A stretch of DNA of 64,000 nucleotides from Rhizobium sp. Pop5 (GTDB lineage Bacteria > Pseudomonadota > Alphaproteobacteria > Rhizobiales > Rhizobiaceae): contig NZ_CP099399.1 in NCBI RefSeq assembly GCF_024721175.1, positions 434,001-498,000 on the forward strand, written 5' to 3'. The notes beneath the pieces were generated by a model. The model was not told where the DNA came from, did not search any database, and saw only the letters and a list, made by a program, of their open reading frames with translations. Within the stretch, counting starts at the first letter, position 1; each line of letters starts with the position of its first letter. Position numbers and translations under genes: made by a program. Shown piece by piece: positions 1-64,000 of this stretch.

Positions 1-2448
1 AGGCGGGCGCCGACAGTCTGATCGGTGGAGCGGGTGACGACGCCTATGTCGTCGACAATGTCGGCGACGCCGTCGTCGAGAATGCCGCCGAAGGAACCGA
101 TACGGTCTGGGCGAACCTGAGCGCCTATACGCTTGGCGCCAATGCCGAGAATCTCACCTACTTCGGCACCGGGGCGTTTGCCGGAACCGGCAATGGGCTG
201 AACAACGTCTTGACTGGCGGCGCTGGCAACGATCTTTTGGACGGCGGCGCCGGCAGTGACACGCTGATCGGTGGCGCGGGCAACGACATCTATGTGGTCG
301 ACAATGCGGGCGACGCGATCGTCGAGGCGGCGGGCGGCGGCACCGACGAATTGCGGACGGCGCTTGCAGCCTACTCGATCACCGCGCTGACCAATGTCGA
401 GAACCTGAGCTACACGGGATCTGCCAGCTTCACGGGCACCGGCAATGCGCTCGACAACGTTATCACCGGCGGCGCCGGCAATGACGTGCTGAATGGCGGG
501 TTTGGCGCCGACAGCCTGATCGGTGGCGTGGGCGACGACACCTATGTCGTCGACAATGTCGGCGACGCCGTCGTCGAGAACGCCAACGAAGGAACCGACA
601 CGGTCTGGACGAACCTGAGCGCCTATACGCTTGGCGCCAATGCCGAGAACCTCATCTCCTTCGGCACGGGGGCGTTTACCGGAACCGGTAATGGGCTGAA
701 CAACGTCCTGACCGGCGGAGCGGGGATCGACACGCTGAAGGGCGGAGCGGGTGACGACACCTATGTCATCTCCACCGGTGACGTCGTCGTCGAGAATGCC
801 GACGAGGGTATCGACACGGTTCGCACGGCACTGGCAAGCTATACGCTCGGCGCCAATGTCGAGAACCTCGCCTATATCGGCACGGCAGCCTTTGCCGGAA
901 CCGGCAATAGCCTAGCCAACACGATCACGGGTGGGTCAGGTGCGGACATTCTGGACGGAAAGGCGGGCGCCGACAGTCTGATCGGTGGAGCGGGCGACGA
1001 CGCCTATGTCGTCGACAATGTCGGCGACGTCGTCGTCGAGAACGCCGCCGAAGGAACCGATACGGTCTGGGCGAACCTGAGCACCTATACGCTCGGCGCC
1101 AATGCCGAGAATCTCACCTACTTCGGCACCGGGGCGTTTACCGGAACCGGCAATGGGCTGAACAACGTCTTGACTGGCGGCGCTGGCAACGATCTTTTGG
1201 ACGGCGGCGCCGGCAGTGACACGCTGATCGGTGGCGCGGGCAACGACATCTATGTGGTCGACAATGCGGGCGACGCGATCGTCGAGGCGGCGGGCGGCGG
1301 CACCGACGAATTGCGGACGGCGCTTGCAGCCTACTCGATCGCCGCGCTGACCAATGTCGAGAACCTGACCTACACGGGATCTGCCGGCTTCACGGGCACC
1401 GGCAATGCGCTCGACAACGTTATCACCGGCGGCGCCGGCAATGACGTGCTGAATGGCGGGTTTGGCGCCGACAGCCTGATCGGTGGCGTGGGCGACGACA
1501 CCTATGTCGTCGACAATGTCGGCGACGCCGTCGTCGAGAACGCCAACGAAGGAACCGACACGGTCTGGACGAACCTGAGCGCCTATACGCTTGGCGCCAA
1601 TGCCGAGAACCTCATCTTCTTCGGCACGGGGGCGTTTAACGGAACCGGCAATAGCCTCGCCAACACGATCACGGGTGGGTCAGGTGCGGACATTCTGGAC
1701 GGAAAGGCGGGCGCCGACAGTCTGATCGGTGGAGCGGGTGACGACGCCTATGTCGTCGACAATGTCGGCGACGCCGTCGTCGAGAACGCCGCCGAAGGAA
1801 CCGATACGGTCTGGGCGAACCTGAGCGCCTATACGCTTGGCGCCAATGCCGAGAATCTCACCTACTTCGGCACCGGGGCGTTTGCCGGAACCGGCAATGG
1901 GCTGAACAACGTCTTGACTGGCGGCGCTGGCAACGATCTTTTGGACGGCGGCGCCGGCAGTGACACGCTGATCGGTGGCGCGGGCAACGACATCTATGTG
2001 GTCGACAATGCGGGCGACGCGATCGTCGAGGCGGCGGGCGGCGGCACCGACGAATTGCGGACGGCGCTTGCAGCCTACTCGATCGCCGCGCTGACCAATG
2101 TCGAGAACCTGACCTACACGGGATCTGCCGGCTTCACGGGCACCGGCAATGCGCTCGACAACGTTATCACCGGCGGCGCCGGCAATGACGTGCTGAATGG
2201 CGGGTTTGGCGCCGACAGCCTGATCGGTGGCGTGGGCGACGACACCTATGTCGTCGACAATGTCGGCGACGCCGTCGTCGAGAACGCCAACGAAGGAACC
2301 GACACGGTCTGGACGAACCTGAGCGCCTATACGCTTGGCGCCAATGCCGAGAACCTCATCTCCTTCGGCACGGGGGCGTTTACCGGAACCGGTAACAATC
2401 TTGACAACATTATCGTCGGCAGCAATAGCTCCGACACGCTAACAGGTG
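1..2448 (+). repeat. Near-identical long tandem DNA repeats in RTX gene
   Basis: The opening sequence (aggcgggcgccgacagtctg) recurs at 961 and 1705, giving spacings of 960 and 744 bp with only a few substitutions. The longer first interval contains one extra RTX module, at about 700-960. The units are far more similar as DNA than function would require, so recent duplication or gene conversion is likely. Confidence 0.85.
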
Positions 2449-2726
2449 GCGCCGGCAATGATATCCTGACTGGTGGAGCGGCAGCAGACTTCTTCGTTTA
2501 TTTGCCGAACTGGGGCCACGATATAATCATAGACTTCATGGCAACCGGCGCCGCACACGACACGATCAGGATCGATCACAGCATTTTCGCGGATTGGGCT
2601 TCGCTTCTTGCTGCATCCAGTCAGTCTGGCAGCGATACAATCGTTACAGCCGATATTGACAACACCATAACGTTGAAGAACGTGGCCGTATCAAGCCTCC
2701 AGTCAGGAGACTTTCTGTTTGCGTGA
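1..2726 (+). CDS. RTX-type calcium-binding repeat protein (5' partial)
   Basis: The reading frame is open from base 3, so the gene starts outside the window and an internal ATG near 210 is not its start. The visible 900 or so residues are almost entirely tandem RTX-like units with GGAGxD-type nonapeptides alternating with blocks such as DDTYVVDNVGD and YTLGANAENL. Such repeats bind calcium and fold as beta-rolls in proteins exported by type I secretion. The last 90 residues change character (hydrophobic, ending SGDFLFA), as expected for an uncleaved C-terminal type I secretion signal. At DNA level the repeats are nearly identical: the block at 187-680 recurs 960 bp later, and again a further 744 bp on. 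No ABC exporter is visible. Its role (surface adhesin, biofilm or bacteriocin-like protein) cannot be told from this part. Confidence 0.85.
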   Translation, partial: AGADSLIGGAGDDAYVVDNVGDAVVENAAEGTDTVWANLSAYTLGANAENLTYFGTGAFAGTGNGLNNVLTGGAGNDLLDGGAGSDTLIGGAGNDIYVVDNAGDAIVEAAGGGTDELRTALAAYSITALTNVENLSYTGSASFTGTGNALDNVITGGAGNDVLNGGFGADSLIGGVGDDTYVVDNVGDAVVENANEGTDTVWTNLSAYTLGANAENLISFGTGAFTGTGNGLNNVLTGGAGIDTLKGGAGDDTYVISTGDVVVENADEGIDTVRTALASYTLGANVENLAYIGTAAFAGTGNSLANTITGGSGADILDGKAGADSLIGGAGDDAYVVDNVGDVVVENAAEGTDTVWANLSTYTLGANAENLTYFGTGAFTGTGNGLNNVLTGGAGNDLLDGGAGSDTLIGGAGNDIYVVDNAGDAIVEAAGGGTDELRTALAAYSIAALTNVENLTYTGSAGFTGTGNALDNVITGGAGNDVLNGGFGADSLIGGVGDDTYVVDNVGDAVVENANEGTDTVWTNLSAYTLGANAENLIFFGTGAFNGTGNSLANTITGGSGADILDGKAGADSLIGGAGDDAYVVDNVGDAVVENAAEGTDTVWANLSAYTLGANAENLTYFGTGAFAGTGNGLNNVLTGGAGNDLLDGGAGSDTLIGGAGNDIYVVDNAGDAIVEAAGGGTDELRTALAAYSIAALTNVENLTYTGSAGFTGTGNALDNVITGGAGNDVLNGGFGADSLIGGVGDDTYVVDNVGDAVVENANEGTDTVWTNLSAYTLGANAENLISFGTGAFTGTGNNLDNIIVGSNSSDTLTGGAGNDILTGGAAADFFVYLPNWGHDIIIDFMATGAAHDTIRIDHSIFADWASLLAASSQSGSDTIVTADIDNTITLKNVAVSSLQSGDFLFA

Positions 2727-2983
2727 TCCTCGCGTGCACTTTGCTGGTTCAGCACCTGCTGAGGAGTAAGCGGTGACGTGAGGCCGTTACTTCTTGAAGT
2801 TCCAAGGCATCAGAGCGTCGAGATCGCTTGATGGCCAACCTGCGGCGATACGCTGAAGCGTCTGCGTCAGCCAGGCCAGCGGATCGATTTCGTTCATCTT
2901 GGCGGACTGGATGAGCGTAGAGAGCGTGGCCCAAGTCCTTCCGCCGCCGGCATTTCCGGCAAATAGGCTATTCTTCCGAACAA

Positions 2984-3472
2984 TTGCAAGCCCCCGTTCA
3001 TTCTGCCCATGTCGGCGACGAAGTCGAGGTTCATTATCGCTGGCATCCGTATTTCGGCCAAAAGGTGTTTGTTCGGCGCGTCGAAGAACGAGCGACAGGT
3101 CGGTTTTTGAAGGTTTCGGGGCCGACAGGTGTCGTGATCGCGATTTCGGGGTGGATGATTGATCCTGTGGTTTGCAGCGGCATGACCCTGGGAGCGGCAC
3201 GCGTCGATCTTGCGGCGCTGATCGAACTGTACAGACTGGTCTCAGGCGGTGCGAAGGCGGCACTCTTCCGAGGTGAACATAGAATCACTCAGGAGGAAGA
3301 GGATGAGATCCCGCAACACGCTGGTGCCGGCGTCGGGCCGGCAGCTCGACCTGATATTCAAAACCCGGACGCTCGACGGACTAAGCGACAAGGATCGCAA
3401 GAAGGCGATATCAACACTGGCTTGCCTGCTGATGCAGGCGGCCGGTCTGGCCGTCGAGGAGCTCAACGATGA
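2984..3472 (+). CDS. Small ORF 1 of the recombinase element
   Basis: A coding-like frame lies upstream of the recombinase, with a recognisable small domain around residues 10-100 (HPYFGQKVFVRRVEE, then GPTGVVIAISGWMIDPVVC). Short proteins of this kind, possibly DUF5372-like, often precede large recombinases in such elements. No ATG lies near the domain start. The only in-frame early candidate is a TTG at 2984, which is in the tnpC flank, so the true start is unclear. The frame continues 170 bp over ORF 2 and its stop overlaps the recombinase ATG, so the last 55 residues may be out-of-frame read-through after an indel. Function unknown, perhaps an accessory factor for recombination. Confidence 0.5.
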   Translation: MQAPVHSAHVGDEVEVHYRWHPYFGQKVFVRRVEERATGRFLKVSGPTGVVIAISGWMIDPVVCSGMTLGAARVDLAALIELYRLVSGGAKAALFRGEHRITQEEEDEIPQHAGAGVGPAARPDIQNPDARRTKRQGSQEGDINTGLPADAGGRSGRRGAQR

Positions 3473-3482
3473 CCAGCACTGA
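3303..3482 (+). CDS. Small ORF 2 of the recombinase element
   Basis: A 59-residue basic, helical protein (MRSRNTLVPASG start, ending EELNDDQH) with a strong ribosome-binding site (aggagga) just upstream of the ATG at 3303. An in-frame ATG at 3249 would extend it by 18 residues but has no such site. It overlaps the start of the recombinase gene by 14 bp, which suggests translational coupling. Small helical ORFs in this position are common in recombinase modules and might act as directionality or DNA-binding factors; that is inference. No known domain is recognised. Confidence 0.6.
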   Translation: MRSRNTLVPASGRQLDLIFKTRTLDGLSDKDRKKAISTLACLLMQAAGLAVEELNDDQH

Positions 3483-5537
3483 TCTGATTCCGACTGCGCT
3501 GCTTGAACGCAAGGCAGTCGTTTATGTTCGGCAGTCCACTCAGTCACAGGTGATGACCAATCTGGAAAGCCAGCGACGACAGTATGATCTTGTTGACGTC
3601 GCACGACAGCGCGGCTTTCTCGATGTTGAGGTCATCGACGATGACCTTGGGCGCTCTGCCAGCGGAACTGTTGCACGCCCCGGCTTCGATCGTCTCGTCG
3701 CCCTGCTGTGCGCCGGCAAAGTTGGTGCCGTTTTATGCTTCGACGCCTCACGGCTCGCACGTAACGGCCGCGACTGGCACCATCTGCTTGAACTATGCGG
3801 CCTCGTTGAAGCCCGCGTCATAGACCATGACGGTGTCTACAATCCATGTCGGCCCAATGATCGTCTTCTGCTCGGGATGAAGGGTAGTATCAGCGAGTTC
3901 GAACTAGGCGTGCTGAGAGCCCGCATGCTCGATGCCGCCAGATCGAAAGCGCGGCGTGGTGAATTGCGCCTTTCTGTGCCGTTCGGTTACATATGGCATC
4001 GGGAGGCGGGGCTTGGGCTGGACCCCGATCTGCGTCTGCAAGAGGTGATCCGATCCATATTCGCCCGCTTCCACGAGCTTGGAAGTGCGCGTCAGGTGCT
4101 TCTGTCGATGACGAAAGATCAGATTCACTTCCCGCGGCCGTCGGATGAAGGGCGCATGACCAACTTCGTATGGAAGCCTGTCCGTTATCGCAATGTGATC
4201 GGCATCCTCAAAAGCCCTTTCTACGCCGGCGTCTATGTCTATGGGAAGAGCGAGAAGCGGACTGCCATCATCAATGGACGCGCGCGGCGCAGTTACGGGC
4301 ACGGCAAGCCGGTCGGCACCTGGGAGGTGATGATCCGGGACCATCACGAAGGTTACATCAGTTGGGACGAATACGAGCGCAACCAACAGCAACTGGCGCT
4401 CAATAATTATGGCCGCTCGGGCGGGACCAAATCGGGCCGCGGTGGCAAAGCGCTATTATCGGGTCTCCTAACCTGCGGACGGTGTGGGCGGCGGCTGAGT
4501 GTTGCCTATACGGGCAATCCAAATAGTCCTGTCTATCGCTGCGACAAGCAGAATCTGATGATGGGCTTGCGCCGATGCATGACGTTCGGTGGCCCGAAGG
4601 TCGATGCGGCGGTTGCGCGCGAGTTGTTGCGCGCGGTAGAACCGTTAGCGATCGAAGCGACCTTTGAAGCAGAGCGGATGCACCGAGAGCGCCAAGAAGA
4701 CCAGCGCCACATTCACGACTTGGAGCTACAACAGGCTCGCTATGAGGCCAGCCTTGCCGAGCGCCGCTACGCAGCATGCGATCCCGACAACCGTCTCATA
4801 GCCGCGCAGCTTGAGAAGAATTGGGAACCTGCGCTACGCCGCGTGCGTGATCTGGAAGTGCGCAAGCCTGCCGAAAGTCCTTCAACCATCGAGGTTGATC
4901 CGGGCACCTTTGCCAACCTTGCAGACAATCTACAGGCCGCCTGGGATTCGCCCGATGTGAGCATGCGTGTGCGCCAGCAGCTCTTACGTACGTTGATCGC
5001 CGACATTGTTGTCGATGTTGACGATGCGGTGCGCGACGTGGTGATGACGATCCACTGGAAAGGCGGCCAGCATTCGGAACTGAGAGTGCGCAAGCCTCAG
5101 AGCGGCGAACACGGCTGTGCCACCACCGAGGATGCTTTGGCGGTGATGCGCAGCATGGCTGGACGCTGGTCCGATGAACATATCGCCGCATCGCTTAATC
5201 GAATGGGCATGCCCACGGGGCAAGGAAAAACCGGACTGCGCACCGTGTCGCTTCTGTGAGGCGCGTTCGCGCAATCCACGCGTACAAATCAGCGGACAAG
5301 GACGGCGAATGGCTGACCATGACAGAGGCTGCGACGGTCTTGGGCGTGACGAACCACCGAATACGCCACCTGATCAAGACGAACGTGCTGTCTGCCGAGC
5401 AGGTGGTTCCCGGCGCGCCGTATCAAATCCGCGCCAGCGACCTGGCTTCGGCGACGGTCCAAGCCGCTATAGCCCGAAAGGGCCGCCCGTGTCGCACAAC
5501 TGACACGGAGACGCTTCCAATGTTTACAGACACTTAG
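3469..5537 (+). pseudogene. Large serine recombinase, C-terminus frameshifted
   Basis: The first frame (3469-5259, 596 residues) has the resolvase catalytic domain (YVRQSTQSQ with the nucleophilic serine near residue 23, then DASRLARNGRDW and the GSISEFELGVLRARM helix), the recombinase domain (FYAGVYVYG), a zinc ribbon (CGRCG ... RCDKQ ... RRC) and a coiled coil. It ends abruptly after GQGKT. The expected WTAHRV-type continuation is in another frame, which runs to 5537 and contains a helix-turn-helix-like segment (MTEAATVLGVTNHRIRHLIK). Compared with that continuation, one base is missing near 5230 after a run of five A. Real mutation, sequence error or recoding are all possible. The catalytic part is intact. 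Confidence 0.85.
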
Positions 5538-7037
5538 AGAAGGAGTGCACAATGACTCAGGTCCGGCCTGAGGCCGGATGGCACGCTCAAGAATGTTGGA
5601 GTCTATCTCGATGCGCCTGTCATGGAGGAACTGTTCGAAGGCTTCCCGCCGATTAAGGGCATAGCGAATTGCCTCGGCGAGCTTTGATTTTCCAGAGATG
5701 CGGGGCAGCGTGTCCTGCCAGAGTTTGTAGAGATCGGCAACGACTGCAGCGGAGGCGCCCTGACGGGCGGCAACGCGAACATCGGGGCTTTGTCCACGCA
5801 CCTTTTCCTCGATCGACCAAAGTGCGCCCATCTTTTCGATTGTCGCCGTTGCCACCTTGGAACTGTCGTTTGCGTGCAGCTCGTAAAACCGACGGCGACC
5901 ATGCGCCCAGCACCCCGCCAAAAGAGCGCCGTCGTTTCCGCGCTCAGGTCGAGCAACACGGTTATAGGCAGTGTACCCGTCGATCTGCAGGATGCCGCGA
6001 TAGCCTTCGAGATGCCGAGCGACACAATCGCCGGATCGACTGTCTTCAAAACGGTAAGCCACCATCGGCGGAACGCTCCCGCCGAATGGTCGATCGTCCC
6101 GGGCGTACGCCCATAGGTACGCTGTCTTTGCCGACCCCGATCCAGGGACAAGTGTCGGCAACGTCGTCTCGTCGGCGAATATTCGTTCGCCTCTTTTGAT
6201 CTGGCTGAAGGTGTAGTCCGCGAGATTCTCGAGTTCGAACCCAAGCTTCCCCATCCACCGCGCCATGATGCCGCGGTCGACTTCGACATGGTCGCGCAGG
6301 AAGATCGCCTCCTGTCGATAGAGCGGCAACCCGTCGCCATATTTGGAGACCGCGATATAGGCGAGCGGCGCTTCCGTCGGAATGCCGCTTTCGACGATAT
6401 GCGCCGGGGCTGAGGCCTGGATCACGCCGTCTTCGTTCTTGAAGGCATACTTCGGGCGATGGGTGACGATCACCCGGAACTTCGGCGGAATGACATCAAG
6501 CCGCTCGGAGGTATCTTCCCCGATCAGGACCTTCTGTTTGCCAGCGTGTTCGGGCAGTTCGTCCGGCTCGATGACCTCATGGACCCGCTCCAGGTGCGGG
6601 GGGAAGCCCTTGCGCGGGCGCGTCGCACGCTTTGCTGCGACTGGATTTCGGCCCTTGGCAACCAGCGCTTCGATCGCCGCGATGCCGGTGTCGATTTCTT
6701 CGAAGACAAACGCGCCTTGCTCGTCGAGATCCGCGTCAATGGTCGTGCCCTGCTTTTCCGAGCGGCGACCATACCGGTATCGATTGAAGGCCTTGAGGAC
6801 CAGCTTCAGCTTGGCGATCTGTTCGTCTGCGTCCGCATTACGGGCCTTCAGATCAGCAACTTCGTCCTCCAGGACATCGGCGCGCGCGGCCTTTGCGGCC
6901 ATCGCCAGGACCATGGCTTTCAGCGCATCGATATCATCCGGAGCTCGAGATCGGCTGGTGTCATGCCCTTATGTAGAGCATATTTCGGCGAGATTTTCCC
7001 TCAGTTTCAGCCGCCTGATTCACTCTGCCGCAGGGCT

Positions 7038-7382
7038 TTACCCAACAAATTCCGGTCGTTTCACCGTAGCCGAGCGGACCCGTTTCCAGTCCATGCCATC
7101 AACGAGTGCGAGCAGTTGCGCGTGATTGAGCTGCACGCGGGCCGGACCGATCTTCGGCCAGACGAACTGATTTTTTTCGAGCCGCTTCGAATACAGGCAG
7201 ACGCCTGAGCCATCCCACCAGGCGATCTTTATTCTGTCTGCTCTTTTGGCGCGGAAAACGTAGAGCGAGCCATTGAAGGGGTCGCTTCCAGCATCACGCA
7301 CCCGCGCCAAAAGGCTATCTGGACCTTTGCGGAAATCGACGGGATGACTGGCCAAAAAAACCTTCGCACCAGCGGGGATCAT
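7038..7382 (-). CDS. tnpB: IS66 accessory protein TnpB
   Basis: A complete 114-residue IS66 Orf2-type protein, recognised by the VDFRKGPDSL, VFRAKRADRIKI and WPKI blocks. TnpB is needed with TnpA and TnpC for IS66 transposition, although its biochemical role is not well settled. Its ATG overlaps the tnpA stop (ATGA), the typical translational coupling of IS66 elements. The stop lies about 120 bp before the tnpC start. This is the only one of the three transposition genes here with an undamaged frame. Confidence 0.92.
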   Translation of the reverse strand: MIPAGAKVFLASHPVDFRKGPDSLLARVRDAGSDPFNGSLYVFRAKRADRIKIAWWDGSGVCLYSKRLEKNQFVWPKIGPARVQLNHAQLLALVDGMDWKRVRSATVKRPEFVG

Positions 7383-7737
7383 GCAGACCGCACCGCGCGG
7401 ATCAACCTGACGAGATGGGCCTCGTCGATCCCGACATTCACGCGGATCACTGCGTCGCCGATCATGATGTCCGCGGTAGAGCTTTCGCCCCGAGCCGTAT
7501 TAACAACAGCCTCCGCTTTCAGTCGGGCATTGCGCCGCCATGTGAACAACTGCGAGGGGTCGATCCCTATGCGCCTTGCCACCGCCGAAACGCTCGCACC
7601 CGGCTCCAGCTTTCGGCTACCGCCTGAGCCTTGAACTCATCTGACCAGCGTCGAACCTCTCGCGGCGCGCCCTCCAGGCGACCCGCAACGGCTTCGATCA
7701 TATGGAACGTTCTATGTTCGGACATAGCTTCAGACAT
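7379..7737 (-). pseudogene. tnpA: IS66 TnpA, frameshifted
   Basis: The N-terminal part (from ATG 7737, MSEAMSEHRTFHM, through RRWSDEFKAQAVAES) and the C-terminal part (ARRIGIDPSQLFTWRRNAR to 7379) are clear pieces of the IS66/IS3-type helix-turn-helix protein but lie in different frames. The expected middle (EPGASVSAVARRIG) is recovered if one base is added near 7607-7613, so a single-base deletion broke the gene. The downstream frame still ends in an ATGA overlap with tnpB. Confidence 0.85.
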
Positions 7738-7939
7738 CGCAATTCATACCAAGCTCATTCCCTGAGCTCACATGAATAAGCGCGATGCCTTGCTATCGCC
7801 AGACGGGGTCAATGCACCGCTTACGCTGAGGAGGAGTAGCCAAAGTTCTGTTATCGTGACGGCGTGCATCAGCATGCGTCACGCGCCGTTCCTAGTTCGA
7901 GGCCCTTGGTCGCGAGATCTGAGACGATGGAGACCCTAG

Positions 7940-8777
7940 GAAGTGTGGACTCTAGGATTCCCAAACTGTTGCTGATGTGATTCAAAGCTGCCTTTTGGAG
8001 GCCATGGGTGTTCTTGATCGTCTTATTCTTCGTGACGACCAATGCGAGCGGATGTCGCGACACATCATCGGTGATGATCGCACGCGTGGTTCCTCGGGCC
8101 GGGACAATCGCATGTTCGTTGAAACAGTGTTGTGGATCGTGCGAACAGGCTCGCCCTGGCGCGATCTGCCGGACGCATTCGGCGATTGGAATAGCGTGTT
8201 TCGCCGCTTCAGCCGCTGGAGCCAAAAAGGTGTCTGGTGGCGTCTCTTCGAGGCGATGTCAGATGATAGCGACTTCGAATACCTGATCGTCGACAGCACA
8301 TTATCCGTGCTCACCAGCATGCTTCGGGCGCAAAAAAGGGGCTGAAGATCAAGCCCTTGGTCGTTCTCGCGGCGGCATGAGCACCAAAATCCATCTGGCG
8401 GTACGCGGTCTCGGATGCCCTGTGCGCTTCGTGCTCACCGCCGGTCAAAAAGGCGATGCACCGCAAGCCGAGGCTTTGATCGAAGAGCTTCCCGCCGAAG
8501 TCGTCATGGCCGATACAGCCTACGAAAGTGACCGACTCCGGAAGACCATCGCGACCAAGGGCGCGAAAGCCGTCATCCCGAACAACCCGTCTCGCCCCCT
8601 GAAATATCCGCTCGACAAGCAACTCTACGCCCAACGACATCTGGTCGAGTGCTGCTTCTCAAAGTTCAGACAGGTTCGGCGCATCGCCACGCGATACGGG
8701 AAAAACCGTGAGAAACTAACGAGCCATGATCGCTCTGGCCGCAACAATCCAATGGCTCAGGTAAGTGTCCACAATTC
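7940..8777 (+). mobile_element. IS5-family element, decayed
   Basis: Imperfect inverted ends GGAAGTGTGGACTCTAGG (7940) and, reverse-complemented, GGAATTGTGGACACTTAC (ending 8777) are flanked by CTAG on both sides (7936-7939 and 8778-8781). This fits the YTAR/TA-type target of IS5 elements. The 838-bp length fits a small two-ORF IS5-family (IS427-like) element. The right target site overlaps a rhizobial palindromic repeat beginning at 8779. Confidence 0.8.
7977..8764 (+). pseudogene. IS5-family transposase, several disruptions
   Basis: The first frame (7977-8345) has the N-terminal IS5 domain (ETVLWIVRTGSPWRDLP, then FEYLIVDST with a catalytic Asp). The second frame (from about 8308; ATG at 8377) has GMSTKIHLAVRGLGCP, MADTAYESDRLR and the RHLVECCFSKF segment with the catalytic Glu. 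The switch is +1 and lies near 8302-8308, before the AAAAAAG run at 8332-8338, so it looks like a base loss and not the -1 programmed shift known from some relatives. A second frame change near 8697 and a nonsense codon destroy the usual MIALAATIQWLR end, which is still readable in another frame. The protein is almost certainly inactive. Confidence 0.85.
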
Positions 8778-8778
8778 C

Positions 8779-8830
8779 TAGAGCACGATGCCGAAAAGTG
8801 TGAGCGGTTTGCTCATGACATCATGCTCTA
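8779..8830. repeat. Rhizobial intergenic palindromic repeat, first unit
   Basis: tagagcacgatg at 8779-8790 pairs with catcatgctcta at 8819-8830 (one mismatch), around ccgaaaagtg. This form of palindrome is scattered through Rhizobium intergenic regions (RIME-like). It has no coding potential. Confidence 0.6.
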
Positions 8831-8842
8831 AGTGTTTAATTT

Positions 8843-8893
8843 AGAACAGGATTCAGATTTCAGGCCGGGTCGGGCCTAAAATCATACTGTTCT
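8843..8893. terminator. Palindrome after histidine kinase gene
   Basis: agaacag (8843-8849) pairs with ctgttct (8887-8893), with an inner aggcc/ggcct hairpin (8862-8877). It lies 6 bp after the end of the minus-strand kinase gene and could end its transcript. It also belongs with the neighbouring repeat unit, so it may be a mobile palindrome and not a dedicated terminator. Confidence 0.45.
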
Positions 8894-8898
8894 AGCGA

Positions 8899-11800
8899 TC
8901 AGCCGGCCAGTACGCGCTGTGACGGGAAGGTGATTTCGACGAGCGTGCCTTCGTTCGGCGCCGAATTGATCGAGAAAGTCGCCCGGTTGGCATCCACCAT
9001 TGCCTTCGTCAGCGGCAGGCCGAGGCCTGTGCCGTCGCCGCGATGGCGCGATTGGGTCGAGGAAACTTGCCGGAATGGCTTCATTGCCTGGTCGAGTTCG
9101 CTGCGCGTCATGCCGACGCCAGTGTCGCGGACCCTCAATACGACGCTGCCGTTCGCTTCATAGGAGGTGGAAACGACGATCTGCCCGCCCGATGGGGTGA
9201 AGCGGATGGCGTTCGACAGAATATTGAGGGCGATCTGCTTGATCGAGCGCAGATCCGCCACGACATCAGGCACCGAATGCGACAGCGCGGTGCGGATGAT
9301 GACGCGCTGGCCGTTCGCCTGCGGCTGCACCAGCGCCACGGCCTCCGAGACCGCCTCGTTGAGGCCGACGGCGGCAAAATCGAGATCCATCTCGCCCGCC
9401 TCGATCTTGGAGATATCGAGCAGGTCGTTGACGATATCGAGGACATGCCTGCCGGAGCGGCCGATGTCGTTGGCATATTCGATGTAGCGCGGATGGCCGA
9501 TCGGCCCGAAGCGCTCGCCCGCCATCATGTCGGAAAAGCCGATGATGGCGTTGAGCGGCGTGCGGATCTCATGGCTGACGCGGGCGAGGAAATCAGTCTT
9601 GTGGGCATTGGCGGTTTCGGCCGCGCCCTTGGCGTTGCGCAGTTCGTCCTCGGTGCGCTTCCACTGGGTGATATCGCGGATGACGGCGCAATAGCCGTTG
9701 GAGGAGGTAAGCCGGCCCATCGTCATGAACAGCGGCACGAAGCCACCGGCGGCTTCGCGACCGATCACTTCGCGCCCGTCGTTCAGCACGCTGGCGACGC
9801 CATGTCCGGAAAGACCATTCAGATAATCCAGCACCGCCTTCTGGCTCTCATGGGCAAACAGCATCACGAAGGGTTTGCCGCGCGTCTCCTGTTCGTCGTA
9901 ATTGAAAAGCGCGCTGGCCGATCGGTTCATCGAGCGGATATCGCCTTCCGTGCCGATGACGACGACGCCGTCGGTCGCCGTTTCCAGGATCGAGCGCAAT
10001 TCTTCCACTTCGACCTGAAGCTTGGCGACCTTCTCGACCATCCGCTCGGGACGCGTTTCGGGCCGGGCCTCGGAACGGCTTGGTTCACTGCGGCTGTCTT
10101 CCTTGCCTTCCACCGGCATCAGCGCCAGCATCAGGGCATTTGCGTCTTCCCAACGCACCGACTGCAGCCGCGCGGTCACCGGCGCCAACGTATCATCGGC
10201 CTTGACCAGCATCATGGTGCCGGAGCCGGCCGCCTTTTCCTCAAGTTCGCGACGCTGCAGCAGGGCTTCGATGCCGCCCACTTCGCGCAGTGCATCGAGC
10301 GAAGCATAGCCCGTCAGCCGCATGAATTCGGGATTGGCGTGAAGCAGCGAATCGCCGACATGGATAAGTACGGCGACAGGCAGCTGATCGACGGTTCCTG
10401 CCGAAAGGCCATCTGTCATCTTGACGCGCGGTGGAATGAAGCTTGTGAGAACCTCGATCTGGCTGACGGTCTCCTCAAGTCCCTCCGTCGCTTCGTCTTC
10501 GACAGTGATCGCCGGCTCCTCGGCATCGTCGTCGCGCTCTGTCTCGACGGCATTCTCGAAGATCGCCTCCTGGGGCGCGGTCTCCTCGACGAAGGGCGTC
10601 TCGCTTTTGTCGGCAAGGGCTGTTTCGGACCGGGGTTCCTCGGCCGCGGAGGCATCCTCGAAACCCGCCGGTTCCGAGGTGTTTCCATCAGCCGCCGGCG
10701 CGGCGGGCTCCTCCTGGCGCGCGCCGAATGCTTCGAGACGTTTGGCGATCTCGCGGAAATTGGCCTGCTCGGCGGCCGTCAATCCGGCGCCGCCGCTGTG
10801 AAGTTGCACGACCTTGTCGGTGAAACGGCGATTAGGGGTCTCCGAAATGCGCAGTGCCGGCGGCTCTTCCGCGGGGCTGGCGGCCGGCTCGGCGGCGGCC
10901 TCCTCGGCATCAGCATTGCTCGCCGGTTCCTCCGCGGCCGTTTCGAAGGCGGCTTCTGCGGCAATCCCTTCCGATACCTGCTCTTCGGTCTCGGGTTGGG
11001 TTGCTGCGAGCGCCTGGTCCTCGATCTCGTCTGCTGCAATCGTTTCGGCTGGCGCTTCTTCGGGCGCGGCTTCCGCTTCGTGGGACATGTCCTCGATCGG
11101 GCCGAGGCTTGCCGTATCATGGCCGACGCCATCCGGGCCGAGCGTCAGGCCGAGCGCCAGCGGATCTTCCTGCGCATCGGAAAGCCGGACGACGCCGAAG
11201 CCGCGGAAACCGTCGAAGTCGCGGTTGCGGGTATAGGTCGGCAGTGCCGCGAGATCGACCGGAACGACGAGGCTGGTGCCTTCGACCGGCCAAAGGATCG
11301 TCTTGCCCGACCATGTGTCGCGGCGGGCGAGCGCTTCGGCAAGCTTGCCGTCGGGATCGAGATTGAAGAGGGCGGCGATATCGCCGAAGGCGGAGCCGAT
11401 GACGTCCGAGGCGTGCGGACCGACGGCCTCGGCAAATTCGTGGCTGACCTCGTTGAACCTGCCCTCGGCGTCGATCTTCCAGACAAAGCGCGTGGCGCGG
11501 CTGTTCGGCCTGAAGACGAAGCCGGGCTCCGCCGCGGGCTGCGGGGCAGGGGCGGTTTCGGGAGCCGTTGGCGTGATGACGGCGGGTTCTTCGAAGACCG
11601 CTTCCGATGCTTCTTTGATATATGTCTCGGTTGTGCCGACCGGCGGCTCCGCCGTCTCGGCCGCTTCCACCGTCTCAGGCGCGGAAGTTTCGCTTTCCTC
11701 GATGAGCACAGCCGGCTCATGGACCTCATCCGCGTTGGTGTCGATGACCTCGGTGCGGCTCTCCGACTCCTCGTGCCCGCCAGGCTGCATCCCTTCTATT

Positions 11801-12720
11801 GCTTCGTCTGCGGATGCTATGGCGGTTTCGGCCGGCTGTTCGCTTTGCCCGGCGATTTCCTCAAGCGTCTCCTCGACCTCTTCGATCCCGGAAACCGCGT
11901 CGATGATGTCGGTGAAGCCTGTCGCGGCGACGGGTTCGTCCTGAGGCGCCTCGGCTTGCGTCGGGTGTTCTTCCCGTGTAAGCGCCTCGGCTGCCTCCGG
12001 CACAGGCGAATCGATGGTTTCGTGCGCGGCCGCATCGATCGGGTCGAGATGGCCGAGCACCGTTTCGACGGCAAAGAGCAGATTGAGCGCCGGCTCGTCG
12101 CTGAGCTTGCCGACTGCCGCCGGAAGATAGCCTCTGCCGGTGGCGACGGGGCGCTTGACCAACCGGTCGGGATGCGCGCCGGCAAGATTGATCAGCGTCT
12201 TTGCCGTCTCACCGGAGATGGCGAGCGAGGCAAAGCCCGGCGAGGCCGCGATGACCTCGCCATTGGCGCCGATGACAGCCATGTGTGTGTCGGGATCGTC
12301 CAAACCCTGCAGCATCTGAGCCGCGGAGGCGCCTGGTGCAAGCGGTTTTGTCGAGACCGGCACCGAAAAGAGGATGGCCTGCTCGCCCTGGGAGAGCCGG
12401 ATCAGCTCGGCGGCTGCCTGCACCTGCACGCGCTGAAAGCCTTTGGCGACGCGGATCATCAAGGTGCGGCTGTCGCCGATATCTGTGAGCTGGCGTGCGG
12501 CCGTCTCCAGCTGACGGAAAGTGATGTCGGCCCGGTCGACGCCCTGGTCGAGCAGGTCATAGACCGCCGAATGGCCGAAAAGCTCCGCACCCGCGCCGTT
12601 TGCCCAGAGCAGACGGCCGAGATCGGCCGAAAACAACACCATCGCCTCGCCGCGTGAAAAGCGTTCTCGAACCCGCGCATGCACGGCAATGTCGATGAAC
12701 GGATATTGGACTGCGGGCAT
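8899..12720 (-). CDS. PdhS-like PAS sensor histidine kinase
   Basis: This 1273-residue kinase has no obvious transmembrane segments. A long N-terminal part with weak PAS-like regions is separated by acidic Glu/Ala/Pro-rich stretches (about 230-400 and 550-730). A PAS domain lies at about 905-1035, the HisKA dimerisation domain has its phospho-His in HEIRTPLNAII near 1049, and the HATPase follows with its N box (NILSNAIRFTP), G1 (RDTGVGM) and G2 (GTGLGLPLTKAMV). The sequence around the His and the QVSSTQSRHRGDGTGLGL segment resembles PdhS/PleC/DivJ kinases, which act on DivK in the alphaproteobacterial cell-cycle network. Assignment to PdhS is by resemblance only. No response regulator is adjacent. 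A 1204-residue frame on the opposite strand is a shadow produced by high GC. Confidence 0.8.
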   Translation of the reverse strand: MPAVQYPFIDIAVHARVRERFSRGEAMVLFSADLGRLLWANGAGAELFGHSAVYDLLDQGVDRADITFRQLETAARQLTDIGDSRTLMIRVAKGFQRVQVQAAAELIRLSQGEQAILFSVPVSTKPLAPGASAAQMLQGLDDPDTHMAVIGANGEVIAASPGFASLAISGETAKTLINLAGAHPDRLVKRPVATGRGYLPAAVGKLSDEPALNLLFAVETVLGHLDPIDAAAHETIDSPVPEAAEALTREEHPTQAEAPQDEPVAATGFTDIIDAVSGIEEVEETLEEIAGQSEQPAETAIASADEAIEGMQPGGHEESESRTEVIDTNADEVHEPAVLIEESETSAPETVEAAETAEPPVGTTETYIKEASEAVFEEPAVITPTAPETAPAPQPAAEPGFVFRPNSRATRFVWKIDAEGRFNEVSHEFAEAVGPHASDVIGSAFGDIAALFNLDPDGKLAEALARRDTWSGKTILWPVEGTSLVVPVDLAALPTYTRNRDFDGFRGFGVVRLSDAQEDPLALGLTLGPDGVGHDTASLGPIEDMSHEAEAAPEEAPAETIAADEIEDQALAATQPETEEQVSEGIAAEAAFETAAEEPASNADAEEAAAEPAASPAEEPPALRISETPNRRFTDKVVQLHSGGAGLTAAEQANFREIAKRLEAFGARQEEPAAPAADGNTSEPAGFEDASAAEEPRSETALADKSETPFVEETAPQEAIFENAVETERDDDAEEPAITVEDEATEGLEETVSQIEVLTSFIPPRVKMTDGLSAGTVDQLPVAVLIHVGDSLLHANPEFMRLTGYASLDALREVGGIEALLQRRELEEKAAGSGTMMLVKADDTLAPVTARLQSVRWEDANALMLALMPVEGKEDSRSEPSRSEARPETRPERMVEKVAKLQVEVEELRSILETATDGVVVIGTEGDIRSMNRSASALFNYDEQETRGKPFVMLFAHESQKAVLDYLNGLSGHGVASVLNDGREVIGREAAGGFVPLFMTMGRLTSSNGYCAVIRDITQWKRTEDELRNAKGAAETANAHKTDFLARVSHEIRTPLNAIIGFSDMMAGERFGPIGHPRYIEYANDIGRSGRHVLDIVNDLLDISKIEAGEMDLDFAAVGLNEAVSEAVALVQPQANGQRVIIRTALSHSVPDVVADLRSIKQIALNILSNAIRFTPSGGQIVVSTSYEANGSVVLRVRDTGVGMTRSELDQAMKPFRQVSSTQSRHRGDGTGLGLPLTKAMVDANRATFSINSAPNEGTLVEITFPSQRVLAG

Positions 12721-12828
12721 GATCGAACCTTGTCGCTGTCGGCCTCTTTAATTAACGGCTTATTAATAACTGCAGGGCGCAAGCCGGTCCAGAACAGCAG
12801 GGTTCTTTCGGCCGGAAAGGTTAACGAC

Positions 12829-12859
12829 TTGTGCGTCGCACAAAAAATGTTGCAATGCA
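12829..12859. promoter_or_regulatory. Two TGC-N3-GCA sites before phasin gene
   Basis: TTGTGCGTCGCACAA (12829-12843) is a perfect palindrome containing TGC-GTC-GCA. TGC-AAT-GCA follows at 12851-12859. PhaR/AniA repressors of polyhydroxybutyrate granule genes bind CTGC-N3/4-GCAG-type sites, so these are plausible operators for the phasin gene 75 bp downstream. The motif match is seen; the regulator is inferred. Confidence 0.45.
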
Positions 12860-12932
12860 CAATAAGATGCTCTATATAGACGTCATCCAACAATCCAAGG
12901 CATCGTTTGCCTCAGCCCAAAGGAATGCGACC

Positions 12933-13382
12933 ATGGCTACCATAAAGACCGATGACGTTTTTTCAATTGCTTCTTTCGACCCGTCCAAGCTCGCGGAATC
13001 CTTCCGTGACTTCGCCGAAAAAGGCGCACAGCAGTCCAAGGATGCCTATGCCAAGCTGAAGAGCGCTGGCGAGGAAGCCGGCAAGACGCTCGAAGCCACC
13101 GTCCAGACGGCACAGGCTGGCACCGTCGAACTCGGCCTGAAGGCGATTGACGTTCTGCGCGTCAACGCCGAGAGCTCGCTCTCACACATGGAAGCACTGC
13201 TCGGCGTCAAGTCCGCAGCCGAATTCTTCGAACTGCAGACCTCCTTCCTGCGCAAGCAGGCCGAACTCGCCGTCGAGCAGGCGAAGTCGATCCAGGAAAC
13301 CACCAAGCAGGTGGCCGAAAAGCTTGCCAAGCCCTCCAAGGACGCCGCCGAAAAGGCCATGGCCTCCTTCAAGAAGGCCTGA
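12933..13382 (+). CDS. Phasin family protein
   Basis: A 149-residue helical, Ala/Lys/Glu-rich protein with the phasin_2-type pattern (FDPSKLAESFRDFAEKG, then SHMEALLGVKSAAEFFELQTSFLRKQAE, then VEQAKSIQE). Phasins coat polyhydroxybutyrate granules, which rhizobia store in free-living cells and bacteroids. The ATG at 12933 is chosen because aaagga lies 9 bp upstream; the frame is open further upstream without a ribosome-binding site. Two possible PhaR operators precede it and a strong hairpin follows, so it is likely a single-gene transcript. Confidence 0.88.
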   Translation: MATIKTDDVFSIASFDPSKLAESFRDFAEKGAQQSKDAYAKLKSAGEEAGKTLEATVQTAQAGTVELGLKAIDVLRVNAESSLSHMEALLGVKSAAEFFELQTSFLRKQAELAVEQAKSIQETTKQVAEKLAKPSKDAAEKAMASFKKA

Positions 13383-13403
13383 TCGGTTTTACCATTCAGC
13401 GAC

Positions 13404-13433
13404 AAAAGGCTGGACCCCGCGTCCAGCCTTTTT
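13404..13433 (+). terminator. Rho-independent terminator after phasin gene
   Basis: aaaaggctggac and gtccagcctttt form a perfect 12-bp stem with a cccgc loop, followed by T residues, 21 bp after the phasin stop codon. Confidence 0.9.
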
Positions 13434-13513
13434 GTATATTGGCGAGGAAATTGGGGCTTGAATTCATCGCCAAGTCCTCGTATGTGACCCCCATCGCGCC
13501 CGGCGCGATTTAT

Positions 13514-13590
13514 GCGGTTGTAGCTCAGTTGGTTAGAGCGCAGGTTTGTGGCACCTGAGGTCGGAGGTTCGAGACCCCCCAACCGTACCA
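13514..13590 (+). tRNA. tRNA-His (anticodon GTG)
   Basis: A 77-base cloverleaf: acceptor gcggttg/caaccgt, D arm gctc/gagc, anticodon stem caggt/acctg with loop ttgtggc, T loop ttcgaga, and an encoded CCA. The discriminator is A73 and the base before the acceptor stem is T, so the usual G-1 is not encoded. This matches the known alphaproteobacterial variant of tRNA-His. Two departures are visible: a G-T first acceptor pair and an A-C mismatch in the middle of the T stem (13565 against 13577). The IS481-type element starts 11 bp after its 3' end. Confidence 0.93.
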
Positions 13591-13600
13591 TTCTTCTAAT

Positions 13601-14884
13601 TGTCCATACCGAAGACATAGGTAACACTTCGTACCTAAGACATAGGTGACAACCGCGTGCCGAACGGGTTGTCGATGGTTTGCAAGCTTCTCTGTTCCAG
13701 GTCGATATAACCGAGATCATAGCGCATGAAGCTGACCAGCCAAATGCCGTCGTCGACCTCTTTTATTCCAAGCCTCTGTCCTGCCATGACGATCGAGATG
13801 TTGATCTTCTTGCGATGCATGCAGATGCGGCCGCAACTGGTGACGAGTGCATCTCTGTCGTGGAAGGGATAGTCGATCTCCGGCAGACCTGTGTATAAGC
13901 GTGTCGAGGCTGAATAGATGTCCGCCGGCGTCCTCATCTCGAGGGCTTCATGTGGCCGCTCTGTATTGAATTCGCTCAGAAAATCGTCGAAACGGGCTTG
14001 TTGCTGGAGCATGTTCATTCCCGGTGGTCGGGTAGCTTCCTTCTTGAGCGTCAGATGCATGCGTTCGTGCCGACCGTTCTGCTGCGGATGGCCCGGCTTG
14101 ATGCGCTCGATGGCGATACCGAGCCTGAGCCACCAGACGGAGAGCTTCGACAGATTGTAGAGGCCGTTCGGACTGGCGAAGGGAACGCCGTTGTCGCTGC
14201 GGATTGCGCTCGGCAAACAGCCGGCGAAAGGCCTCGAAGACGGGAAGCTCCTTGTTTGATTCAAGGGCTTCGCACGTCAGAAGGTAGCGCGAAGCCTGAT
14301 CGGTCACCGTCAGCGGGTAACAATATCGGCCATTGTCCAGCTTGAACTCGCCCTTGAAATCGACACACCACAGATCGTTGGGAGCCAGCGCCTGCGACAG
14401 CACAGTCCCTTCCGCCTTGTTGCGATGGCGCTTGCGGGCATGGGCGACCAGCCCGTAGCGATCGAGAATGGCGTGCACCGTACTTGTCGAAGGGATGCGC
14501 ACGTCGCCGGCGAGTTTGCGGATCAGAAGCTCTCTGATCTTGCGCGCACCCCGGTGCGGCTTGTCCTTCTTGGACGACACGATCAATGCTTCGACCTGGC
14601 CTGGCAACTGGTTGGCATGACGAACCGGACGACGCGACCGATCCGTCAGAGCCTCCAGGCCATCATCCTTGTATCGGTTGAATATCTTGTAGCCGGTCTT
14701 GCGCGAAATGCCGAACTCCCGGCGCACATCGCTCATCCCTTCGCCCTCAAGCAGACGGGCAACAAATCGCAGACGTTCCTCCATAACCGAAGTCTCTCCC
14801 CACGGCATCAACACCTCCTGCCAAAAGCAAAAAGTGTTACCCATGTCTCCGGTACAAAACGTCACCTATCTCCCAGGTCGGACA
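13601..14884 (-). mobile_element. IS481-family element downstream of tRNA-His
   Basis: Imperfect terminal inverted repeats begin TGTCC at 13601 and, on the other strand, at 14884. Both ends contain repeated rgacatrggtrac-type motifs. The 1284-bp element holds one transposase gene on the minus strand. No clear target duplication could be read (ctaat before, taaca after). Confidence 0.75.
13635..14865 (-). pseudogene. IS481-family transposase, internal deletion
   Basis: The N-terminal frame (down to about 14235) has the helix-turn-helix domain (EFGISRKTGYKIFNRYKDDGLEAL in part) and the first catalytic Asp (NDLWCVDFKGEF). The second frame continues with IRSDNGVPFAS (second Asp) and GHPQQNGRHERMHLTLKKE (catalytic Glu), through to an integrase-like C-terminus at 13635. 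The frames break at gtttgccgagcgcaatccg near 14215-14235. The missing stretch would code for a CGLPSAIRS-like join, so a short deletion, perhaps between repeated ttgccgag copies, is the likely cause. Catalytic motifs survive but not in one frame. Confidence 0.85.
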
Positions 14885-15711
14885 TAACAGCGGCAACTCG
14901 CTCTCAAGCAAACCGTTGTCGCCAACGTCATTTCGGAAGATACCTGCACCGACGCTGCGGTGTTCGGCGAAAAGCGCGAGCTTTCACATGGAATGACACC
15001 CGAAGTCGCGCCCCTGACTAGCTTGCAACATATCGAGGGCTATTTGCGCCGCGCCCCGACCGGTACCTACGCCTCCGGTGGCGAAGTTTCGGCGCATCAA
15101 CCTCAATAACTCGAATAGCTGCAGCGAGATCCGCAATTGCGTGGTATGGGCGATGAAGCTTACGGGCGTTTCGATCGACTTGTCGTGGATTAGCCTTCGG
15201 CGAACTCACAGAGCATGCGGTTGTTGACGATGATCAGGAGATCGAAATCCGATCGGTGACCCTTCATGGTGAAGGGTTACCAGCCGCCCCTAGCGTAGGA
15301 TCCGAACAGGATGATCTTTAGGATCCTGCCTCGCTTCTTGCAATTCTACCGTGCCCTCTTTCAACGCACTGTCCACTGGCGATTTTGCATCACTCTACAT
15401 CAGTTTTGCCCTCCGTCTCATCCAATTGGCAACCTCCTGTGGGTCATGAAAAGCGTCGGGAATTGGCACAAGGAGCGCTTGTTCCTGCGCAATTTCTCTC
15501 GTCGGCAGACCAACAAGCGCGAAAGCGGCTTTCTTGATTATACTATCTTGAATAAATCAGTTAAAGCGCTTATCTTCGCGATCGAATAGGGGCCTGGTGC
15601 CAAAACGGCTTGGAGACACGGTCGGGATACGGCGTCAAACTTTCAGCCTGGTCTGCTTCCGTAGCGACAAGTTCGCTGGTGGGGCTTAGTTGAAGAGTTC
15701 GGAGATCTCAT
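14885..15711. other. Region with gene remnants only
   Basis: No intact gene is seen in these 827 bp. A plus-strand frame, about 14888-15109, is open for 74 codons (ending SAHQPQ, stop) and begins at the IS481 end, so it may be the tail of a gene cut by that insertion; its product is not recognised. A minus-strand piece of an MNT/HEPN gene follows (listed separately). On the minus strand at about 15440-15560 another short coding-like tail without a start is readable (TREIAQEQALLVPIPDAF, ending RRRAKLM). Together they suggest a scar of earlier plasmid or island sequence. Confidence 0.55.
15095..15350 (-). pseudogene. Decayed copy of MNT/HEPN nucleotidyltransferase
   Basis: On the minus strand, GRILKIILFGSYARG and HRSDFDLLIIVNNRML can be read across an in-frame TAA. 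In a shifted frame, DKSIETPVSFIAHT follows. These match in order the GRILKIILFGSYARG, YRSDYDLLVIVNNRKL and INTPVSFIVHS blocks of the intact gene at 20425-21339. It has at least one nonsense codon and one frameshift, and the HEPN half is absent. The two copies lie on either side of traA in the same orientation. Confidence 0.75.
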
Positions 15712-18700
15712 TTGGCGATCATGTTCGTCAGAGCGCAAGTGATCAGCAGGGGCGCGGGACGCAGTATCATTTCCGCCGCCGCCTATCGTCATCGCACCCG
15801 GATGATGGATGAACAGGTCGGCGCCTCCTTCAGCTATCGGGGCGGGGCTACCGACCTGGTGCATGAGGAGTTGGCCCTTCCGGACTGCGTTCCGAATTGG
15901 CTTCATGAGGCGATCGACGGCCTTTCCGTTGCTAGTGCGAGCGAAGCGCTGTGGAATGCTGTGGAGGCCTTCGAGACGCTGGGAAACGCGCAGCTTGCCC
16001 GCGAGCTGATCATCGCCCTGCCGGAGGAACTGACGCGGGCGGAGAATATTGCACTGGTGCGCGAATACGTTCGGGACAATCTCACAGCGAGGGGCATGGT
16101 GGTTGATTGGGTCTACCATGACAAGGACGGCAATCCCCATGCCCATGTAATGACGACGTTGAGGCCACTGGCGGAGGAGGGGTTTGGCCGGAAGCGGGTG
16201 ACGATCATGGGGGAAGACGGGAAGCCCTTGCGTGTCGTCACGCCCGACAGTCCGAACGGGAGAATTGTCAATAGGGTCTGGGCCGGCGACAGGGAAACGA
16301 TGAAGGTCTGGAAGATCGCCTGGGCGGAGACAGCCAACCGGCATCTGGCGCTGGCCGGTCACGAGATCAGGCTGGACGGACGCTCCTATGCCGAGCAGGG
16401 CCTCGATGGCATCGCGCAGAAGCATGTTGGCCCGGGGAGGGCAGCGCTTTCGGGCAAGGGCAAGGAGCTTTATTTTGCGCCGGCCGATCTTGCCCGTCGG
16501 CAGGAGATGGCCGACCGGCTGCTGGCCGAGCCCGCGCTGCTGCTGAAGCAGCTTTCGAACGAACGCTCCACCTTCGACGAGCGCGACATCGCCAAGGCAC
16601 TGCACCGCTATGTCGATGATCCCGCCGACTTCGGCAATATCCGCGCGCGGCTGATGGCCTCGGACGAACTGGTCATGCTGAAGCCGCAGCAGGCCGATGC
16701 AGAAACCGGCAAGGCCGCAGAACCCGCCATCTTCACCACGCGCGAGATCCTTCGCATCGAATATGACATGGTGCAGTCGGCGCAGATCCTCTCGAAGCGT
16801 ATCGGCTTTGGCGTTTCGGTTCGCCATGTCGAGGCCGCCATTAAGAGCGTCGAGACCGGCGATCCGCAAAAAGCCCTTAAGCTCGATGCGGAACAGGTCG
16901 ATGCCATCCGTCATGTCACAGGTGAGAGTGGCATTGCCGCCGTCGTCGGTCTCGCCGGCGCCGGCAAGTCGACCCTGCTTGCCGCGGCACGGGTGGCATG
17001 GGAAAGCGAGGGCCGGCGGGTGATCGGCGCAGCCCTTTCCGGGAAAGCGGCCGAGGGGCTGGAAGACAGTTCCGGCATTAGGTCTCGCACGCTGGCGTCC
17101 TTGGAACTGGCATGGGCCGGCGGGCGCGACCTGCTCGAACGTGGCAACGTCCTTGTCGTCGACGAAGCCGGTATGGTGTCGTCGCAACAGATGGCGCGCG
17201 TGCTGAAGGTCGCCGAAGACGCTGGTGCAAAAGTCGTCCTCGTCGGCGACGCTATGCAACTGCAGCCGATCCAGGCGGGCGCTGCGTTTCGGGCGATCAG
17301 CGAACGGATCGGGTTTGCCGAGCTATCCGGCGTGCGCCGCCAGCGTGCAACGTGGGCACGGGAAGCTTCGCGGCTCTTTGCGCGCGGCGAGACCGGCAAA
17401 GGCCTCGACGCCTATGCCCAGCAGGGTCATCTGGTCGAGGCAGAGACACGGGAGGACATTATCGGGCGGATTGTCGGCGACTGGACTGCGGCGCGCCGGC
17501 AGGCGATCCAGGACTCGGTTGCGGCAGGCAATGATGGCCGTCTTCGCGGTGACGAGCTTCTCGTGCTCGCCCACACCAACGATGACGTGAAGCGTCTCAA
17601 TGAATCCCTGCGCAAGGTGATGATGGACGCGGGCGCGCTGACCGACGCCCGGAAATTCCAGACGGCCCGTGGACCGCGTGAATTTGCTGCCGGCGACCGC
17701 ATCATCTTTCTGGAAAACGCCCGGTTCCTCGAGCCGCGCGCCAGGCATTTGGGCCCACAATATGTCAAGAACGGCATGCTCGGCACGGTGATCTCCACCG
17801 GTGACAAGCGCGGCGATCCATTGCTTTCGGTGCGCCTGAACGATGGCCGCGACGTCGTCATCAGCGAGGCGAGCTATGGCAATGTCGATCACGGCTATGC
17901 CGCGACGATCCATAAGTCGCAAGGCGTCACCGTCGATCGTACTTTCGTGCTGGCGACCGGCATGATGGACCAGCACCTGACCTATGTGTCGATGACCCGG
18001 CATCGCGACCGGGCCGATCTCTATGCCGCAAGGGAAGACTTTGAAGCGAGGCCGGAATGGGAGCGCAAGCCGCATGTCGATCATGCTGCCGGCGTCACCG
18101 GCGAGCTTGTGGAAACAGGAGAAGCCAAGTTCCGGCCGAATGATGAGGATGCCGACGATAGCCCTTATGCCGACGTGAAGACCGACGACGGAAGCGTCCA
18201 TCGTCTCTGGGGCGTGAGCCTGCCGAAGGCGCTCGATGAGGGTGGCGTTTCCGCGGGCGACACGGTGACCCTGCGCAAGGACGGCGTGGAGCGGGTGAAG
18301 GTCCAGATTCCCATCGTCGATGGGAAAACCGGGCAGAAGCGCTTCGAGGAAAGAGAAGTCGACCGCAACGTCTGGACGGCCAAGCGGGTCGAGACCGCCG
18401 AAGGCCGCCAGCAGCGCCTCGAGCAGGAAAGCCATCGGCCGGAACTGTTCAAACCGCTGGTGGAGCGCCTGTCGCGCTCCGGCGCCAAGACGACGACACT
18501 CGATTTTGAGAGCGAGGCCGGGTACCGGGCGCAGGCGCAAGACTTCGCCAGGCGTCGCGGGCTTGATCATCTCGCCCTGGCTGCAGCCGGGATGGAGGAG
18601 GGCGTTGGACGGCAGTTGGCGTGGATTGCCGCAAAGAGGGAGCAGGTGGCGAAGCTTTGGGAAAGGGCGAGCGTTGCGCTCGGCTTTGCGATCGAGCGGG

Positions 18701-20352
18701 AACGACATGTCTCCTACAATGAAGTGCGCAGCGAAACGAAAACGGTCTCGGGCGACGATACCGGCCGCGGGCGATATCTGATCGCGCCCACCACCGTCTT
18801 CGCCAGGAGCGTGGAAGAAGATGCGCGACGGGCACAGCTTGCCTCGCCCGCCTGGAAGGAGCGGGAGGCGATCCTGCAGCCGCTTCTCGAAAAGATCTAT
18901 CGTGACCCGGATGCGGCGCTTGTCGCCCTGAACGCCCTGGCATCGAATATGCGCGTCGAACCCCGCAAGCTTGCCGACGATCTTGCTGCAGCACCTGATC
19001 GGCTCGGTCGCCTGCGGGGTTCCGAGCTTATCATCGACGGGCGGGCCGCCCGCGATGAGCGCAACGTCGCGACCGCGGCATTGCCGGAGCTGCTGCCACT
19101 CGCCCGCGCCCATGCGACGGAGTTCCGCAGAAACGCCGCGCGGTTCGAAAGCCGCGAGCAACAACGCCGTGCGCATATGTCATTGTCGATCCCGGGGCTT
19201 TCCAGAACGGCGCTGAAGCGCCTGGTCGAGATCGAGGCGGTGCGCAGGCAAGGTGGTGACGATGCCTACAAGACCGCCTTCGTGTTTGCCGCGGAGGACC
19301 GGGCCGTCGTGCAGGAGATCAAGGCCGTCAGCGAGGCCCTGACGGAACGCTTCGGGTGGCGTGGCTTCAGCTCGAAGGCCGATGCGGTCGCCGAACGCAA
19401 TATGGCCGAGCGTATGCCGGAAGACCTCGAGAGCAGCAGACGCGAGAAGTTGATCCGGCTGTTCGAGGCCGTGAAGCGCTTCGCCGAGGAGCAGCATCTT
19501 GCCGAGCGGCGGGATCGTTCGAAGATCGTTGCCGGCGCCAGTGCCGTTCCCGCAATGGAGTCAGGCAGGGAGAACGTCACCGTGCCACCCATGCTCGCCG
19601 CCGTCACCGAGTTCAAGACTTCGGTCGACGACGAGGCAAGATCTCGCGCTCTCGCCGGCCCTCTTTATCGCCAGCAGCGAGCGGCGCTGGCCGCCGTCGC
19701 ACGAACGATCTGGCGCGATCCGGCCGGCGCTGTCGACAAGATCGAAGAGCTGCTCGTCAAAGGCTTTGCCGCCGACCGTATCGCCGCCGCAGTGACCAAT
19801 GATCCCGCCGCCTACGGTGCGCTACGCGGCTCCAATCGCCTCGTAGACCGGCTGCTCGCTTCCGGTCGGGAGCGGAAGGAGGCGATGCAGGCCGTGTCCG
19901 ACGCCGCTGCTCGCCTGCTGCGGTCGCTCGGTTCGGCCTACGTGAATGTACTTGATGCCGAACGCCTGGTTATCGCCGAAGAGCGCCGCCGCATGGCGGT
20001 CGCAATTCCCAGTCTGTCGAGGGCTGCGGAAGAGGTCCTGCTGCGGCTGACGGCGGAAGCGAAAACGGATGGACGCAAACGAAATGTCTCTGCGACTCCT
20101 CTGGATCCGAGTATTCGCCGAGAGTTCGCCGACGTCAGCAAAGCGCTCGATCAGCGCTTCGGGCGCAATGCCATTGTCCGCGGCGAAAAGGATCTCATCA
20201 ATCGCGTGCCGCCGGCGCACCGGCCGGCCTTCGCAGCGATGCACGAGAAGCTGAAAGTCCTGCAGCACACCGACCGTCAGGAAAACAGTCAGGAGCTCAT
20301 CTCGGAACGACACCAGCGTGCCGTCAATCGCGGTCGAGTGATCGATCTTTAA
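15712..20352 (+). CDS. traA: Ti-type conjugative relaxase/helicase TraA
   Basis: A 1546-residue protein starting MAIMFVRAQVISRGAGRS. The MobA/MobL relaxase domain (about 1-260) nicks the transfer origin, and its metal-binding His motif is in HDKDGNPHAHVMTTL near residues 135-150. A TraI/RecD-like superfamily I helicase follows, with Walker A (GLAGAGKST near 415), Walker B (VLVVDEAG near 480) and the late motif GYAATIHKSQGVTVD near 730. The last 700 residues are helical repeats with BID-like or chromosomal-TraA-like character. It is longer than the roughly 1100-residue Ti plasmid TraA. No traC, traD, traG or trb gene and no clear oriT is present, so it is an orphan. It is intact despite neighbours in ruin. 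Upstream start GTGs were not needed; the frame begins cleanly here. Confidence 0.9.
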   Translation: MAIMFVRAQVISRGAGRSIISAAAYRHRTRMMDEQVGASFSYRGGATDLVHEELALPDCVPNWLHEAIDGLSVASASEALWNAVEAFETLGNAQLARELIIALPEELTRAENIALVREYVRDNLTARGMVVDWVYHDKDGNPHAHVMTTLRPLAEEGFGRKRVTIMGEDGKPLRVVTPDSPNGRIVNRVWAGDRETMKVWKIAWAETANRHLALAGHEIRLDGRSYAEQGLDGIAQKHVGPGRAALSGKGKELYFAPADLARRQEMADRLLAEPALLLKQLSNERSTFDERDIAKALHRYVDDPADFGNIRARLMASDELVMLKPQQADAETGKAAEPAIFTTREILRIEYDMVQSAQILSKRIGFGVSVRHVEAAIKSVETGDPQKALKLDAEQVDAIRHVTGESGIAAVVGLAGAGKSTLLAAARVAWESEGRRVIGAALSGKAAEGLEDSSGIRSRTLASLELAWAGGRDLLERGNVLVVDEAGMVSSQQMARVLKVAEDAGAKVVLVGDAMQLQPIQAGAAFRAISERIGFAELSGVRRQRATWAREASRLFARGETGKGLDAYAQQGHLVEAETREDIIGRIVGDWTAARRQAIQDSVAAGNDGRLRGDELLVLAHTNDDVKRLNESLRKVMMDAGALTDARKFQTARGPREFAAGDRIIFLENARFLEPRARHLGPQYVKNGMLGTVISTGDKRGDPLLSVRLNDGRDVVISEASYGNVDHGYAATIHKSQGVTVDRTFVLATGMMDQHLTYVSMTRHRDRADLYAAREDFEARPEWERKPHVDHAAGVTGELVETGEAKFRPNDEDADDSPYADVKTDDGSVHRLWGVSLPKALDEGGVSAGDTVTLRKDGVERVKVQIPIVDGKTGQKRFEEREVDRNVWTAKRVETAEGRQQRLEQESHRPELFKPLVERLSRSGAKTTTLDFESEAGYRAQAQDFARRRGLDHLALAAAGMEEGVGRQLAWIAAKREQVAKLWERASVALGFAIERERHVSYNEVRSETKTVSGDDTGRGRYLIAPTTVFARSVEEDARRAQLASPAWKEREAILQPLLEKIYRDPDAALVALNALASNMRVEPRKLADDLAAAPDRLGRLRGSELIIDGRAARDERNVATAALPELLPLARAHATEFRRNAARFESREQQRRAHMSLSIPGLSRTALKRLVEIEAVRRQGGDDAYKTAFVFAAEDRAVVQEIKAVSEALTERFGWRGFSSKADAVAERNMAERMPEDLESSRREKLIRLFEAVKRFAEEQHLAERRDRSKIVAGASAVPAMESGRENVTVPPMLAAVTEFKTSVDDEARSRALAGPLYRQQRAALAAVARTIWRDPAGAVDKIEELLVKGFAADRIAAAVTNDPAAYGALRGSNRLVDRLLASGRERKEAMQAVSDAAARLLRSLGSAYVNVLDAERLVIAEERRRMAVAIPSLSRAAEEVLLRLTAEAKTDGRKRNVSATPLDPSIRREFADVSKALDQRFGRNAIVRGEKDLINRVPPAHRPAFAAMHEKLKVLQHTDRQENSQELISERHQRAVNRGRVIDL

Positions 20353-20424
20353 ACGATGGGGCAACTGTCAGCTTCCGGAGCCGGCTCGTCTGGGCGACTA
20401 TGGTCGCAAAAAGGCCAAGCCGGA

Positions 20425-21339
20425 TCAGATGTCGTCGGTGTCCTTTCGAAGTGCGACGAGATGTTCCTTGCACACTATGTCAACGAGCACATGTAGTTCG
20501 GCTGTTTGCGCAGCTATCCATTGCAGCGCCTCTTTGCTCACGTCGAAATGCTTCGAGTAACGCGCCTTCACGTAGGCCTCGTTGATCGTATTGAACCACG
20601 CACGATAGCGCTGCTGGTCTCGCGGCCAGGCATCAATAAGCCGACGGTCACGACCTTCCGCCAGCTTACGTAGGAAAGTGAGACTATGTGATGGCGGCCC
20701 GTAATTCGTCACAGTCAGAAGAAGCGTAGAATAAGCGTGTTCGATCGCCTGATGCAGGAGAAAAGCAGATTCGTTGTACCTTCCTTTGCTCAGCGAATAG
20801 CGAGAGGTGTCAAGAGATCCCAGTGAGACGGGAAAGCGGCTTTCAAAATGCTCCCTGGCGATGCGGTATTCTTCGGACTTGGAGCGTGGTTTTGGTTCGG
20901 GTAGCGCTTCATCATCGAGCTCGTAGAGGACGATCCCCTCGCGGCGGATATCAGAGAAGAAGTATTGCCCCTCGTGAAGTGCCGTGTTGACCTCCCGCCG
21001 CGAGTGAACAATGAAGCTGACTGGCGTATTGATGCCGCGATCATGGAGAAAGCGGTCGACCGCTTTGTACCAATAGGTGGCGACGTCCGATAGTTTCCGG
21101 TTATTGACAATTACCAGCAGATCATAGTCGGAACGATAGCCTTTGAGCGTGTGCTGTTCGTCGACCCAGTCGCCACGAGCGTATGACCCAAACAGGATGA
21201 TCTTGAGAATCCGCCCCATTTTCTTGAAATCGGCCGAGCTATCTTTCAGTGCGTCCTGAAACTCCTCGTGCAGGATATCGACAACGCGGGCAAGCTCGCG
21301 CTGTTTGCGTTCGGGCAAATGGTCGAGGCTGGATTTCAT
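20425..21339 (-). CDS. Fused MNT nucleotidyltransferase-HEPN protein
   Basis: A 304-residue protein. The N-terminal half is a minimal nucleotidyltransferase with GSYARGDW near residue 51 and the metal-binding SDYDLLV pair near 72. The C-terminal half (about 160-295) is a HEPN domain, with EHAYSTLLL and an R-x4-H motif (RYSKHF). HEPN/MNT proteins often form toxin-antitoxin pairs in which MNT AMPylates the HEPN RNase. Here both are fused, which is a known arrangement, often next to TraA in Rhizobiaceae. It converges with traA, 72 bp apart. A role in plasmid or island maintenance or phage defence is possible but inferred. Confidence 0.82.
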   Translation of the reverse strand: MKSSLDHLPERKQRELARVVDILHEEFQDALKDSSADFKKMGRILKIILFGSYARGDWVDEQHTLKGYRSDYDLLVIVNNRKLSDVATYWYKAVDRFLHDRGINTPVSFIVHSRREVNTALHEGQYFFSDIRREGIVLYELDDEALPEPKPRSKSEEYRIAREHFESRFPVSLGSLDTSRYSLSKGRYNESAFLLHQAIEHAYSTLLLTVTNYGPPSHSLTFLRKLAEGRDRRLIDAWPRDQQRYRAWFNTINEAYVKARYSKHFDVSKEALQWIAAQTAELHVLVDIVCKEHLVALRKDTDDI

Positions 21340-21518
21340 CGGCGACGGTCGTCTCTCATAGCAGATCCGTTGTAGTCATCGTATTTCAAGAAAACCAGTC
21401 CCCTGCGATCAGGGCGTGTATCACGATCCGTGGATCAGCGGTGCCGACGGTCGTCGCTTTCATAAGAGCGCGACGAGGACTTGGCGGTGTTCAAAGTCTC
21501 CTTGTGTTCGCTTTTGGT

Positions 21519-21755
21519 CTAGGCCTGCCTGGTCTCTTCGAGATCCAGATGTTGGAAAACCCGCACCCAAAAGCTGAAGTCACCCGAGCGCCCGTCGAAG
21601 CGCGCGCAGAGAGCGCACCAGGCAACAGCTGTTTTTGCATGTGCTCCATAAAGCGATCGTGCAGCAGCACTTGTATCCTCGATATCTCCTTCTTTCCAAA
21701 AATCAGATGCGGCTACCGGGCAGCCGGGTGAGAGCCTCTCGAATATTTCGCGCAT
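21519..21755 (-). CDS. Hypothetical small protein
   Basis: 78 residues starting MREIFERLSPGCPVAASDF, with an aromatic- and Ala-rich C-terminal half (AKTAVAWCALCARFDGRSGD, then FWVRVFQHL). Composition and codon use look like coding sequence and I have an impression of similar small rhizobial proteins, but no named family is recognised. No signal peptide or membrane segment is seen. It lies alone between the MNT/HEPN gene and the regulator. It could still be a chance frame. Confidence 0.4.
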   Translation of the reverse strand: MREIFERLSPGCPVAASDFWKEGDIEDTSAAARSLYGAHAKTAVAWCALCARFDGRSGDFSFWVRVFQHLDLEETRQA

Positions 21756-21890
21756 TATAAAACCCCGTCACCGTCCGGAAACAGGTCATCAAATTATGCC
21801 GGACGTCGATCCCATCGAGTGGGCCACGCTCGCGTGCCGTCCCTGGCAAAATATGTGCTTAGGCGCGAAGCTCTTCGCAATCTCAACATT

Positions 21891-21904
21891 ATGTTGTAAC
21901 AAAA
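21891..21904. promoter_or_regulatory. GntR-type operator half/whole site upstream of first regulator
   Basis: ATGTTGTAACAAAA contains TGTTGTAACA, matching the core of the perfect palindrome at 28307-28332. It lies about 165 bp before the OmpR-like gene at 22071. Confidence 0.45.
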
Positions 21905-22070
21905 CCGAAAGGCAAGCTATAAAAATACCTGTTTTGAGAGCGCATCGGCAATTCTTTGCCGGCTTTGCAGGAGGAATATGTGAGGTTCTGATCGGGATGA
22001 GGCGTTTTCGTGAAAATTTTGTCGTATCAAAAATAACTGCAGTAAGGGTCGTACTTGCCGGAGAGAGCCG

Positions 22071-22754
22071 ATGAGCGAACTCCTGGCGATCGTATCCCGA
22101 GATGCAGATTATTATTTGATGCTCGAACACATCTTGAAGGAAGCCGGATACAGAACAATGCTCGTTGACATTCCGAGCGAGGCCGTTGCGACCGCCGAGG
22201 ACCGTGATGCTGCAGCCATCATCGTCGACTGCCAGCCGGGTTCGCCGATTCTCGCTGACATCGCGTCCGATCTGAGGGAAAGGGGGCGTGCCAGCGACGT
22301 CACGCTCATCGCGCTCGTTGCCGAGAAAGCTGCCTATCTCGACATCTTGAAGGCGAATGTCGATGAAAGCTTTTCAAGGCCGATGCGGCCGGCGCGACTA
22401 CTGTCTTACCTACACGGTGCAATAGGTAACTCTTCCAGTGAAAGAACGAGCCGCCCCGTTGCAATATTCGACGACATGAAGTTGGACGCTGGCGGCCGGC
22501 GCGTCCTGGTACGGGGTGCGCCGGTCAATCTCAGCCCGATCGATTTTCATCTCCTGAGCGCTCTGATGGGCGACGCGGGGCGCGTCCTCAGTCGCGCTGA
22601 ACTGATAGGCGCCGCTTGGCCGAAGAATGCATTCGTTGAGCCGCGGACGGTGGATGTTCATATCGGCCGCCTCCGGCGTGCATTGAGGCGTGCTCTTGGC
22701 CGCGATGTGATTCGGACGGTGCCAAAGGTGGGATATGCGATCGACATCGCTTGA
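22071..22754 (+). CDS. OmpR-like transcription factor with degenerate receiver (copy 1)
   Basis: 227 residues: a receiver-like domain (1-115) and an OmpR/PhoB winged helix (about 130-227, with RTVDVHIGRLRRAL and VPKVGYAID). The phosphoacceptor-like Asp is kept (IIVDC), but the acidic pair after beta-1 is reduced (SRDAD), the conserved Thr of beta-4 is replaced (LIALVAE) and the Lys of beta-5 is Arg (SRPMRP). Control by phosphorylation is therefore doubtful. No histidine kinase is nearby. A good ribosome-binding site (ggagaga) precedes the ATG. A second 227-residue copy stands at the other end of the cluster (33047-33730). Confidence 0.85.
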   Translation: MSELLAIVSRDADYYLMLEHILKEAGYRTMLVDIPSEAVATAEDRDAAAIIVDCQPGSPILADIASDLRERGRASDVTLIALVAEKAAYLDILKANVDESFSRPMRPARLLSYLHGAIGNSSSERTSRPVAIFDDMKLDAGGRRVLVRGAPVNLSPIDFHLLSALMGDAGRVLSRAELIGAAWPKNAFVEPRTVDVHIGRLRRALRRALGRDVIRTVPKVGYAIDIA

Positions 22755-22763
22755 AGCATATGA

Positions 22764-22778
22764 ACATCGTGACGTTCA
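22764..22778. promoter_or_regulatory. Inverted repeat before oxoamine synthase gene
   Basis: GAAC-N8-GTTC lies at 22762-22777 (tgaacatcgtgacgttca). The 11-mer acatcgtgacg (22764-22774) also occurs at 28281-28291 in the GntR/ABC intergenic region. It may be a shared binding site for one of the cluster regulators; this is inference from two occurrences. Confidence 0.3.
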
Positions 22779-22878
22779 CATCTTCACCGAAACTTTTCTA
22801 AAACTTGCCGCCGTCTTCGTTGTATAAATGAAAGTCTCTCGGTTAGCGTGCAGCCCATCCAATGTTTGGGAGAGCAAC

Positions 22879-24120
22879 ATGCAAGAGGCCGCTTCGGGCG
22901 CCGGGTCGCCCACGATTTCTCACAGGAATACCGCCAGTTTGATCAGACATGCAGGTCCTCACTTTGCCGCAGCCCATCTTGACGGCTTGATGGCACTCTA
23001 TGTCCAGCCGTCCGACGGTCGAGCGGTGGGGCTGCCAGTTTCAGAGCATCGATCGGAGCGAGTTGTCGACTTCGTGCGCTGCTCCTATCTCGGGCTTGAC
23101 AATCATCCCTTGATCATCGAGGGCGCAATCGAGACTGTTCGGCGCTACGGAACGCTCCATTGGTCCTGCGCCCGCACACGGCTCAATTTTGCAGTCCTCG
23201 GAGACCTCGAGGATGCTCTCTCTGATCTCTTCGGGGCGAGGGTGATTACCTACACGACCGTGCTTGCGGCCAACCTGAGCGCACTTCCACTGATCGCGTC
23301 CGGAGTCCTGACCGGCGGCAAGAAACCCGTGATGGTGTTCGACCGCCTCGCTCATGCAACGCTTGCCTTCAACAAGCCCGTTGTTGCCGAAGAATGCGAG
23401 GTCCGCACCATAGGACACAACGATATTCAGGCGCTTGAAGACATCTGCCGTCAGAATGAGACGGTCGCTTATATTTGCGATGGCGTCTATTCCATGGGCG
23501 GTTGCGCGCCGATCAAGGAGTTGCGCGAACTTCAGGAGCGATATGGCCTTTTCCTTTATATCGATGATGCTCACGGCATCTCGATCTTCGGAGAAAGGGG
23601 CGAGGGCTTTGCCCGCTCGCAGATGCCCGAGGGTCTTGGCGAACGTACAATTATCGCAGCCTCGCTCGGCAAGGGGTTTGGCGCTTCAGGCGGCATGCTT
23701 ATGCTCGCAACGGCCTTCCAGGAAGAGATCTTTCGCCGCTTTGCTCTTGCACATGCCTTTTCGGCCTCGATCAATGTTGCAGCGATTGGTGCTGCTCTCG
23801 CCTCCCAAGCGATTCATCGCACACCGGAACTCGGCGTGCGGCAAAGGGCGCTCGCCGAATACATTTCTCTCTTCGACGAACTGGTGCCTACCGCACAGGC
23901 GGGGTCCAGACTACCTATCCGGACTGTCGTCGTCGGCGACGAACTTGCGGCAATCGGTGCCGCGAGAGTGGTGCTCGATGCCGGCTACTATACATCGGCC
24001 ATTTTCTTCCCGACGGTCGCCAAGGGGAGGGCAGGGCTACGGATATGCCCGACAGCCAGCCACACGGCCGCGGAAGTGCGCGCGGTCGCCGCTGCCATCA
24101 ATCGTGCTCTGAAGGGCTAA
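22879..24120 (+). CDS. Alpha-oxoamine synthase family PLP enzyme
   Basis: 413 residues from the ATG at 22879 (gggagag ribosome-binding site; an in-frame ATG at 22828 would add 17 residues). Fold-type I motifs of the KBL/AONS/serine palmitoyltransferase/CqsA family are visible: HWSCARTRLNF, CDGVYSMGGCAPI, YIDDAHGISIFGERGEGFA and the PLP lysine in ASLGKGFGASGG. Members condense an amino acid with an acyl-CoA, releasing CO2, to give an amino ketone. No biotin genes or threonine dehydrogenase are nearby, so AONS and KBL roles are unlikely. A product such as a CqsA-like amino ketone or a sphingoid-like base is possible. It is the first metabolic gene after the copy-1 regulator. Confidence 0.82.
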   Translation: MQEAASGAGSPTISHRNTASLIRHAGPHFAAAHLDGLMALYVQPSDGRAVGLPVSEHRSERVVDFVRCSYLGLDNHPLIIEGAIETVRRYGTLHWSCARTRLNFAVLGDLEDALSDLFGARVITYTTVLAANLSALPLIASGVLTGGKKPVMVFDRLAHATLAFNKPVVAEECEVRTIGHNDIQALEDICRQNETVAYICDGVYSMGGCAPIKELRELQERYGLFLYIDDAHGISIFGERGEGFARSQMPEGLGERTIIAASLGKGFGASGGMLMLATAFQEEIFRRFALAHAFSASINVAAIGAALASQAIHRTPELGVRQRALAEYISLFDELVPTAQAGSRLPIRTVVVGDELAAIGAARVVLDAGYYTSAIFFPTVAKGRAGLRICPTASHTAAEVRAVAAAINRALKG

Positions 24121-24134
24121 CGATCGGTCTTCGT

Positions 24135-24162
24135 GTTCCCGGGCGGCATCCCGCCCGGGAAC
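24135..24162. terminator. Bidirectional terminator hairpin
   Basis: gttcccgggcgg (24135-24146) and ccgcccgggaac (24151-24162) form a perfect 12-bp stem with a catc loop between two convergent genes. There is no long T-run on either side, so termination strength is uncertain. Confidence 0.7.
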
Positions 24163-24168
24163 GGTCGT

Positions 24169-25224
24169 TCATCGGATCCAGGCATTCCAGCGCTCGAGCA
24201 TCATCGCGGCATTTTCATTGATCCATCTGGCATCCGGAATGACGATGTAGTTCCTGATATCATCGTCGCTCGGCAGCGCCGCACGTGCTGCCGGCGACAT
24301 CAATTCGATCGCCTTGCGACTGGGCGGCGTGCAGAGGAGTTCCACGCAGACTTTTGCCTGAGCCTCAGGATGATCAAGCCAGTAGCCGACCAGCTTCAAC
24401 GCGTTTACGCGGTTCGGCGCGTTCTTGATGACGGTCAACCGATCACCGACGAGGAAAGAAGCCTGCTTGGACCAGGCGATCTGGCGGCCTTCAGCCTTCA
24501 GGGTATTTGCACGTGTCAGCCAGATCTGCCCGATGCTGTAGTCGCCATTGCGAAAACCTTGGACGCTTTGGTCACCGGTCTTCCACCAAAGCGATATCGC
24601 GGGACGGATCTCGTCGAGCTTTTTGAGCGCGCGGTCGACGTCAAGCGGAAAAAGCTTGTCGCGCGGCACACCATCGGCCAGCAGCGCGGCCGCCATGACC
24701 CGCCACGGATCGTCGAAGTTTGGAAACGACCGGCCGCCAGGAAATTTCGTCTGATCCCACATGTCGGCCCAGCTCGACGGATTTCCTCGGCTGAAGCCGG
24801 TTGGGTCGTAGGCCATAAGCGTTGCGGTCGAAAAAAGCCTGGCCCCGGCACTGACACAGGCATCCTCGACGAGGTCTGGCCGGCCGTGGAAAGGCTTGCA
24901 AAATTCGGCGAGGTCTTCAGACGTCAGCCGATGCGTTTCAGCGCTCGCCTGGATCTCGCCGTCCGGATAAAGGTCCCAGGTCACATTGCCGGTCTTGACC
25001 ATGGCCGAGGCTTTCGCCCGCATCTCCGCATTTGTTGCGGCTACCGAAACAACCTTGATACCGGTCGCTTCAGTGAACGGCTCGAACCAGAATTTTCGAA
25101 GCGCCGCATCGTAGGCGCCACCAGTCGTGGCAATGACCACCTGTTCCTCGCCATGCACCGCTCCCGCAGTCAGCATGAGGCAAGCTGCAAGCAGCAAAGG
25201 CTTGATGTTGGGTTGCTTTTTCAT
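24169..25224 (-). CDS. ABC transporter substrate-binding protein (PotD-like)
   Basis: 351 residues. The start at 25224 (MKKQPNIK) is chosen because it begins a clear signal peptide (LLLAACLMLTAGAVHGEE) cut near residue 26; the longer upstream frame overlaps the permease gene. The fold is of the periplasmic polyamine/iron/thiamine binding class (TGGAYDAALRKFWFEPFTEATGIKV, SSWADMWDQTKFPG). It is last in a four-gene operon ABC-permease-permease-SBP on the minus strand. The ligand is unknown; polyamine-like or other aminated organic compounds are typical of this group. Confidence 0.85.
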   Translation of the reverse strand: MKKQPNIKPLLLAACLMLTAGAVHGEEQVVIATTGGAYDAALRKFWFEPFTEATGIKVVSVAATNAEMRAKASAMVKTGNVTWDLYPDGEIQASAETHRLTSEDLAEFCKPFHGRPDLVEDACVSAGARLFSTATLMAYDPTGFSRGNPSSWADMWDQTKFPGGRSFPNFDDPWRVMAAALLADGVPRDKLFPLDVDRALKKLDEIRPAISLWWKTGDQSVQGFRNGDYSIGQIWLTRANTLKAEGRQIAWSKQASFLVGDRLTVIKNAPNRVNALKLVGYWLDHPEAQAKVCVELLCTPPSRKAIELMSPAARAALPSDDDIRNYIVIPDARWINENAAMMLERWNAWIR

Positions 25225-25258
25225 CGCGTGTTCCTCTGTCCGGATGAATGTGGCCACG

Positions 25259-26110
25259 TCAATCCTCCCCGCGGCCGGTAAGGAGATGGATGGACCCCAT
25301 GAGGACCAGCGATACCGCGACGAGCAGCGTCGAAACCACGGCGATGACCGGGGTGAGATTGAAGTCGATGTCCTCGAACATCTTGCGGCTGATCGTTTTG
25401 CCGCCGGTATCGGAAATGAAGAATGCGACCGTTGCCTCATCGAAAGACGCGAGAAACGCAAAGACCGAGGCGGCCGCGACCGCCGGCGCAATGTTTGGAA
25501 GCACGATGCTGAAGAAGGCGCGGCCCCGGCTTGCACCGCAATTCAGGGCGGCAAGTTCAAGCGCTGGGTCGAAGCGCTCGAGCGCTGCCGATACGGTGAT
25601 GATCACGTAGGGGACCGAAAGCACGGTGTGTGCGATGAGGAATCCGGCAAAATTGCCCGTCAGGCCGAGCGGCGAAAAAATCAGATAAAGGGCAACGCCA
25701 AAGACCACATGGGGGACGATCATTGGCCCGAGCGACAAGGCCTGCAGGAAAGCCCTTCCCGGCAGATTGCCGCGAACGAGCCCGACAGCGGCCATGGTTC
25801 CAATGGCCGTTGAAGCAATCGTTGTCGATAGCGCAATCTTCAAGCTGAAGATCGTCGCTGCGCGCCAGTCCGGATCTGACAGAAATTCGCTATACCAGCG
25901 AAGCGTCAGGCCCTTCGGTGGGAATTGTATGTAGCTGCCATCATTCAACGAAATCGGGATCACGAGCAGCGTCGGCAGCACCAGGAAGAACAGGATTGCG
26001 CCAATCAGGAATCCCCCGACAAGCCGCAAGATTGCCTTGCCATAAGGCCGGTGGTTGCTGTTGACTCGAGAGGCGGCGAATGGCGCTACGGCTACGGGCT
26101 CAGTTGACAC
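25259..26110 (-). CDS. ABC transporter permease (PotC-like)
   Basis: 283 residues with six predicted membrane helices and the EAA loop (LELAALNCGASRGRAFFSIVLPNIAPA) that contacts the ATPase. It resembles spermidine/putrescine-type inner-membrane permeases. It overlaps the preceding permease gene by 11 bp and is followed after 34 bp by the binding-protein gene, so it is part of one transcript. Confidence 0.87.
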   Translation of the reverse strand: MSTEPVAVAPFAASRVNSNHRPYGKAILRLVGGFLIGAILFFLVLPTLLVIPISLNDGSYIQFPPKGLTLRWYSEFLSDPDWRAATIFSLKIALSTTIASTAIGTMAAVGLVRGNLPGRAFLQALSLGPMIVPHVVFGVALYLIFSPLGLTGNFAGFLIAHTVLSVPYVIITVSAALERFDPALELAALNCGASRGRAFFSIVLPNIAPAVAAASVFAFLASFDEATVAFFISDTGGKTISRKMFEDIDFNLTPVIAVVSTLLVAVSLVLMGSIHLLTGRGED

Positions 26111-27008
26111 TGTTCATTCCTTTGCTGAGGGATAGCGCCTTGCGGAACACAAGGACAAAGACGAGCGTCGTGGTCAGAAGGACCGTCGCAAGCGCGGCGG
26201 CAAACGGCCAGTCAAGCAGGACGGTGGTTTGCTGACCGATCAGGGTTGCCATCATCAATGCCCCTGGGCCGCCTACGAGTGCCGGCGTGATGTAAAAACC
26301 GATCGCCAGAATGAAGCACATGACGCACCCGGCAAAAATTCCAGGCAGGCTGAGCGGCAAGGTCACGCGCATGAAGGCGGCTACCGGGCCGGCGCCGAGA
26401 TTGCGGGCGGCCTGGTTATATTCCGCCGGAATAGTGCGAAGAGCATTGCAGATCGGCAGGATCATGAAGGGCATCAGGACATGCGTCATCGCAAGGATGA
26501 CGGCGCCTTCGGTGTAGAGGAGCTTCAAAGGGCCGGTAACGAGGCCGCTTTCCATCAACATGCCATTGATGATGCCGTTTCGCTGCAGGAGCACGATCCA
26601 GGCGTAAGATCGCACCAGCACCGACGTCCACAGCGGCACGAACACCGCCGCTGCGACGATCATTGCGGTCTTGCCCTCAGCGCGCGCCATGAGAAAGGCG
26701 ACCGGATATCCGAGCAGCAGGCTTGCCACCGTGACGATTGCACCCGTTTGCAACGTGCGAACCAGAACGTCCAGGTAAAGCGGCTCCGTAACAATCCGCC
26801 CGTAATATTTGAATGTGAATTCCGGCGCCATGAAGCTCAAAGAGACAAGCCGACCGATCGGGTAGATGAAGCCTGCTGCCAATAGGAGTGTCAGCGGGGC
26901 GATCAGCAGGAGCGTCAGCGCGTGCGAATAACGCCGGGACGAGCGGGAAAATAGCCAGCTTGCCGCAGGGGTCGGTGCATGGGTGAGATTGTCGGCGGCC
27001 ATGGTCAT
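26100..27008 (-). CDS. ABC transporter permease (PotB-like)
   Basis: 302 residues from ATG 27008 (MTMAADNL), which lies one base after the stop of the ATPase gene, so translation is coupled. The longer frame to 27083 runs inside the ATPase gene and is not needed. Several membrane helices and the EAA loop (YNQAARNLGAGPVAAFMRV ... PGIFAG) are visible. It forms the heterodimeric channel with the PotC-like permease. Confidence 0.87.
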   Translation of the reverse strand: MTMAADNLTHAPTPAASWLFSRSSRRYSHALTLLLIAPLTLLLAAGFIYPIGRLVSLSFMAPEFTFKYYGRIVTEPLYLDVLVRTLQTGAIVTVASLLLGYPVAFLMARAEGKTAMIVAAAVFVPLWTSVLVRSYAWIVLLQRNGIINGMLMESGLVTGPLKLLYTEGAVILAMTHVLMPFMILPICNALRTIPAEYNQAARNLGAGPVAAFMRVTLPLSLPGIFAGCVMCFILAIGFYITPALVGGPGALMMATLIGQQTTVLLDWPFAAALATVLLTTTLVFVLVFRKALSLSKGMNSVN

Positions 27009-27009
27009 C

Positions 27010-28137
27010 TCACGCCTCCGTGTCTGCAAAGAGCCGCAGGCCATCGCGCTCGGCAACGACATCCACGAGTGTGCCCGCTGCAAAGGGCGCTCTCATCCCA
27101 TCTGCGGGGGTCTGAACTTGAATAATCTCCTTTCTCCCGAAATCAGCGCGAACGAGATGAAGGTCGAAGGAGCCTGCAAAGACCGAGGTTTCGACGCGGC
27201 CGGGAAGGGCGTTCTTTCCGCCTGCCCCGCGCGCCGCAAGGCCGAGGCGCTCAGGCCGCAGCGCAAGACGAATACGATCGCCGACTCTTGCCGAACCATT
27301 GAGACCCGGGACAGCGCCCGGCGTATCAATGACCAGGTCGTCACCCAGTCTGATCGTCTGGCTGCCGGCGGTTTCGCCCAGGAACTCTCCGCTCAGGAAG
27401 TTCATCTTGCCGATGAAATCCGCAACGAATGCACTCTGCGGCTTGCGGTAAATCTCCGCCGGGGTTCCGAGTTGTGCGAGTTGCCCCCTTGCCATAACGG
27501 CGATCCGGTCGGACATCGTCAACGCCTCCTCCTGATCGTGGGTGACATAGATGACCGTCGCGCCGAGACGCTGCTGCAGCTGCTTGATCTCGAGCTGCAT
27601 GGATTCGCGCAGCTTCTTGTCCAGCGCCCCGAGCGGCTCATCCATCAAAAGAACAGGTGGTTCGAAGACAATTGCTCGGGCAACAGCCACCCGTTGCTGC
27701 TGGCCGCCGGAGAGTTCGTGGGGATAGCGCCTGGCGTAGTCGGGGAGTTGGACGAGGTCGAGCGCCCGGCCGACGCGTTCGGCTCTGAGGTTCTTGCGTA
27801 TGCCGCGCATCTTCAAAGGAAAGGCGATGTTTTCAGCGACGGTCAGATGCGGGAACAAGGCGTAGCGCTGGAAGACCATCCCGATGTTGCGGCGGTTGGG
27901 CGACACCGTCGTGACATCGCGACCGCCAATGATGATGCGTCCGGCAGAAGGGGTTTCGAAGCCGGCGATCATTGTTAGAAGCGTCGTCTTGCCTGATCCG
28001 GATGGGCCGAGGATCGACAGGAATTCGCCGGCCGGAATATCCAAGGTTACCGCTCCTACGGCAATCTGGCTGCCGTAGGCCTTGCCTATGCGATCGATGA
28101 AAACAGGCGCGCCAATCAAAATAATATCTCCCTTCAT
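27010..28137 (-). CDS. ABC transporter ATP-binding protein (PotA-like)
   Basis: 375 residues: Walker A GPSGSGKTT near 45, Q loop (VFQRYALFPHLTV), signature LSGGQQQR, Walker B VLLMDEP, H loop VTHDQEEAL, and a C-terminal TOBE domain (about 280-370) as in PotA/FbpC-type importers. It is the first gene of the minus-strand ABC operon. It is divergent from the GntR gene, with a palindromic operator in the shared 220-bp intergenic region. Confidence 0.9.
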   Translation of the reverse strand: MKGDIILIGAPVFIDRIGKAYGSQIAVGAVTLDIPAGEFLSILGPSGSGKTTLLTMIAGFETPSAGRIIIGGRDVTTVSPNRRNIGMVFQRYALFPHLTVAENIAFPLKMRGIRKNLRAERVGRALDLVQLPDYARRYPHELSGGQQQRVAVARAIVFEPPVLLMDEPLGALDKKLRESMQLEIKQLQQRLGATVIYVTHDQEEALTMSDRIAVMARGQLAQLGTPAEIYRKPQSAFVADFIGKMNFLSGEFLGETAGSQTIRLGDDLVIDTPGAVPGLNGSARVGDRIRLALRPERLGLAARGAGGKNALPGRVETSVFAGSFDLHLVRADFGRKEIIQVQTPADGMRAPFAAGTLVDVVAERDGLRLFADTEA

Positions 28138-28306
28138 TCGCGTGTGTTGAACGTGTTGGAACCTCCCGGCCCGCTGCTGCGGTGCCAGGCCTCAGAGCGT
28201 AGCCAAGGACCGATAGGCATTTCTGGCGTGGCCTTTCGCGGCCAAGCCGATGCTGATATTAACAACGACGTTATGCTGTCACATCGTGACGCGAGTTTTC
28301 GTCGTT

Positions 28307-28332
28307 CATATTTTTGTTGCAACAAAAATATG
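28307..28332. promoter_or_regulatory. Perfect 26-bp palindrome, probable GntR operator
   Basis: A perfect inverted repeat centred between 28319 and 28320 with core TTTGTTGCAACAAA and outer CATA/TATG arms. It fits the T-x-G-T ... A-C-x-A layout of FadR-subfamily GntR sites and sits directly before the GntR gene, between it and the divergent ABC operon. Autorepression and control of the transporter are inferred. Confidence 0.7.
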
Positions 28333-28358
28333 AAGAAGTCAACGCGTGGGGGTCAAAA

Positions 28359-29056
28359 TTGAACGAAAATACAACTAATGAGGAAACGAAGGCGTCCGAA
28401 CCCCAGGTCGGGCGCCTGAGCGACTTCGCCTACTCCTCCATCAAGGAGCTTCTCACGCGCGGAACTTACAAGCCTGGTCACAAGCTGCCGATCCGCTCGG
28501 TGGCCGAATTGCTGAATGTTGGCGCCACACCGGCGCGCGAGGCAATCAATCGCCTGGTTTTCGAGGGTGCGCTTGTCATGTCGGGTCCTAAAACCGTCAT
28601 CGTTCCGCACCTCGATCTCGCCGCACTTTACGAAGTCACGCAGATGCGGCTTGCGCTTGAGGGGCTGGCGACCGAGAAGGGGCGCTTCGCGCGACGGAAG
28701 GGACGATCGATAAGTTGTTATGCTTGCAAGAGAAAATAACGCTGGCACTTGATGAAAAGCGCTATGCCGACGCGCTTCACGACAATAAGGAGTTCCACTT
28801 TACGATCTATCGGCTCTGTCAGATGCCGCATCTCCTTTCAACGATTGAGGCGTTGTGGTTGAGGGTCGGAGCCTCTTTCCATAACCTCTATCCTGAGTTT
28901 GCGGAGGCCAAACATGGAGTCCACAATCACATGGCCGCGATAGAGGGGCTTGTCGATAAAGACCCGTCTGCCGTGCGTGCCGCGATGGAAAACGATATCC
29001 GCGACGGCTACCGGCGCTTGAAGAAAGCCGCGAAGGAGCGTCTCGACCAGCAATAG
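28359..29056 (+). pseudogene. GntR/FadR-family regulator, frameshifted
   Basis: The N-terminal winged helix (IKELLTRGTYKPGHKLP, then VGATPAREAINRL) and the start of the FCD ligand domain (YEVTQMRLALEGLATEKG) are in one frame, which then stops at 28737-28739. The rest of the FCD domain (LCLQEKITLALDEKRYADALHD, KEFHFTIYRLCQMPHL, MENDIRDGY) continues in the -1 frame to 29056. One extra G in the GGGG run at 28679-28682 would restore a normal protein of about 230 residues (EKGALRATEGTIDKL). A homopolymer error in the sequence is as likely as true loss. The start is uncertain: TTG 28359 follows a ggggg-type site, and the longer frame starts inside the operator. Confidence 0.82.
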
Positions 29057-29069
29057 CATCTTCGCTGGA

Positions 29070-29122
29070 TTTTTTTGTTGCAACTTCTTCGAGTTCATGA
29101 TTTTTGCTATAACAAAATTATG
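29070..29122. promoter_or_regulatory. Two GntR-type sites before aminotransferase gene
   Basis: TTTTTTGTTGCAAC (about 29071-29084) repeats the left half and centre of the 28307-28332 palindrome. The second site, 29096-29122, is an imperfect palindrome (ATTTTTGCTATAACAAAAT inside CATG/TATG arms). Both lie between the regulator gene and the aminotransferase operon. Confidence 0.55.
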
Positions 29123-29162
29123 AAGGGTTGCGCCGCGACCCGCGTTGGCCGGAGAAGAGCGA

Positions 29163-30524
29163 ATGTTTCACCCAGATTTATCGCGAACCGGCCGGGGATA
29201 TCCCCGGTCGCGGTCCGAACATTTTTTCAAAAGGGGGCGGCGGGTATTTCCGACCGGGATCACACGGGTCACCGTCGATCACGAACCCAGCCCGCTCTAC
29301 ATTTCGCGCGGGGAGGGCGCCTACCTCCTCGACGTCGACGGCAATCGGCTCCTCGACCTAAACAATAATTTCACGACGCTGATCCACGGCCACGGCTTTC
29401 TTCCCGTTGCCGACGCGGTTGCAGATCTGCTGCATCGCGGCACGTGTTTCTCCAATCCCACCGAGCACGAGATCACACTGGCCGAGCTGTTGATCGAACG
29501 CATTCCTGCAGTCGAGCATATTCGCTTCGTCAACAGTGGGACGGAGGCTGTGATGTTTGCAATCAAGGCCGCCCGAGCATTCACCTGCCGGCCAGGCGTT
29601 GCACGCATCGAAGGCGCCTATCACGGCGCGTACGACTGGGCGGAAACGGGACAGGCGCTGTCGCCGGCTATCTGGAGCGACCCGCAGCGATCGTCAGCTA
29701 TACCCGCCTATCGTGGGATGCCGCCCTCGGTCGGTGAGGAGGTGACCGTTATCCGCTTCAATGACGTCGCCGATCTCGAGCGTCGTATTGCGTCGGCAGC
29801 CCCTGCACTGGCCTGCATCCTTATTGATCCGATGCCGAGCCGTGCCGGGCTGATTGCGCCGGAGCCGAGCTTCCTGGCCGCCGTCGGGGCGATCGCCAAA
29901 CAATATGGGATCCTCGTCGTCGCCGACGAAGTCCTCAATCTGCGGCAGTCCTATGCGGGGGCTTCGGCCCGCTACGGTCTGCAGCCCGACCTGATCGCGG
30001 CAGGGAAGATCATCGGGGGAGGGTTTCCGGTCGGGGCAATTGGTGGGCGCGAAGAGGTCATGCGGGTCTTTGCGAGCGACAGCGGCAAGCCGCTACTTCC
30101 CCAAGGCGGCACGTTTTCGGCAAATCCGGTGTCGATGGTCGCGGGCCGGGTCGCAATGGAGGCGATGACGGAGGGCGCGTTCGACTCGCTCGAACGCCTT
30201 GGCAATAGCATCCGGGCGGGTCTTCGAAACGAGATCGAGCGTCACGACGCAGCCTTTAGCGTAACGGGAGCCGCATCTTTGTTTCGCATTCACCCGAAAG
30301 CCAAGGAACCAAAGGACTTCCGCGAGGCCTATCTCGAGCGGGAGGAGGCCGACCTGATGGCTCGCCTATCCAGGCATTTCCTCGATTGCGGCATCCTGCT
30401 GCCCAATGGAGCCGCTGCGTGCCTTTCAACGGCAATGACGAAGGCTGACGGTGATGCGGTCATCGCAGCCTTCGCCGAGTTCCTTTCAATCCTCGAAGCA
30501 AACCCAACAGAAGCAGGCATATGA
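29163..30524 (+). CDS. Class III PLP aminotransferase
   Basis: 453 residues from ATG 29163 (ggag site 10 bp upstream; a TTG six codons earlier is less likely). Class III motifs are present: FVNSGTEAVMFAIKAARAFT, IEGAYHGAYDW, ILVVADEV and the PLP lysine in AAGKIIGGGFPVGAIGG. It resembles glutamate-1-semialdehyde aminomutase-like and omega-amino-acid transaminases, but the heme gene is not expected in this setting. It probably moves the amino group of the imported compound. Its stop overlaps the start of the ThDP enzyme (ATGA), so the three genes that follow each other form one operon. Confidence 0.87.
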   Translation: MFHPDLSRTGRGYPRSRSEHFFKRGRRVFPTGITRVTVDHEPSPLYISRGEGAYLLDVDGNRLLDLNNNFTTLIHGHGFLPVADAVADLLHRGTCFSNPTEHEITLAELLIERIPAVEHIRFVNSGTEAVMFAIKAARAFTCRPGVARIEGAYHGAYDWAETGQALSPAIWSDPQRSSAIPAYRGMPPSVGEEVTVIRFNDVADLERRIASAAPALACILIDPMPSRAGLIAPEPSFLAAVGAIAKQYGILVVADEVLNLRQSYAGASARYGLQPDLIAAGKIIGGGFPVGAIGGREEVMRVFASDSGKPLLPQGGTFSANPVSMVAGRVAMEAMTEGAFDSLERLGNSIRAGLRNEIERHDAAFSVTGAASLFRIHPKAKEPKDFREAYLEREEADLMARLSRHFLDCGILLPNGAAACLSTAMTKADGDAVIAAFAEFLSILEANPTEAGI

Positions 30525-32236
30525 TCATGGCAACTGATGTTTTCACCGTCGCTGAGCGTATCGCTCATTCTCTCAAGAGGCACGACGTCACCCATATCTT
30601 CGCTCAGAGCCTGCCTTCGGCGCTTATCCTTGCGGCCGAAGCAATCGGCATCCGCCAGGTCGCCTACCGCCAGGAAAACATGGGCGGCACCATGGCTGAT
30701 GGCTATGCGCGCCTGTCCGGAAGGGTCGGCGTCGTCGCAGCGCAAAACGGACCCGCCGCAACGCTTCTCGTTCCGCCGCTGGCCGAGGCGCTCAAAGCCA
30801 GCGTACCGATTGTCGCGCTTGTCCAGGACGTTGAACGAGATCAGGCCGACCGCAACGCATTCCAGGAACTCGACCATTTTGCACTATTCCAATCCTGCAC
30901 GAAGTGGGTACGCAAGGTGATCGTTGCGGAACGGATCGACGACTACGTCGATGCGGCCTTCACGGCGGCAACCTCGGGCCGGCCCGGGCCGGTCGCTCTC
31001 CTGCTTCCCGCCGACCTGTTGCGAGAGCAGATCGCGCCTTCACCATTTCGGCGCGAGGCTGCCTTGGGTCACTGGCCGCTCGATCGGCTGCGCCCGCGCA
31101 ATGACGACGTCGAGCGCGCAGCCTCGATGATCGCGGCAGCTCACGCTCCCATCATCATCGCGGGAGGCGGCGTTCATGCAAGCCGTGCCGCTGGCGAACT
31201 TTCGGCGCTGCAGGACGAGGCATCGCTTCCCGTTGTCACCACCAATATGGGCAAAGGTGCGGTCGACGAACACCATCCGCTGTCAGGTGGCGTTCTCGGC
31301 GCACTCGTTGGACCGAGATCGCTTGGGCGGCACAGCGTCGCGCTTGTCGAAGAAGCTGATCTTGTCATTCTGGTCGGGACGCGAACCAATCAGAATGGCA
31401 CCGATAGTTGGCGTCAAATCCCCCGGTCTGCGTCAGTTATCCATATTGATGTCGATCCCGCGGAAATCGGTCGTACATACGAGGCTGTCAGGTTGGCGGG
31501 CGATGCTGCCGAAACTATTCGGGCGCTTCGAAGCGAGCTCGCCGGACGCGATCTCTCCTACCGCACATCGAAGCGTGATCAATTGACTGTCCGGATCGCT
31601 GAGTTCTGGCGCGCGTTTGAGACAGAACGGCAATCCGTTGCGCGATCGGATGCCAGTCCGATCCGCCCAGAGCGGATCATGTTCGAGCTGCAACAGTTGA
31701 TGACGGCGGATACGACCGTTGTTGCCGATGCGAGCTATTCCTCGATGTGGGTCGCCGGCCAGTTGCGGGCGCTTTCGCCCGGAATGCGCTTTCTCTTGCC
31801 GCGGGGCCTTGCAGGTCTCGGGTGGGGCCTGCCGCTTGCGCTCGGCGCGAAAGTGGCGGAGCCCGACAAGCCGGTCGTTACGATCGTCGGGGACGGTGGC
31901 TTTGCGCATAGCTGGGCGGAGTTGGAGACAATGGTGCGAAGCAAGCTGCCCATCCTTGTCATCGTGTTGAACAACGGCATCCTTGGCTTTCAGCGTGACG
32001 CCGAAACCGCCAAGTTCGGCAAGTTCACAACGGCCTGCAGCTTTGCGGATGTGGACCATCAGAAAATTGCGGAAGCCTGCGGCTGCCCGGCAGTTCGCAT
32101 TTCCGATCCCGCCGATCTTCCTCGTTACCTCGAACGCGGTCTCTCCGGAGAAGGGCCTCTGCTGATCGAGGTCATGACAGACCCTGGCGCCCATCCACCG
32201 CTATCGCTGTTTGCTGCAATGGATCGAGCCGCATGA
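30521..32236 (+). CDS. ThDP-dependent enzyme (acetolactate synthase-like)
   Basis: 571 residues with the three-domain layout of the acetolactate synthase/benzoylformate decarboxylase family: Pyr domain with the catalytic Glu (AYRQENMGGTMADGYARL), central domain (APIIIAGGGVHASRA), PP domain with the ThDP-magnesium motif (GDGGFAHSWAELE ... LNN). It could decarboxylate or ligate a 2-keto acid derived from the neighbouring transaminase. No small regulatory subunit (IlvH) is present, so isoleucine/valine synthesis is unlikely. ATG 30527 is an alternative start. Confidence 0.85.
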   Translation: MIMATDVFTVAERIAHSLKRHDVTHIFAQSLPSALILAAEAIGIRQVAYRQENMGGTMADGYARLSGRVGVVAAQNGPAATLLVPPLAEALKASVPIVALVQDVERDQADRNAFQELDHFALFQSCTKWVRKVIVAERIDDYVDAAFTAATSGRPGPVALLLPADLLREQIAPSPFRREAALGHWPLDRLRPRNDDVERAASMIAAAHAPIIIAGGGVHASRAAGELSALQDEASLPVVTTNMGKGAVDEHHPLSGGVLGALVGPRSLGRHSVALVEEADLVILVGTRTNQNGTDSWRQIPRSASVIHIDVDPAEIGRTYEAVRLAGDAAETIRALRSELAGRDLSYRTSKRDQLTVRIAEFWRAFETERQSVARSDASPIRPERIMFELQQLMTADTTVVADASYSSMWVAGQLRALSPGMRFLLPRGLAGLGWGLPLALGAKVAEPDKPVVTIVGDGGFAHSWAELETMVRSKLPILVIVLNNGILGFQRDAETAKFGKFTTACSFADVDHQKIAEACGCPAVRISDPADLPRYLERGLSGEGPLLIEVMTDPGAHPPLSLFAAMDRAA

Positions 32237-33009
32237 GCGCCGACTGCAGCCCGCATGTTGCGGTCATCAGCGGAGGCACCACCGGGATCGGTCTTGCCAC
32301 GGCATTTCGTCTGCTCAAGGCCGGCCATCGGGTTGCCGTCTTCAGCCATGGCGCGGCAAGCGTCATGGCCGCTCAGTCCGCGCTTGCCGAAGCTTTTGGA
32401 CCACAGCGCTCGCTGGCGAGACAGGTCGATCTCCGTGACCCAGCGGCTGTCGAACAGTTTTTCGGAGACGTCGCGAATGTCTGGGGCGCACCTGGAATCC
32501 TCGTCTGCAGCGCGGGGATATCGCCGAAAGGTCCCGAGGGACCACTTAACGTTGCCGACCTTGGCCTTGAAGAGTGGAACGACGTGCTCACCGTCAACTT
32601 GACGGGCACAATGTTGTGTTGCCGGGCCGTTCTGCCCACCATGAAGGAAAGAGGTTGTGGGCGGATTATATTGGTTGGATCCATTGCAGGCCGGACAAGA
32701 CCACGGATCGCCGGTCCGAGCTATGTGGCGTCAAAAGCCGCACTTTCAGGTTTTTCCCGCGTCCTCGTCTCTCAATATGGCCGCTATGGCATAACATCAA
32801 ATGTCGTGGCGCCGGGCCGCATCCTGACGCCACTAACTGGATCCCCAGAAAGTGAAACCAACCTCGACGCTCTCACTCGTATTCCGGCTGGCCGGCTGGG
32901 TGATCCTGACGATGTCGCCGCCGTGATCGCGTTCCTGGCGTCTGAAGATGCCAGGTTCGTCAACGGAGCCATCGTAGATGTCAACGGCGGCGAGTTCGCA
33001 CCGAGTTGA
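32233..33009 (+). CDS. SDR family oxidoreductase
   Basis: 258 residues, classical SDR: nucleotide motif GGTTGIGLA, NxAG-like SAGIS, Ser at the VGSIAGR strand and YVASK catalytic pair, C-terminal GAIVDVNGGEFAPS. Likely NAD(P)-dependent reduction or oxidation of a hydroxy/keto group made by the ThDP enzyme. It overlaps the ThDP gene by 4 bp (ATGA). Confidence 0.87.
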   Translation: MSADCSPHVAVISGGTTGIGLATAFRLLKAGHRVAVFSHGAASVMAAQSALAEAFGPQRSLARQVDLRDPAAVEQFFGDVANVWGAPGILVCSAGISPKGPEGPLNVADLGLEEWNDVLTVNLTGTMLCCRAVLPTMKERGCGRIILVGSIAGRTRPRIAGPSYVASKAALSGFSRVLVSQYGRYGITSNVVAPGRILTPLTGSPESETNLDALTRIPAGRLGDPDDVAAVIAFLASEDARFVNGAIVDVNGGEFAPS

Positions 33010-33046
33010 GGGGTGGCGCTTTATCGAACGACAAAGGGTAGTCGAC

Positions 33047-33730
33047 GTGACTCCTGTAATCCTGGTTTGCTCACAGGACGCTGAGCTCTATCTGCTGCTT
33101 GCGTATATTCTGCGTAGTGAAGGCTACGAGGCTCGCCTCGGTGCAAGTGAAGGCGATGTTGTGGAGGCCTGCGGGTCGGCAGACATTTCAGCAGTTCTCC
33201 TGGATTGTGTAAGCTGGCCGAGTGATATTGGCCGCTTATGTGCGCTATTGAAGGATACCGGTGCCTCCGTGGGTGCACTGATCGGCGGGGATATGCGCGC
33301 ACAGCACCTGCAGTTGATCAAGGCCGGGCTCGACGAATGCATCATGCGTCCTCTGTCGCCGTCAAAGCTTGTCGCCTTTTTGCACGGGATAAAGCCGCGG
33401 CCGGAAGCTGTGGTCCTGCCTGGTTTCGCCGTCCCTTCTGAGTTCGAGTTCGAACCGCACGCTGTAGTCGTTTCTGGCAAGAGAGTAATCCTTGCACCTT
33501 TGGAACTCCGAATCTTCAAGTTCCTACTGGAACGACACGGTCAGATCAGCACCCGTAAGCAACTCCTGGAGGCCGTTTGGCCCAATCCGCACGTAGTGGG
33601 GAACCGGACGGTCGACGTCCATATAGGTCGGCTGCGAAGGGCGTTTGCGGGATTCGGCAACCTGCGGATTCGTGCAGTGTACGGCTCCGGTTACACTCTT
33701 GAACATCACGGCGCTTACAGCTCATATTAA
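33047..33730 (+). CDS. OmpR-like transcription factor with degenerate receiver (copy 2)
   Basis: From GTG 33047 (aaaggg site) the product is 227 residues, the same length as the copy at 22071-22754, and it aligns along its whole length (SQDAELYLLLAYIL against SRDADYYLMLEHIL; RTVDVHIGRLRRAF against RTVDVHIGRLRRAL). The receiver keeps one Asp (LLDC) but lacks the beta-4 Thr and has Arg for the beta-5 Lys (MRPLSP). A longer frame from 32978 overlaps the SDR gene and is not needed. It probably ends the operon. The pair may act as homo- or heterodimers on cluster promoters; that is inference. Confidence 0.83.
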   Translation: MTPVILVCSQDAELYLLLAYILRSEGYEARLGASEGDVVEACGSADISAVLLDCVSWPSDIGRLCALLKDTGASVGALIGGDMRAQHLQLIKAGLDECIMRPLSPSKLVAFLHGIKPRPEAVVLPGFAVPSEFEFEPHAVVVSGKRVILAPLELRIFKFLLERHGQISTRKQLLEAVWPNPHVVGNRTVDVHIGRLRRAFAGFGNLRIRAVYGSGYTLEHHGAYSSY

Positions 33731-34163
33731 TATCCGTAGCAGCCGATTTGGCCTCGTTCCCATCCGATCTCTCAGTCGCACTTCGAAATAGAATCCGCCG
33801 GCTGCGCAATTTGCGGCCTAAGCGGAATTATGAGCCGGCCAATACCATTTCAGATGGCCGCCGCCTCAAGCATTCTGCTGGTCGATTATGCGCGCCGTCT
33901 TTGGCGACAGCGGCGCGACTGGCAAGCCAGCGGCTATCGAGACAAGCATTCTGCCAATTTTCGTGGGTCAGATGCCAGATTTTCAGGCTCAATTGCGGCC
34001 GAGACGTCGATCTAATAGGCGTTGATTAATTCAGCAAAAAATGAGGCTTCTATGCAACAAGGTCCTGACGGGTCGCTGAAGGACTCGAGGAGTGGCTTGC
34101 CGTTTCCCTCCATTTCGATGGAACCCATGCCGCGCCCGGACCGTTCTTCCTATTGACGGGAGA
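33731..34163. other. Gene-free stretch at probable island border
   Basis: No intact gene is found. Frames at 33748-34029 do not look coding. The text around 33820-34015 (accatttcagatggccgcc, tgggtcagatgccagatttt) recalls insertion-sequence end regions but I cannot assign a family. At 34069-34167 a 32-codon coding-like tail is present (listed separately). Confidence 0.5.
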
Positions 34164-34167
34164 ATGA
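34069..34167 (+). pseudogene. 3' remnant of an unidentified gene
   Basis: After a TGA at 34066 the frame reads VAEGLEEWLAVSLHFDGTHA and ends FFLLTGE, stop, with the stop overlapping the region of the DUF4174 gene start as in an operon. It looks like the last 32 codons of a gene whose upstream part is missing, which would place a recombination break near 34030-34070. Short, so uncertain. Confidence 0.35.
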
Positions 34168-34169
34168 GC

Positions 34170-34607
34170 ATGTCGAAAACCCTTCTCTACGGCGCGACCA
34201 AGATCGACGAGACCAACAGCGCCTATTCGCCGGCCAAAAGCCTCGCAGCCTTCCAATGGAAGAACCGCGTCTTCATCCTTTTTGCCGACAAAGAGAATGC
34301 CCGCGCTGCCCGCCAGGAAAATCAGCTGCTCGCCGATCGGAACGCGCTCGATGAGCGTGATATGGTGGTGCTGAAGGTGGCGGGGAAGAATGTCCGGTCG
34401 CTCTTCGGCGCGGCTGACGGTCTCGACGGTGAAGCGATCCGCCGTGACATGGAGGCGCCCGAGGCGGGCGAATTCGTGGCCTTCCTCCTCGGCAAGGACG
34501 GCACGGTCAAGCTCAAGGCCAGCGAGCCGATCGCGAGCGGCGAGCTCTTCGCCATCATCGACAGCATGCCGATGCGCGCTGCCGAATCGGTGAAGCCCGA
34601 CAAATAG
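34170..34607 (+). CDS. DUF4174 domain protein
   Basis: 145 residues from the second of two close ATGs (cgggag site fits 34170 best; 34164 is two codons earlier). The pattern SLAAFQWKNRVFILFADKEN ... ERDMVVLKVAG ... FVAFLLGKDGTVKL is that of DUF4174, a thioredoxin-like fold without visible active-site cysteines. No signal peptide is apparent. Function unknown. It starts the core-like stretch after the accessory block and is followed after 48 bp by a small Pro-rich ORF. Confidence 0.75.
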   Translation: MSKTLLYGATKIDETNSAYSPAKSLAAFQWKNRVFILFADKENARAARQENQLLADRNALDERDMVVLKVAGKNVRSLFGAADGLDGEAIRRDMEAPEAGEFVAFLLGKDGTVKLKASEPIASGELFAIIDSMPMRAAESVKPDK

Positions 34608-34655
34608 AGCGGGCGAACATCGCTTTCAGAACGACATTACGAAAGGGAGGCGGTC

Positions 34656-34826
34656 ATGTCCGTGCCCAACGAACCCATTCCCGATCAGCCGCCAATGCCC
34701 GCGCCCGGCTGGAAGCCGGTGCCGCCGATCAAGGAGCCGGAGCCGGACCGGCTTCCCGACGAAGCGCCGCTTCCAAATCCCGATGAGAACGACGGGCCGC
34801 CCAAGCACGTTTCCACCACCTCCTAG
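34656..34826 (+). CDS. Small proline-rich protein
   Basis: 56 residues (MSVPNEPIPDQPPMPAPGWK ... HVSTTS), about one quarter proline and strongly acidic in its middle. It is preceded by a very good ribosome-binding site (aaagggagg, 7 bp before the ATG). No signal peptide or membrane segment; likely unstructured. It ends at 34826 and overlaps the end of the convergent LysR gene by 4 bp. Not recognised; its reality rests on the ribosome-binding site and biased composition. Confidence 0.55.
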   Translation: MSVPNEPIPDQPPMPAPGWKPVPPIKEPEPDRLPDEAPLPNPDENDGPPKHVSTTS

Positions 34827-35704
34827 AGAAAGATGTGCCGTTCGGCGCTGACCAGTTCCTGCAGGAAGTCGGCAACGCTTCTGACGCGCAGAAGGTCGCG
34901 CGCCGTTTCGTGATAGGTTGTCCAGTAGGCGCGCCGGATGGAAATGCCGGGCAGGATGCGCTGAAGCTCCGGATATTGTCGGGCGATGTAATCGTGCAGG
35001 ATGCCGATGCCGGCGCCTGACCGGACGGCCTCCGTCTGACCGATCGACGTCGAAATCTCGAAGCTCGCATCCCAACTGCGCATCACCTCGCCGGAGAAAT
35101 TCAGCGAGGCGGTGAAGATCAGGTCTTCGACATAGCCGATGCGCGGATGCACCTTCAACGCGTCGATATCGCCGGGTGTGCCGTGGGAGGCGAGATAGTC
35201 GCGTGAGGCATAGAGACCGAGCGTATAATCGGTGAGCTTGGAGGACACGAGCCGGCCCTGTTCGGGCCGTTCCAGCGTTATGGCGATATCGGCCTCGCGC
35301 TGCGAAAGCGAGAAGGAGCGCGGCACCGGGACGAGCTGGATCTTCAGCTCGGGATGGCGTTCGATCAGCCTGCCCATGCGCGGCGCCAGAAAGGAAACGC
35401 CGAAGCCATCAGGCGCGCCGACGCGCACGGTTCCGGCAATGGCTGTGTCGGTATGGCCGAGGCTCGCCTGCACGGCGAGCATTTCCGTTTCCATCCGCTC
35501 TGCGGATGCCAGGAACACTTCGCCTTCGGCCGTCAGCTCGCAGCCATTCGTGCGGCGGACGAAAAGCCGCGTCTTCAGCGCCTCTTCCAGCGACGTCAGC
35601 CGACGCGAGAGCGTGGCATGATTGAGCCCAAGCCGCTTCGAGGCGGCGAGAATCTGCCCGGTGCGGGCGACGGCAAGGAAAATGCGAACATCGTCCCAGT
35701 TCAT
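34823..35704 (-). CDS. LysR-family transcriptional regulator
   Basis: 293 residues: N-terminal winged helix-turn-helix (VRIFLAVARTGQILAASKRLGLNHATLSRRLTSLE region) and a periplasmic-binding-protein-like effector domain from about 90. It overlaps the start of... the ABM gene end by 4 bp (35701-35704), so the two are one minus-strand unit. They face away from mmsA, so control of mmsA or of the monooxygenase is plausible. Confidence 0.87.
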   Translation of the reverse strand: MNWDDVRIFLAVARTGQILAASKRLGLNHATLSRRLTSLEEALKTRLFVRRTNGCELTAEGEVFLASAERMETEMLAVQASLGHTDTAIAGTVRVGAPDGFGVSFLAPRMGRLIERHPELKIQLVPVPRSFSLSQREADIAITLERPEQGRLVSSKLTDYTLGLYASRDYLASHGTPGDIDALKVHPRIGYVEDLIFTASLNFSGEVMRSWDASFEISTSIGQTEAVRSGAGIGILHDYIARQYPELQRILPGISIRRAYWTTYHETARDLLRVRSVADFLQELVSAERHIFL

Positions 35705-36015
35705 GGCTTCGCACGCATTGCGATCGGATCGACCTCGATCAGCGTCAGCGATGTCACCATGCCCGCCGTCCCCTTCTTGTACTTCAGGAAATGCGGTGCC
35801 TGCAGATGGGCCTCATAGGCCTCCTGATCGGCGTAGACCTCAAGAATACGGATGCGGTTTGGCTTGTCCCTGATGGAAACGGCGCTCAGCGAAAGCACGC
35901 CGTCTTCCAGCGCAACGGATGCCTCGATTTCCTCGCTGAGCAATACACGATAGGTTTCCAGCCTGTCCGGATCGATCTCCAGCTCAGCCATTCTGACGAC
36001 GGTTTTCCGGTTCAT
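35701..36015 (-). CDS. ABM-type quinol monooxygenase family protein
   Basis: 104 residues with the dimeric ferredoxin-like antibiotic biosynthesis monooxygenase fold (AELEIDPDRLETYRVLL, ILEVYADQEAYEAHLQAPHF). Small cofactor-free oxygenases or quinol monooxygenases such as YgiN belong here, although many have no known substrate. It is upstream of and overlapping with the LysR gene, and divergent from mmsA across 177 bp. Confidence 0.82.
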   Translation of the reverse strand: MNRKTVVRMAELEIDPDRLETYRVLLSEEIEASVALEDGVLSLSAVSIRDKPNRIRILEVYADQEAYEAHLQAPHFLKYKKGTAGMVTSLTLIEVDPIAMRAKP

Positions 36016-36192
36016 CGGTTGACCTCTCGTTGGGATTTGACTTGTCCGCGGGCCGTGCCAAATTTGCAGGCAGCAATGCTCGACACAATGGCAGAGCTAT
36101 AATCTGCGCACAACAGTTACTTATTTCAGCGCATTGATTTGTGCAAATTGAAGTGCGATTGTGGAGCATCCCAAAAACAGGAGGAGCATCCC

Positions 36193-37689
36193 ATGCGTGA
36201 GATCGGTCATTTCATCGGCGGCAAGCATGTTGCCGGCACCAGCGGCCGCGTGAGCAACGTCTACAATCCGGCAACCGGCGAAGTGCAGGCGACGGTCGCA
36301 CTCGCAAGCGTCGAGGAGTTGCGCGCCGCGGTCGAAAACGCCAAGGCTGCGCAGCCGAAATGGGCTGCCACCAATCCGCAGCGCCGCGCCCGTGTCTTCT
36401 TCAAGTTCGTCGAACTCCTGAACACGCACATGGACGAGCTTGCCGAACTGATTTCCAGGGAACACGGCAAGACCATCGAAGACGCCAAGGGCGACGTCAT
36501 CCGCGGCCTGGAAGTCTGCGAATTCGTCTGCGGCATCCCGCATCTCGCCAAGGGTGAATTCACTGAAGGCGCTGGTCCTGCGATCGACATGTATTCGATC
36601 CGCCAGCCGGTCGGCATCGGCGCCGGCATCACGCCTTTCAACTTCCCGGGCATGATCCCGATGTGGATGTTTGCGCCAGCGATTGCCTGCGGCAACGCCT
36701 TCATCCTGAAGCCCTCCGAGCGTGATCCCTCCCTGCCGATCCGTCTCGGCGAACTGATGATCGAGGCCGGCCTGCCGGCGGGCATCCTCAACGTTGTCAA
36801 CGGCGACAAGGGTGCGGTCGACGCGATCCTCACCGATCCCGATATCGGCGCCGTCTCTTTCGTCGGTTCCACGCCGATCGCTCGCTACGTCTATGGCACG
36901 GCGGCGATGAACGGCAAGCGCGCCCAGTGCTTCGGCGGCGCCAAGAACCACATGATCATCATGCCGGACGCCGATATGGATCAGGCCGTCAACGCACTGA
37001 TGGGCGCAGGCTACGGTTCGGCCGGCGAACGCTGCATGGCGATCTCGGTTGCCGTTCCGGTCGGTGAAGAGACCGCAAACCGCCTCGTCGAAAAGCTGAC
37101 GCCGAAGATCGAATCTCTGCGCATCGGCCCTTACACCGACGACAAGGCCGATATGGGCCCGCTCGTCACCAAGGAAGCCTACACCCGCGTGCGCGGCCTC
37201 ATCGACCGCGGCGTCGAGGAAGGTGCCAAGCTTGTCGTCGACGGCCGCGATTTCAAGCTTCAGGGCTATGAAGACGGCTATTTCGTCGGCGGCTGCCTGT
37301 TCGACCATGTCACGCCCGAGATGGACATTTACAAGACCGAAATCTTCGGACCTGTCCTCTCCGTCGTACGCGCCCAGAACTACGAGGAAGCGCTGTCGCT
37401 GCCGATGAAGCACGAATATGGTAACGGCGTCGCCATCTACACCCGCGACGGCGATGCCGCCCGCGATTTCGCCTCGCGTATCAATATCGGCATGATCGGC
37501 ATCAACGTTCCGATCCCGGTTCCGCTCGCCTATCACTCCTTCGGCGGCTGGAAGGCATCGAGCTTCGGCGACCTCAACCAGCACGGCACGGATTCGATCA
37601 AGTTCTGGACGAAGACCAAGACCGTCACCGCCCGCTGGCCCTCCGGCATCAAGAGCGGCGCGGAATTCGTCATGCCGACGATGAAGTGA
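36193..37689 (+). CDS. mmsA: CoA-acylating methylmalonate-semialdehyde dehydrogenase
   Basis: 498 residues; ATG 36193 follows a strong aggaggag site. The aldehyde dehydrogenase fold shows the catalytic Cys in GSAGERCMAI and the MMSDH-specific N-terminus (IGHFIGGKHVAGTSGRV) and FGGAKNHMI. MMSDH (MmsA/IolA) converts methylmalonate semialdehyde or malonate semialdehyde with CoA and NAD to propionyl- or acetyl-CoA, in valine and inositol breakdown. Its usual partner mmsB is not adjacent. A GC-rich hairpin follows the stop. Confidence 0.92.
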   Translation: MREIGHFIGGKHVAGTSGRVSNVYNPATGEVQATVALASVEELRAAVENAKAAQPKWAATNPQRRARVFFKFVELLNTHMDELAELISREHGKTIEDAKGDVIRGLEVCEFVCGIPHLAKGEFTEGAGPAIDMYSIRQPVGIGAGITPFNFPGMIPMWMFAPAIACGNAFILKPSERDPSLPIRLGELMIEAGLPAGILNVVNGDKGAVDAILTDPDIGAVSFVGSTPIARYVYGTAAMNGKRAQCFGGAKNHMIIMPDADMDQAVNALMGAGYGSAGERCMAISVAVPVGEETANRLVEKLTPKIESLRIGPYTDDKADMGPLVTKEAYTRVRGLIDRGVEEGAKLVVDGRDFKLQGYEDGYFVGGCLFDHVTPEMDIYKTEIFGPVLSVVRAQNYEEALSLPMKHEYGNGVAIYTRDGDAARDFASRINIGMIGINVPIPVPLAYHSFGGWKASSFGDLNQHGTDSIKFWTKTKTVTARWPSGIKSGAEFVMPTMK

Positions 37690-37722
37690 TCTTTAAGACA
37701 TCCGATCTGCGATCAATGACTC

Positions 37723-37740
37723 GGGGGCCTTCTGGCCCCC
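37723..37740 (+). terminator. Hairpin after mmsA
   Basis: gggggcc-ttct-ggccccc, 34 bp after the stop. Only scattered T residues follow, so it may be a weak terminator. Confidence 0.55.
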
Positions 37741-37850
37741 GATTTCGATTGAGCTGATGATTTCCACCCGCTGGTATTCGGCTTGGTTGTCGGCCTGCGA
37801 ATATCGCTTTTGGGGAGCGCAATGGCGTCGCGGCAAATGGCCTCATAAGC

Positions 37851-37865
37851 TGAATGCAAATTTCA
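37851..37865. promoter_or_regulatory. Iron-responsive operator (TGA-N9-TCA) before rirA
   Basis: TGA-ATGCAAATT-TCA matches the IRO consensus TGA-N9-TCA bound by RirA, 70 bp before the rirA start. Autoregulation is inferred from the exact match and position. Confidence 0.6.
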
Positions 37866-37935
37866 TATTTTGGAATTGTTCAAAACTATCAAACCGCCTA
37901 TATAGGTCTGAACAGGCACGAGTCAGGAGATCGGC

Positions 37936-38418
37936 ATGCGGTTGACGAAGCAGACGAACTACGCGGTTCGCATGTTGATGTATTGTGCCGCCAACGAGGG
38001 GCACCTGAGCCGGATTCCGGAAATCGCCAAGGCCTATGGCGTCTCGGAGCTCTTTCTTTTCAAGATTCTTCAGCCGCTCAACAAGGCGGGCCTCGTCGAG
38101 ACCGTGCGCGGTCGCAACGGCGGCGTGCGCTTGGGTAAGCCGGCGGCCGAGATCACTCTTTTCGATGTCGTGCGCGTGACGGAAGACAGTTTCGCCATGG
38201 CCGAATGCTTCGAAGACGACGGCATGGTCGAATGTCCGCTGGTCGACAGCTGCGGCCTGAACTCCGCCCTGCGCAAGGCGCTGAACGCCTTTTTCGGCGT
38301 GCTTTCGGAATATACGATCGACGACCTCGTCAAGGCGCGTCCGCAGATCAACTTCCTTCTCGGGCTCACCGGCGAGAAGGAATACCGCAAACCCGCGGTT
38401 GTCGCTCCCGCGGCCTGA
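37936..38418 (+). CDS. rirA: Iron-sulfur Rrf2-type iron regulator RirA
   Basis: 160 residues, very close to rhizobial RirA from the start (MRLTKQTNYAVRMLMYCAAN). An N-terminal winged helix (SELFLFKILQPLNKAGLV, RGRNGGVRLGKPA) is followed by three cluster-binding cysteines at 91, 100 and 106 (ECFEDDG, ECPLVDSC). RirA with its iron-sulfur cluster represses iron uptake genes when iron is sufficient. Single-gene unit with its own operator and a strong terminator. Confidence 0.93.
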   Translation: MRLTKQTNYAVRMLMYCAANEGHLSRIPEIAKAYGVSELFLFKILQPLNKAGLVETVRGRNGGVRLGKPAAEITLFDVVRVTEDSFAMAECFEDDGMVECPLVDSCGLNSALRKALNAFFGVLSEYTIDDLVKARPQINFLLGLTGEKEYRKPAVVAPAA

Positions 38419-38440
38419 AGTAAGACCAGGATAGACTTGT

Positions 38441-38474
38441 AAAACCGCGATTGCCCCGGCAATCGCGGTTTTTC
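38441..38474 (+). terminator. Rho-independent terminator after rirA
   Basis: aaaaccgcgattgc and gcaatcgcggtttt form a 14-bp stem with a cccg loop followed by T residues, 22 bp after the rirA stop. Confidence 0.92.
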
Positions 38475-38756
38475 TTTTGTCGTGTTTTGCCCCTCTTGGC
38501 AATGCGGGAAAGTGACGATTACGTGTCGCCCAGGGAGGGGCAAATATACCAAATGCGACAAAATTCTGGCTGTTTTTGTGCGAATATTTCCAAGTGAGGC
38601 CAATTTTTGACCGAAAATTTCTAAAATTGTCCAGCTGGAAAAATTTTCTCCGTAGCCCGTTGCTTTCAGTAGATAAATGTCGTTCCATCGACCGTCGATC
38701 GGGATGCCAATCTACGGTCTCCAAACATCAAAAAAGAACAACCGGGAAACAATATT
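38475..38756 (+). promoter_or_regulatory. Promoter region of the dpp operon
   Basis: A 282-bp gene-free, AT-rich region (about 38560-38660 especially) between rirA and dppA. It contains a short inverted repeat around gaccgtcgatcggg (38692-38705). No specific operator is recognised. Confidence 0.5.
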
Positions 38757-40352
38757 ATGAAAAAGATCTCTGTCATGCTGGCAGCGACGGCCCTGATTTC
38801 GGTCATGGCAACGTCGGCCTGGTCCAAGACCCTTGTTTATTGCTCCGAGGGTTCGCCGGAAGGCTTCGACCCGAGCCTCTACACGGCAGGCACGACCTTC
38901 GACGCCTCGTCGCGCACGGTCTATAGCCGCCTCGTCGAATTCAAGCATGGCGGCACCGAGATCGAACCGGGTCTGGCCGACAGCTGGAGCGTTTCGGCCG
39001 ATGGCAAGGAATACACCTTCAAGCTTCATCCCGGCGTCAAGTTCCAGACCACCGACTTCTTCACGCCGTCGCGCGATTTCAACGCCGACGACGTCATCTT
39101 CTCCTTCGAGCGCCAGCTCAAGGCTGACAATCCGTGGAATAAGTATGTCGAGGGCGGCTCCTACGAATATGCAGCCGGCATGGGCTTCCCCGACCTGATC
39201 AAGTCGGTCGAGAAGGTCGATGACCTGACGGTCAAGTTCACGCTCAACCACCCGGAGGCGCCGTTCCTCGCCGACCTCGCCATGGACTTCGCCTCGATCA
39301 TTTCCAAGGAATATGCCGACAAGCTCGCCGCCGACGGCAAGATGGCGCAGATGAACCAGCAGCCGCTCGGTACCGGCCCGTTCACCTTCGTCGCCTACCA
39401 GCCGGATGCCGTCATCCGCTACAAGGCGAACGAAACCTATTTCAAGGGCAAGGAAAAGATCGACGATCTGGTTTTCGCCATCACCTCTGACGCCGCCGTG
39501 CGCGCCCAGAAGCTGAAGGCCGGCGAATGCCACCTCATCCCTTATCCGAATGCGGCTGACGTCGCCGAACTGAAGAAGGACGGAAATCTGGTCGTTCAGG
39601 AGCAGGCCGGCCTGAACGTCTCGTACCTCGCCTACAACACCTTGATCGCTCCTTTCGACAAGGCCGAAGTCCGCAAGGCGCTGAACATGGCGATCAACAA
39701 GCAGGCGATCGTCGATGCCGTCTTCCAGGGTGCCGCGGCCGTTGCCAAGAACCCGATCCCGCCGACCATGTGGTCGTATAACGACGCCGTCGTCGACGAC
39801 AAGTACGATCCCGAAGCGTCGAAGAAGATGCTGGCGGATGCAGGCGTCAAGGGTCTGAAGATGAAGATCTGGGCGATGCCGGTTTCGCGTCCGTACATGC
39901 TGAACGCGCGTCGCGCCGCAGAATTGATGCAGGCCGACTTGGCCAAGGTCGGTGTCGATGCGGAGATCGTCACCCATGAATGGGCCGAATATCTGAAGCT
40001 CTCGTCCGACAAGAAGCGCGACGGTGCCGTCATCCTCGGCTGGACCGGCGACAACGGCGACCCTGACAACTTCATGGATACGTTGCTTGGCTGCGACGCT
40101 GTCGGCGGCAACAACCGCGCTCAGTGGTGCAACAAGGAATTCGACGATCTGATGACGAAGGCCAAGGAAACGGCCGACGTTGCCGAACGCACGAAGGCCT
40201 ATGAGCAGGCCCAGCTGATCTTCAAGAAGGAGGCGCCCTGGAACACGCTCGACCACTCGCTGGTCTTCGTTCCGATGAGCAAGAAGGTCTCGGGCTTCTT
40301 CATGGATCCGCTCGGAATTCACCGTTTCGACGGTGTGGACATTTCCGAATAA
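38757..40352 (+). CDS. dppA: Dipeptide/ALA ABC transporter binding protein
   Basis: 531 residues with a 22-residue signal peptide (MKKISVMLAATALISVMATSAWS) and the SBP_bac_5 fold (VYCSEGSPEGFDPSLYTAG, GTGPFTFVAYQPD, WTGDNGDPDNFM). In rhizobia DppA binds dipeptides and 5-aminolevulinate. First gene of dppABCDF. A stable hairpin after the stop separates it from dppB and may allow excess DppA to be made. Confidence 0.92.
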   Translation: MKKISVMLAATALISVMATSAWSKTLVYCSEGSPEGFDPSLYTAGTTFDASSRTVYSRLVEFKHGGTEIEPGLADSWSVSADGKEYTFKLHPGVKFQTTDFFTPSRDFNADDVIFSFERQLKADNPWNKYVEGGSYEYAAGMGFPDLIKSVEKVDDLTVKFTLNHPEAPFLADLAMDFASIISKEYADKLAADGKMAQMNQQPLGTGPFTFVAYQPDAVIRYKANETYFKGKEKIDDLVFAITSDAAVRAQKLKAGECHLIPYPNAADVAELKKDGNLVVQEQAGLNVSYLAYNTLIAPFDKAEVRKALNMAINKQAIVDAVFQGAAAVAKNPIPPTMWSYNDAVVDDKYDPEASKKMLADAGVKGLKMKIWAMPVSRPYMLNARRAAELMQADLAKVGVDAEIVTHEWAEYLKLSSDKKRDGAVILGWTGDNGDPDNFMDTLLGCDAVGGNNRAQWCNKEFDDLMTKAKETADVAERTKAYEQAQLIFKKEAPWNTLDHSLVFVPMSKKVSGFFMDPLGIHRFDGVDISE

Positions 40353-40391
40353 TAAAAAATCTGTAAACTGCCCGGTTAACGCCGGGTGCGG

Positions 40392-40419
40392 CCGGCGGTC
40401 AGGTCCCCCTGACCGCCGG
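40392..40419 (+). promoter_or_regulatory. Intercistronic hairpin between dppA and dppB
   Basis: ccggcggtcagg and cctgaccgccgg form a perfect 12-bp stem with a tccc loop and no T-run. Such structures downstream of binding-protein genes stabilise the upstream mRNA or act as partial terminators, raising DppA relative to the permeases. Confidence 0.7.
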
Positions 40420-40439
40420 AAACTATTGGAAAACCTGCT

Positions 40440-41444
40440 ATGTTGCGTTTTTTCATCGGCCGTCTCGCGGTACTGATCCCGACGTTCCTCGGCGTTTCAC
40501 TGATAGCCTTCTCGTTCATCCGCCTGATTCCCGGCGACCCGGTCATGCTTCTGTCGGGTGAGCGCGTCATGGCGCCGGAACGTCACGCCCAGATCATGCA
40601 CGATCTCGGCTTCGACCGGCCCGTCTATGTGCAGTATTTCGACTATCTCGTTAAAGTGCTGCACGGCGATCTCGGCACCTCGATCGTCACCAAGCGGCCG
40701 GTTCTCGGTGAGTTCTTCACATTGTTCCCGGCAACGCTGGAGCTTTCGTTCTGCGCCATCATCCTTGCCGTCTGTCTTGGTGTGCCCGCTGGCGTCTTTG
40801 CGGCCGTCAAGCGAGGCACGTGGTTCGATCAGAGTGTCATGGGTGTCGCCCTCATCGGTTATTCCATGCCGATCTTCTGGTGGGGCCTGCTGCTCATCAT
40901 CTTCTTCTCCGGCTATCTCGGCTGGACACCGGTTTCCGGCCGCATCTCGCTGATGTATTTCTTCAAGCCGGTTACCGGATTCATGCTGATCGACAGCCTG
41001 CTGTCGGGCCAGAAGGGAGCCTTCGCCTCGGCCGTCAGCTATCTCATCCTGCCGACGATCGTGCTGGCGACCATTCCGCTTGCCGTCATCGCGCGTCAGA
41101 CCCGCTCGGCGATGCTCGAGGTCCTGGGTGAGGATTATGTCCGCACCGCCCGTTCGAAAGGGCTGAAACCCCTGCGCGTTGTCGGCGTGCATGCGCTGCG
41201 CAATGCGATGATCCCCGTTGTCACCACGATCGGCCTGCAGATCGGCGTTCTGCTTGCCGGCGCCATTCTTACCGAGACGATCTTCTCCTGGCCAGGCATC
41301 GGCAAATGGATGGTCGATTCGGTGTTCAAGCGCGACTATGCCGTGGTCCAGGGCGGCCTTCTGCTGATCGCCGGCGTCATCATGATCGTCAATCTGATTG
41401 TTGATGTTACCTACGGCTTCATCAATCCGCGTATTCGTCACTAG
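40440..41444 (+). CDS. dppB: Dipeptide ABC transporter permease DppB
   Basis: 334 residues with about six membrane helices, the DppB-type N-terminus (FIGRLAVLIPTFLGVSLIAF, RLIPGDPV) and the EAA loop (EDYVRTARSKGLKPLRV). It pairs with DppC as the inner-membrane channel. Separated from dppA by a hairpin and from dppC by 9 bp. Confidence 0.92.
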   Translation: MLRFFIGRLAVLIPTFLGVSLIAFSFIRLIPGDPVMLLSGERVMAPERHAQIMHDLGFDRPVYVQYFDYLVKVLHGDLGTSIVTKRPVLGEFFTLFPATLELSFCAIILAVCLGVPAGVFAAVKRGTWFDQSVMGVALIGYSMPIFWWGLLLIIFFSGYLGWTPVSGRISLMYFFKPVTGFMLIDSLLSGQKGAFASAVSYLILPTIVLATIPLAVIARQTRSAMLEVLGEDYVRTARSKGLKPLRVVGVHALRNAMIPVVTTIGLQIGVLLAGAILTETIFSWPGIGKWMVDSVFKRDYAVVQGGLLLIAGVIMIVNLIVDVTYGFINPRIRH

Positions 41445-41453
41445 GAGCGGTCC

Positions 41454-42344
41454 ATGAGCACGGTCACCGTTAAAACCGGCCAGCCATCCGCTCTTGCGGA
41501 GTTCTGGCATTATTTCTCGCGCAACAAAGGCGCCGTCATCGGCCTCGTCGTTTTCGCCATCATTCTGGTCGTCGCAGTCTTCGCGCCGTTCTTTGCGCCG
41601 CATGCGCCGAACGAGCAGAACCGCGCGGTGCTGCTCGCGGTGCCGGCCTGGATGGAGGGCGGCAGCGCATCCTTCCCGCTCGGAACGGATGCCGTCGGCC
41701 GCGACATTCTCTCGCGCCTGATCTATGGCGCGCGTTTCTCTCTCTTCATCGGCGTCGTCGTCGTCACGCTTTCTGTCATATGCGGCGTGCTGATCGGCCT
41801 CGTCGCGGGCTATTTCCGCGGCAGGATCGATACGGCGATCATGCGCCTGATGGACATCATCCTGGCTTTCCCGTCGCTGCTGCTGGCGCTCGTGCTGGTG
41901 GCGGTGCTAGGCCCAGGTCTCACCAATGCGATGATTGCGATTTCGCTGGTCAACCAGCCGCATTTCGTGCGGTTGACGCGCGCCTCGGTCATAACCGAGC
42001 GTGAGAAGGAATATGTGATTGCCTCGCGCGTTGCCGGTGCCGGCACGCTGCGTTTGATGTTCAAGACGATCCTGCCGAACTGTCTCGGGCCGCTCATCGT
42101 CCAGGCGACGCTCGCCTTCTCGGCGGCGATCCTCGATGCCGCCGCCCTCGGCTTCCTCGGCATGGGCGCCCAGCCGCCGACACCCGAATGGGGTACGATG
42201 CTCGCCGAATCCCGTGAGTTCATCTCGCGCGCCTGGTGGGTCGTAACATTCCCGGGTCTTGCCATCCTCGTGACCGTTCTCGCCATCAATCTGATGGGCG
42301 ACGGCCTGCGCGATGCGCTTGACCCCAAGCTGAAGAGGTCGTGA
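41454..42344 (+). CDS. dppC: Dipeptide ABC transporter permease DppC
   Basis: 296 residues with the OppC-type N-terminal segment, the GTDAVGRDILSRLIYGAR motif and the EAA loop (EKEYVIASRVAGAGTLRLM). A ggag site lies 7 bp before the ATG. Its stop overlaps the dppD start (TGATG). Confidence 0.92.
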   Translation: MSTVTVKTGQPSALAEFWHYFSRNKGAVIGLVVFAIILVVAVFAPFFAPHAPNEQNRAVLLAVPAWMEGGSASFPLGTDAVGRDILSRLIYGARFSLFIGVVVVTLSVICGVLIGLVAGYFRGRIDTAIMRLMDIILAFPSLLLALVLVAVLGPGLTNAMIAISLVNQPHFVRLTRASVITEREKEYVIASRVAGAGTLRLMFKTILPNCLGPLIVQATLAFSAAILDAAALGFLGMGAQPPTPEWGTMLAESREFISRAWWVVTFPGLAILVTVLAINLMGDGLRDALDPKLKRS

Positions 42345-43360
42345 TGGCACTTCTCGAAATCGAAAATCTGACCGTCGAATTCCAGACATCATCCGGTCTC
42401 TTCCGCGCTGTCGATGGCGTATCGCTTACCTGCGACAAGGGTGAAATCCTCTCGGTCGTCGGCGAATCCGGCTCGGGTAAATCCGTCGCCATGCTGGCCC
42501 TGATGGGCCTTCTGCCGTGGACGGCCAAAATCACTGCCGACCGCATGCAGTTCGACGGCCAGGATCTGCGCGGCATTTCCGCCCGCCAGCGCCGCAAGAT
42601 CGTCGGCAAGGACATGGCGATGATCTTCCAGGAGCCGATGTCGAGCCTCAATCCGTGCTTCACGGTCGGCTTCCAGCTCGGCGAGACGCTGCGCGTCCAT
42701 ATGGGCCTCAATCGCAAGGAACGCCGCGAACGCTCGATCGAGCTCCTCAATCTCGTTGGCATTCCGGCGCCCGAAGACCGCCTGTCGAACTTCCCGCACC
42801 AGATGTCGGGCGGCATGAGCCAGCGCGTCATGATCGCCATGGCGCTCGCCTGCAATCCGAAGCTCCTGATCGCCGACGAGCCGACCACCGCGCTCGACGT
42901 GACGATCCAGGCGCAGATCCTCGATTTGCTCGTCCGCCTGCAGAAAGAGCAGGGCATGGCGCTGGTGCTGATCACTCATGACATGGGTGTTGTCGCCGAA
43001 ACCGCCGAGCGTGTGCAGGTGCAATATGCCGGCCAGAAGGTCGAGGAGCAGCCGGTCAAGGCGCTGTTTCGCGATCCGCATCATCCGTATACGGCAGCGT
43101 TGCTTGCCGCCCTGCCGGAACGCGCGGAAGTCGGCCACCGTCTTCCCTCGATCGCCGGCGTTGTTCCCGGCCAGCACGGCCGCCCGACAGGCTGTCTTTT
43201 CGCGCCGCGCTGCGGCTACGGAACGGTCGAATGCGAACGCGGCGTCGTCCGTCAAGGCCCGGAGCTTGGCCTGGCGCTATGCAACTATCCTTTGAAGGAC
43301 GGCAAGCCGCTCGGGCATCCCGGCGTCATGGCCGTTCAAACTGCAGGAGATCTGGTATGA
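42344..43360 (+). CDS. dppD: Dipeptide ABC transporter ATPase DppD
   Basis: 338 residues: Walker A GESGSGKS, signature MSGGMSQRV, Walker B LLIADEPTTAL, and the C-terminal oligopeptide/dipeptide extension with the cysteine-containing block GCLFAPRCGY. ATG 42344 overlaps the dppC stop; a GTG one codon upstream is an alternative. Its stop overlaps the dppF start (ATGA). Confidence 0.92.
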   Translation: MALLEIENLTVEFQTSSGLFRAVDGVSLTCDKGEILSVVGESGSGKSVAMLALMGLLPWTAKITADRMQFDGQDLRGISARQRRKIVGKDMAMIFQEPMSSLNPCFTVGFQLGETLRVHMGLNRKERRERSIELLNLVGIPAPEDRLSNFPHQMSGGMSQRVMIAMALACNPKLLIADEPTTALDVTIQAQILDLLVRLQKEQGMALVLITHDMGVVAETAERVQVQYAGQKVEEQPVKALFRDPHHPYTAALLAALPERAEVGHRLPSIAGVVPGQHGRPTGCLFAPRCGYGTVECERGVVRQGPELGLALCNYPLKDGKPLGHPGVMAVQTAGDLV

Positions 43361-44310
43361 CGGGCGCTGTTCTCGAGGGCAGGGATCTCGCCCGTTTCTA
43401 CACCGTCAACCGCGGTCTCTTCAAAGCGGATGCGACCGTCAAGGCGCTGAACGGCGTCAGCTTCAGCCTCCATTCCGGCAAGACGCTCGCCGTCGTTGGC
43501 GAATCCGGCTGCGGCAAGTCGACGCTCGCCCGCCTGGTCACGATGATCGAGGATCCGACGGCCGGAGAACTGCTGATCGACGGCAAGCCCGCCCGGATCG
43601 GCGATCGCAGTCTGCGCAGCCAGGTGCAGATCGTTTTCCAGAACCCTTACGGTTCGCTCAATCCGCGCCAGAAGGTCGGCACCATCCTCGATGAGCCGCT
43701 GAAGATCAACACCGATCTCGATGCTGGCTCCCGCCGCCGCAAGGTCGAGGAGATGATGGCCCGCGTCGGCCTGCGTCCGGAACATCACGGCCGCTATCCC
43801 CACATGTTCTCCGGCGGCCAGCGCCAGCGTATCGCTATCGCCCGCGCACTGATGCTGCGGCCGAAGGTGCTGGTGCTCGACGAACCGGTTTCGGCCCTCG
43901 ATCTGTCGATCCAGGCGCAAGTGCTGAACTTGCTGATGGACCTGCAGAAGGAGATGGGGCTGGCTTATCTCTTCATCTCGCACGGCCTCTCCGTCGTCCA
44001 TCACATCGCCGACGAGGTAATGGTGATGTATCTCGGCCGCCCCGTCGAAACCGGCCCTGCCGCCGAGGTCTTTGCAAGGCCGCGCCACCCCTATACCGCA
44101 GCCTTGCTGTCGGCGACGCCAATCGCCGATCCCGAACGCGCGAAGAACCGCATCCGCCTGCAGGGAGAGCTGCCCTCGCCTTTGAAGCCGCCGTCGGGCT
44201 GCCACTTCAATCCGCGCTGCTGGAAGGCGCAGGACTATTGCCGCCAGGTTTCTCCCGAACTAAGGGGAGAAGGCGCACAACAATATGCCTGTCACTTCCC
44301 GCTCGACTGA
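43357..44310 (+). CDS. dppF: Dipeptide ABC transporter ATPase DppF
   Basis: 317 residues from the ATG that overlaps the dppD stop; the longer frame to 43231 lies inside dppD. Walker A GESGCGKST, Q loop (VFQNPYGSLNPRQ), signature FSGGQRQRI, Walker B VLVLDEPVSAL and the C-terminal GCHFNPRCW block. Partner of DppD. Confidence 0.92.
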   Translation: MTGAVLEGRDLARFYTVNRGLFKADATVKALNGVSFSLHSGKTLAVVGESGCGKSTLARLVTMIEDPTAGELLIDGKPARIGDRSLRSQVQIVFQNPYGSLNPRQKVGTILDEPLKINTDLDAGSRRRKVEEMMARVGLRPEHHGRYPHMFSGGQRQRIAIARALMLRPKVLVLDEPVSALDLSIQAQVLNLLMDLQKEMGLAYLFISHGLSVVHHIADEVMVMYLGRPVETGPAAEVFARPRHPYTAALLSATPIADPERAKNRIRLQGELPSPLKPPSGCHFNPRCWKAQDYCRQVSPELRGEGAQQYACHFPLD

Positions 44311-44341
44311 GCGGGAAGCCGTAGGGCCCGGGAGAGGAAGC

Positions 44342-44881
44342 ATGCCGGATATGCGGATGAACAAACCCCATGCGATCATCGTCATGGGGGTGAGCGGCTG
44401 TGGCAAATCCTCCGTCGGCGAAAAGCTCGCCGAAGCGCTTCATCTGCATTTCGTCGAAGGCGATGCGCTTCACCCGGCTTCCAATGTCGAGAAGATGTCG
44501 AAGGGCATTCCGCTGACCGATGAGGACCGGATGCCCTGGCTCGACCGCATCGGCGAGGAAATGAAGGCCTCGCTGGCGAAGGGCGAGGGCATCATCGTTT
44601 CATGCTCGGCGCTGAAGCGCATCTACCGCGACAGGCTGCGGGCTGCTACCGGCGGCACTCTCTTCTTCGTCTATCTCGAAGGTTCCAAGGCCCTGCTGAC
44701 GCGCCGCATGGGCGAGCGCAAAGGACATTTCATGCCGACCTCGCTGCTCGAAAGCCAACTGGCGACACTCGAGGTGCCCACGCGCGAACAAGGCGTCGTC
44801 ACCGTCGACATCGACGATACGATGGAAGGCATCACCGCGACGGCCCTCAGAGACCTCGCGGAGTTCGGCGTCACGGCTTGA
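44342..44881 (+). CDS. gntK: Gluconokinase
   Basis: 179 residues from ATG 44342 (gagagg site). A P-loop kinase of the GntK family: Walker A GVSGCGKSS, the EGDALHP motif for gluconate binding, CSALKRIYRD, and GERKGHFMPTSLL. It phosphorylates gluconate to 6-phosphogluconate using ATP. It follows dppF by 31 bp and could be co-transcribed, but a metabolic link is not evident. Its end overlaps the convergent oxidase gene by 11 bp. Confidence 0.9.
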   Translation: MPDMRMNKPHAIIVMGVSGCGKSSVGEKLAEALHLHFVEGDALHPASNVEKMSKGIPLTDEDRMPWLDRIGEEMKASLAKGEGIIVSCSALKRIYRDRLRAATGGTLFFVYLEGSKALLTRRMGERKGHFMPTSLLESQLATLEVPTREQGVVTVDIDDTMEGITATALRDLAEFGVTA

Positions 44882-46118
44882 AACGCTCCGGCGAATAGGC
44901 CGCAATATCGATGAACGGCGTCTCGCCGGTGACAAGCTCCGCAAGCACGCGGCCGGTCACCGGTCCGAGTGTCAGCCCGTGATGGGCATGGCCGAAGGCG
45001 AACCACAGGCCCTGGTGGCGCGGCGCCTTGCCGATAATCGGCATCATGTCGGGCGTGCAGGGACGCGCGCCCATCCAGGGTTCGGGATCGAGCCTTTTGC
45101 CGAGCGGGAAGATCGTGCGGGCCACGGCTTCGGCGCGATCGAGCTGGACCGGCGTCTTCGGCGCATCCAGCGTCGCGAACTCCGCTCCCGTCGTCAGACG
45201 GATGCCGCGGCTCATCGGCGCCAGCAAATAGCCGCGTTCGGCATCGAGCGTCCAGTTGTTGAGCACGGCATTGCCCTCGGGGGCATAATGCATGTGATAG
45301 CCGCGCTTGACCCCGAGCGGGAAGGAATAGCCGAGTCGTCGGGTGGCGACCGCCGCCCAGGGACCGAGCGCGATCACCGCATCATCCGCCTCGAGCGGGC
45401 CTTCCCCGGTCATGATTTTCCAGCCGGAACCGAACTGACCGAACGAGGCGGCGTCTCCTGTGACGAACCGGCCGCCCAGGCTTTCGAAATAGCGGCGATA
45501 AGCCGATGTCAGCGCGTGCGGGTCGAGTACCGACCAGGGATCGCGCCAGCGGATGCCGCCGGCAAAATCACCGGTAAGATCGGGCTCCATGCGGGCGATA
45601 TCGCCCGCAGTCAGGCTGTCGTAGTCCACACCGAACTCGTTGCGCCAAAGTGTGGCCTCCGAGAGAGCCTCGTCACGCTTCGCCTGCGTCCGGAAAAGCT
45701 TGATCCAGCCGTCCTTGCGGATCAGCGCTTGCGCTTGCGACGCCTCGATCAGATCCTTGTGTTCCGCAATCGAATTTTCGATCAGCGGCGCGTAGGCGCG
45801 GGTGATGATGGCGTGGCGTCGGGCATTGGAGTTCCACCAATAGCGGGCGAGAAAGGCGATCTGGCTCGGCAGGGTGCTGAGGTGATAATGCGCATCGATG
45901 CGGTTGTTCAGGGCATAACGCAGCAAAAGCCCGAGCTGTTGGGGAAAGCCGTAAGGCGCGACACCTTCCCGCTGGATCAGCCCGGCATTGCCGTAGGAGG
46001 TCTCGTTGCCTGGATCCTTGCGGTCGATCAGCGTCACCTGCCGGCCGCGCAGCTGAAGATGGATGGCCGTGGAAACCCCGACAATGCCGGCGCCGAGCAC
46101 GATTGCGTTCTTCGTCAT
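44871..46118 (-). CDS. FAD-dependent oxidoreductase, D-amino acid dehydrogenase-like
   Basis: 415 residues of the DAO/DadA family: FAD-binding GAGIVGVSTAIHLQLRG, a second-strand DRKD, and the C-terminal GARPCTPDMMPIIGKAP plus FAFGHAHHGLTLGPVTGR block typical of DadA. DadA oxidises D-amino acids to keto acids and passes electrons to the respiratory chain. No alanine racemase is adjacent, so the substrate is open. Confidence 0.85.
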   Translation of the reverse strand: MTKNAIVLGAGIVGVSTAIHLQLRGRQVTLIDRKDPGNETSYGNAGLIQREGVAPYGFPQQLGLLLRYALNNRIDAHYHLSTLPSQIAFLARYWWNSNARRHAIITRAYAPLIENSIAEHKDLIEASQAQALIRKDGWIKLFRTQAKRDEALSEATLWRNEFGVDYDSLTAGDIARMEPDLTGDFAGGIRWRDPWSVLDPHALTSAYRRYFESLGGRFVTGDAASFGQFGSGWKIMTGEGPLEADDAVIALGPWAAVATRRLGYSFPLGVKRGYHMHYAPEGNAVLNNWTLDAERGYLLAPMSRGIRLTTGAEFATLDAPKTPVQLDRAEAVARTIFPLGKRLDPEPWMGARPCTPDMMPIIGKAPRHQGLWFAFGHAHHGLTLGPVTGRVLAELVTGETPFIDIAAYSPERFKP

Positions 46119-46191
46119 TTTCCCTGAATTCCGCTTTGCTGTCGGCTGAAAATGCCCGTGCCGATATTGGCGCGCAAACGAAAAATTGCAT

Positions 46192-46695
46192 TCATTTCAA
46201 AATCATTGCGCTTTCCAGTGCGGCATTTTCGGCCTTCACCCGGATGTAAAGAACACAGGCGTTGAGAAGCGAGAAGACGACCGCGTAAAGCGGCAGGCCA
46301 AAGGCGAGAGGAAGGGCGGCGATCTCGCCGATGACGATCGCATAGTTCGGATGCCGCAGGAGGCGATAGGGGCCGGACCTGATGAGCGGCGCGCCGGGCA
46401 GAATGATGATGCGCGTTGTCCAGCGGTCCCTCAGCGTCGCCAGTACCCAGAGCCGCAGCCCCTGCAGGCCCATGAACACGACAAACCAGAGGATCGCGAC
46501 CGGTCTGCCGGGCGCCAGCAACCACAGGCCGATGATCCAGCCCGCATGCAGCGCCACCATGAAGGGGTAGTGCTCCGGCGCGACTTCTCTGGCGCCTCTG
46601 GCAAGAAGGGCGGCAGTGTTGCGCCGGGCGAGCACGAGTTCGCCCAGGCGCTGCAGCGTCACGAATGAAAGGAGCGCGATCGACGGCCACATCAT
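46192..46695 (-). CDS. ICMT-like membrane methyltransferase
   Basis: 167 residues with several membrane helices and the C-terminal isoprenylcysteine carboxyl methyltransferase signature (GPYRLLRHPNYAIVIGEIAALPL). Its ATG overlaps the stop of the type III polyketide synthase (ATGA). In Bacillus, BpsB-type ICMT homologues methylate alkylpyrones made by the partner synthase, so O-methylation of the polyketide is the likely role here. SAM is the expected donor. Confidence 0.83.
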   Translation of the reverse strand: MMWPSIALLSFVTLQRLGELVLARRNTAALLARGAREVAPEHYPFMVALHAGWIIGLWLLAPGRPVAILWFVVFMGLQGLRLWVLATLRDRWTTRIIILPGAPLIRSGPYRLLRHPNYAIVIGEIAALPLAFGLPLYAVVFSLLNACVLYIRVKAENAALESAMILK

Positions 46696-47744
46696 GCGCC
46701 CCTCCGGAGCGTGACGCAGCTCGCCGTAAAGCCCGGCCCCATGGCGATCATCGCCGCACGTTCCGGCAATCCGGCCCGGATTGCCCGCTCCAGCACGAAC
46801 AGGATCGTCGGCGAGGACATGTTGCCGTAGTCGGCAAGCACGGCACGTTCATGATCGAGCGTGCCCGGCACCAGCGAAAGCGCGCTCTCCATTGCGGCGA
46901 GGACCTTCATGCCGCCGGGATGGCAGATGAAGCGGCCGATATCCCCCACCTTCAATCCGTTTCGCGCCAGAATGCCCGTAACGGCCGGCCCGAGCTCCCG
47001 TTCGGCAAAGGGGGGCAGCGATTGCGCCAGCACGATGCCGAAACCGCCGTCATCGATCTTCCAGCCCATGATATCGAGCGTGTCGGGAAAGAGATGCTCT
47101 CCGGTCGATTCCACTTCGGCCAGCCCATCGCCCCCCGCGCGAAGCACGCAAGCCGCAGCGCCATCGCCGAAAAGCGCTGTGGCGATGATGTTTGGCCGCG
47201 TCAATTCGTCCAGCCGGAAGGCAAGCGTGCAGAGTTCGATCGAGACGAACAGCACGACGGCGCCCGGGCGGCTGCGCGCCAGCCGCGAGGCGATCGCAAA
47301 GCCGGAGACACCGGCGGCACATCCAAGCCCGAAGACCGGCACACGCTCGATATCGGCCCTGAAGCCCATTCGCCGGGCAAGCTGCGCATCGAGGCTCGGC
47401 GTCGTGAAGCCCGTGGACGAAACCGTAACGACACAATCGACATCGCCGGCTTCAAGCCTTGCCTGACGAAGTGCGGAGGTGGCGGTCTCGACGAACAACG
47501 CACCCGCCACCTCTCCATAGGCCTGCATCCGGTCCTGCCAGCCATGCGGCTCGTCGAACCAGGCAAGCGGTCGCGCCGCATGGCGTTTTTCAATGCCGGC
47601 GCTGTCGAAGACGCGGGCAAGATGACGGAAATCCTCGAAACGATTGGCAAACAGCCGGGCCGAGGCTTCGGCTGCCTGACTTTGGAAAATGACATGTTCG
47701 GGTGCGGCGACGGCGAGGCTGACGAGTTTTACGGTATCGGTCAC
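46692..47744 (-). CDS. Type III polyketide synthase
   Basis: 350 residues from GTG 47744 (aaggag site 8 bp upstream); the much longer frame up to 48905 is antisense to the TPR gene. The chalcone synthase-like fold has the catalytic Cys in GLGCAAGVSG, His in CHPGGMKVL and Asn in YGNMSSPTI. These enzymes extend an acyl-CoA with malonyl-CoA into pyrones, resorcinols or phloroglucinols without an acyl carrier. It forms a two-gene operon with the ICMT-like gene. Confidence 0.9.
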   Translation of the reverse strand: MTDTVKLVSLAVAAPEHVIFQSQAAEASARLFANRFEDFRHLARVFDSAGIEKRHAARPLAWFDEPHGWQDRMQAYGEVAGALFVETATSALRQARLEAGDVDCVVTVSSTGFTTPSLDAQLARRMGFRADIERVPVFGLGCAAGVSGFAIASRLARSRPGAVVLFVSIELCTLAFRLDELTRPNIIATALFGDGAAACVLRAGGDGLAEVESTGEHLFPDTLDIMGWKIDDGGFGIVLAQSLPPFAERELGPAVTGILARNGLKVGDIGRFICHPGGMKVLAAMESALSLVPGTLDHERAVLADYGNMSSPTILFVLERAIRAGLPERAAMIAMGPGFTASCVTLRRGA

Positions 47745-47915
47745 TGAATTCTCCTTGTCGTTCCCGGCGCAACGACTGAGAACACGCAGTGTCGATGATT
47801 TATTCGATCTGGGTCGCTTCACGAAGCTGTGATGAAGAAAATAGAGCGGCTGCCGAATAAAGCCCGATGCAGCGGTGTTTTCTCCTCGCAACGTCACTTC
47901 TAGAGGAGTTTTCCC

Positions 47916-48452
47916 ATGACGCTCACGACAGTCCGCATCGCCTCCATCCTTATCGGCGGCTGCCTTGCCGCTTCTCTTTTCTCCGGCCCGGTCTTTGCGG
48001 CCGGCAATGACAGCAGCACCATGCCGACCTGCAAGAAGGGCGAGATCTACGATCAGAAGACCAAGAAGTGCGTCAAGCAGCAGAGCGCGAACGTCTCCGA
48101 CGAGAACCGTACCGATTATGCCTATTCGCTGGCCAAGGACGGTCGCTATGAAGAAGCGCTTGCCATGCTCGACACGGTCAAGGACCAGAACACGGCCGAA
48201 GTGCTGAACTATCGTGGTTACGCCACACGCAAGCTCGGCCGCACCGACGAAGGCATTTCCTATTACCTCAAGTCGGTGAAGATCGATCCGCAATACGCCA
48301 AGGTCCGCGAATATCTTGGCGAAGCCTATGTCATCAAGGGCCAGCTCGACCTCGCCAAGGACCAGTTGAATACGATCAAGACGATCTGCGGCACCACCTG
48401 CGAGGAATATCAGGATCTGAACGAGGCAATTCTCGACCCGTCGAAGATCTGA
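47916..48452 (+). CDS. Exported TPR protein
   Basis: 178 residues: a signal peptide (MTLTTVRIASILIGGCLAASLFSGPVFA in outline, cut near residue 29), a short Cys pair (PTCKKGEIYDQKTKKCV), then two or three tetratricopeptide repeats (YAYSLAKDGRYEEALAML, YRGYATRKLGRTDEGISYYLKSVKIDP, VREYLGEAYVIKGQLDLAKDQL). Periplasmic, probably a protein-interaction scaffold. It is divergent from the polyketide synthase gene and is followed after 48 bp by the sigma factor gene. Confidence 0.82.
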   Translation: MTLTTVRIASILIGGCLAASLFSGPVFAAGNDSSTMPTCKKGEIYDQKTKKCVKQQSANVSDENRTDYAYSLAKDGRYEEALAMLDTVKDQNTAEVLNYRGYATRKLGRTDEGISYYLKSVKIDPQYAKVREYLGEAYVIKGQLDLAKDQLNTIKTICGTTCEEYQDLNEAILDPSKI

Positions 48453-48500
48453 TCGGTAGGACACGGGCAGGAAGACGGAACCAGGGAAAGGCACATCCGA

Positions 48501-49106
48501 ATGTCGGTCGCGCACACCACATTTCCTGCCTATAGTCACGCGAGGATAGAATCGCCGGTTCGCCCGGCGATTCCAAAAGACGCAAGACCGGCGGAGGCGG
48601 CCATCGCGAGCGAAGCGGATATCAGGAGCGGCCTGACGGAAAATCTGGCGCGGCTCTGGCGTTATGGTCTCGTTCTCTCGCATCAGCGCGATGTTGCCGA
48701 CGACCTGGTGCAGGCGACCTGCCTTCGAGCGCTGGAGCGGTCCGATCAATTCGTGCCCGGCACCCGGCTCGATCGCTGGCTCTTTTCGATCCTGCATTCG
48801 ATCTGGCTGAACGAGGTTCGTTCGCGGCGCGTTCGCCAGGGCCAAGGGTTCGTCGATGCGGGGGAGACGCTGACCTTCGACGGCGCCCACAATACCGAAA
48901 CGCATGTGATGGCGGGGCAGGTGCTGAAGCAGGTGAGTGCACTACCCGAGGCGCAAAGGACAGCGGTTTTCCTCGCCTATGTGGAAGGACTTTCCTATCG
49001 CGAGGTTGCAGGCATACTGGATATCCCGATCGGAACCGTGATGAGCCGGCTCGCGGCTGCCCGCGCCAAGCTCTCAGGCGCCGGATCGGAAGGGGAACGG
49101 CAATGA
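48501..49106 (+). CDS. ECF-type RNA polymerase sigma factor
   Basis: 201 residues. Region 2 (VADDLVQATCLRALERSDQF, DRWLFSILHSIWLNEVRSRR) and region 4 (LPEAQRTAVFLAYVEGLSY, IPIGTVMSRLAAARAKL) are clear, after a 45-residue extension. It overlaps the next gene by 4 bp (ATGA), which encodes its probable anti-sigma factor. Confidence 0.9.
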   Translation: MSVAHTTFPAYSHARIESPVRPAIPKDARPAEAAIASEADIRSGLTENLARLWRYGLVLSHQRDVADDLVQATCLRALERSDQFVPGTRLDRWLFSILHSIWLNEVRSRRVRQGQGFVDAGETLTFDGAHNTETHVMAGQVLKQVSALPEAQRTAVFLAYVEGLSYREVAGILDIPIGTVMSRLAAARAKLSGAGSEGERQ

Positions 49107-49912
49107 ACACGAAACACACCATTCCCTCAGACGAGGACCTGACCGCCTTCATCGACGGCGAACTGACCGCCGAAGAGGCCGCGCGCATCGAAGCGCTCAT
49201 CACCGAAGACGAAGGCGTCGCCGAACGCCTAGAATTCCTTGCCCGCGCCAACCTGCCGTTTGCGCAGGCGTTCGCCCCGCTGCTGTCCGAAGCCCCGCGC
49301 GAGAAGCTGGAGAGAATGCTCGCCGCCATTCCCGAGCAGAAGAGCGCAAAATCCGCTTCCGTACCACCAGTCGCAACCCGCCGCCGCTTCCTCGGCGCGC
49401 TCGCCGCCTCGCTCGTCGCCGGCATCGCCATCGACCGCGCCGTCATCGGCATCGGTATCGGCAGAGGCTTTTCGGCAAAGGACGAAAACAGCGAATGGCG
49501 TGCCGTGGTCGCCGAATATATCTCGCTCTACACTCCGGAAACGCTCACCGGCCCCGTGCCCGGGAGGGAAATCCAAGCCGCCCAACTCGCCAGCCTCGAC
49601 GAAAAGCTCGGCCTATCGCTCTCCCCGGAAGCCGTCTCACTTCCCGGCATCGATTTCAAACGCGCGCTGCTGCTGCAATATGACGGTAAACCGCTCGCCC
49701 AGATCGCCTATCTCGACCCTGAAACCGGCCCGGTGGCGCTCTGCATCGTCATGTCGGATGCGGGGCCCAATGCGCCGGACCTCGAAAACCGCAAGGGTAT
49801 GAACGTCGTCTACTGGTCGAACGCGACGCACGCCTTCATGCTGATTGGCCGCATCCCGGCTGACCGGGTGCAGGAACTGGCGGAGAACGTCCGAAGCAGG
49901 CTTTCAGCCTGA
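49103..49912 (+). CDS. Membrane anti-sigma factor
   Basis: 269 residues: an N-terminal cytoplasmic anti-sigma domain (SDEDLTAFIDGELTAEEAARIEALI) without an obvious HxxxCxxC zinc motif, a Pro/Ser linker, one membrane segment near residues 95-115 (FLGALAASLVAGIAIDRAV) and a periplasmic domain. Translationally coupled to the ECF sigma gene, which it presumably holds at the membrane until a signal arrives. Confidence 0.85.
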   Translation: MNTKHTIPSDEDLTAFIDGELTAEEAARIEALITEDEGVAERLEFLARANLPFAQAFAPLLSEAPREKLERMLAAIPEQKSAKSASVPPVATRRRFLGALAASLVAGIAIDRAVIGIGIGRGFSAKDENSEWRAVVAEYISLYTPETLTGPVPGREIQAAQLASLDEKLGLSLSPEAVSLPGIDFKRALLLQYDGKPLAQIAYLDPETGPVALCIVMSDAGPNAPDLENRKGMNVVYWSNATHAFMLIGRIPADRVQELAENVRSRLSA

Positions 49913-49933
49913 CCCTTTGCTCGGCAGTCGCGA

Positions 49934-50800
49934 CTATTCGTCCAACAGACCGCGCAGATATTGGCCATAATCCCCTTTACCCGCTTTCGCAGCAATTCTG
50001 GCGAAATCCGGCTTCGTTATGAAGCCCTTTGCGAGCGCAATTTCCTCCGGGCAGGCAATTTTGAAGCCCTGGCGTTTTTCAAGCGTGCGCACGAACTCGC
50101 CGGCTTCGAGCAGGCTTTCGGGAGTGCCTGTATCCAGCCAGGCGTATCCGCGGCCCATCATCGAGACACGCAGTTTCCCGCGCTCCAGATAGGTTTTGTT
50201 GACGTCGGTAATTTCATATTCCCCACGCGATGACGGCTTCAATTTGGCTGCTATGTCCACGACGTCTGCATCGTAAAAATAAAGACCGGTGACAGCCCAG
50301 CGCGATTTCGGCGTCGCCGGTTTTTCATCAATCGAAATTGCAGTCATATCGCTGCCGAATTCGACGACGCCGTAGCGTTCGGGATCGTTAACGTGATAGA
50401 CAAATATGGTCGCGCCGTCGCCTTTAGACACAGCCTCTTCAAGCAGTTCGGGCAGGCCGTGGCCGAAGTAGATATTGTCTCCGAGGATGAGGCAGGATGG
50501 TCCGCCCGCTACGAAGTCTGCGCCGATAATGTAGGCTTGGGCCAATCCATCGGGACTCGGCTGCACGGCGTAGCTCAGCGACATGCCCCATTCACTGCCA
50601 TCACCAAGCAATCGCTGAAAAAGCGGCAAATCGTGGGGGGTGGAGATGATCAGGACTTCCCGTATGCCTGCCAGCATCAAGGTCGTCAGCGGGTAATAGA
50701 TCATTGGCTTGTCATAGACCGGAAGCAACTGCTTTGAGACAGAATAAGTCATCGGGTGCAGGCGGCTGCCGCTCCCCCCCGCAAGCACGATACCTTTCAT
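49934..50800 (-). CDS. rfbA: Glucose-1-phosphate thymidylyltransferase
   Basis: 288 residues from the ATG overlapping the rfbD stop; the longer frame to 50860 lies inside rfbD. Nucleotidyltransferase motif [11 protein letters not shown], then [17 protein letters not shown] and [12 protein letters not shown]. Makes dTDP-glucose from dTTP and glucose-1-phosphate. Last of the rfbC-B-D-A set. Confidence 0.93.
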
Positions 50801-51690
50801 GTGGTCTCCTTCGGCTCTTCCAAGAGCTTCGTCACGGCAGCTTGCGTTGATCCCTGCCACTCCGGCATGCTGACGCCATAAAGACGCTTCAACTTATCGC
50901 AGCACAATCGAGAATTGGCCGGCCGTTTGGCGGCTGTAGGGTAGTCAGCGGTTGCAATGTCCTTGACAGTGACACGCCTGCCGGTCTTTTCCTCAAGAAT
51001 GGAAAATATATATCGCGCGAACTCGGCCCAGTTCGTTTCGCCGCTGCCGGCCAGATGAAAAACGCCGCGCAAGTCTGGGCTGGAGTCGCTTAATAGCCTG
51101 GCTGCGATTTTGACGATAGCCTCAGCGATGTCGTTGGCTGAGGTCGGGCAACCCAGTTGATCACTCACAACGCTCAACTCCTCTCGCGTCTGCGCAAGCC
51201 TGAGCATGGTTTTCAGGAAGTTATGGCCACACGTTGAATAAACCCAGGCCGTCCGCAGGATCGCATGGTTTTCATTCGCTGCGGCAACGGCATGTTCGCC
51301 CTCGAGCTTCGATCTGCCGTAGACGGAGACCGGTCCAACCGGGTCGCTCTCGATATAAGGGCCTGACTTGTCTCCGTCGAAAACATAATCGGTCGAAAGA
51401 TGGATGATGGGAAGGGAGAGTTCGGCAGTCGCAGCAGCGATGGCTTTTGCGCCGTCCCGATTGATGGCGAAAGCTGACGCCTCGTCTCTTTCAGCCTTAT
51501 CGACGGCAGTGTAGGCCGCCGCCGAGACAACGACGTCAGGCTTGGTCCTGGCAATCGTTTCGCTCACCATCGAAGGATTGAGCAAATCCAACTCCGGCCT
51601 TCCTACGGGGATGACCTCTACACCCGGCACCTTCAGCGCCTGCAAAGCCGAAGTTACCTGGCCGCTCTTGCCTGTTACCGCGATGCGCAT
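50797..51690 (-). CDS. rfbD: dTDP-4-dehydrorhamnose reductase
   Basis: 297 residues: GKSGQV nucleotide motif, [14 protein letters not shown], and the catalytic YGRSK. It reduces dTDP-4-keto-rhamnose to dTDP-L-rhamnose. Coupled to rfbA by a 4-bp overlap; rfbB ends one base before its ATG. Confidence 0.92.
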
Positions 51691-51691
51691 C

Positions 51692-52747
51692 TCATCCCTT
51701 TTTCAACATGCCAAGTCGCTCACCGCCATACACGCCCGAACGCAGCGGCTGCCACCACCATGCATTTTCCAGATACCACTCGACGGTCTTGCGAATGCCG
51801 CTGTCGAAATTCTCCAGCGCGCTCCAGCCGAGTTCGGTCTCGAGCTTGGTCGCATCGATAGCGTAGCGGGCATCGTGTCCCGGCCGATCGATAACGTAGC
51901 TTATAAGATCGCTATGCGGTGCGTGTCCCGGCCGTAATTCATCCATGATCGCGCAGACGCGCTCGACGACCTCGATGTTTCGCCGTGCGTTGCGCCCGCC
52001 GACATTGTATTTTTCGCCGAGACGGCCTCGCCGGACGATCAGCCAGAGCGCTCGTGCGTGGTCGTCGACATAGAGCCAGTCGCGAACGTTGGAGCCGCTT
52101 CCGTAGACGGGCAATGACTTCCGTTCCAGCGCATTCAATATGATGAGAGGAATGAGCTTTTCCGGGAAATGAAACGGACCGTAATTGTTCGAACAGTTAG
52201 AAATGATCACCGGCAGGCCGTAAGTCCGCTCCCACGCCATTGCCAGGTGATCGCTGGCCGCCTTGGATGCGGAATAAGGAGAGGACGGATCGTAAGGCGT
52301 CGTCTCGGCAAACGACCCGACTTCACCGAGAGAACCATAGACTTCGTCGGTAGACACATGCAGCATCCTGAAGGCCGCCTTTTCATCCGCCGGAAGGTCC
52401 TGCCAATATTGCCGAGCGGCCTCCAACATTCTGAAGGTGCCGTTTATATTCGTTTCAATAAAATCTGCCGCGCCGGTAATCGAGCGATCGACGTGGCTTT
52501 CCGCCGCCAGATGCATGACGTAGTCGGGACGAAACTCCTGGAAAGCGTTCGAGACTGCGCTTCTGTCGCAAATGTCCGCTTTGAGAAACCTGTAGTTGGG
52601 AGCATTCTCGATCGACTTCAGGGAAGCGAGATTGCCGGCATAGGTCAGCTTATCGATATTGAGGACTTCAGCGCCGATGTCGCTGACGAGATAGCGCACC
52701 AATGCCGAGCCGATGAAGCCAGCGCCACCCGTCACAAGAACACGCAT
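51692..52747 (-). CDS. rfbB: dTDP-glucose 4,6-dehydratase
   Basis: 351 residues from [14 protein letters not shown] (the longer frame to 52837 overlaps rfbC). Extended SDR with [19 protein letters not shown] (Tyr-x3-Lys) and the nucleotide-sugar block [18 protein letters not shown]. Converts dTDP-glucose to dTDP-4-keto-6-deoxyglucose. Confidence 0.93.
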
Positions 52748-52760
52748 GAGGCTCTCCGCT

Positions 52761-53327
52761 TTATGAAAATTGAAAATATGGGAGAAGTTCGGTAAGCAGC
52801 GGCTGCTTGTTGTCCTTATCGGAAAGGACATAGGCATCCATCAGCGGCCACCGAATTCCTATGGCGGGATCGTCCCACCGCACCCCGCGGTCATGCTCCG
52901 CGCTATAGGGAGCGGTCACCTTGTAACTGATGATCGTATCGGGCTGCAGTGTGATGAACCCATGCGCAAATCCGGTCGGAACCCAAAGCTGTGCGCCGTT
53001 CTCCGGCGACAGTTCTGCCGAGACCCATTTTCCGTAGGTTGGAGAGCTATGTCTGATATCGACGGCCACATCCAGGAGCGCGCCACGAAGGCAGCGCACG
53101 AGTTTGCCCTGTGCGATGGGAGGCAATTGAAAATGCAATCCCCGGACGGTTCCCGGTTGCGCTGAAAGGGATTCATTGTCCTGTACGAAAGTAACATCGG
53201 CCACATTTGCGCGGAACCAGGAATCTTTGAAGACTTCGCTGAAATAGCCCCTTGAGTCGCCAAATCTGGCGGGAGTGATCCTTTTAACATCCCCGATCTC
53301 GAGTTGTTCAAGATTCAACGCGTACAT
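52761..53327 (-). CDS. rfbC: dTDP-4-dehydrorhamnose 3,5-epimerase
   Basis: 188 residues with the RmlC cupin pattern ([25 protein letters not shown] with the catalytic His, [17 protein letters not shown]). Start of the rfbCBDA transcript on the minus strand. Confidence 0.92.
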
Positions 53328-53552
53328 CCTTACATCAGGCTATATCGCCGGCTCACGACCTATAACTCGATACGGCTCGTTATTAGGTCTCCTTAACGAT
53401 TTTCGCGTTCTCTTCGTCTATTATGAAGATGGCACGCAATTCATCCAGCTTCAATTCTCGGCGCGGGCAGCTAGAACGAATGACGCTCAGCTTGTGTACC
53501 CGCGCTGGTTCGCGGATGATGGAACATCTCTCGATTGCGGTGTCGAAGTTAT

Positions 53553-54509
53553 TTAGTCAAGAGATTCAATTGCCCTGGGAAGCAACGACCAGGACACAAA
53601 ATCTGCATATGCCTGCGTAATGCCATCGCTAAGTGATGTGGTGGCCCTCCACCCAAGTGCCGCCAAACGGTCAACACTCATCAGCTTACGCGGCGTTCCG
53701 TCTGGTTTCGTCTGATCATAAACAATCTCACCCTTGAAGCCGACGACCCTCATGATTGTCTCGGCAAGTTCTCGGATGGTGATGTCTTCGCCCGTCCCGA
53801 CATTGATGAGCCCTTCGCTGACGTCGCTTTCCATCAAAAATACACAAGCGTCAGCCATATCATCGACATAGAGGAACTCGCGCATCGGCCGACCGGACCC
53901 CCAGACGACCAGTTGCCGATCACCACGAACCTTGGCCTCATGGACCTTTCTGATCAGGGCCGGCATCACATGGCTACTGTCCAAATCATAGTTGTCATTC
54001 GGCCCGTACAGATTAGTCGGCATCCCCGAGACATAGCGGGTTCCATATTGCCGATTGTAGCTCTCGCAGAGCTTGACCCCCGCTATCTTGGCGATCGCAT
54101 AAGGCTCGTTCGTCGGCTCCAGCGGGCCAGTCAGCAAATACTCCTCTCGAATGGGCTGAGGGCAGTCGCGTGGGTAGATGCAACTCGAGCCAAGAAAAAG
54201 CATGCGTTCCACACCAGCCTGCCAGGCGGCATTAACAACATTCGTCTCGATCATCAGATTCTGGTAGAGGAACTCGGCACGATAAACGTTATTTGCATGG
54301 ATGCCGCCAACCCTTGCCGCGGCCATGAAGATGTAGTCCGGCCGCTCCGCCTTCATGAATTCGGCAACGGCCGCCTGATTGACGAGATCCAGCTCGGCGT
54401 GGCTTCTGGTGACGATGTTCGTGTAGCCGCCAGCCTTCAGCCTCCGGACAATGGCCGACCCCACCATGCCTCGATGGCCTGCAACATAGATCTTCACGTC
54501 TCTGTTCAT
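53553..54509 (-). CDS. fcl: GDP-L-fucose synthase
   Basis: 318 residues: [40 protein letters not shown] (Tyr-x3-Lys), and [10 protein letters not shown]. The bifunctional epimerase/reductase turns GDP-4-keto-6-deoxymannose into GDP-L-fucose. It lies 4 bp after gmd in the same transcript. Fucose is a known O-antigen sugar of R. etli and R. leguminosarum. Confidence 0.92.
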
Positions 54510-54513
54510 CGGA

Positions 54514-55596
54514 TCACTCGTGATAATCGTATGCGGAGAAGCCGTGGCGTTTCACGAGTTCGTCCCGCTCTGCGGACTTAAGATCCTCGCGCATCATTTC
54601 CTTAACAAGCTGCTTAAAGGTTATCCTTGGTTCCCAGCCGAGCTTTTCCTTCGCCTTCGACGGATCGCCCAGCAGAGTCTCGACCTCTGTGGGACGGAAG
54701 TATCGGGGGTCGACCGCGACGATGCAGCGGCCGTTCTCGTCGTAGCCTTTTTCCTCGGCGCCTGATCCCTTCCATGAGATTGGAAGCCCAATCTCATGCG
54801 CCGCGGCGTCAACGAATTCGCGGACGCTGTACTGCACGCCAGTGGCGATGACGAAATCCTCCGGCTCGTCCTGCTGCAGCATCAGCCATTGCATCTCAAC
54901 ATAGTCTTTGGCATGCCCCCAGTCACGCTTTGCGTCCAGGTTGCCGAGATAGAGGCATTCCTGAAGGCCAAGCTTGATACGCGCCATTGCACGGGTGATC
55001 TTGCGCGTCACAAAGGTCTCGCCACGCACGGGGCTCTCGTGGTTGAAGAGGATGCCGTTGCAGGCATAAAAACCATAGGCTTCCCGATAGTTAACCGTGA
55101 TCCAGTAGGCGTAGAGTTTGGCGACAGCGTACGGCGAGCGCGGATAGAAAGGGGTCGTTTCGCGTTGCGGGATTTCCTGCACCAGGCCGTAGAGTTCGGA
55201 AGTGGACGCCTGGTAGAAACGCGTCTTCTTCTCAAGGCCGAGAATGCGGATCGCCTCGAGGATGCGCAGCGCGCCGAGCGCGTCGGAATTCGCCGTATAT
55301 TCCGGCTCTTCGAATGAGACGGCGACATGCGACTGCGCCGCGAGGTTATAGATCTCGTCGGGCTGGACCTGCTGGATGATGCGAACGAGGCTCGATGAAT
55401 CCGTCATGTCCCCGTAGTGCAGCACAAGCCTGCGGTTGGTGTCGTGTGGGTCCTGGTAGAGGTGGTCGATACGGTCAGTATTGAAGAGGGACGTGCGGCG
55501 CTTGATGCCGTGTACCTCATATCCCTTCTCGATGAGAAGCTCTGCAAGATAGGAGCCGTCCTGGCCCGTGATCCCTGTGATGAGGGCTCTTTTCAT
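54514..55596 (-). CDS. gmd: GDP-mannose 4,6-dehydratase
   Basis: 360 residues: [43 protein letters not shown] and [17 protein letters not shown]. Makes GDP-4-keto-6-deoxymannose for fucose. First gene of the gmd-fcl pair. A distinct, shorter paralogue is at 62507-63478. Confidence 0.93.
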
Positions 55597-56245
55597 GTCA
55601 CATGTCTCTCAAGGTAGATTGTCTTTCGAATTGCTGGGCGTTGTATCCGCGCATCTGCGAATTGTAAATGAACAACCTTCGGGCAGCACGAACAGGTTGG
55701 GCTGGACCATTTTTTGAGCGGATCGTTCTACTGTTTGATGATCTGCGCGCTTTGCGACGCAACTACGGCTTGTTCACTGAGTTTCCGACGGCCACACGAT
55801 CGAGGTCGACACCGGCGTCTTTAATGCGGCGCGGTAGGTGAAAATTTTTTGCTCCTGTCGTGTCGGGCCTTCCCAAACCTGGACACGCAGAATCACATGA
55901 GTAAAACGTTACGAAACGGCTTGTCATTTCTGCGAGCCGCCGCTATTGGCTGATGCCGAGCTTGATCTAGGCTTTTTGCCAGCTTTCCTACCCGCGTGTC
56001 GGACGGGCCAAAGCCATTGATCTCAGATGGCGGTTTGCTGTTTCGAACGGTAGCGGCGCTCCAAATGGTGTGATTAATAGAAGGGACTATCCGGCCTTAC
56101 TCGGCGGCCAAACTTAAAACACAGGTTGCAACTGACGCCCCGGTGGCCGAGAGAAGCATAGGAAATTGACGCTGCGTGCCGCCTGGGCATCCTCCCAGAC
56201 CAACGAAATTGCTGGCTGCAGAAGAATCCAACGACAGAGGTTAAA
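55597..56245. other. Divergent intergenic region
   Basis: About 650 bp without a convincing gene between the gmd and neuB-like operons. It must hold promoters for both directions. Short frames here have no coding character, and no repeats or terminators stand out. Confidence 0.6.
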
Positions 56246-57274
56246 ATGTTTCGCAAAGATGTTCTCGAAGAATCGCCCTTCGTGATTGCCGAAGTGGGCC
56301 AAAATCATCAGGGAGACCTGGATATCGCCCGGGAATATATTCGAATTTATGCATTCGAAGGCGCGGATGCGATCAAGTTTCAGACGCGCAACAATAGGTA
56401 CCTTTTTTCGGAGGATGCTTATGCGGCTGGCTATGATAGCGAAAATGCTTTTGCAGAAACCTATGGCGCTCATCGAGAGAAGCTCGAGCTAAAGCCGGAA
56501 TGGTTGCCTATTCTGAAGGCTGATTGCGAAAAGCACGGCGTGAAGTTCATGTCGACACCCTTCGACGAGCCAAGTCTCGAGATTCTTCAGCAGATTGATG
56601 TCGACCTGTTGAAAGTGGCTTCGTTCGATCTTGGCAACCTTCCCTTCCTCAATCGAATCGCGAAACTAGGTAAGCCCGTTGTCATGAGCATTGGCGGCGG
56701 CAAGATCGAACAGATTCGGTCCAGCGTCGAGGTAGTGTTGAAGCATCACGATCAGTTGGCCATCCTGCACTGCGTCTCCGAATACCCGTGCGAGTACAAC
56801 CGCCTTGGGCTGGACAATATTGAGGTTCTCATCAAGGAGTTTCCGGATTGTATCGTCGGCTCGTCCGATCACTTCAACGGGACGTTGTCAGGCCCGATTG
56901 CCTACATGAAGGGCGCGCGCGTGTTCGAAAAGCACGTTACCCTCAACCGTGCCTGGAAAGGCACCGACCACAGCTTTGCACTGGAGCCAGACGGCTTCCG
57001 CAAGTTCGTGCGTGACATCAAACGCGTCCGCGCGATGATGCCTCAGAAGCCGGCGGACGAGATCGGCAACGAAAGAGTGTTCAAAAAGCTGGGCAAGTCG
57101 ATCATCGCATATTCGGACATTCGCGTCGGCGAAGAGTTGACCATGGATAAGCTTTCGGGCCGCATTTTCAATACTCATTTCATCCCTGTGCGGGAGAGCA
57201 ACACGGTTCTCGGAAAAACGGTGAAGCGGGATATTGCAAAGGGTGAGCCCATTCAATACTCCGATTTCGGCTGA
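56246..57274 (+). CDS. NeuB-type N-acetylneuraminate synthase family protein
   Basis: 342 residues. A TIM-barrel NeuB domain (FVIAEVGQNHQGDLDIAREYI, KFQTRNNRY, STPFDEPSLEIL, HCVSEYPC, GSSDHFNG, FEKHVTL) and a C-terminal SAF/antifreeze-like domain (about 285-342, SIIAYSDIRVGEELT). It condenses phosphoenolpyruvate with an aldose to make a 2-keto-3-deoxy sugar acid. Which aldose is used is unknown; no NeuC- or LegB/PseB-type genes are visible. First gene of a plus-strand operon. Confidence 0.88.
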   Translation: MFRKDVLEESPFVIAEVGQNHQGDLDIAREYIRIYAFEGADAIKFQTRNNRYLFSEDAYAAGYDSENAFAETYGAHREKLELKPEWLPILKADCEKHGVKFMSTPFDEPSLEILQQIDVDLLKVASFDLGNLPFLNRIAKLGKPVVMSIGGGKIEQIRSSVEVVLKHHDQLAILHCVSEYPCEYNRLGLDNIEVLIKEFPDCIVGSSDHFNGTLSGPIAYMKGARVFEKHVTLNRAWKGTDHSFALEPDGFRKFVRDIKRVRAMMPQKPADEIGNERVFKKLGKSIIAYSDIRVGEELTMDKLSGRIFNTHFIPVRESNTVLGKTVKRDIAKGEPIQYSDFG

Positions 57275-57421
57275 GCTTCCGTTCCGAGGCTTCGAGGGGA
57301 TACGCAGCGAGCCTCGATACGGAACCTCCCCGAAAAACCCAGGGGTTGGCAGATCGGGTAAGGAGAGCGGCGCCCAATCGCTCTCCGCCGGTCAGGCCTG
57401 CATCGAGACGAGGTGGCAATC

Positions 57422-58234
57422 ATGAATGTCGATGGACTTTTTGACGTGAGTGGCGACATCGTCCTTGTAACCGGTGTTTCCGGCCAACTGGGCGGCGAGT
57501 ACGCCAAGGCTTTTCTGGCGCGCAGTGCGCGCGTTGTTGGCCTTGATCTCCGCCCCTCTGCCGGCAGCTTCGCGATGCAGGACGAATACCCCGACAATTT
57601 CATGTTTTGTTCGGCGGATGTGACCAAGAAGGCGTCATTGGAGGAGGCGCTTCATGACGTGACCGGTAGATTCGGTACCCCCACCGTTCTCATCAACAAT
57701 GCCGCTATCGATTCTCCGCCTTCCGCCCCGCCCGAGGAAAACGGGCCGTTCGAAGACTACCCGGAAGCGTCTTGGGACAAGGTTATCGACGTGAACCTCA
57801 AGGGCGTCTATCTCTCATGCCAGGTATTCGGGGCCGAGATGGCCAATGCCGGCAAGGGATCAATCATCAACGTTGCTTCCATTTATGGGCTCGTTTCTCC
57901 CGACCAGAGCCTCTACGAATATCGCCGAAAGCGCGGAGAGGTGTTCTTCAAGCCCGTAGCCTATTCAGCATCGAAATCCGGTATCCTGAATCTGACGCGA
58001 TACTTGGCGACTTATTGGGCGAAGCGCAACGTGCGCGTAAACTCGCTGACGATCGCGGGCGTCTTTAACAGCCAGGAACCCGACTTCCTCGATGTTTACT
58101 GCAGCCGGATCCCTATCGGTCGTATGGCGAGCGTCGATGAATACAACGGCGCTATGTTATTCTTGGCGAGCCCTGCATCCCAATATATGACGGGCTCTAA
58201 TCTCATCATCGACGGCGGCTGGACGGCAATCTGA
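57422..58234 (+). CDS. SDR family oxidoreductase in NeuB operon
   Basis: 270 residues from ATG 57422 (gagg site; a GTG three codons earlier is an alternative). Classical SDR: TGVSGQLGGEYA, NNAAIDS, Ser in VASIYG, and YSASKSGIL, ending LIIDGGWTAI. PtmA-type SDRs occur in some nonulosonic acid loci. It ends 2 bp before the aldehyde dehydrogenase gene. Confidence 0.85.
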   Translation: MNVDGLFDVSGDIVLVTGVSGQLGGEYAKAFLARSARVVGLDLRPSAGSFAMQDEYPDNFMFCSADVTKKASLEEALHDVTGRFGTPTVLINNAAIDSPPSAPPEENGPFEDYPEASWDKVIDVNLKGVYLSCQVFGAEMANAGKGSIINVASIYGLVSPDQSLYEYRRKRGEVFFKPVAYSASKSGILNLTRYLATYWAKRNVRVNSLTIAGVFNSQEPDFLDVYCSRIPIGRMASVDEYNGAMLFLASPASQYMTGSNLIIDGGWTAI

Positions 58235-58236
58235 AC

Positions 58237-59697
58237 ATGACGACGCTTCGCATTCTCAATTGGATCAACGGCCAGGCCAGCCACGCCTCGAGCGAAGGAT
58301 GGCTTGAGAAATTCAATCCGCACAGTGGCGAACTCCTTTATCACGTGGCTGACTCTTCGCAGGATGATGTTGAGCAAGCGATAACCACAGCGCGTTCGGC
58401 GTTCCCAGCGTGGGCGGAGCTTACACCCGTAAAGCGCGGCCAGATTCTGATGGATATCGTCGCCCTGATGAAGCGGCGTTCCGATGAGCTGGCGGAATGC
58501 ATTGCGGTTGAAACCGGCAAGCCTCCCCAGGACGCCAAAGGCGAGACCGGCGGAGCGATCATGCAGGCGGAATATTTCGCGGGCGAGGGTATGCGCCTAT
58601 ACGCCCGGTCGCTCACCTCAGGCACGCCCGGCAAATATAGCCACACCGTGCGCCAGCCTCGTGGCGTAGCTGGCCTGATCGTGCCGGCAAATACGCCGAT
58701 CGCCAACATCGCATGGAAGACTTTTCCGGCACTTATCTGCGGCAATACAGTGGTCCTAAAGGCCGCCGAAGATTCACCACGCATCGCTCAGCTCTTTGCC
58801 GAATTGACTAAGGAGGCAGGGTTGCCTGACGGCGTATTCAACGTCGTGCATGGACGCGGCGAGCCGGCTGGCTCGACGTTGGTCACAGACGAACGGGTCG
58901 GCATCATCAGCTTCACAGGCTCAACCGGAGTAGGCCGCAGGATTGCGGAAGTCGCCGGTAGGCGACTCGCCCGTGTTTCTCTTGAACTGGGCGGCAAGAA
59001 CCCCTTTGTTGTCTGTGACGACGCAGATCTCGATCAGGCGGTGCACTGGGCGGCGTTGTCGGCCTTCAGCAATGCCGGCCAACGCTGCGCCGCCGGGAGC
59101 CGCATGCTGGTTTTTAGATCCGTCTACGACGAGTTTCGGAGCCGATTGGCCGCCAAGGCCAAAGGCCTCACGCTCGGCGTTGCCGCCGGATGCGATCTCG
59201 GACCGCTCGTTAGCCTTCGTCAGCAACAGTCTGTGCTTTCCGCCATCGAGCGCGCAAAGGGGCAGGGCGGCCAGGTGCTTTGTGGGGGACGCGCACCGGA
59301 CGCACCGGAGTTGGCCGCTGGCTACTACGTCGAACCCACTGTCATCGATGGTCTTGCTACCACCTCGGAGCTCAGCTGCAAGGAAGTCTTCGGTCCGGTG
59401 ACAACACTTCACCCTGTTGACAGCATGTCGGAGGCTTTGGACGTGGCAAATGCCACAGAATACGGATTGACCGCTGCTGTGCACACCAGCAACGTCGATC
59501 GTGCGATGTGGTTTGCTCAAAGGGTCAGGGCCGGCGTCGCGAACGTCAATATGGGCACTTACGGAAGCGAGCCGCACATGCCGTTCGGAGGCTTTGGATC
59601 GTCTGGGAATGGCACGCGCGAGCCTGGGGTCGAGGCACTTGATGTGTATTCGGAACTGAAAAACATCTCCTTCCTGGTCCGCACGGGAATGCTCTGA
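58237..59697 (+). CDS. Aldehyde dehydrogenase in NeuB operon
   Basis: 486 residues with all class motifs: LELGGKNPFVVCDDA (catalytic Glu), NAGQRCAAGSRM (catalytic Cys), and EVFGPVTTLH. It oxidises an aldehyde to an acid with NAD(P). An ALDH is not part of standard sialic, legionaminic or pseudaminic acid pathways. The tight spacing on both sides (2 bp) shows that it belongs to the operon. Confidence 0.88.
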   Translation: MTTLRILNWINGQASHASSEGWLEKFNPHSGELLYHVADSSQDDVEQAITTARSAFPAWAELTPVKRGQILMDIVALMKRRSDELAECIAVETGKPPQDAKGETGGAIMQAEYFAGEGMRLYARSLTSGTPGKYSHTVRQPRGVAGLIVPANTPIANIAWKTFPALICGNTVVLKAAEDSPRIAQLFAELTKEAGLPDGVFNVVHGRGEPAGSTLVTDERVGIISFTGSTGVGRRIAEVAGRRLARVSLELGGKNPFVVCDDADLDQAVHWAALSAFSNAGQRCAAGSRMLVFRSVYDEFRSRLAAKAKGLTLGVAAGCDLGPLVSLRQQQSVLSAIERAKGQGGQVLCGGRAPDAPELAAGYYVEPTVIDGLATTSELSCKEVFGPVTTLHPVDSMSEALDVANATEYGLTAAVHTSNVDRAMWFAQRVRAGVANVNMGTYGSEPHMPFGGFGSSGNGTREPGVEALDVYSELKNISFLVRTGML

Positions 59698-59699
59698 TC

Positions 59700-60470
59700 A
59701 TGACGACGAAGCCGCGCTCTGTTGCTTTTATTCCTGCGCGCTCTGGTTCGAAGCGCGTACCTAACAAGAATATCCGGCCTCTGGCCGAACACCCCATGAT
59801 CGCCTATTCGATCCGCGCTGCGATCGACAGCGGTGTTTTTGATGCCGTTATCTGCGCAACAGACAGCGAGATCTATGCGGACATCGCCCGCCATTATGGC
59901 GCCGAAGTGCCGTTTTTGCGTGCGGCGGAAATCTCTTCCGACAAGTCTCCGGACATCGAATGGGTGGTTTGGATGTTGGATCAGCTCCGTGCCGAGGGAC
60001 GCGAGTTCGACGTATTCAGCATCTTGCGCCCTACGAGCCCGTTTCGTCTTCCAGAGACAATCCAGCGTGCATGGCAGTGCTTCATGGCGGACCCAAGAGC
60101 AGATTCCCTTCGCGCCATCGAAAAATGCAAACAGCATCCGGGAAAGATGTGGGTCATACGTGAGAACAGGATGCTCCCTCTAATCCCATTTAGCATTGGC
60201 ACGACCCCATGGCATAGCAGCCAGTATGCTGCTCTGCCCGAGGTCTATGCACAGGATGCCAGCCTCGAGATTGCTTGGTCACGCGTCCCGCTCGAAAGCA
60301 ACAGTATTGCGGGCGAGTCAATCATTCCATTCGTCAGCCAGGGATACGAAGGCTTCGATATCAACGAACCGGAAGACTGGTGGATGGCAGAGCGACTGCT
60401 GGCGACGCGATCGGCAGCTCTTCCAAATATCTCAATCAACCCCTATAACCTATTGAATAGACCGGAGTAA
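59700..60470 (+). CDS. CMP-sugar synthetase (NeuA-like)
   Basis: 256 residues of the acylneuraminate cytidylyltransferase family: AFIPARSGSKRVPNKNIRPL near the N-terminus, ATDSEIYADIARHYGAEVPF, RPTSPFR, and FDINEPEDW near the C-terminus. It would activate the NeuB product with CTP. It starts 2 bp after the aldehyde dehydrogenase stop. Confidence 0.88.
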   Translation: MTTKPRSVAFIPARSGSKRVPNKNIRPLAEHPMIAYSIRAAIDSGVFDAVICATDSEIYADIARHYGAEVPFLRAAEISSDKSPDIEWVVWMLDQLRAEGREFDVFSILRPTSPFRLPETIQRAWQCFMADPRADSLRAIEKCKQHPGKMWVIRENRMLPLIPFSIGTTPWHSSQYAALPEVYAQDASLEIAWSRVPLESNSIAGESIIPFVSQGYEGFDINEPEDWWMAERLLATRSAALPNISINPYNLLNRPE

Positions 60471-60473
60471 GTC

Positions 60474-62396
60474 GTGGGCGATCTCGTAGGACAAGCGGTA
60501 GAAGGCACCCTTTACTACCTGCCGTATAAGGAGTTTCAGCGGGTACGTGCGATTAATACCTCTCGCGAACAGAGAGCCGCTCTCTTTTCTGATATGTGCC
60601 GTCTGAATGCTCTCTACATGATCGGTCGCGCCGGCTCCGGTCATATCGGTAGTAGTTTCAGCAGTCTCGATATCGTTAGCTGGCTTCTTCTCGAAGAAAT
60701 GACGGGCGATGACGTCTATTTCAGCTCCAAGGGACACGATGCGCCAGGCTACTACGCGGCACTGATTGGCGCCGGTAAGCTCGATTTCGAACTTATCCAC
60801 AAACTTCGCCAGATAGATGGTCTGCCGGGCCATCCCGATGTTGGCACCCCGGGGATGGTGACAAATACCGGCTCGCTCGGCATGGGTGTCTCCAAGGCCA
60901 AGGGCATGGTGATTGCGAACAGGATGAACAACCGCGTGGGGCGCATCTTCGTGATGACGGGCGACGGCGAGCTTCAAGAAGGCCAGTTCTGGGAATCCCT
61001 GGTCTCGGCAGCCAATTTTGGGCTGCAGGAGATTACGGTCATCATCGATCACAACAAGCTGCAGTCAGACACTTTCGTGAAGAACGTGTCTGATCTTGGT
61101 GACCTTGAGGCAAAGCTCGGGGCGTTTGGATGGTGTGTCGCTCGCTGTGACGGAAACGATATTGCTGCTTTTGCCGCCACGTTGAACTCCATCCAAGACG
61201 ACCCGCGTCCGAAGGTTATCGTTGCCGATACCGTCAAGGGCAAGGGCGTCTCCTTCATGGAGCATACGTCGCTGGATTCCGACGTGGCCATGTACCGCTT
61301 CCACAGCGGCGCGCCTGATGCGAGTAGCTACCGCGCTGCCGCGCAGGAAATCATGGATCGTCTGCAAGCCAATCTGAGCGGCGCCGGTATCACCGGGCTG
61401 GAGTTTGAAACGCTGGAACGGCCCGCATCCGCGGCCCCGTCGGAAAAGGCTCAGCGCCTCGTTGCCGCCTACAGCAAGGCTCTGATCGCACAGGCTGAGA
61501 AGCATTCGAACCTCGTTGCCCTTGACGCAGACCTGGTGCTGGATACCGGCCTCATCCCATTCCGCGAGCAGTTTCCCGATCGATTTATCGAATGCGGTAT
61601 CGCCGAACAGGATATGGTTTCCACAGCCGGCGGCATGGCGCTGAACGGCTTGCTGCCGATCGTCCACTCATTCGCGTGCTTCCTGTCAACGCGGCCAAAT
61701 GAGCAGATCTACAACAACGCCACGGAAAAGACGAAGATCATCTATGTCGGCTCTCTTGCAGGTGTCGTTCCCGGCGGCCCGGGGCACTCGCATCAATCCG
61801 TTCGAGATATCTCGGCGCTGGCAGCCATGCCTGGGATGGCGCTGGTAGAGCCGTCTTGCGATGCGGAGGTCGGTCTGCTTTTGGATTGGTGCGTGAACGA
61901 AGCGCCTGGCAGCAGCTACATCCGGCTGATATCAGTACCTTGGGAAGTCCCGTACTCACTTCCGGCCGACTATCGGCCAATAAAAGGCCGGGGTCTCACT
62001 CTCACAGAAGGTGAAGACGTCGCCATCATCGCTTACGGCCCGGTGCTCCTGAGCAATGCGATCGCCGCCTCAAAAATGCTCGCTGAAAAGCACGGTGTCA
62101 GTGCCAGAGTCATCAATTTGCCCTGGCTCAATCACGTAGACGCGAAATGGCTGCGATCGGCAGTTTCAGGATGCAGTGCGGTAGTCTCGCTTGACAATCA
62201 TTATCTGGTAGGCGGACAGGGTGATGCAATTGCCAGGGCGATGGTGCAGACGGGCTGTAGCGTGCCGGTAATTTGCTTGGGCGTAGGTGATATCCCTCCC
62301 AGTGGGACAAATGCCCAGGTTCTTGACGCATTGGGCCTCGATGCAATAGCCATCGCTGTGGCTGTCGCGGCAATATCGACCAAGGCAGGGTCATAG
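60474..62396 (+). CDS. Transketolase-like enzyme in NeuB operon
   Basis: 640 residues starting at GTG 60474, 3 bp after the CMP-sugar synthetase. It carries both transketolase halves in one chain: ThDP-binding GSGHIGSSFSSLDI, GDGELQEGQFWESL and the Pyr domain with GIAEQDMVSTAGGMAL (catalytic Glu), then HSHQSVRDISALAAMPG. It moves two-carbon units between sugars. In an operon of this kind it is probably dedicated to making or reshaping the aldose for the NeuB-type enzyme and not a pentose-phosphate housekeeping copy. The two halves are often separate genes in sugar loci; here they are fused. Confidence 0.87.
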   Translation: MGDLVGQAVEGTLYYLPYKEFQRVRAINTSREQRAALFSDMCRLNALYMIGRAGSGHIGSSFSSLDIVSWLLLEEMTGDDVYFSSKGHDAPGYYAALIGAGKLDFELIHKLRQIDGLPGHPDVGTPGMVTNTGSLGMGVSKAKGMVIANRMNNRVGRIFVMTGDGELQEGQFWESLVSAANFGLQEITVIIDHNKLQSDTFVKNVSDLGDLEAKLGAFGWCVARCDGNDIAAFAATLNSIQDDPRPKVIVADTVKGKGVSFMEHTSLDSDVAMYRFHSGAPDASSYRAAAQEIMDRLQANLSGAGITGLEFETLERPASAAPSEKAQRLVAAYSKALIAQAEKHSNLVALDADLVLDTGLIPFREQFPDRFIECGIAEQDMVSTAGGMALNGLLPIVHSFACFLSTRPNEQIYNNATEKTKIIYVGSLAGVVPGGPGHSHQSVRDISALAAMPGMALVEPSCDAEVGLLLDWCVNEAPGSSYIRLISVPWEVPYSLPADYRPIKGRGLTLTEGEDVAIIAYGPVLLSNAIAASKMLAEKHGVSARVINLPWLNHVDAKWLRSAVSGCSAVVSLDNHYLVGGQGDAIARAMVQTGCSVPVICLGVGDIPPSGTNAQVLDALGLDAIAIAVAVAAISTKAGS

Positions 62397-62506
62397 CTTA
62401 TCGTCGTAGTTCGCTCATCTGCCACCGTCGCAGGCGCGGTCGATCGGGAAAATTAAACGGGTGACACAGGGTGTGGGTTTGCTGCACCGCTCGCGGATTG
62501 GTTTGA

Positions 62507-63478
62507 ATGACTTCAAAAAAAGCTCTGATTTGCGGCATCTCCGGGCAAGACGGCACGCTTTTGGCTGATCTGTTACTGCGTGAGGGCTACGAGGTTATAG
62601 GCACCTCGCGAGACGCAGCGACGGCATCGTTTCGCAATCTTGAGCGACTTGAACTAAGGGATCGCTTAAAACTCGTCTCCATGGCGCCAACGGATTTTCG
62701 AAGCGTGCTCCAGACGTTATCTCGATCCCACCCCCATGAGATTTACAACCTCGCGGGACAGAGTTCTGTCGGCTTGTCTTTTGAGCAACCGGTCGAAACG
62801 ATGGAGAGTATCGTTTTCGGAACTTTGCATATCCTGGAAGCCATCCGATTCCTCGGCCTGGATACGCGCTTTTATAATGCGGGTTCGAGCGAATGTTTCG
62901 GCAATACCGGCGGACATCCGGCTGATGAGAACACGCCTTTTCGTCCCCGCAGCCCTTACGCAGTGGCCAAGGCTGCTGCTCAGTGGGAGGTAGCCAACTA
63001 CCGGGAGTCCTACGGGCAGTTTGCATGCACAGGCATACTGTTCAACCATGAATCACCATTCCGGCCCGAGCGCTTTGTCACAAAGAAGATTGTCTCTACA
63101 GCTTGCAAAATTTCCCGAGGTTCGAAACAAAAACTGAGGCTTGGCAACATAGACATTACAAGAGACTGGGGCTGGGCACCTGAGTATGTTCAAGCTATGT
63201 GGCTAATGCTTCAGCAAGACATCCCTGACGACTATGTAATCGCGACAGGTCAAAGCCATAGCCTCGAAGAGTTTCTGGACAAGACGTTTCGCCGACTTGG
63301 GTTGAAATGGAAAGAACATGTGGAAACGTCTGCTGAGTTCAGGCGCCCCTCAGACATTGCAGAAGGCCACGCCAACCCCGCAAAAGCGAGAGCGCAATTG
63401 GGCTGGACTTCGAAGTTGAGTCTGGATGACATCATCGATCGGCTCGTGTCTCACGAGCTTTCGTCTGCATCACAGTGA
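62507..63478 (+). CDS. GMD-like NDP-sugar dehydratase/epimerase
   Basis: 323 residues, an extended SDR close to GDP-mannose 4,6-dehydratases: GISGQDGTLLADLLLREGY, GSSECFG, YAVAKAAAQWEVANYRE, FNHESPFRPERFVTKKI. It is about 37 residues shorter than Gmd at 54514 and diverges in the C-terminal half. It may act on another NDP sugar or with different timing. Separated from the transketolase by 110 bp. Confidence 0.85.
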   Translation: MTSKKALICGISGQDGTLLADLLLREGYEVIGTSRDAATASFRNLERLELRDRLKLVSMAPTDFRSVLQTLSRSHPHEIYNLAGQSSVGLSFEQPVETMESIVFGTLHILEAIRFLGLDTRFYNAGSSECFGNTGGHPADENTPFRPRSPYAVAKAAAQWEVANYRESYGQFACTGILFNHESPFRPERFVTKKIVSTACKISRGSKQKLRLGNIDITRDWGWAPEYVQAMWLMLQQDIPDDYVIATGQSHSLEEFLDKTFRRLGLKWKEHVETSAEFRRPSDIAEGHANPAKARAQLGWTSKLSLDDIIDRLVSHELSSASQ

Positions 63479-63488
63479 GTTCGCATAC

Positions 63489-64000
63489 ATGATCACACGT
63501 TTTCTCTCTCGCTCTCGCCGATATCTCAGCCGTCTTAGTCATACCGCACGCAGCGACTCAGGCCCTGACGGCGAACTTGGCTGGCCGCATCTCGTCGTCA
63601 CGACGAAGCTTTGGAAACGCGCGCTGACCGAAACAAAGAAGGGCGACGTTGTTCTGATCGCTACAACGGTCAGTGGCTTCTATGCCGGTGTGTTGGTTGA
63701 AAGCCTCCTGGGAATTGCACTGACGCTTCGCGGAGCCCGTGTGCACTATTTGGTTTGCGACGCGCAGATGCCTACCTGCCTGCAGGTTCATCAAGGCAAG
63801 ATCGAGAGCGTCGACATCGTCACAGACTATAAGATGAAGGAAAAAGTCTGCCCTGGCTGTATTAAAAGAGGTGCAAAGCTTCTCGAACCACTTGGCCTTC
63901 CGGTCATCCGATATAGCGATCATCTTTCCTCGAGCAGGGCCCGCGAACTGCGCGATCTCGCTAATATGATTGATGTCGGCGAGATACCGGACTACATGCA
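63489..64000 (+). CDS. Cysteine-rich surface-polysaccharide protein (3' partial)
   Basis: Open from ATG 63489 (10 bp after the previous stop) to the window end, so only about 170 residues are visible. After a basic, Ser/Arg-rich start it has GDVVLIATTVSGFYAGVLVESLLGIAL and cysteine pairs (VCDAQMPTCLQ, KVCPGC) that recall metal-binding proteins found in nonulosonate and capsule loci. The family is not firmly recognised. Being last visible in the operon, it may be a glycosyltransferase or sugar-tailoring enzyme. Confidence 0.6.
   Translation, partial: MITRFLSRSRRYLSRLSHTARSDSGPDGELGWPHLVVTTKLWKRALTETKKGDVVLIATTVSGFYAGVLVESLLGIALTLRGARVHYLVCDAQMPTCLQVHQGKIESVDIVTDYKMKEKVCPGCIKRGAKLLEPLGLPVIRYSDHLSSSRARELRDLANMIDVGEIPDYM

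Follow-up and report, generated by a model that had tools for sequence, protein, structure and literature searches.

The NeuB-type synthase gene of Rhizobium sp. Pop5 belongs to a real, intact and conserved cassette, which is well supported and recurs in bacteria of unrelated groups as well as some phages. The cassette probably makes an undescribed acidic sugar, and its transketolase seems to have been repurposed for a new job. From the gene content we infer an order of reactions and a product.

Composition and conservation of the cassette

We analyzed a stretch of 64,000 nucleotides (the window). The genes named in the initial annotation were confirmed, all on the plus strand, and the six complete genes of the operon contain no internal stop codons (Table 1). 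Seven tightly spaced genes had been described. Strand and order hold, but tight spacing applies to four of them only: SDR, ALDH, NeuA and TKT are separated by 2-3 bp, whereas 138 bp lie between NeuB and SDR and 110 bp between TKT and the GMD-like gene. Given these flanking gaps, the tight run consists of SDR-ALDH-NeuA-TKT.

Table 1. Coordinates of the cassette and of neighboring sugar genes in the window
Feature	Position	Strand	Characteristics
NeuB-type PEP-condensing synthase, 342 aa	56246..57274	+	PF03102 + SAF
neuB-SDR gap	57275..57412	+	HAD phosphatase site in relatives; only chance-level HAD matches here
SDR oxidoreductase	57413..58234, likely start ATG 57422	+	YSASK active-site motif
Aldehyde dehydrogenase (ALDH)	58237..59697	+	PF00171; NAGQRC, ELGGK motifs
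CMP-sugar synthetase, NeuA/PseF-like, CTP_transf_3	59700..60470	+	PF02348
Transketolase-superfamily protein (TKT), 640 aa	60474..62396	+	core kept, substrate-ligand residues replaced
GDP-mannose 4,6-dehydratase-like (GMD-like), accessory	62507..63478	+	TIGR01472 below cut-off
Capsule_synth/KpsC-like putative CMP-ulosonate glycosyltransferase, first 191 codons	63426..63998	+	runs past window
RmlA, RmlD, RmlB, RmlC (dTDP-L-rhamnose)	49934..53327	-	each over NCBIfam cut-off
GDP-L-fucose synthase + GDP-mannose 4,6-dehydratase	53553..55596	-	both over NCBIfam cut-offs

The set neuB-SDR-ALDH-neuA-tkt was looked for in other genomes, using 18 loci from several phyla with a near-type NeuB (67-97% identity). 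SDR, ALDH and TKT lie beside NeuB in 17 of these loci, and such recurrence argues that the arrangement is not due to chance. Among 49 control loci with a distant NeuB, TKT was detected once (blastp E<=1e-25, called ORFs), but the zeros of this control are soft, since NeuB itself was missed in six loci and several stretches were short. The pair of SDR and TKT also accompanies a second, different NeuB type, found in 3 of 378 sampled genomes, and all three have TKT. Reduced versions of the cassette occur in phage contigs and in Streptomyces, where NeuB is closely paired with SDR and TKT. Separately, distant NeuB matches in viral contigs amounted to 32 loci. Megablast revealed no near-identical plasmid copies. 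A literature search for neuB with a transketolase, covering mostly non-subscription papers and judged by title and start of the abstract, returned no description of such a cassette; passages of PMC11766843, PMC11547076 and PMC7371886 are unrelated to it.

Within the cassette, SDR, ALDH, NeuA and TKT adjoin each other and correlate strongly across loci, while the correlation of NeuB with TKT is the weakest of the set. The SDR scored best with the GolD/DthD and gluconate 5-dehydrogenase subfamilies, both under cut-off. The ALDH reaches 512 bits on PF00171, its closest NCBIfam model being alpha-ketoglutaric semialdehyde dehydrogenase, under cut-off, and the NeuA-like protein reaches 136.6 bits on the PseF model (cut-off 205.7). 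An apparent NeuA fusion in one relative (L087) was rejected, as tblastn gave ALDH and NeuA as separate.

A synthase with no standard aminated precursor set nearby

The window NeuB is a member of the PF03102 and SAF family, with 225.6 bits on PF03102 (cut-off 22.1) and 22.6 bits on the C-terminal SAF domain (cut-off 21). It remains far under the NCBIfam equivalogs, scoring 249.8 versus 399.65 for N-acetylneuraminate synthase and 205.8 versus 340.25 for PseI. In NmeNeuB, Arg314 of the SAF domain contacts the N-acetyl group; it aligns with Ile307, and Ile is found in 19 of 19 aligned rows, next to an Arg306 present in 17 of 19. As aligned, the window NeuB is thus without the Arg contacting the N-acetyl group.

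That the standard legionaminic and pseudaminic acid precursor genes are missing was borne out when the locus was read beyond position 64,000: the downstream cluster proteins scanned hold no complete B, C, H and G set. This set of 4,6-dehydratase, aminotransferase, acetyltransferase and hydrolase was likewise not found among the upstream proteins scanned to 49.9 kb, where RmlABCD, GMD and GDP-fucose synthase are encoded. Genome-wide, for the two models run (PseB and PseC), nothing scored over cut-off. A standard set just outside the window was rejected, since it was not found in the flanking cluster proteins.

A gene for a KdsC-like HAD phosphatase follows neuB in 16 of the 18 near-NeuB loci. 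In 15 it lies between neuB and SDR; the sixteenth, L022, has it after neuB but is without SDR. A phosphatase at this position implies a phospho-sugar substrate. We searched for a HAD remnant in the neuB-SDR gap, and the best matches were weak (E 1.6 in the window, 0.13 in the gap of one relative, L009), so that a remnant was rejected as resting on chance-level similarity.

The transketolase and the putative transferase

The substrate-ligand residues of human transketolase were taken from PMC8016368. Equivalents of the ThDP/ketol catalytic residues H37, H77, R100, H110, H258 and E366 are kept in 122 of 122 sequences. Other residues stand at the positions aligned with the human substrate ligands S345, H416, D424 and R474, and R318 falls into a gap of the pairwise alignment with the window TKT. 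The usual role of these human ligands is phosphate binding. Judged by sequence, the ketol-transfer core of the TKT is kept and the usual substrate ligands are lost. The group is large: of 7998 candidates scored in a search, at least 7789 reached E<=1e-100. Because the best 120 of these at least 7789 matches include proteins of Bradyrhizobium and Tardiphaga, bradyrhizose was considered as a product and set aside; passages of the O-antigen paper PMC4743980 name a dTDP-glucose 4,6-dehydratase cluster and do not mention a transketolase.

Two further genes had been counted with the operon. The GMD-like gene is present, but it accompanies the cassette in only 7 of the 18 near-NeuB loci and is accessory rather than core; its product reaches 335 bits on TIGR01472 (cut-off 415). 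The supposed Cys-rich protein exists as an ORF but is cut by the window end and is really the start of a 583-aa protein (L005:3426-5177). The full protein narrowly passes PF05159 Capsule_synth (21.6 versus 20 bits) and carries the CMP-binding RxHP motif. The (K/R)xHP motif is present in 11 of 11 full-length copies, a partial copy (L024) ending before it, and NxxxD in place of QxxxD (searched as [NQ]xxxDAQ) in 10 of 11, with no match in L076. For a predicted model of a relative the best alignment, within a tie, is the Kdo transferase KpsC. We regard the protein as a putative KpsC-like CMP-ulosonate transferase. It shares only 8-14% identity over aligned residues with the retaining beta-Kdo transferases KpsC (GT107) and WbbB (GT99), which have QxxxD where it has NxxxD, and its donor is probably not Kdo.

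Proposed route and its place among known systems

An unusual 2-keto-3-deoxy sugar acid in the rhizobial surface polysaccharide, as initially suggested, is likely. Our specific reading, which we hold tentatively, is that a horizontally spread cassette makes a CMP-activated, non-aminated 3-deoxy-2-ulosonic acid and installs it in an ABC-exported O-antigen. NeuB, classed by its sequence, would condense PEP with a phosphorylated sugar, which may be Man-6-P, the substrate of the Kdn route, and the product would be dephosphorylated by the HAD in relatives and by another host enzyme in Rhizobium. The SDR could then oxidize the penultimate hydroxyl to a ketose-like HOCH2-CO- end, from which the transketolase, with its altered ligand positions, may remove a two-carbon ketol unit. 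The resulting aldehyde would be converted to a carboxylate by the ALDH, giving a two-carbon-shorter ulosaric acid, e.g. 3-deoxy-heptulosaric acid. NeuA would form the CMP sugar, and the KpsC-like enzymes, whose motif and tentative fold class fit a transferase, may transfer it before Wzm/Wzt export. Somewhat more doubtful is the wider idea that this TKT lineage left sugar-phosphate metabolism for ulosonic-acid chain editing, with CMP-ulosaric acids in O-antigens and a minimal phage set NeuB-SDR-NeuA-TKT beside head-packaging genes.

The transketolase had been taken as the source of the NeuB substrate, which is not established. In aminoshikimate antibiotic biosynthesis a transketolase feeds a DAHP-type synthase, a precedent for a TKT that makes an unusual aldose for condensation with PEP to an odd-length ulosonic acid, with SDR and ALDH elsewhere on the route. 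The closeness of NeuB to SDR and TKT in phage and Streptomyces loci, and TKT in all three sampled genomes with the second NeuB type, agree with such supply. We nevertheless consider it rather unlikely: L022 (1 of 18) has NeuB and HAD but no TKT at its locus, nor one of this kind in its genome at E<=1e-60 (genome completeness was not reported), the NeuB-TKT correlation is the weakest, and the phosphatase implies a phospho-sugar, yet the TKT is without the usual substrate ligands. Among 200 genomes of its genus, further loci of the L022 type were found in no genome but its own. Since L022 is without TKT, and SDR and TKT also occur with a different NeuB type, tailoring after NeuB is favored, short of proof, and TKT feeding NeuB is less favored than TKT acting after it.

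Such tailoring might also lengthen the chain, the SDR making (or later reducing) a ketone and the TKT adding a two-carbon ketol to give a branched or longer acid. Rif15, as described in PMC6002545, is a tailoring transketolase that moves C2 onto a ketone, though forming a C-O bond; it has two subunits and acts on rifamycin, unlike the cassette TKT. Chain extension does not need an ALDH, matching the phage and Streptomyces sets, but leaves the ALDH of 17 of 18 near loci unexplained, and we regard it as unlikely. Quite improbable is a plain Kdn-type pathway of NeuB, HAD and NeuA in which SDR, ALDH and TKT make a separate sugar or substituent. These three enzymes do correspond to the Kdn-9-P scheme of Bacteroides thetaiotaomicron described in PMC6200933, and the relatives' HAD reaches 83 bits on the Kdn-9-phosphatase model, under its cut-off of 180; the adjoining and strongly correlated SDR, ALDH, NeuA and TKT speak against such a division.

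Compared with known systems, the loci share with the CMP-Kdn pathway of B. thetaiotaomicron the NeuB-type synthase, the CMP synthetase and, in relatives, the HAD, with no aminated-precursor genes seen; the cassette adds SDR, ALDH and a divergent transketolase, and in the window the HAD was not found. NeuB-family condensation and CMP activation are common to the legionaminic and pseudaminic pathways, which differ in their precursor set and in the equivalog scores of their synthases. Like Rif15 and 6-deoxy-6-sulfofructose transketolase, which is catabolic, the TKT would be a member of its superfamily outside the pentose phosphate pathway.

Ulosonic acids are major sugars of the cell surface and of host recognition. 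If true, the proposed chain-editing route would be a new branch of ulosonic-acid biosynthesis and would provide a function for a large group of transketolases. Speculatively, the Rhizobium product could bear on legume recognition, and the phage version may decorate the virion or the host.

Genomic setting and conservation of the cassette

The window (G000:C2:434001-498000) belongs to a genome of 6.74 Mb, and its NeuB and transketolase (TKT) are 98% and 95% identical, respectively, to Rhizobium leguminosarum proteins. All seven open reading frames proposed in the initial annotation are present, and the six complete ones are free of internal stops. The tight spacing it had claimed holds for SDR-ALDH-NeuA-TKT (gaps of 2-3 bp), not for NeuB (138 bp) and the GMD-like gene (110 bp). 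No legionaminic or pseudaminic acid set turned up in the scan of cluster proteins, and genome-wide no match to the PseB or PseC model reached cut-off. GC content per kb is 0.53-0.60 from 50 kb onward versus 0.59-0.64 across 44-50 kb of the window, in keeping with sugar genes that were acquired as a cluster. The cassette is preceded by rmlABCD, GDP-fucose synthase and GMD. It is followed in the genome by the 583-aa KpsC-like protein, methyltransferases, a GT-FkbM protein, Wzm/Wzt-like ABC export genes, GTs and a 597-aa paralogue of the KpsC-like protein, with tRNA-Gln beyond. Genomes G711 and G1105 likewise carry two KpsC-like genes apiece near the cassette.

Coordinates of cassette-related features
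Feature	Location	Remark
597-aa KpsC-like paralogue	G000:C2:506219-508012 (L005:12219-14012)	Same O-antigen cluster as the KpsC-like gene from window 63426 onward
Alternative module	L014:13880-16726; L022:10023-12843	Adjoins NeuB and HAD
DUF4910/DUF2172 protein	L089:11643-13082	Between NeuB and SDR
Phage sets	L130:7324-11922; L131:2555-9071; L133:48-5128; also L132	FkbM-like methyltransferase alongside
NeuB-SDR-TKT	L153:12123-15899	Streptomyces sp. NBC_01237 plasmid NZ_CP108509.1

Scanning genome contigs yielded 67 loci with NeuB, 18 of them with NeuB 67-97% identical and from taxa that include Zixibacteria and Bacteroidetes besides Proteobacteria. SDR, ALDH and TKT were found in 17 of these 18; the exception is L022 (Prochlorococcus), whose genome, of unreported completeness, yielded no such TKT at E<=1e-60. 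NeuA of the same type is present in 15 of the 18, divergent in L014 and L022, and not found in the stretch of L016 examined. Sixteen near loci encode a KdsC-like HAD protein after NeuB (15 times between NeuB and SDR, plus L022), and L009 (Rhizobium) and L023 (Thalassospira) lack it; the one HAD scanned matched KdsC and Kdn-9-phosphatase models, each under cut-off. Among the 49 other loci (NeuB <=37% identical), ALDH was found in none and TKT in one (L054, a split protein). The difference for TKT gives a Fisher p of ~1e-13, with loci that are non-independent and in several cases short, sets scored with different programs, and NeuB itself unrecovered at cut-off in 6 of the 49 distant loci. L014 and L022 carry an alternative module of a sugar-acid-dehydratase-like enolase-superfamily protein, a PanE-like reductase and a different NeuA.

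Where the full six-gene set is present (13 of 18 near loci), HAD, SDR, ALDH, NeuA and TKT show strongly correlated pairwise distances (rho 0.65-0.92); those of NeuB correlate more weakly, from 0.17 with TKT to 0.64 with HAD. We take this pattern to mean that a tailoring unit sits next to a NeuB that can be exchanged.

Proposed substrate and route

Arg314 of meningococcal NeuB is described as touching the N-acetyl group of ManNAc (PMC6795526). The aligned window residue is Ile307, invariant in 19 aligned rows, although the neighboring Arg306 is conserved in 17 of them. Because of Ile307 at this position and the HAD neighbor in relatives, the alignment points to a non-N-acetylated phospho-sugar as NeuB substrate, like Man-6-P, for which a route to Kdn-9-P is described (PMC6200933).

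For the SDRs of the window and of the near locus L010, the nearest families are GolD/DthD and gluconate 5-dehydrogenase, with KduD also among the matches, all under cut-off. GolD/DthD and gluconate 5-dehydrogenase oxidize next to the chain end, and KduD, to judge from its name, has a 3-deoxy-2-ulosonate as its substrate. In all three ALDHs tested, the nearest families, again under cut-off, were alpha-ketoglutaric semialdehyde and 2,5-dioxovalerate dehydrogenases, whose substrates are 2-oxo acids with a terminal aldehyde. A proposed conversion of 5-keto-gluconate to tartaric acid proceeds by oxidation, two-carbon removal by transketolase and aldehyde oxidation, its last two enzymes being described as unconfirmed (PMC7970118). 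By analogy, the same order in the cassette (oxidation, two-carbon removal by TKT, aldehyde oxidation) would yield a shortened ulosaric acid. The compound reported in the literature and compared with this product may differ in configuration and LPS position, and is thus a lead on product class only.

Divergent, phage-borne and plasmid-borne sets

Three loci (L076, L088, L089) combine SDR and TKT with a different NeuB; NeuA is present in L076 and L088 and was not found in the 20-kb stretch of L089, and neither ALDH nor HAD was found in the stretches examined. In L089 a DUF4910/DUF2172 protein is encoded within the set. At E<=1e-85 this second NeuB type occurs in 3 of 378 sampled genomes, and TKT is present in all three. 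The genes can also be split: G1105 carries second-type NeuB, HAD, SDR and a KpsC-like gene in L162, and ALDH, NeuA, TKT and another KpsC-like gene apart from it in L091. In G324, TKT, NeuA, ALDH, SDR, HAD and a KpsC-like gene lie within one 20-kb stretch, with NeuB ~0.2 Mb off; L090 holds only TKT, a KpsC-like gene and a GMD-like gene.

Among 23 TKT-like viral loci, NeuB-SDR-NeuA-TKT was found on four contigs (L130-L133, with L132 and L133 apparently from a single virus), and a fifth, L139, carries SDR, TKT pieces and NeuA. In L130 and L131 the set is flanked by terminase and portal genes. Phage TKTs are 420-424 aa long (L130, L131, L133); the C-terminal domain was not found in the one scanned, that of L130, and neither NeuB nor TKT of L130 had a PHROG match. 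On further viral contigs (L134-L138, L140, L142-L152) transketolase-like genes match in two separate pieces, several of them adjoined by epimerase/dehydratase genes. On the Streptomyces plasmid no NeuA was found within 29.8 kb, and AMP-binding, P450, O-methyltransferase, glyoxalase-type and aminotransferase genes lie nearby. In four SDRs from second-type, phage and Streptomyces loci, other families rank first.

Weighing the role of the transketolase

That TKT shortens the chain is the leading reading, still unproven: it accommodates the ALDH and SDR family matches, but ALDH was not found in the examined stretches of the phage and Streptomyces loci or of three further loci, which counts against it. 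We consider it less likely that TKT instead makes the sugar that NeuB condenses, as the initial annotation had suggested with its unusual chain length. An addition of a two-carbon unit to the ulosonic acid by TKT appears, if anything, a shade less probable.

With its own genome included in each count, TKT of the window type (E<=1e-120) occurs in 3 of 148 genomes of the genus, 4 of 385 sampled from the class and 5 of 398 sampled from the phylum. In the family sample, 2 of 297 genomes have the NeuB (E<=1e-50). Literature searches aimed at neuB with transketolase listed no paper on such a cassette. The cassette is real and widespread, and that it comes with an altered transketolase is well supported and very probably correct.
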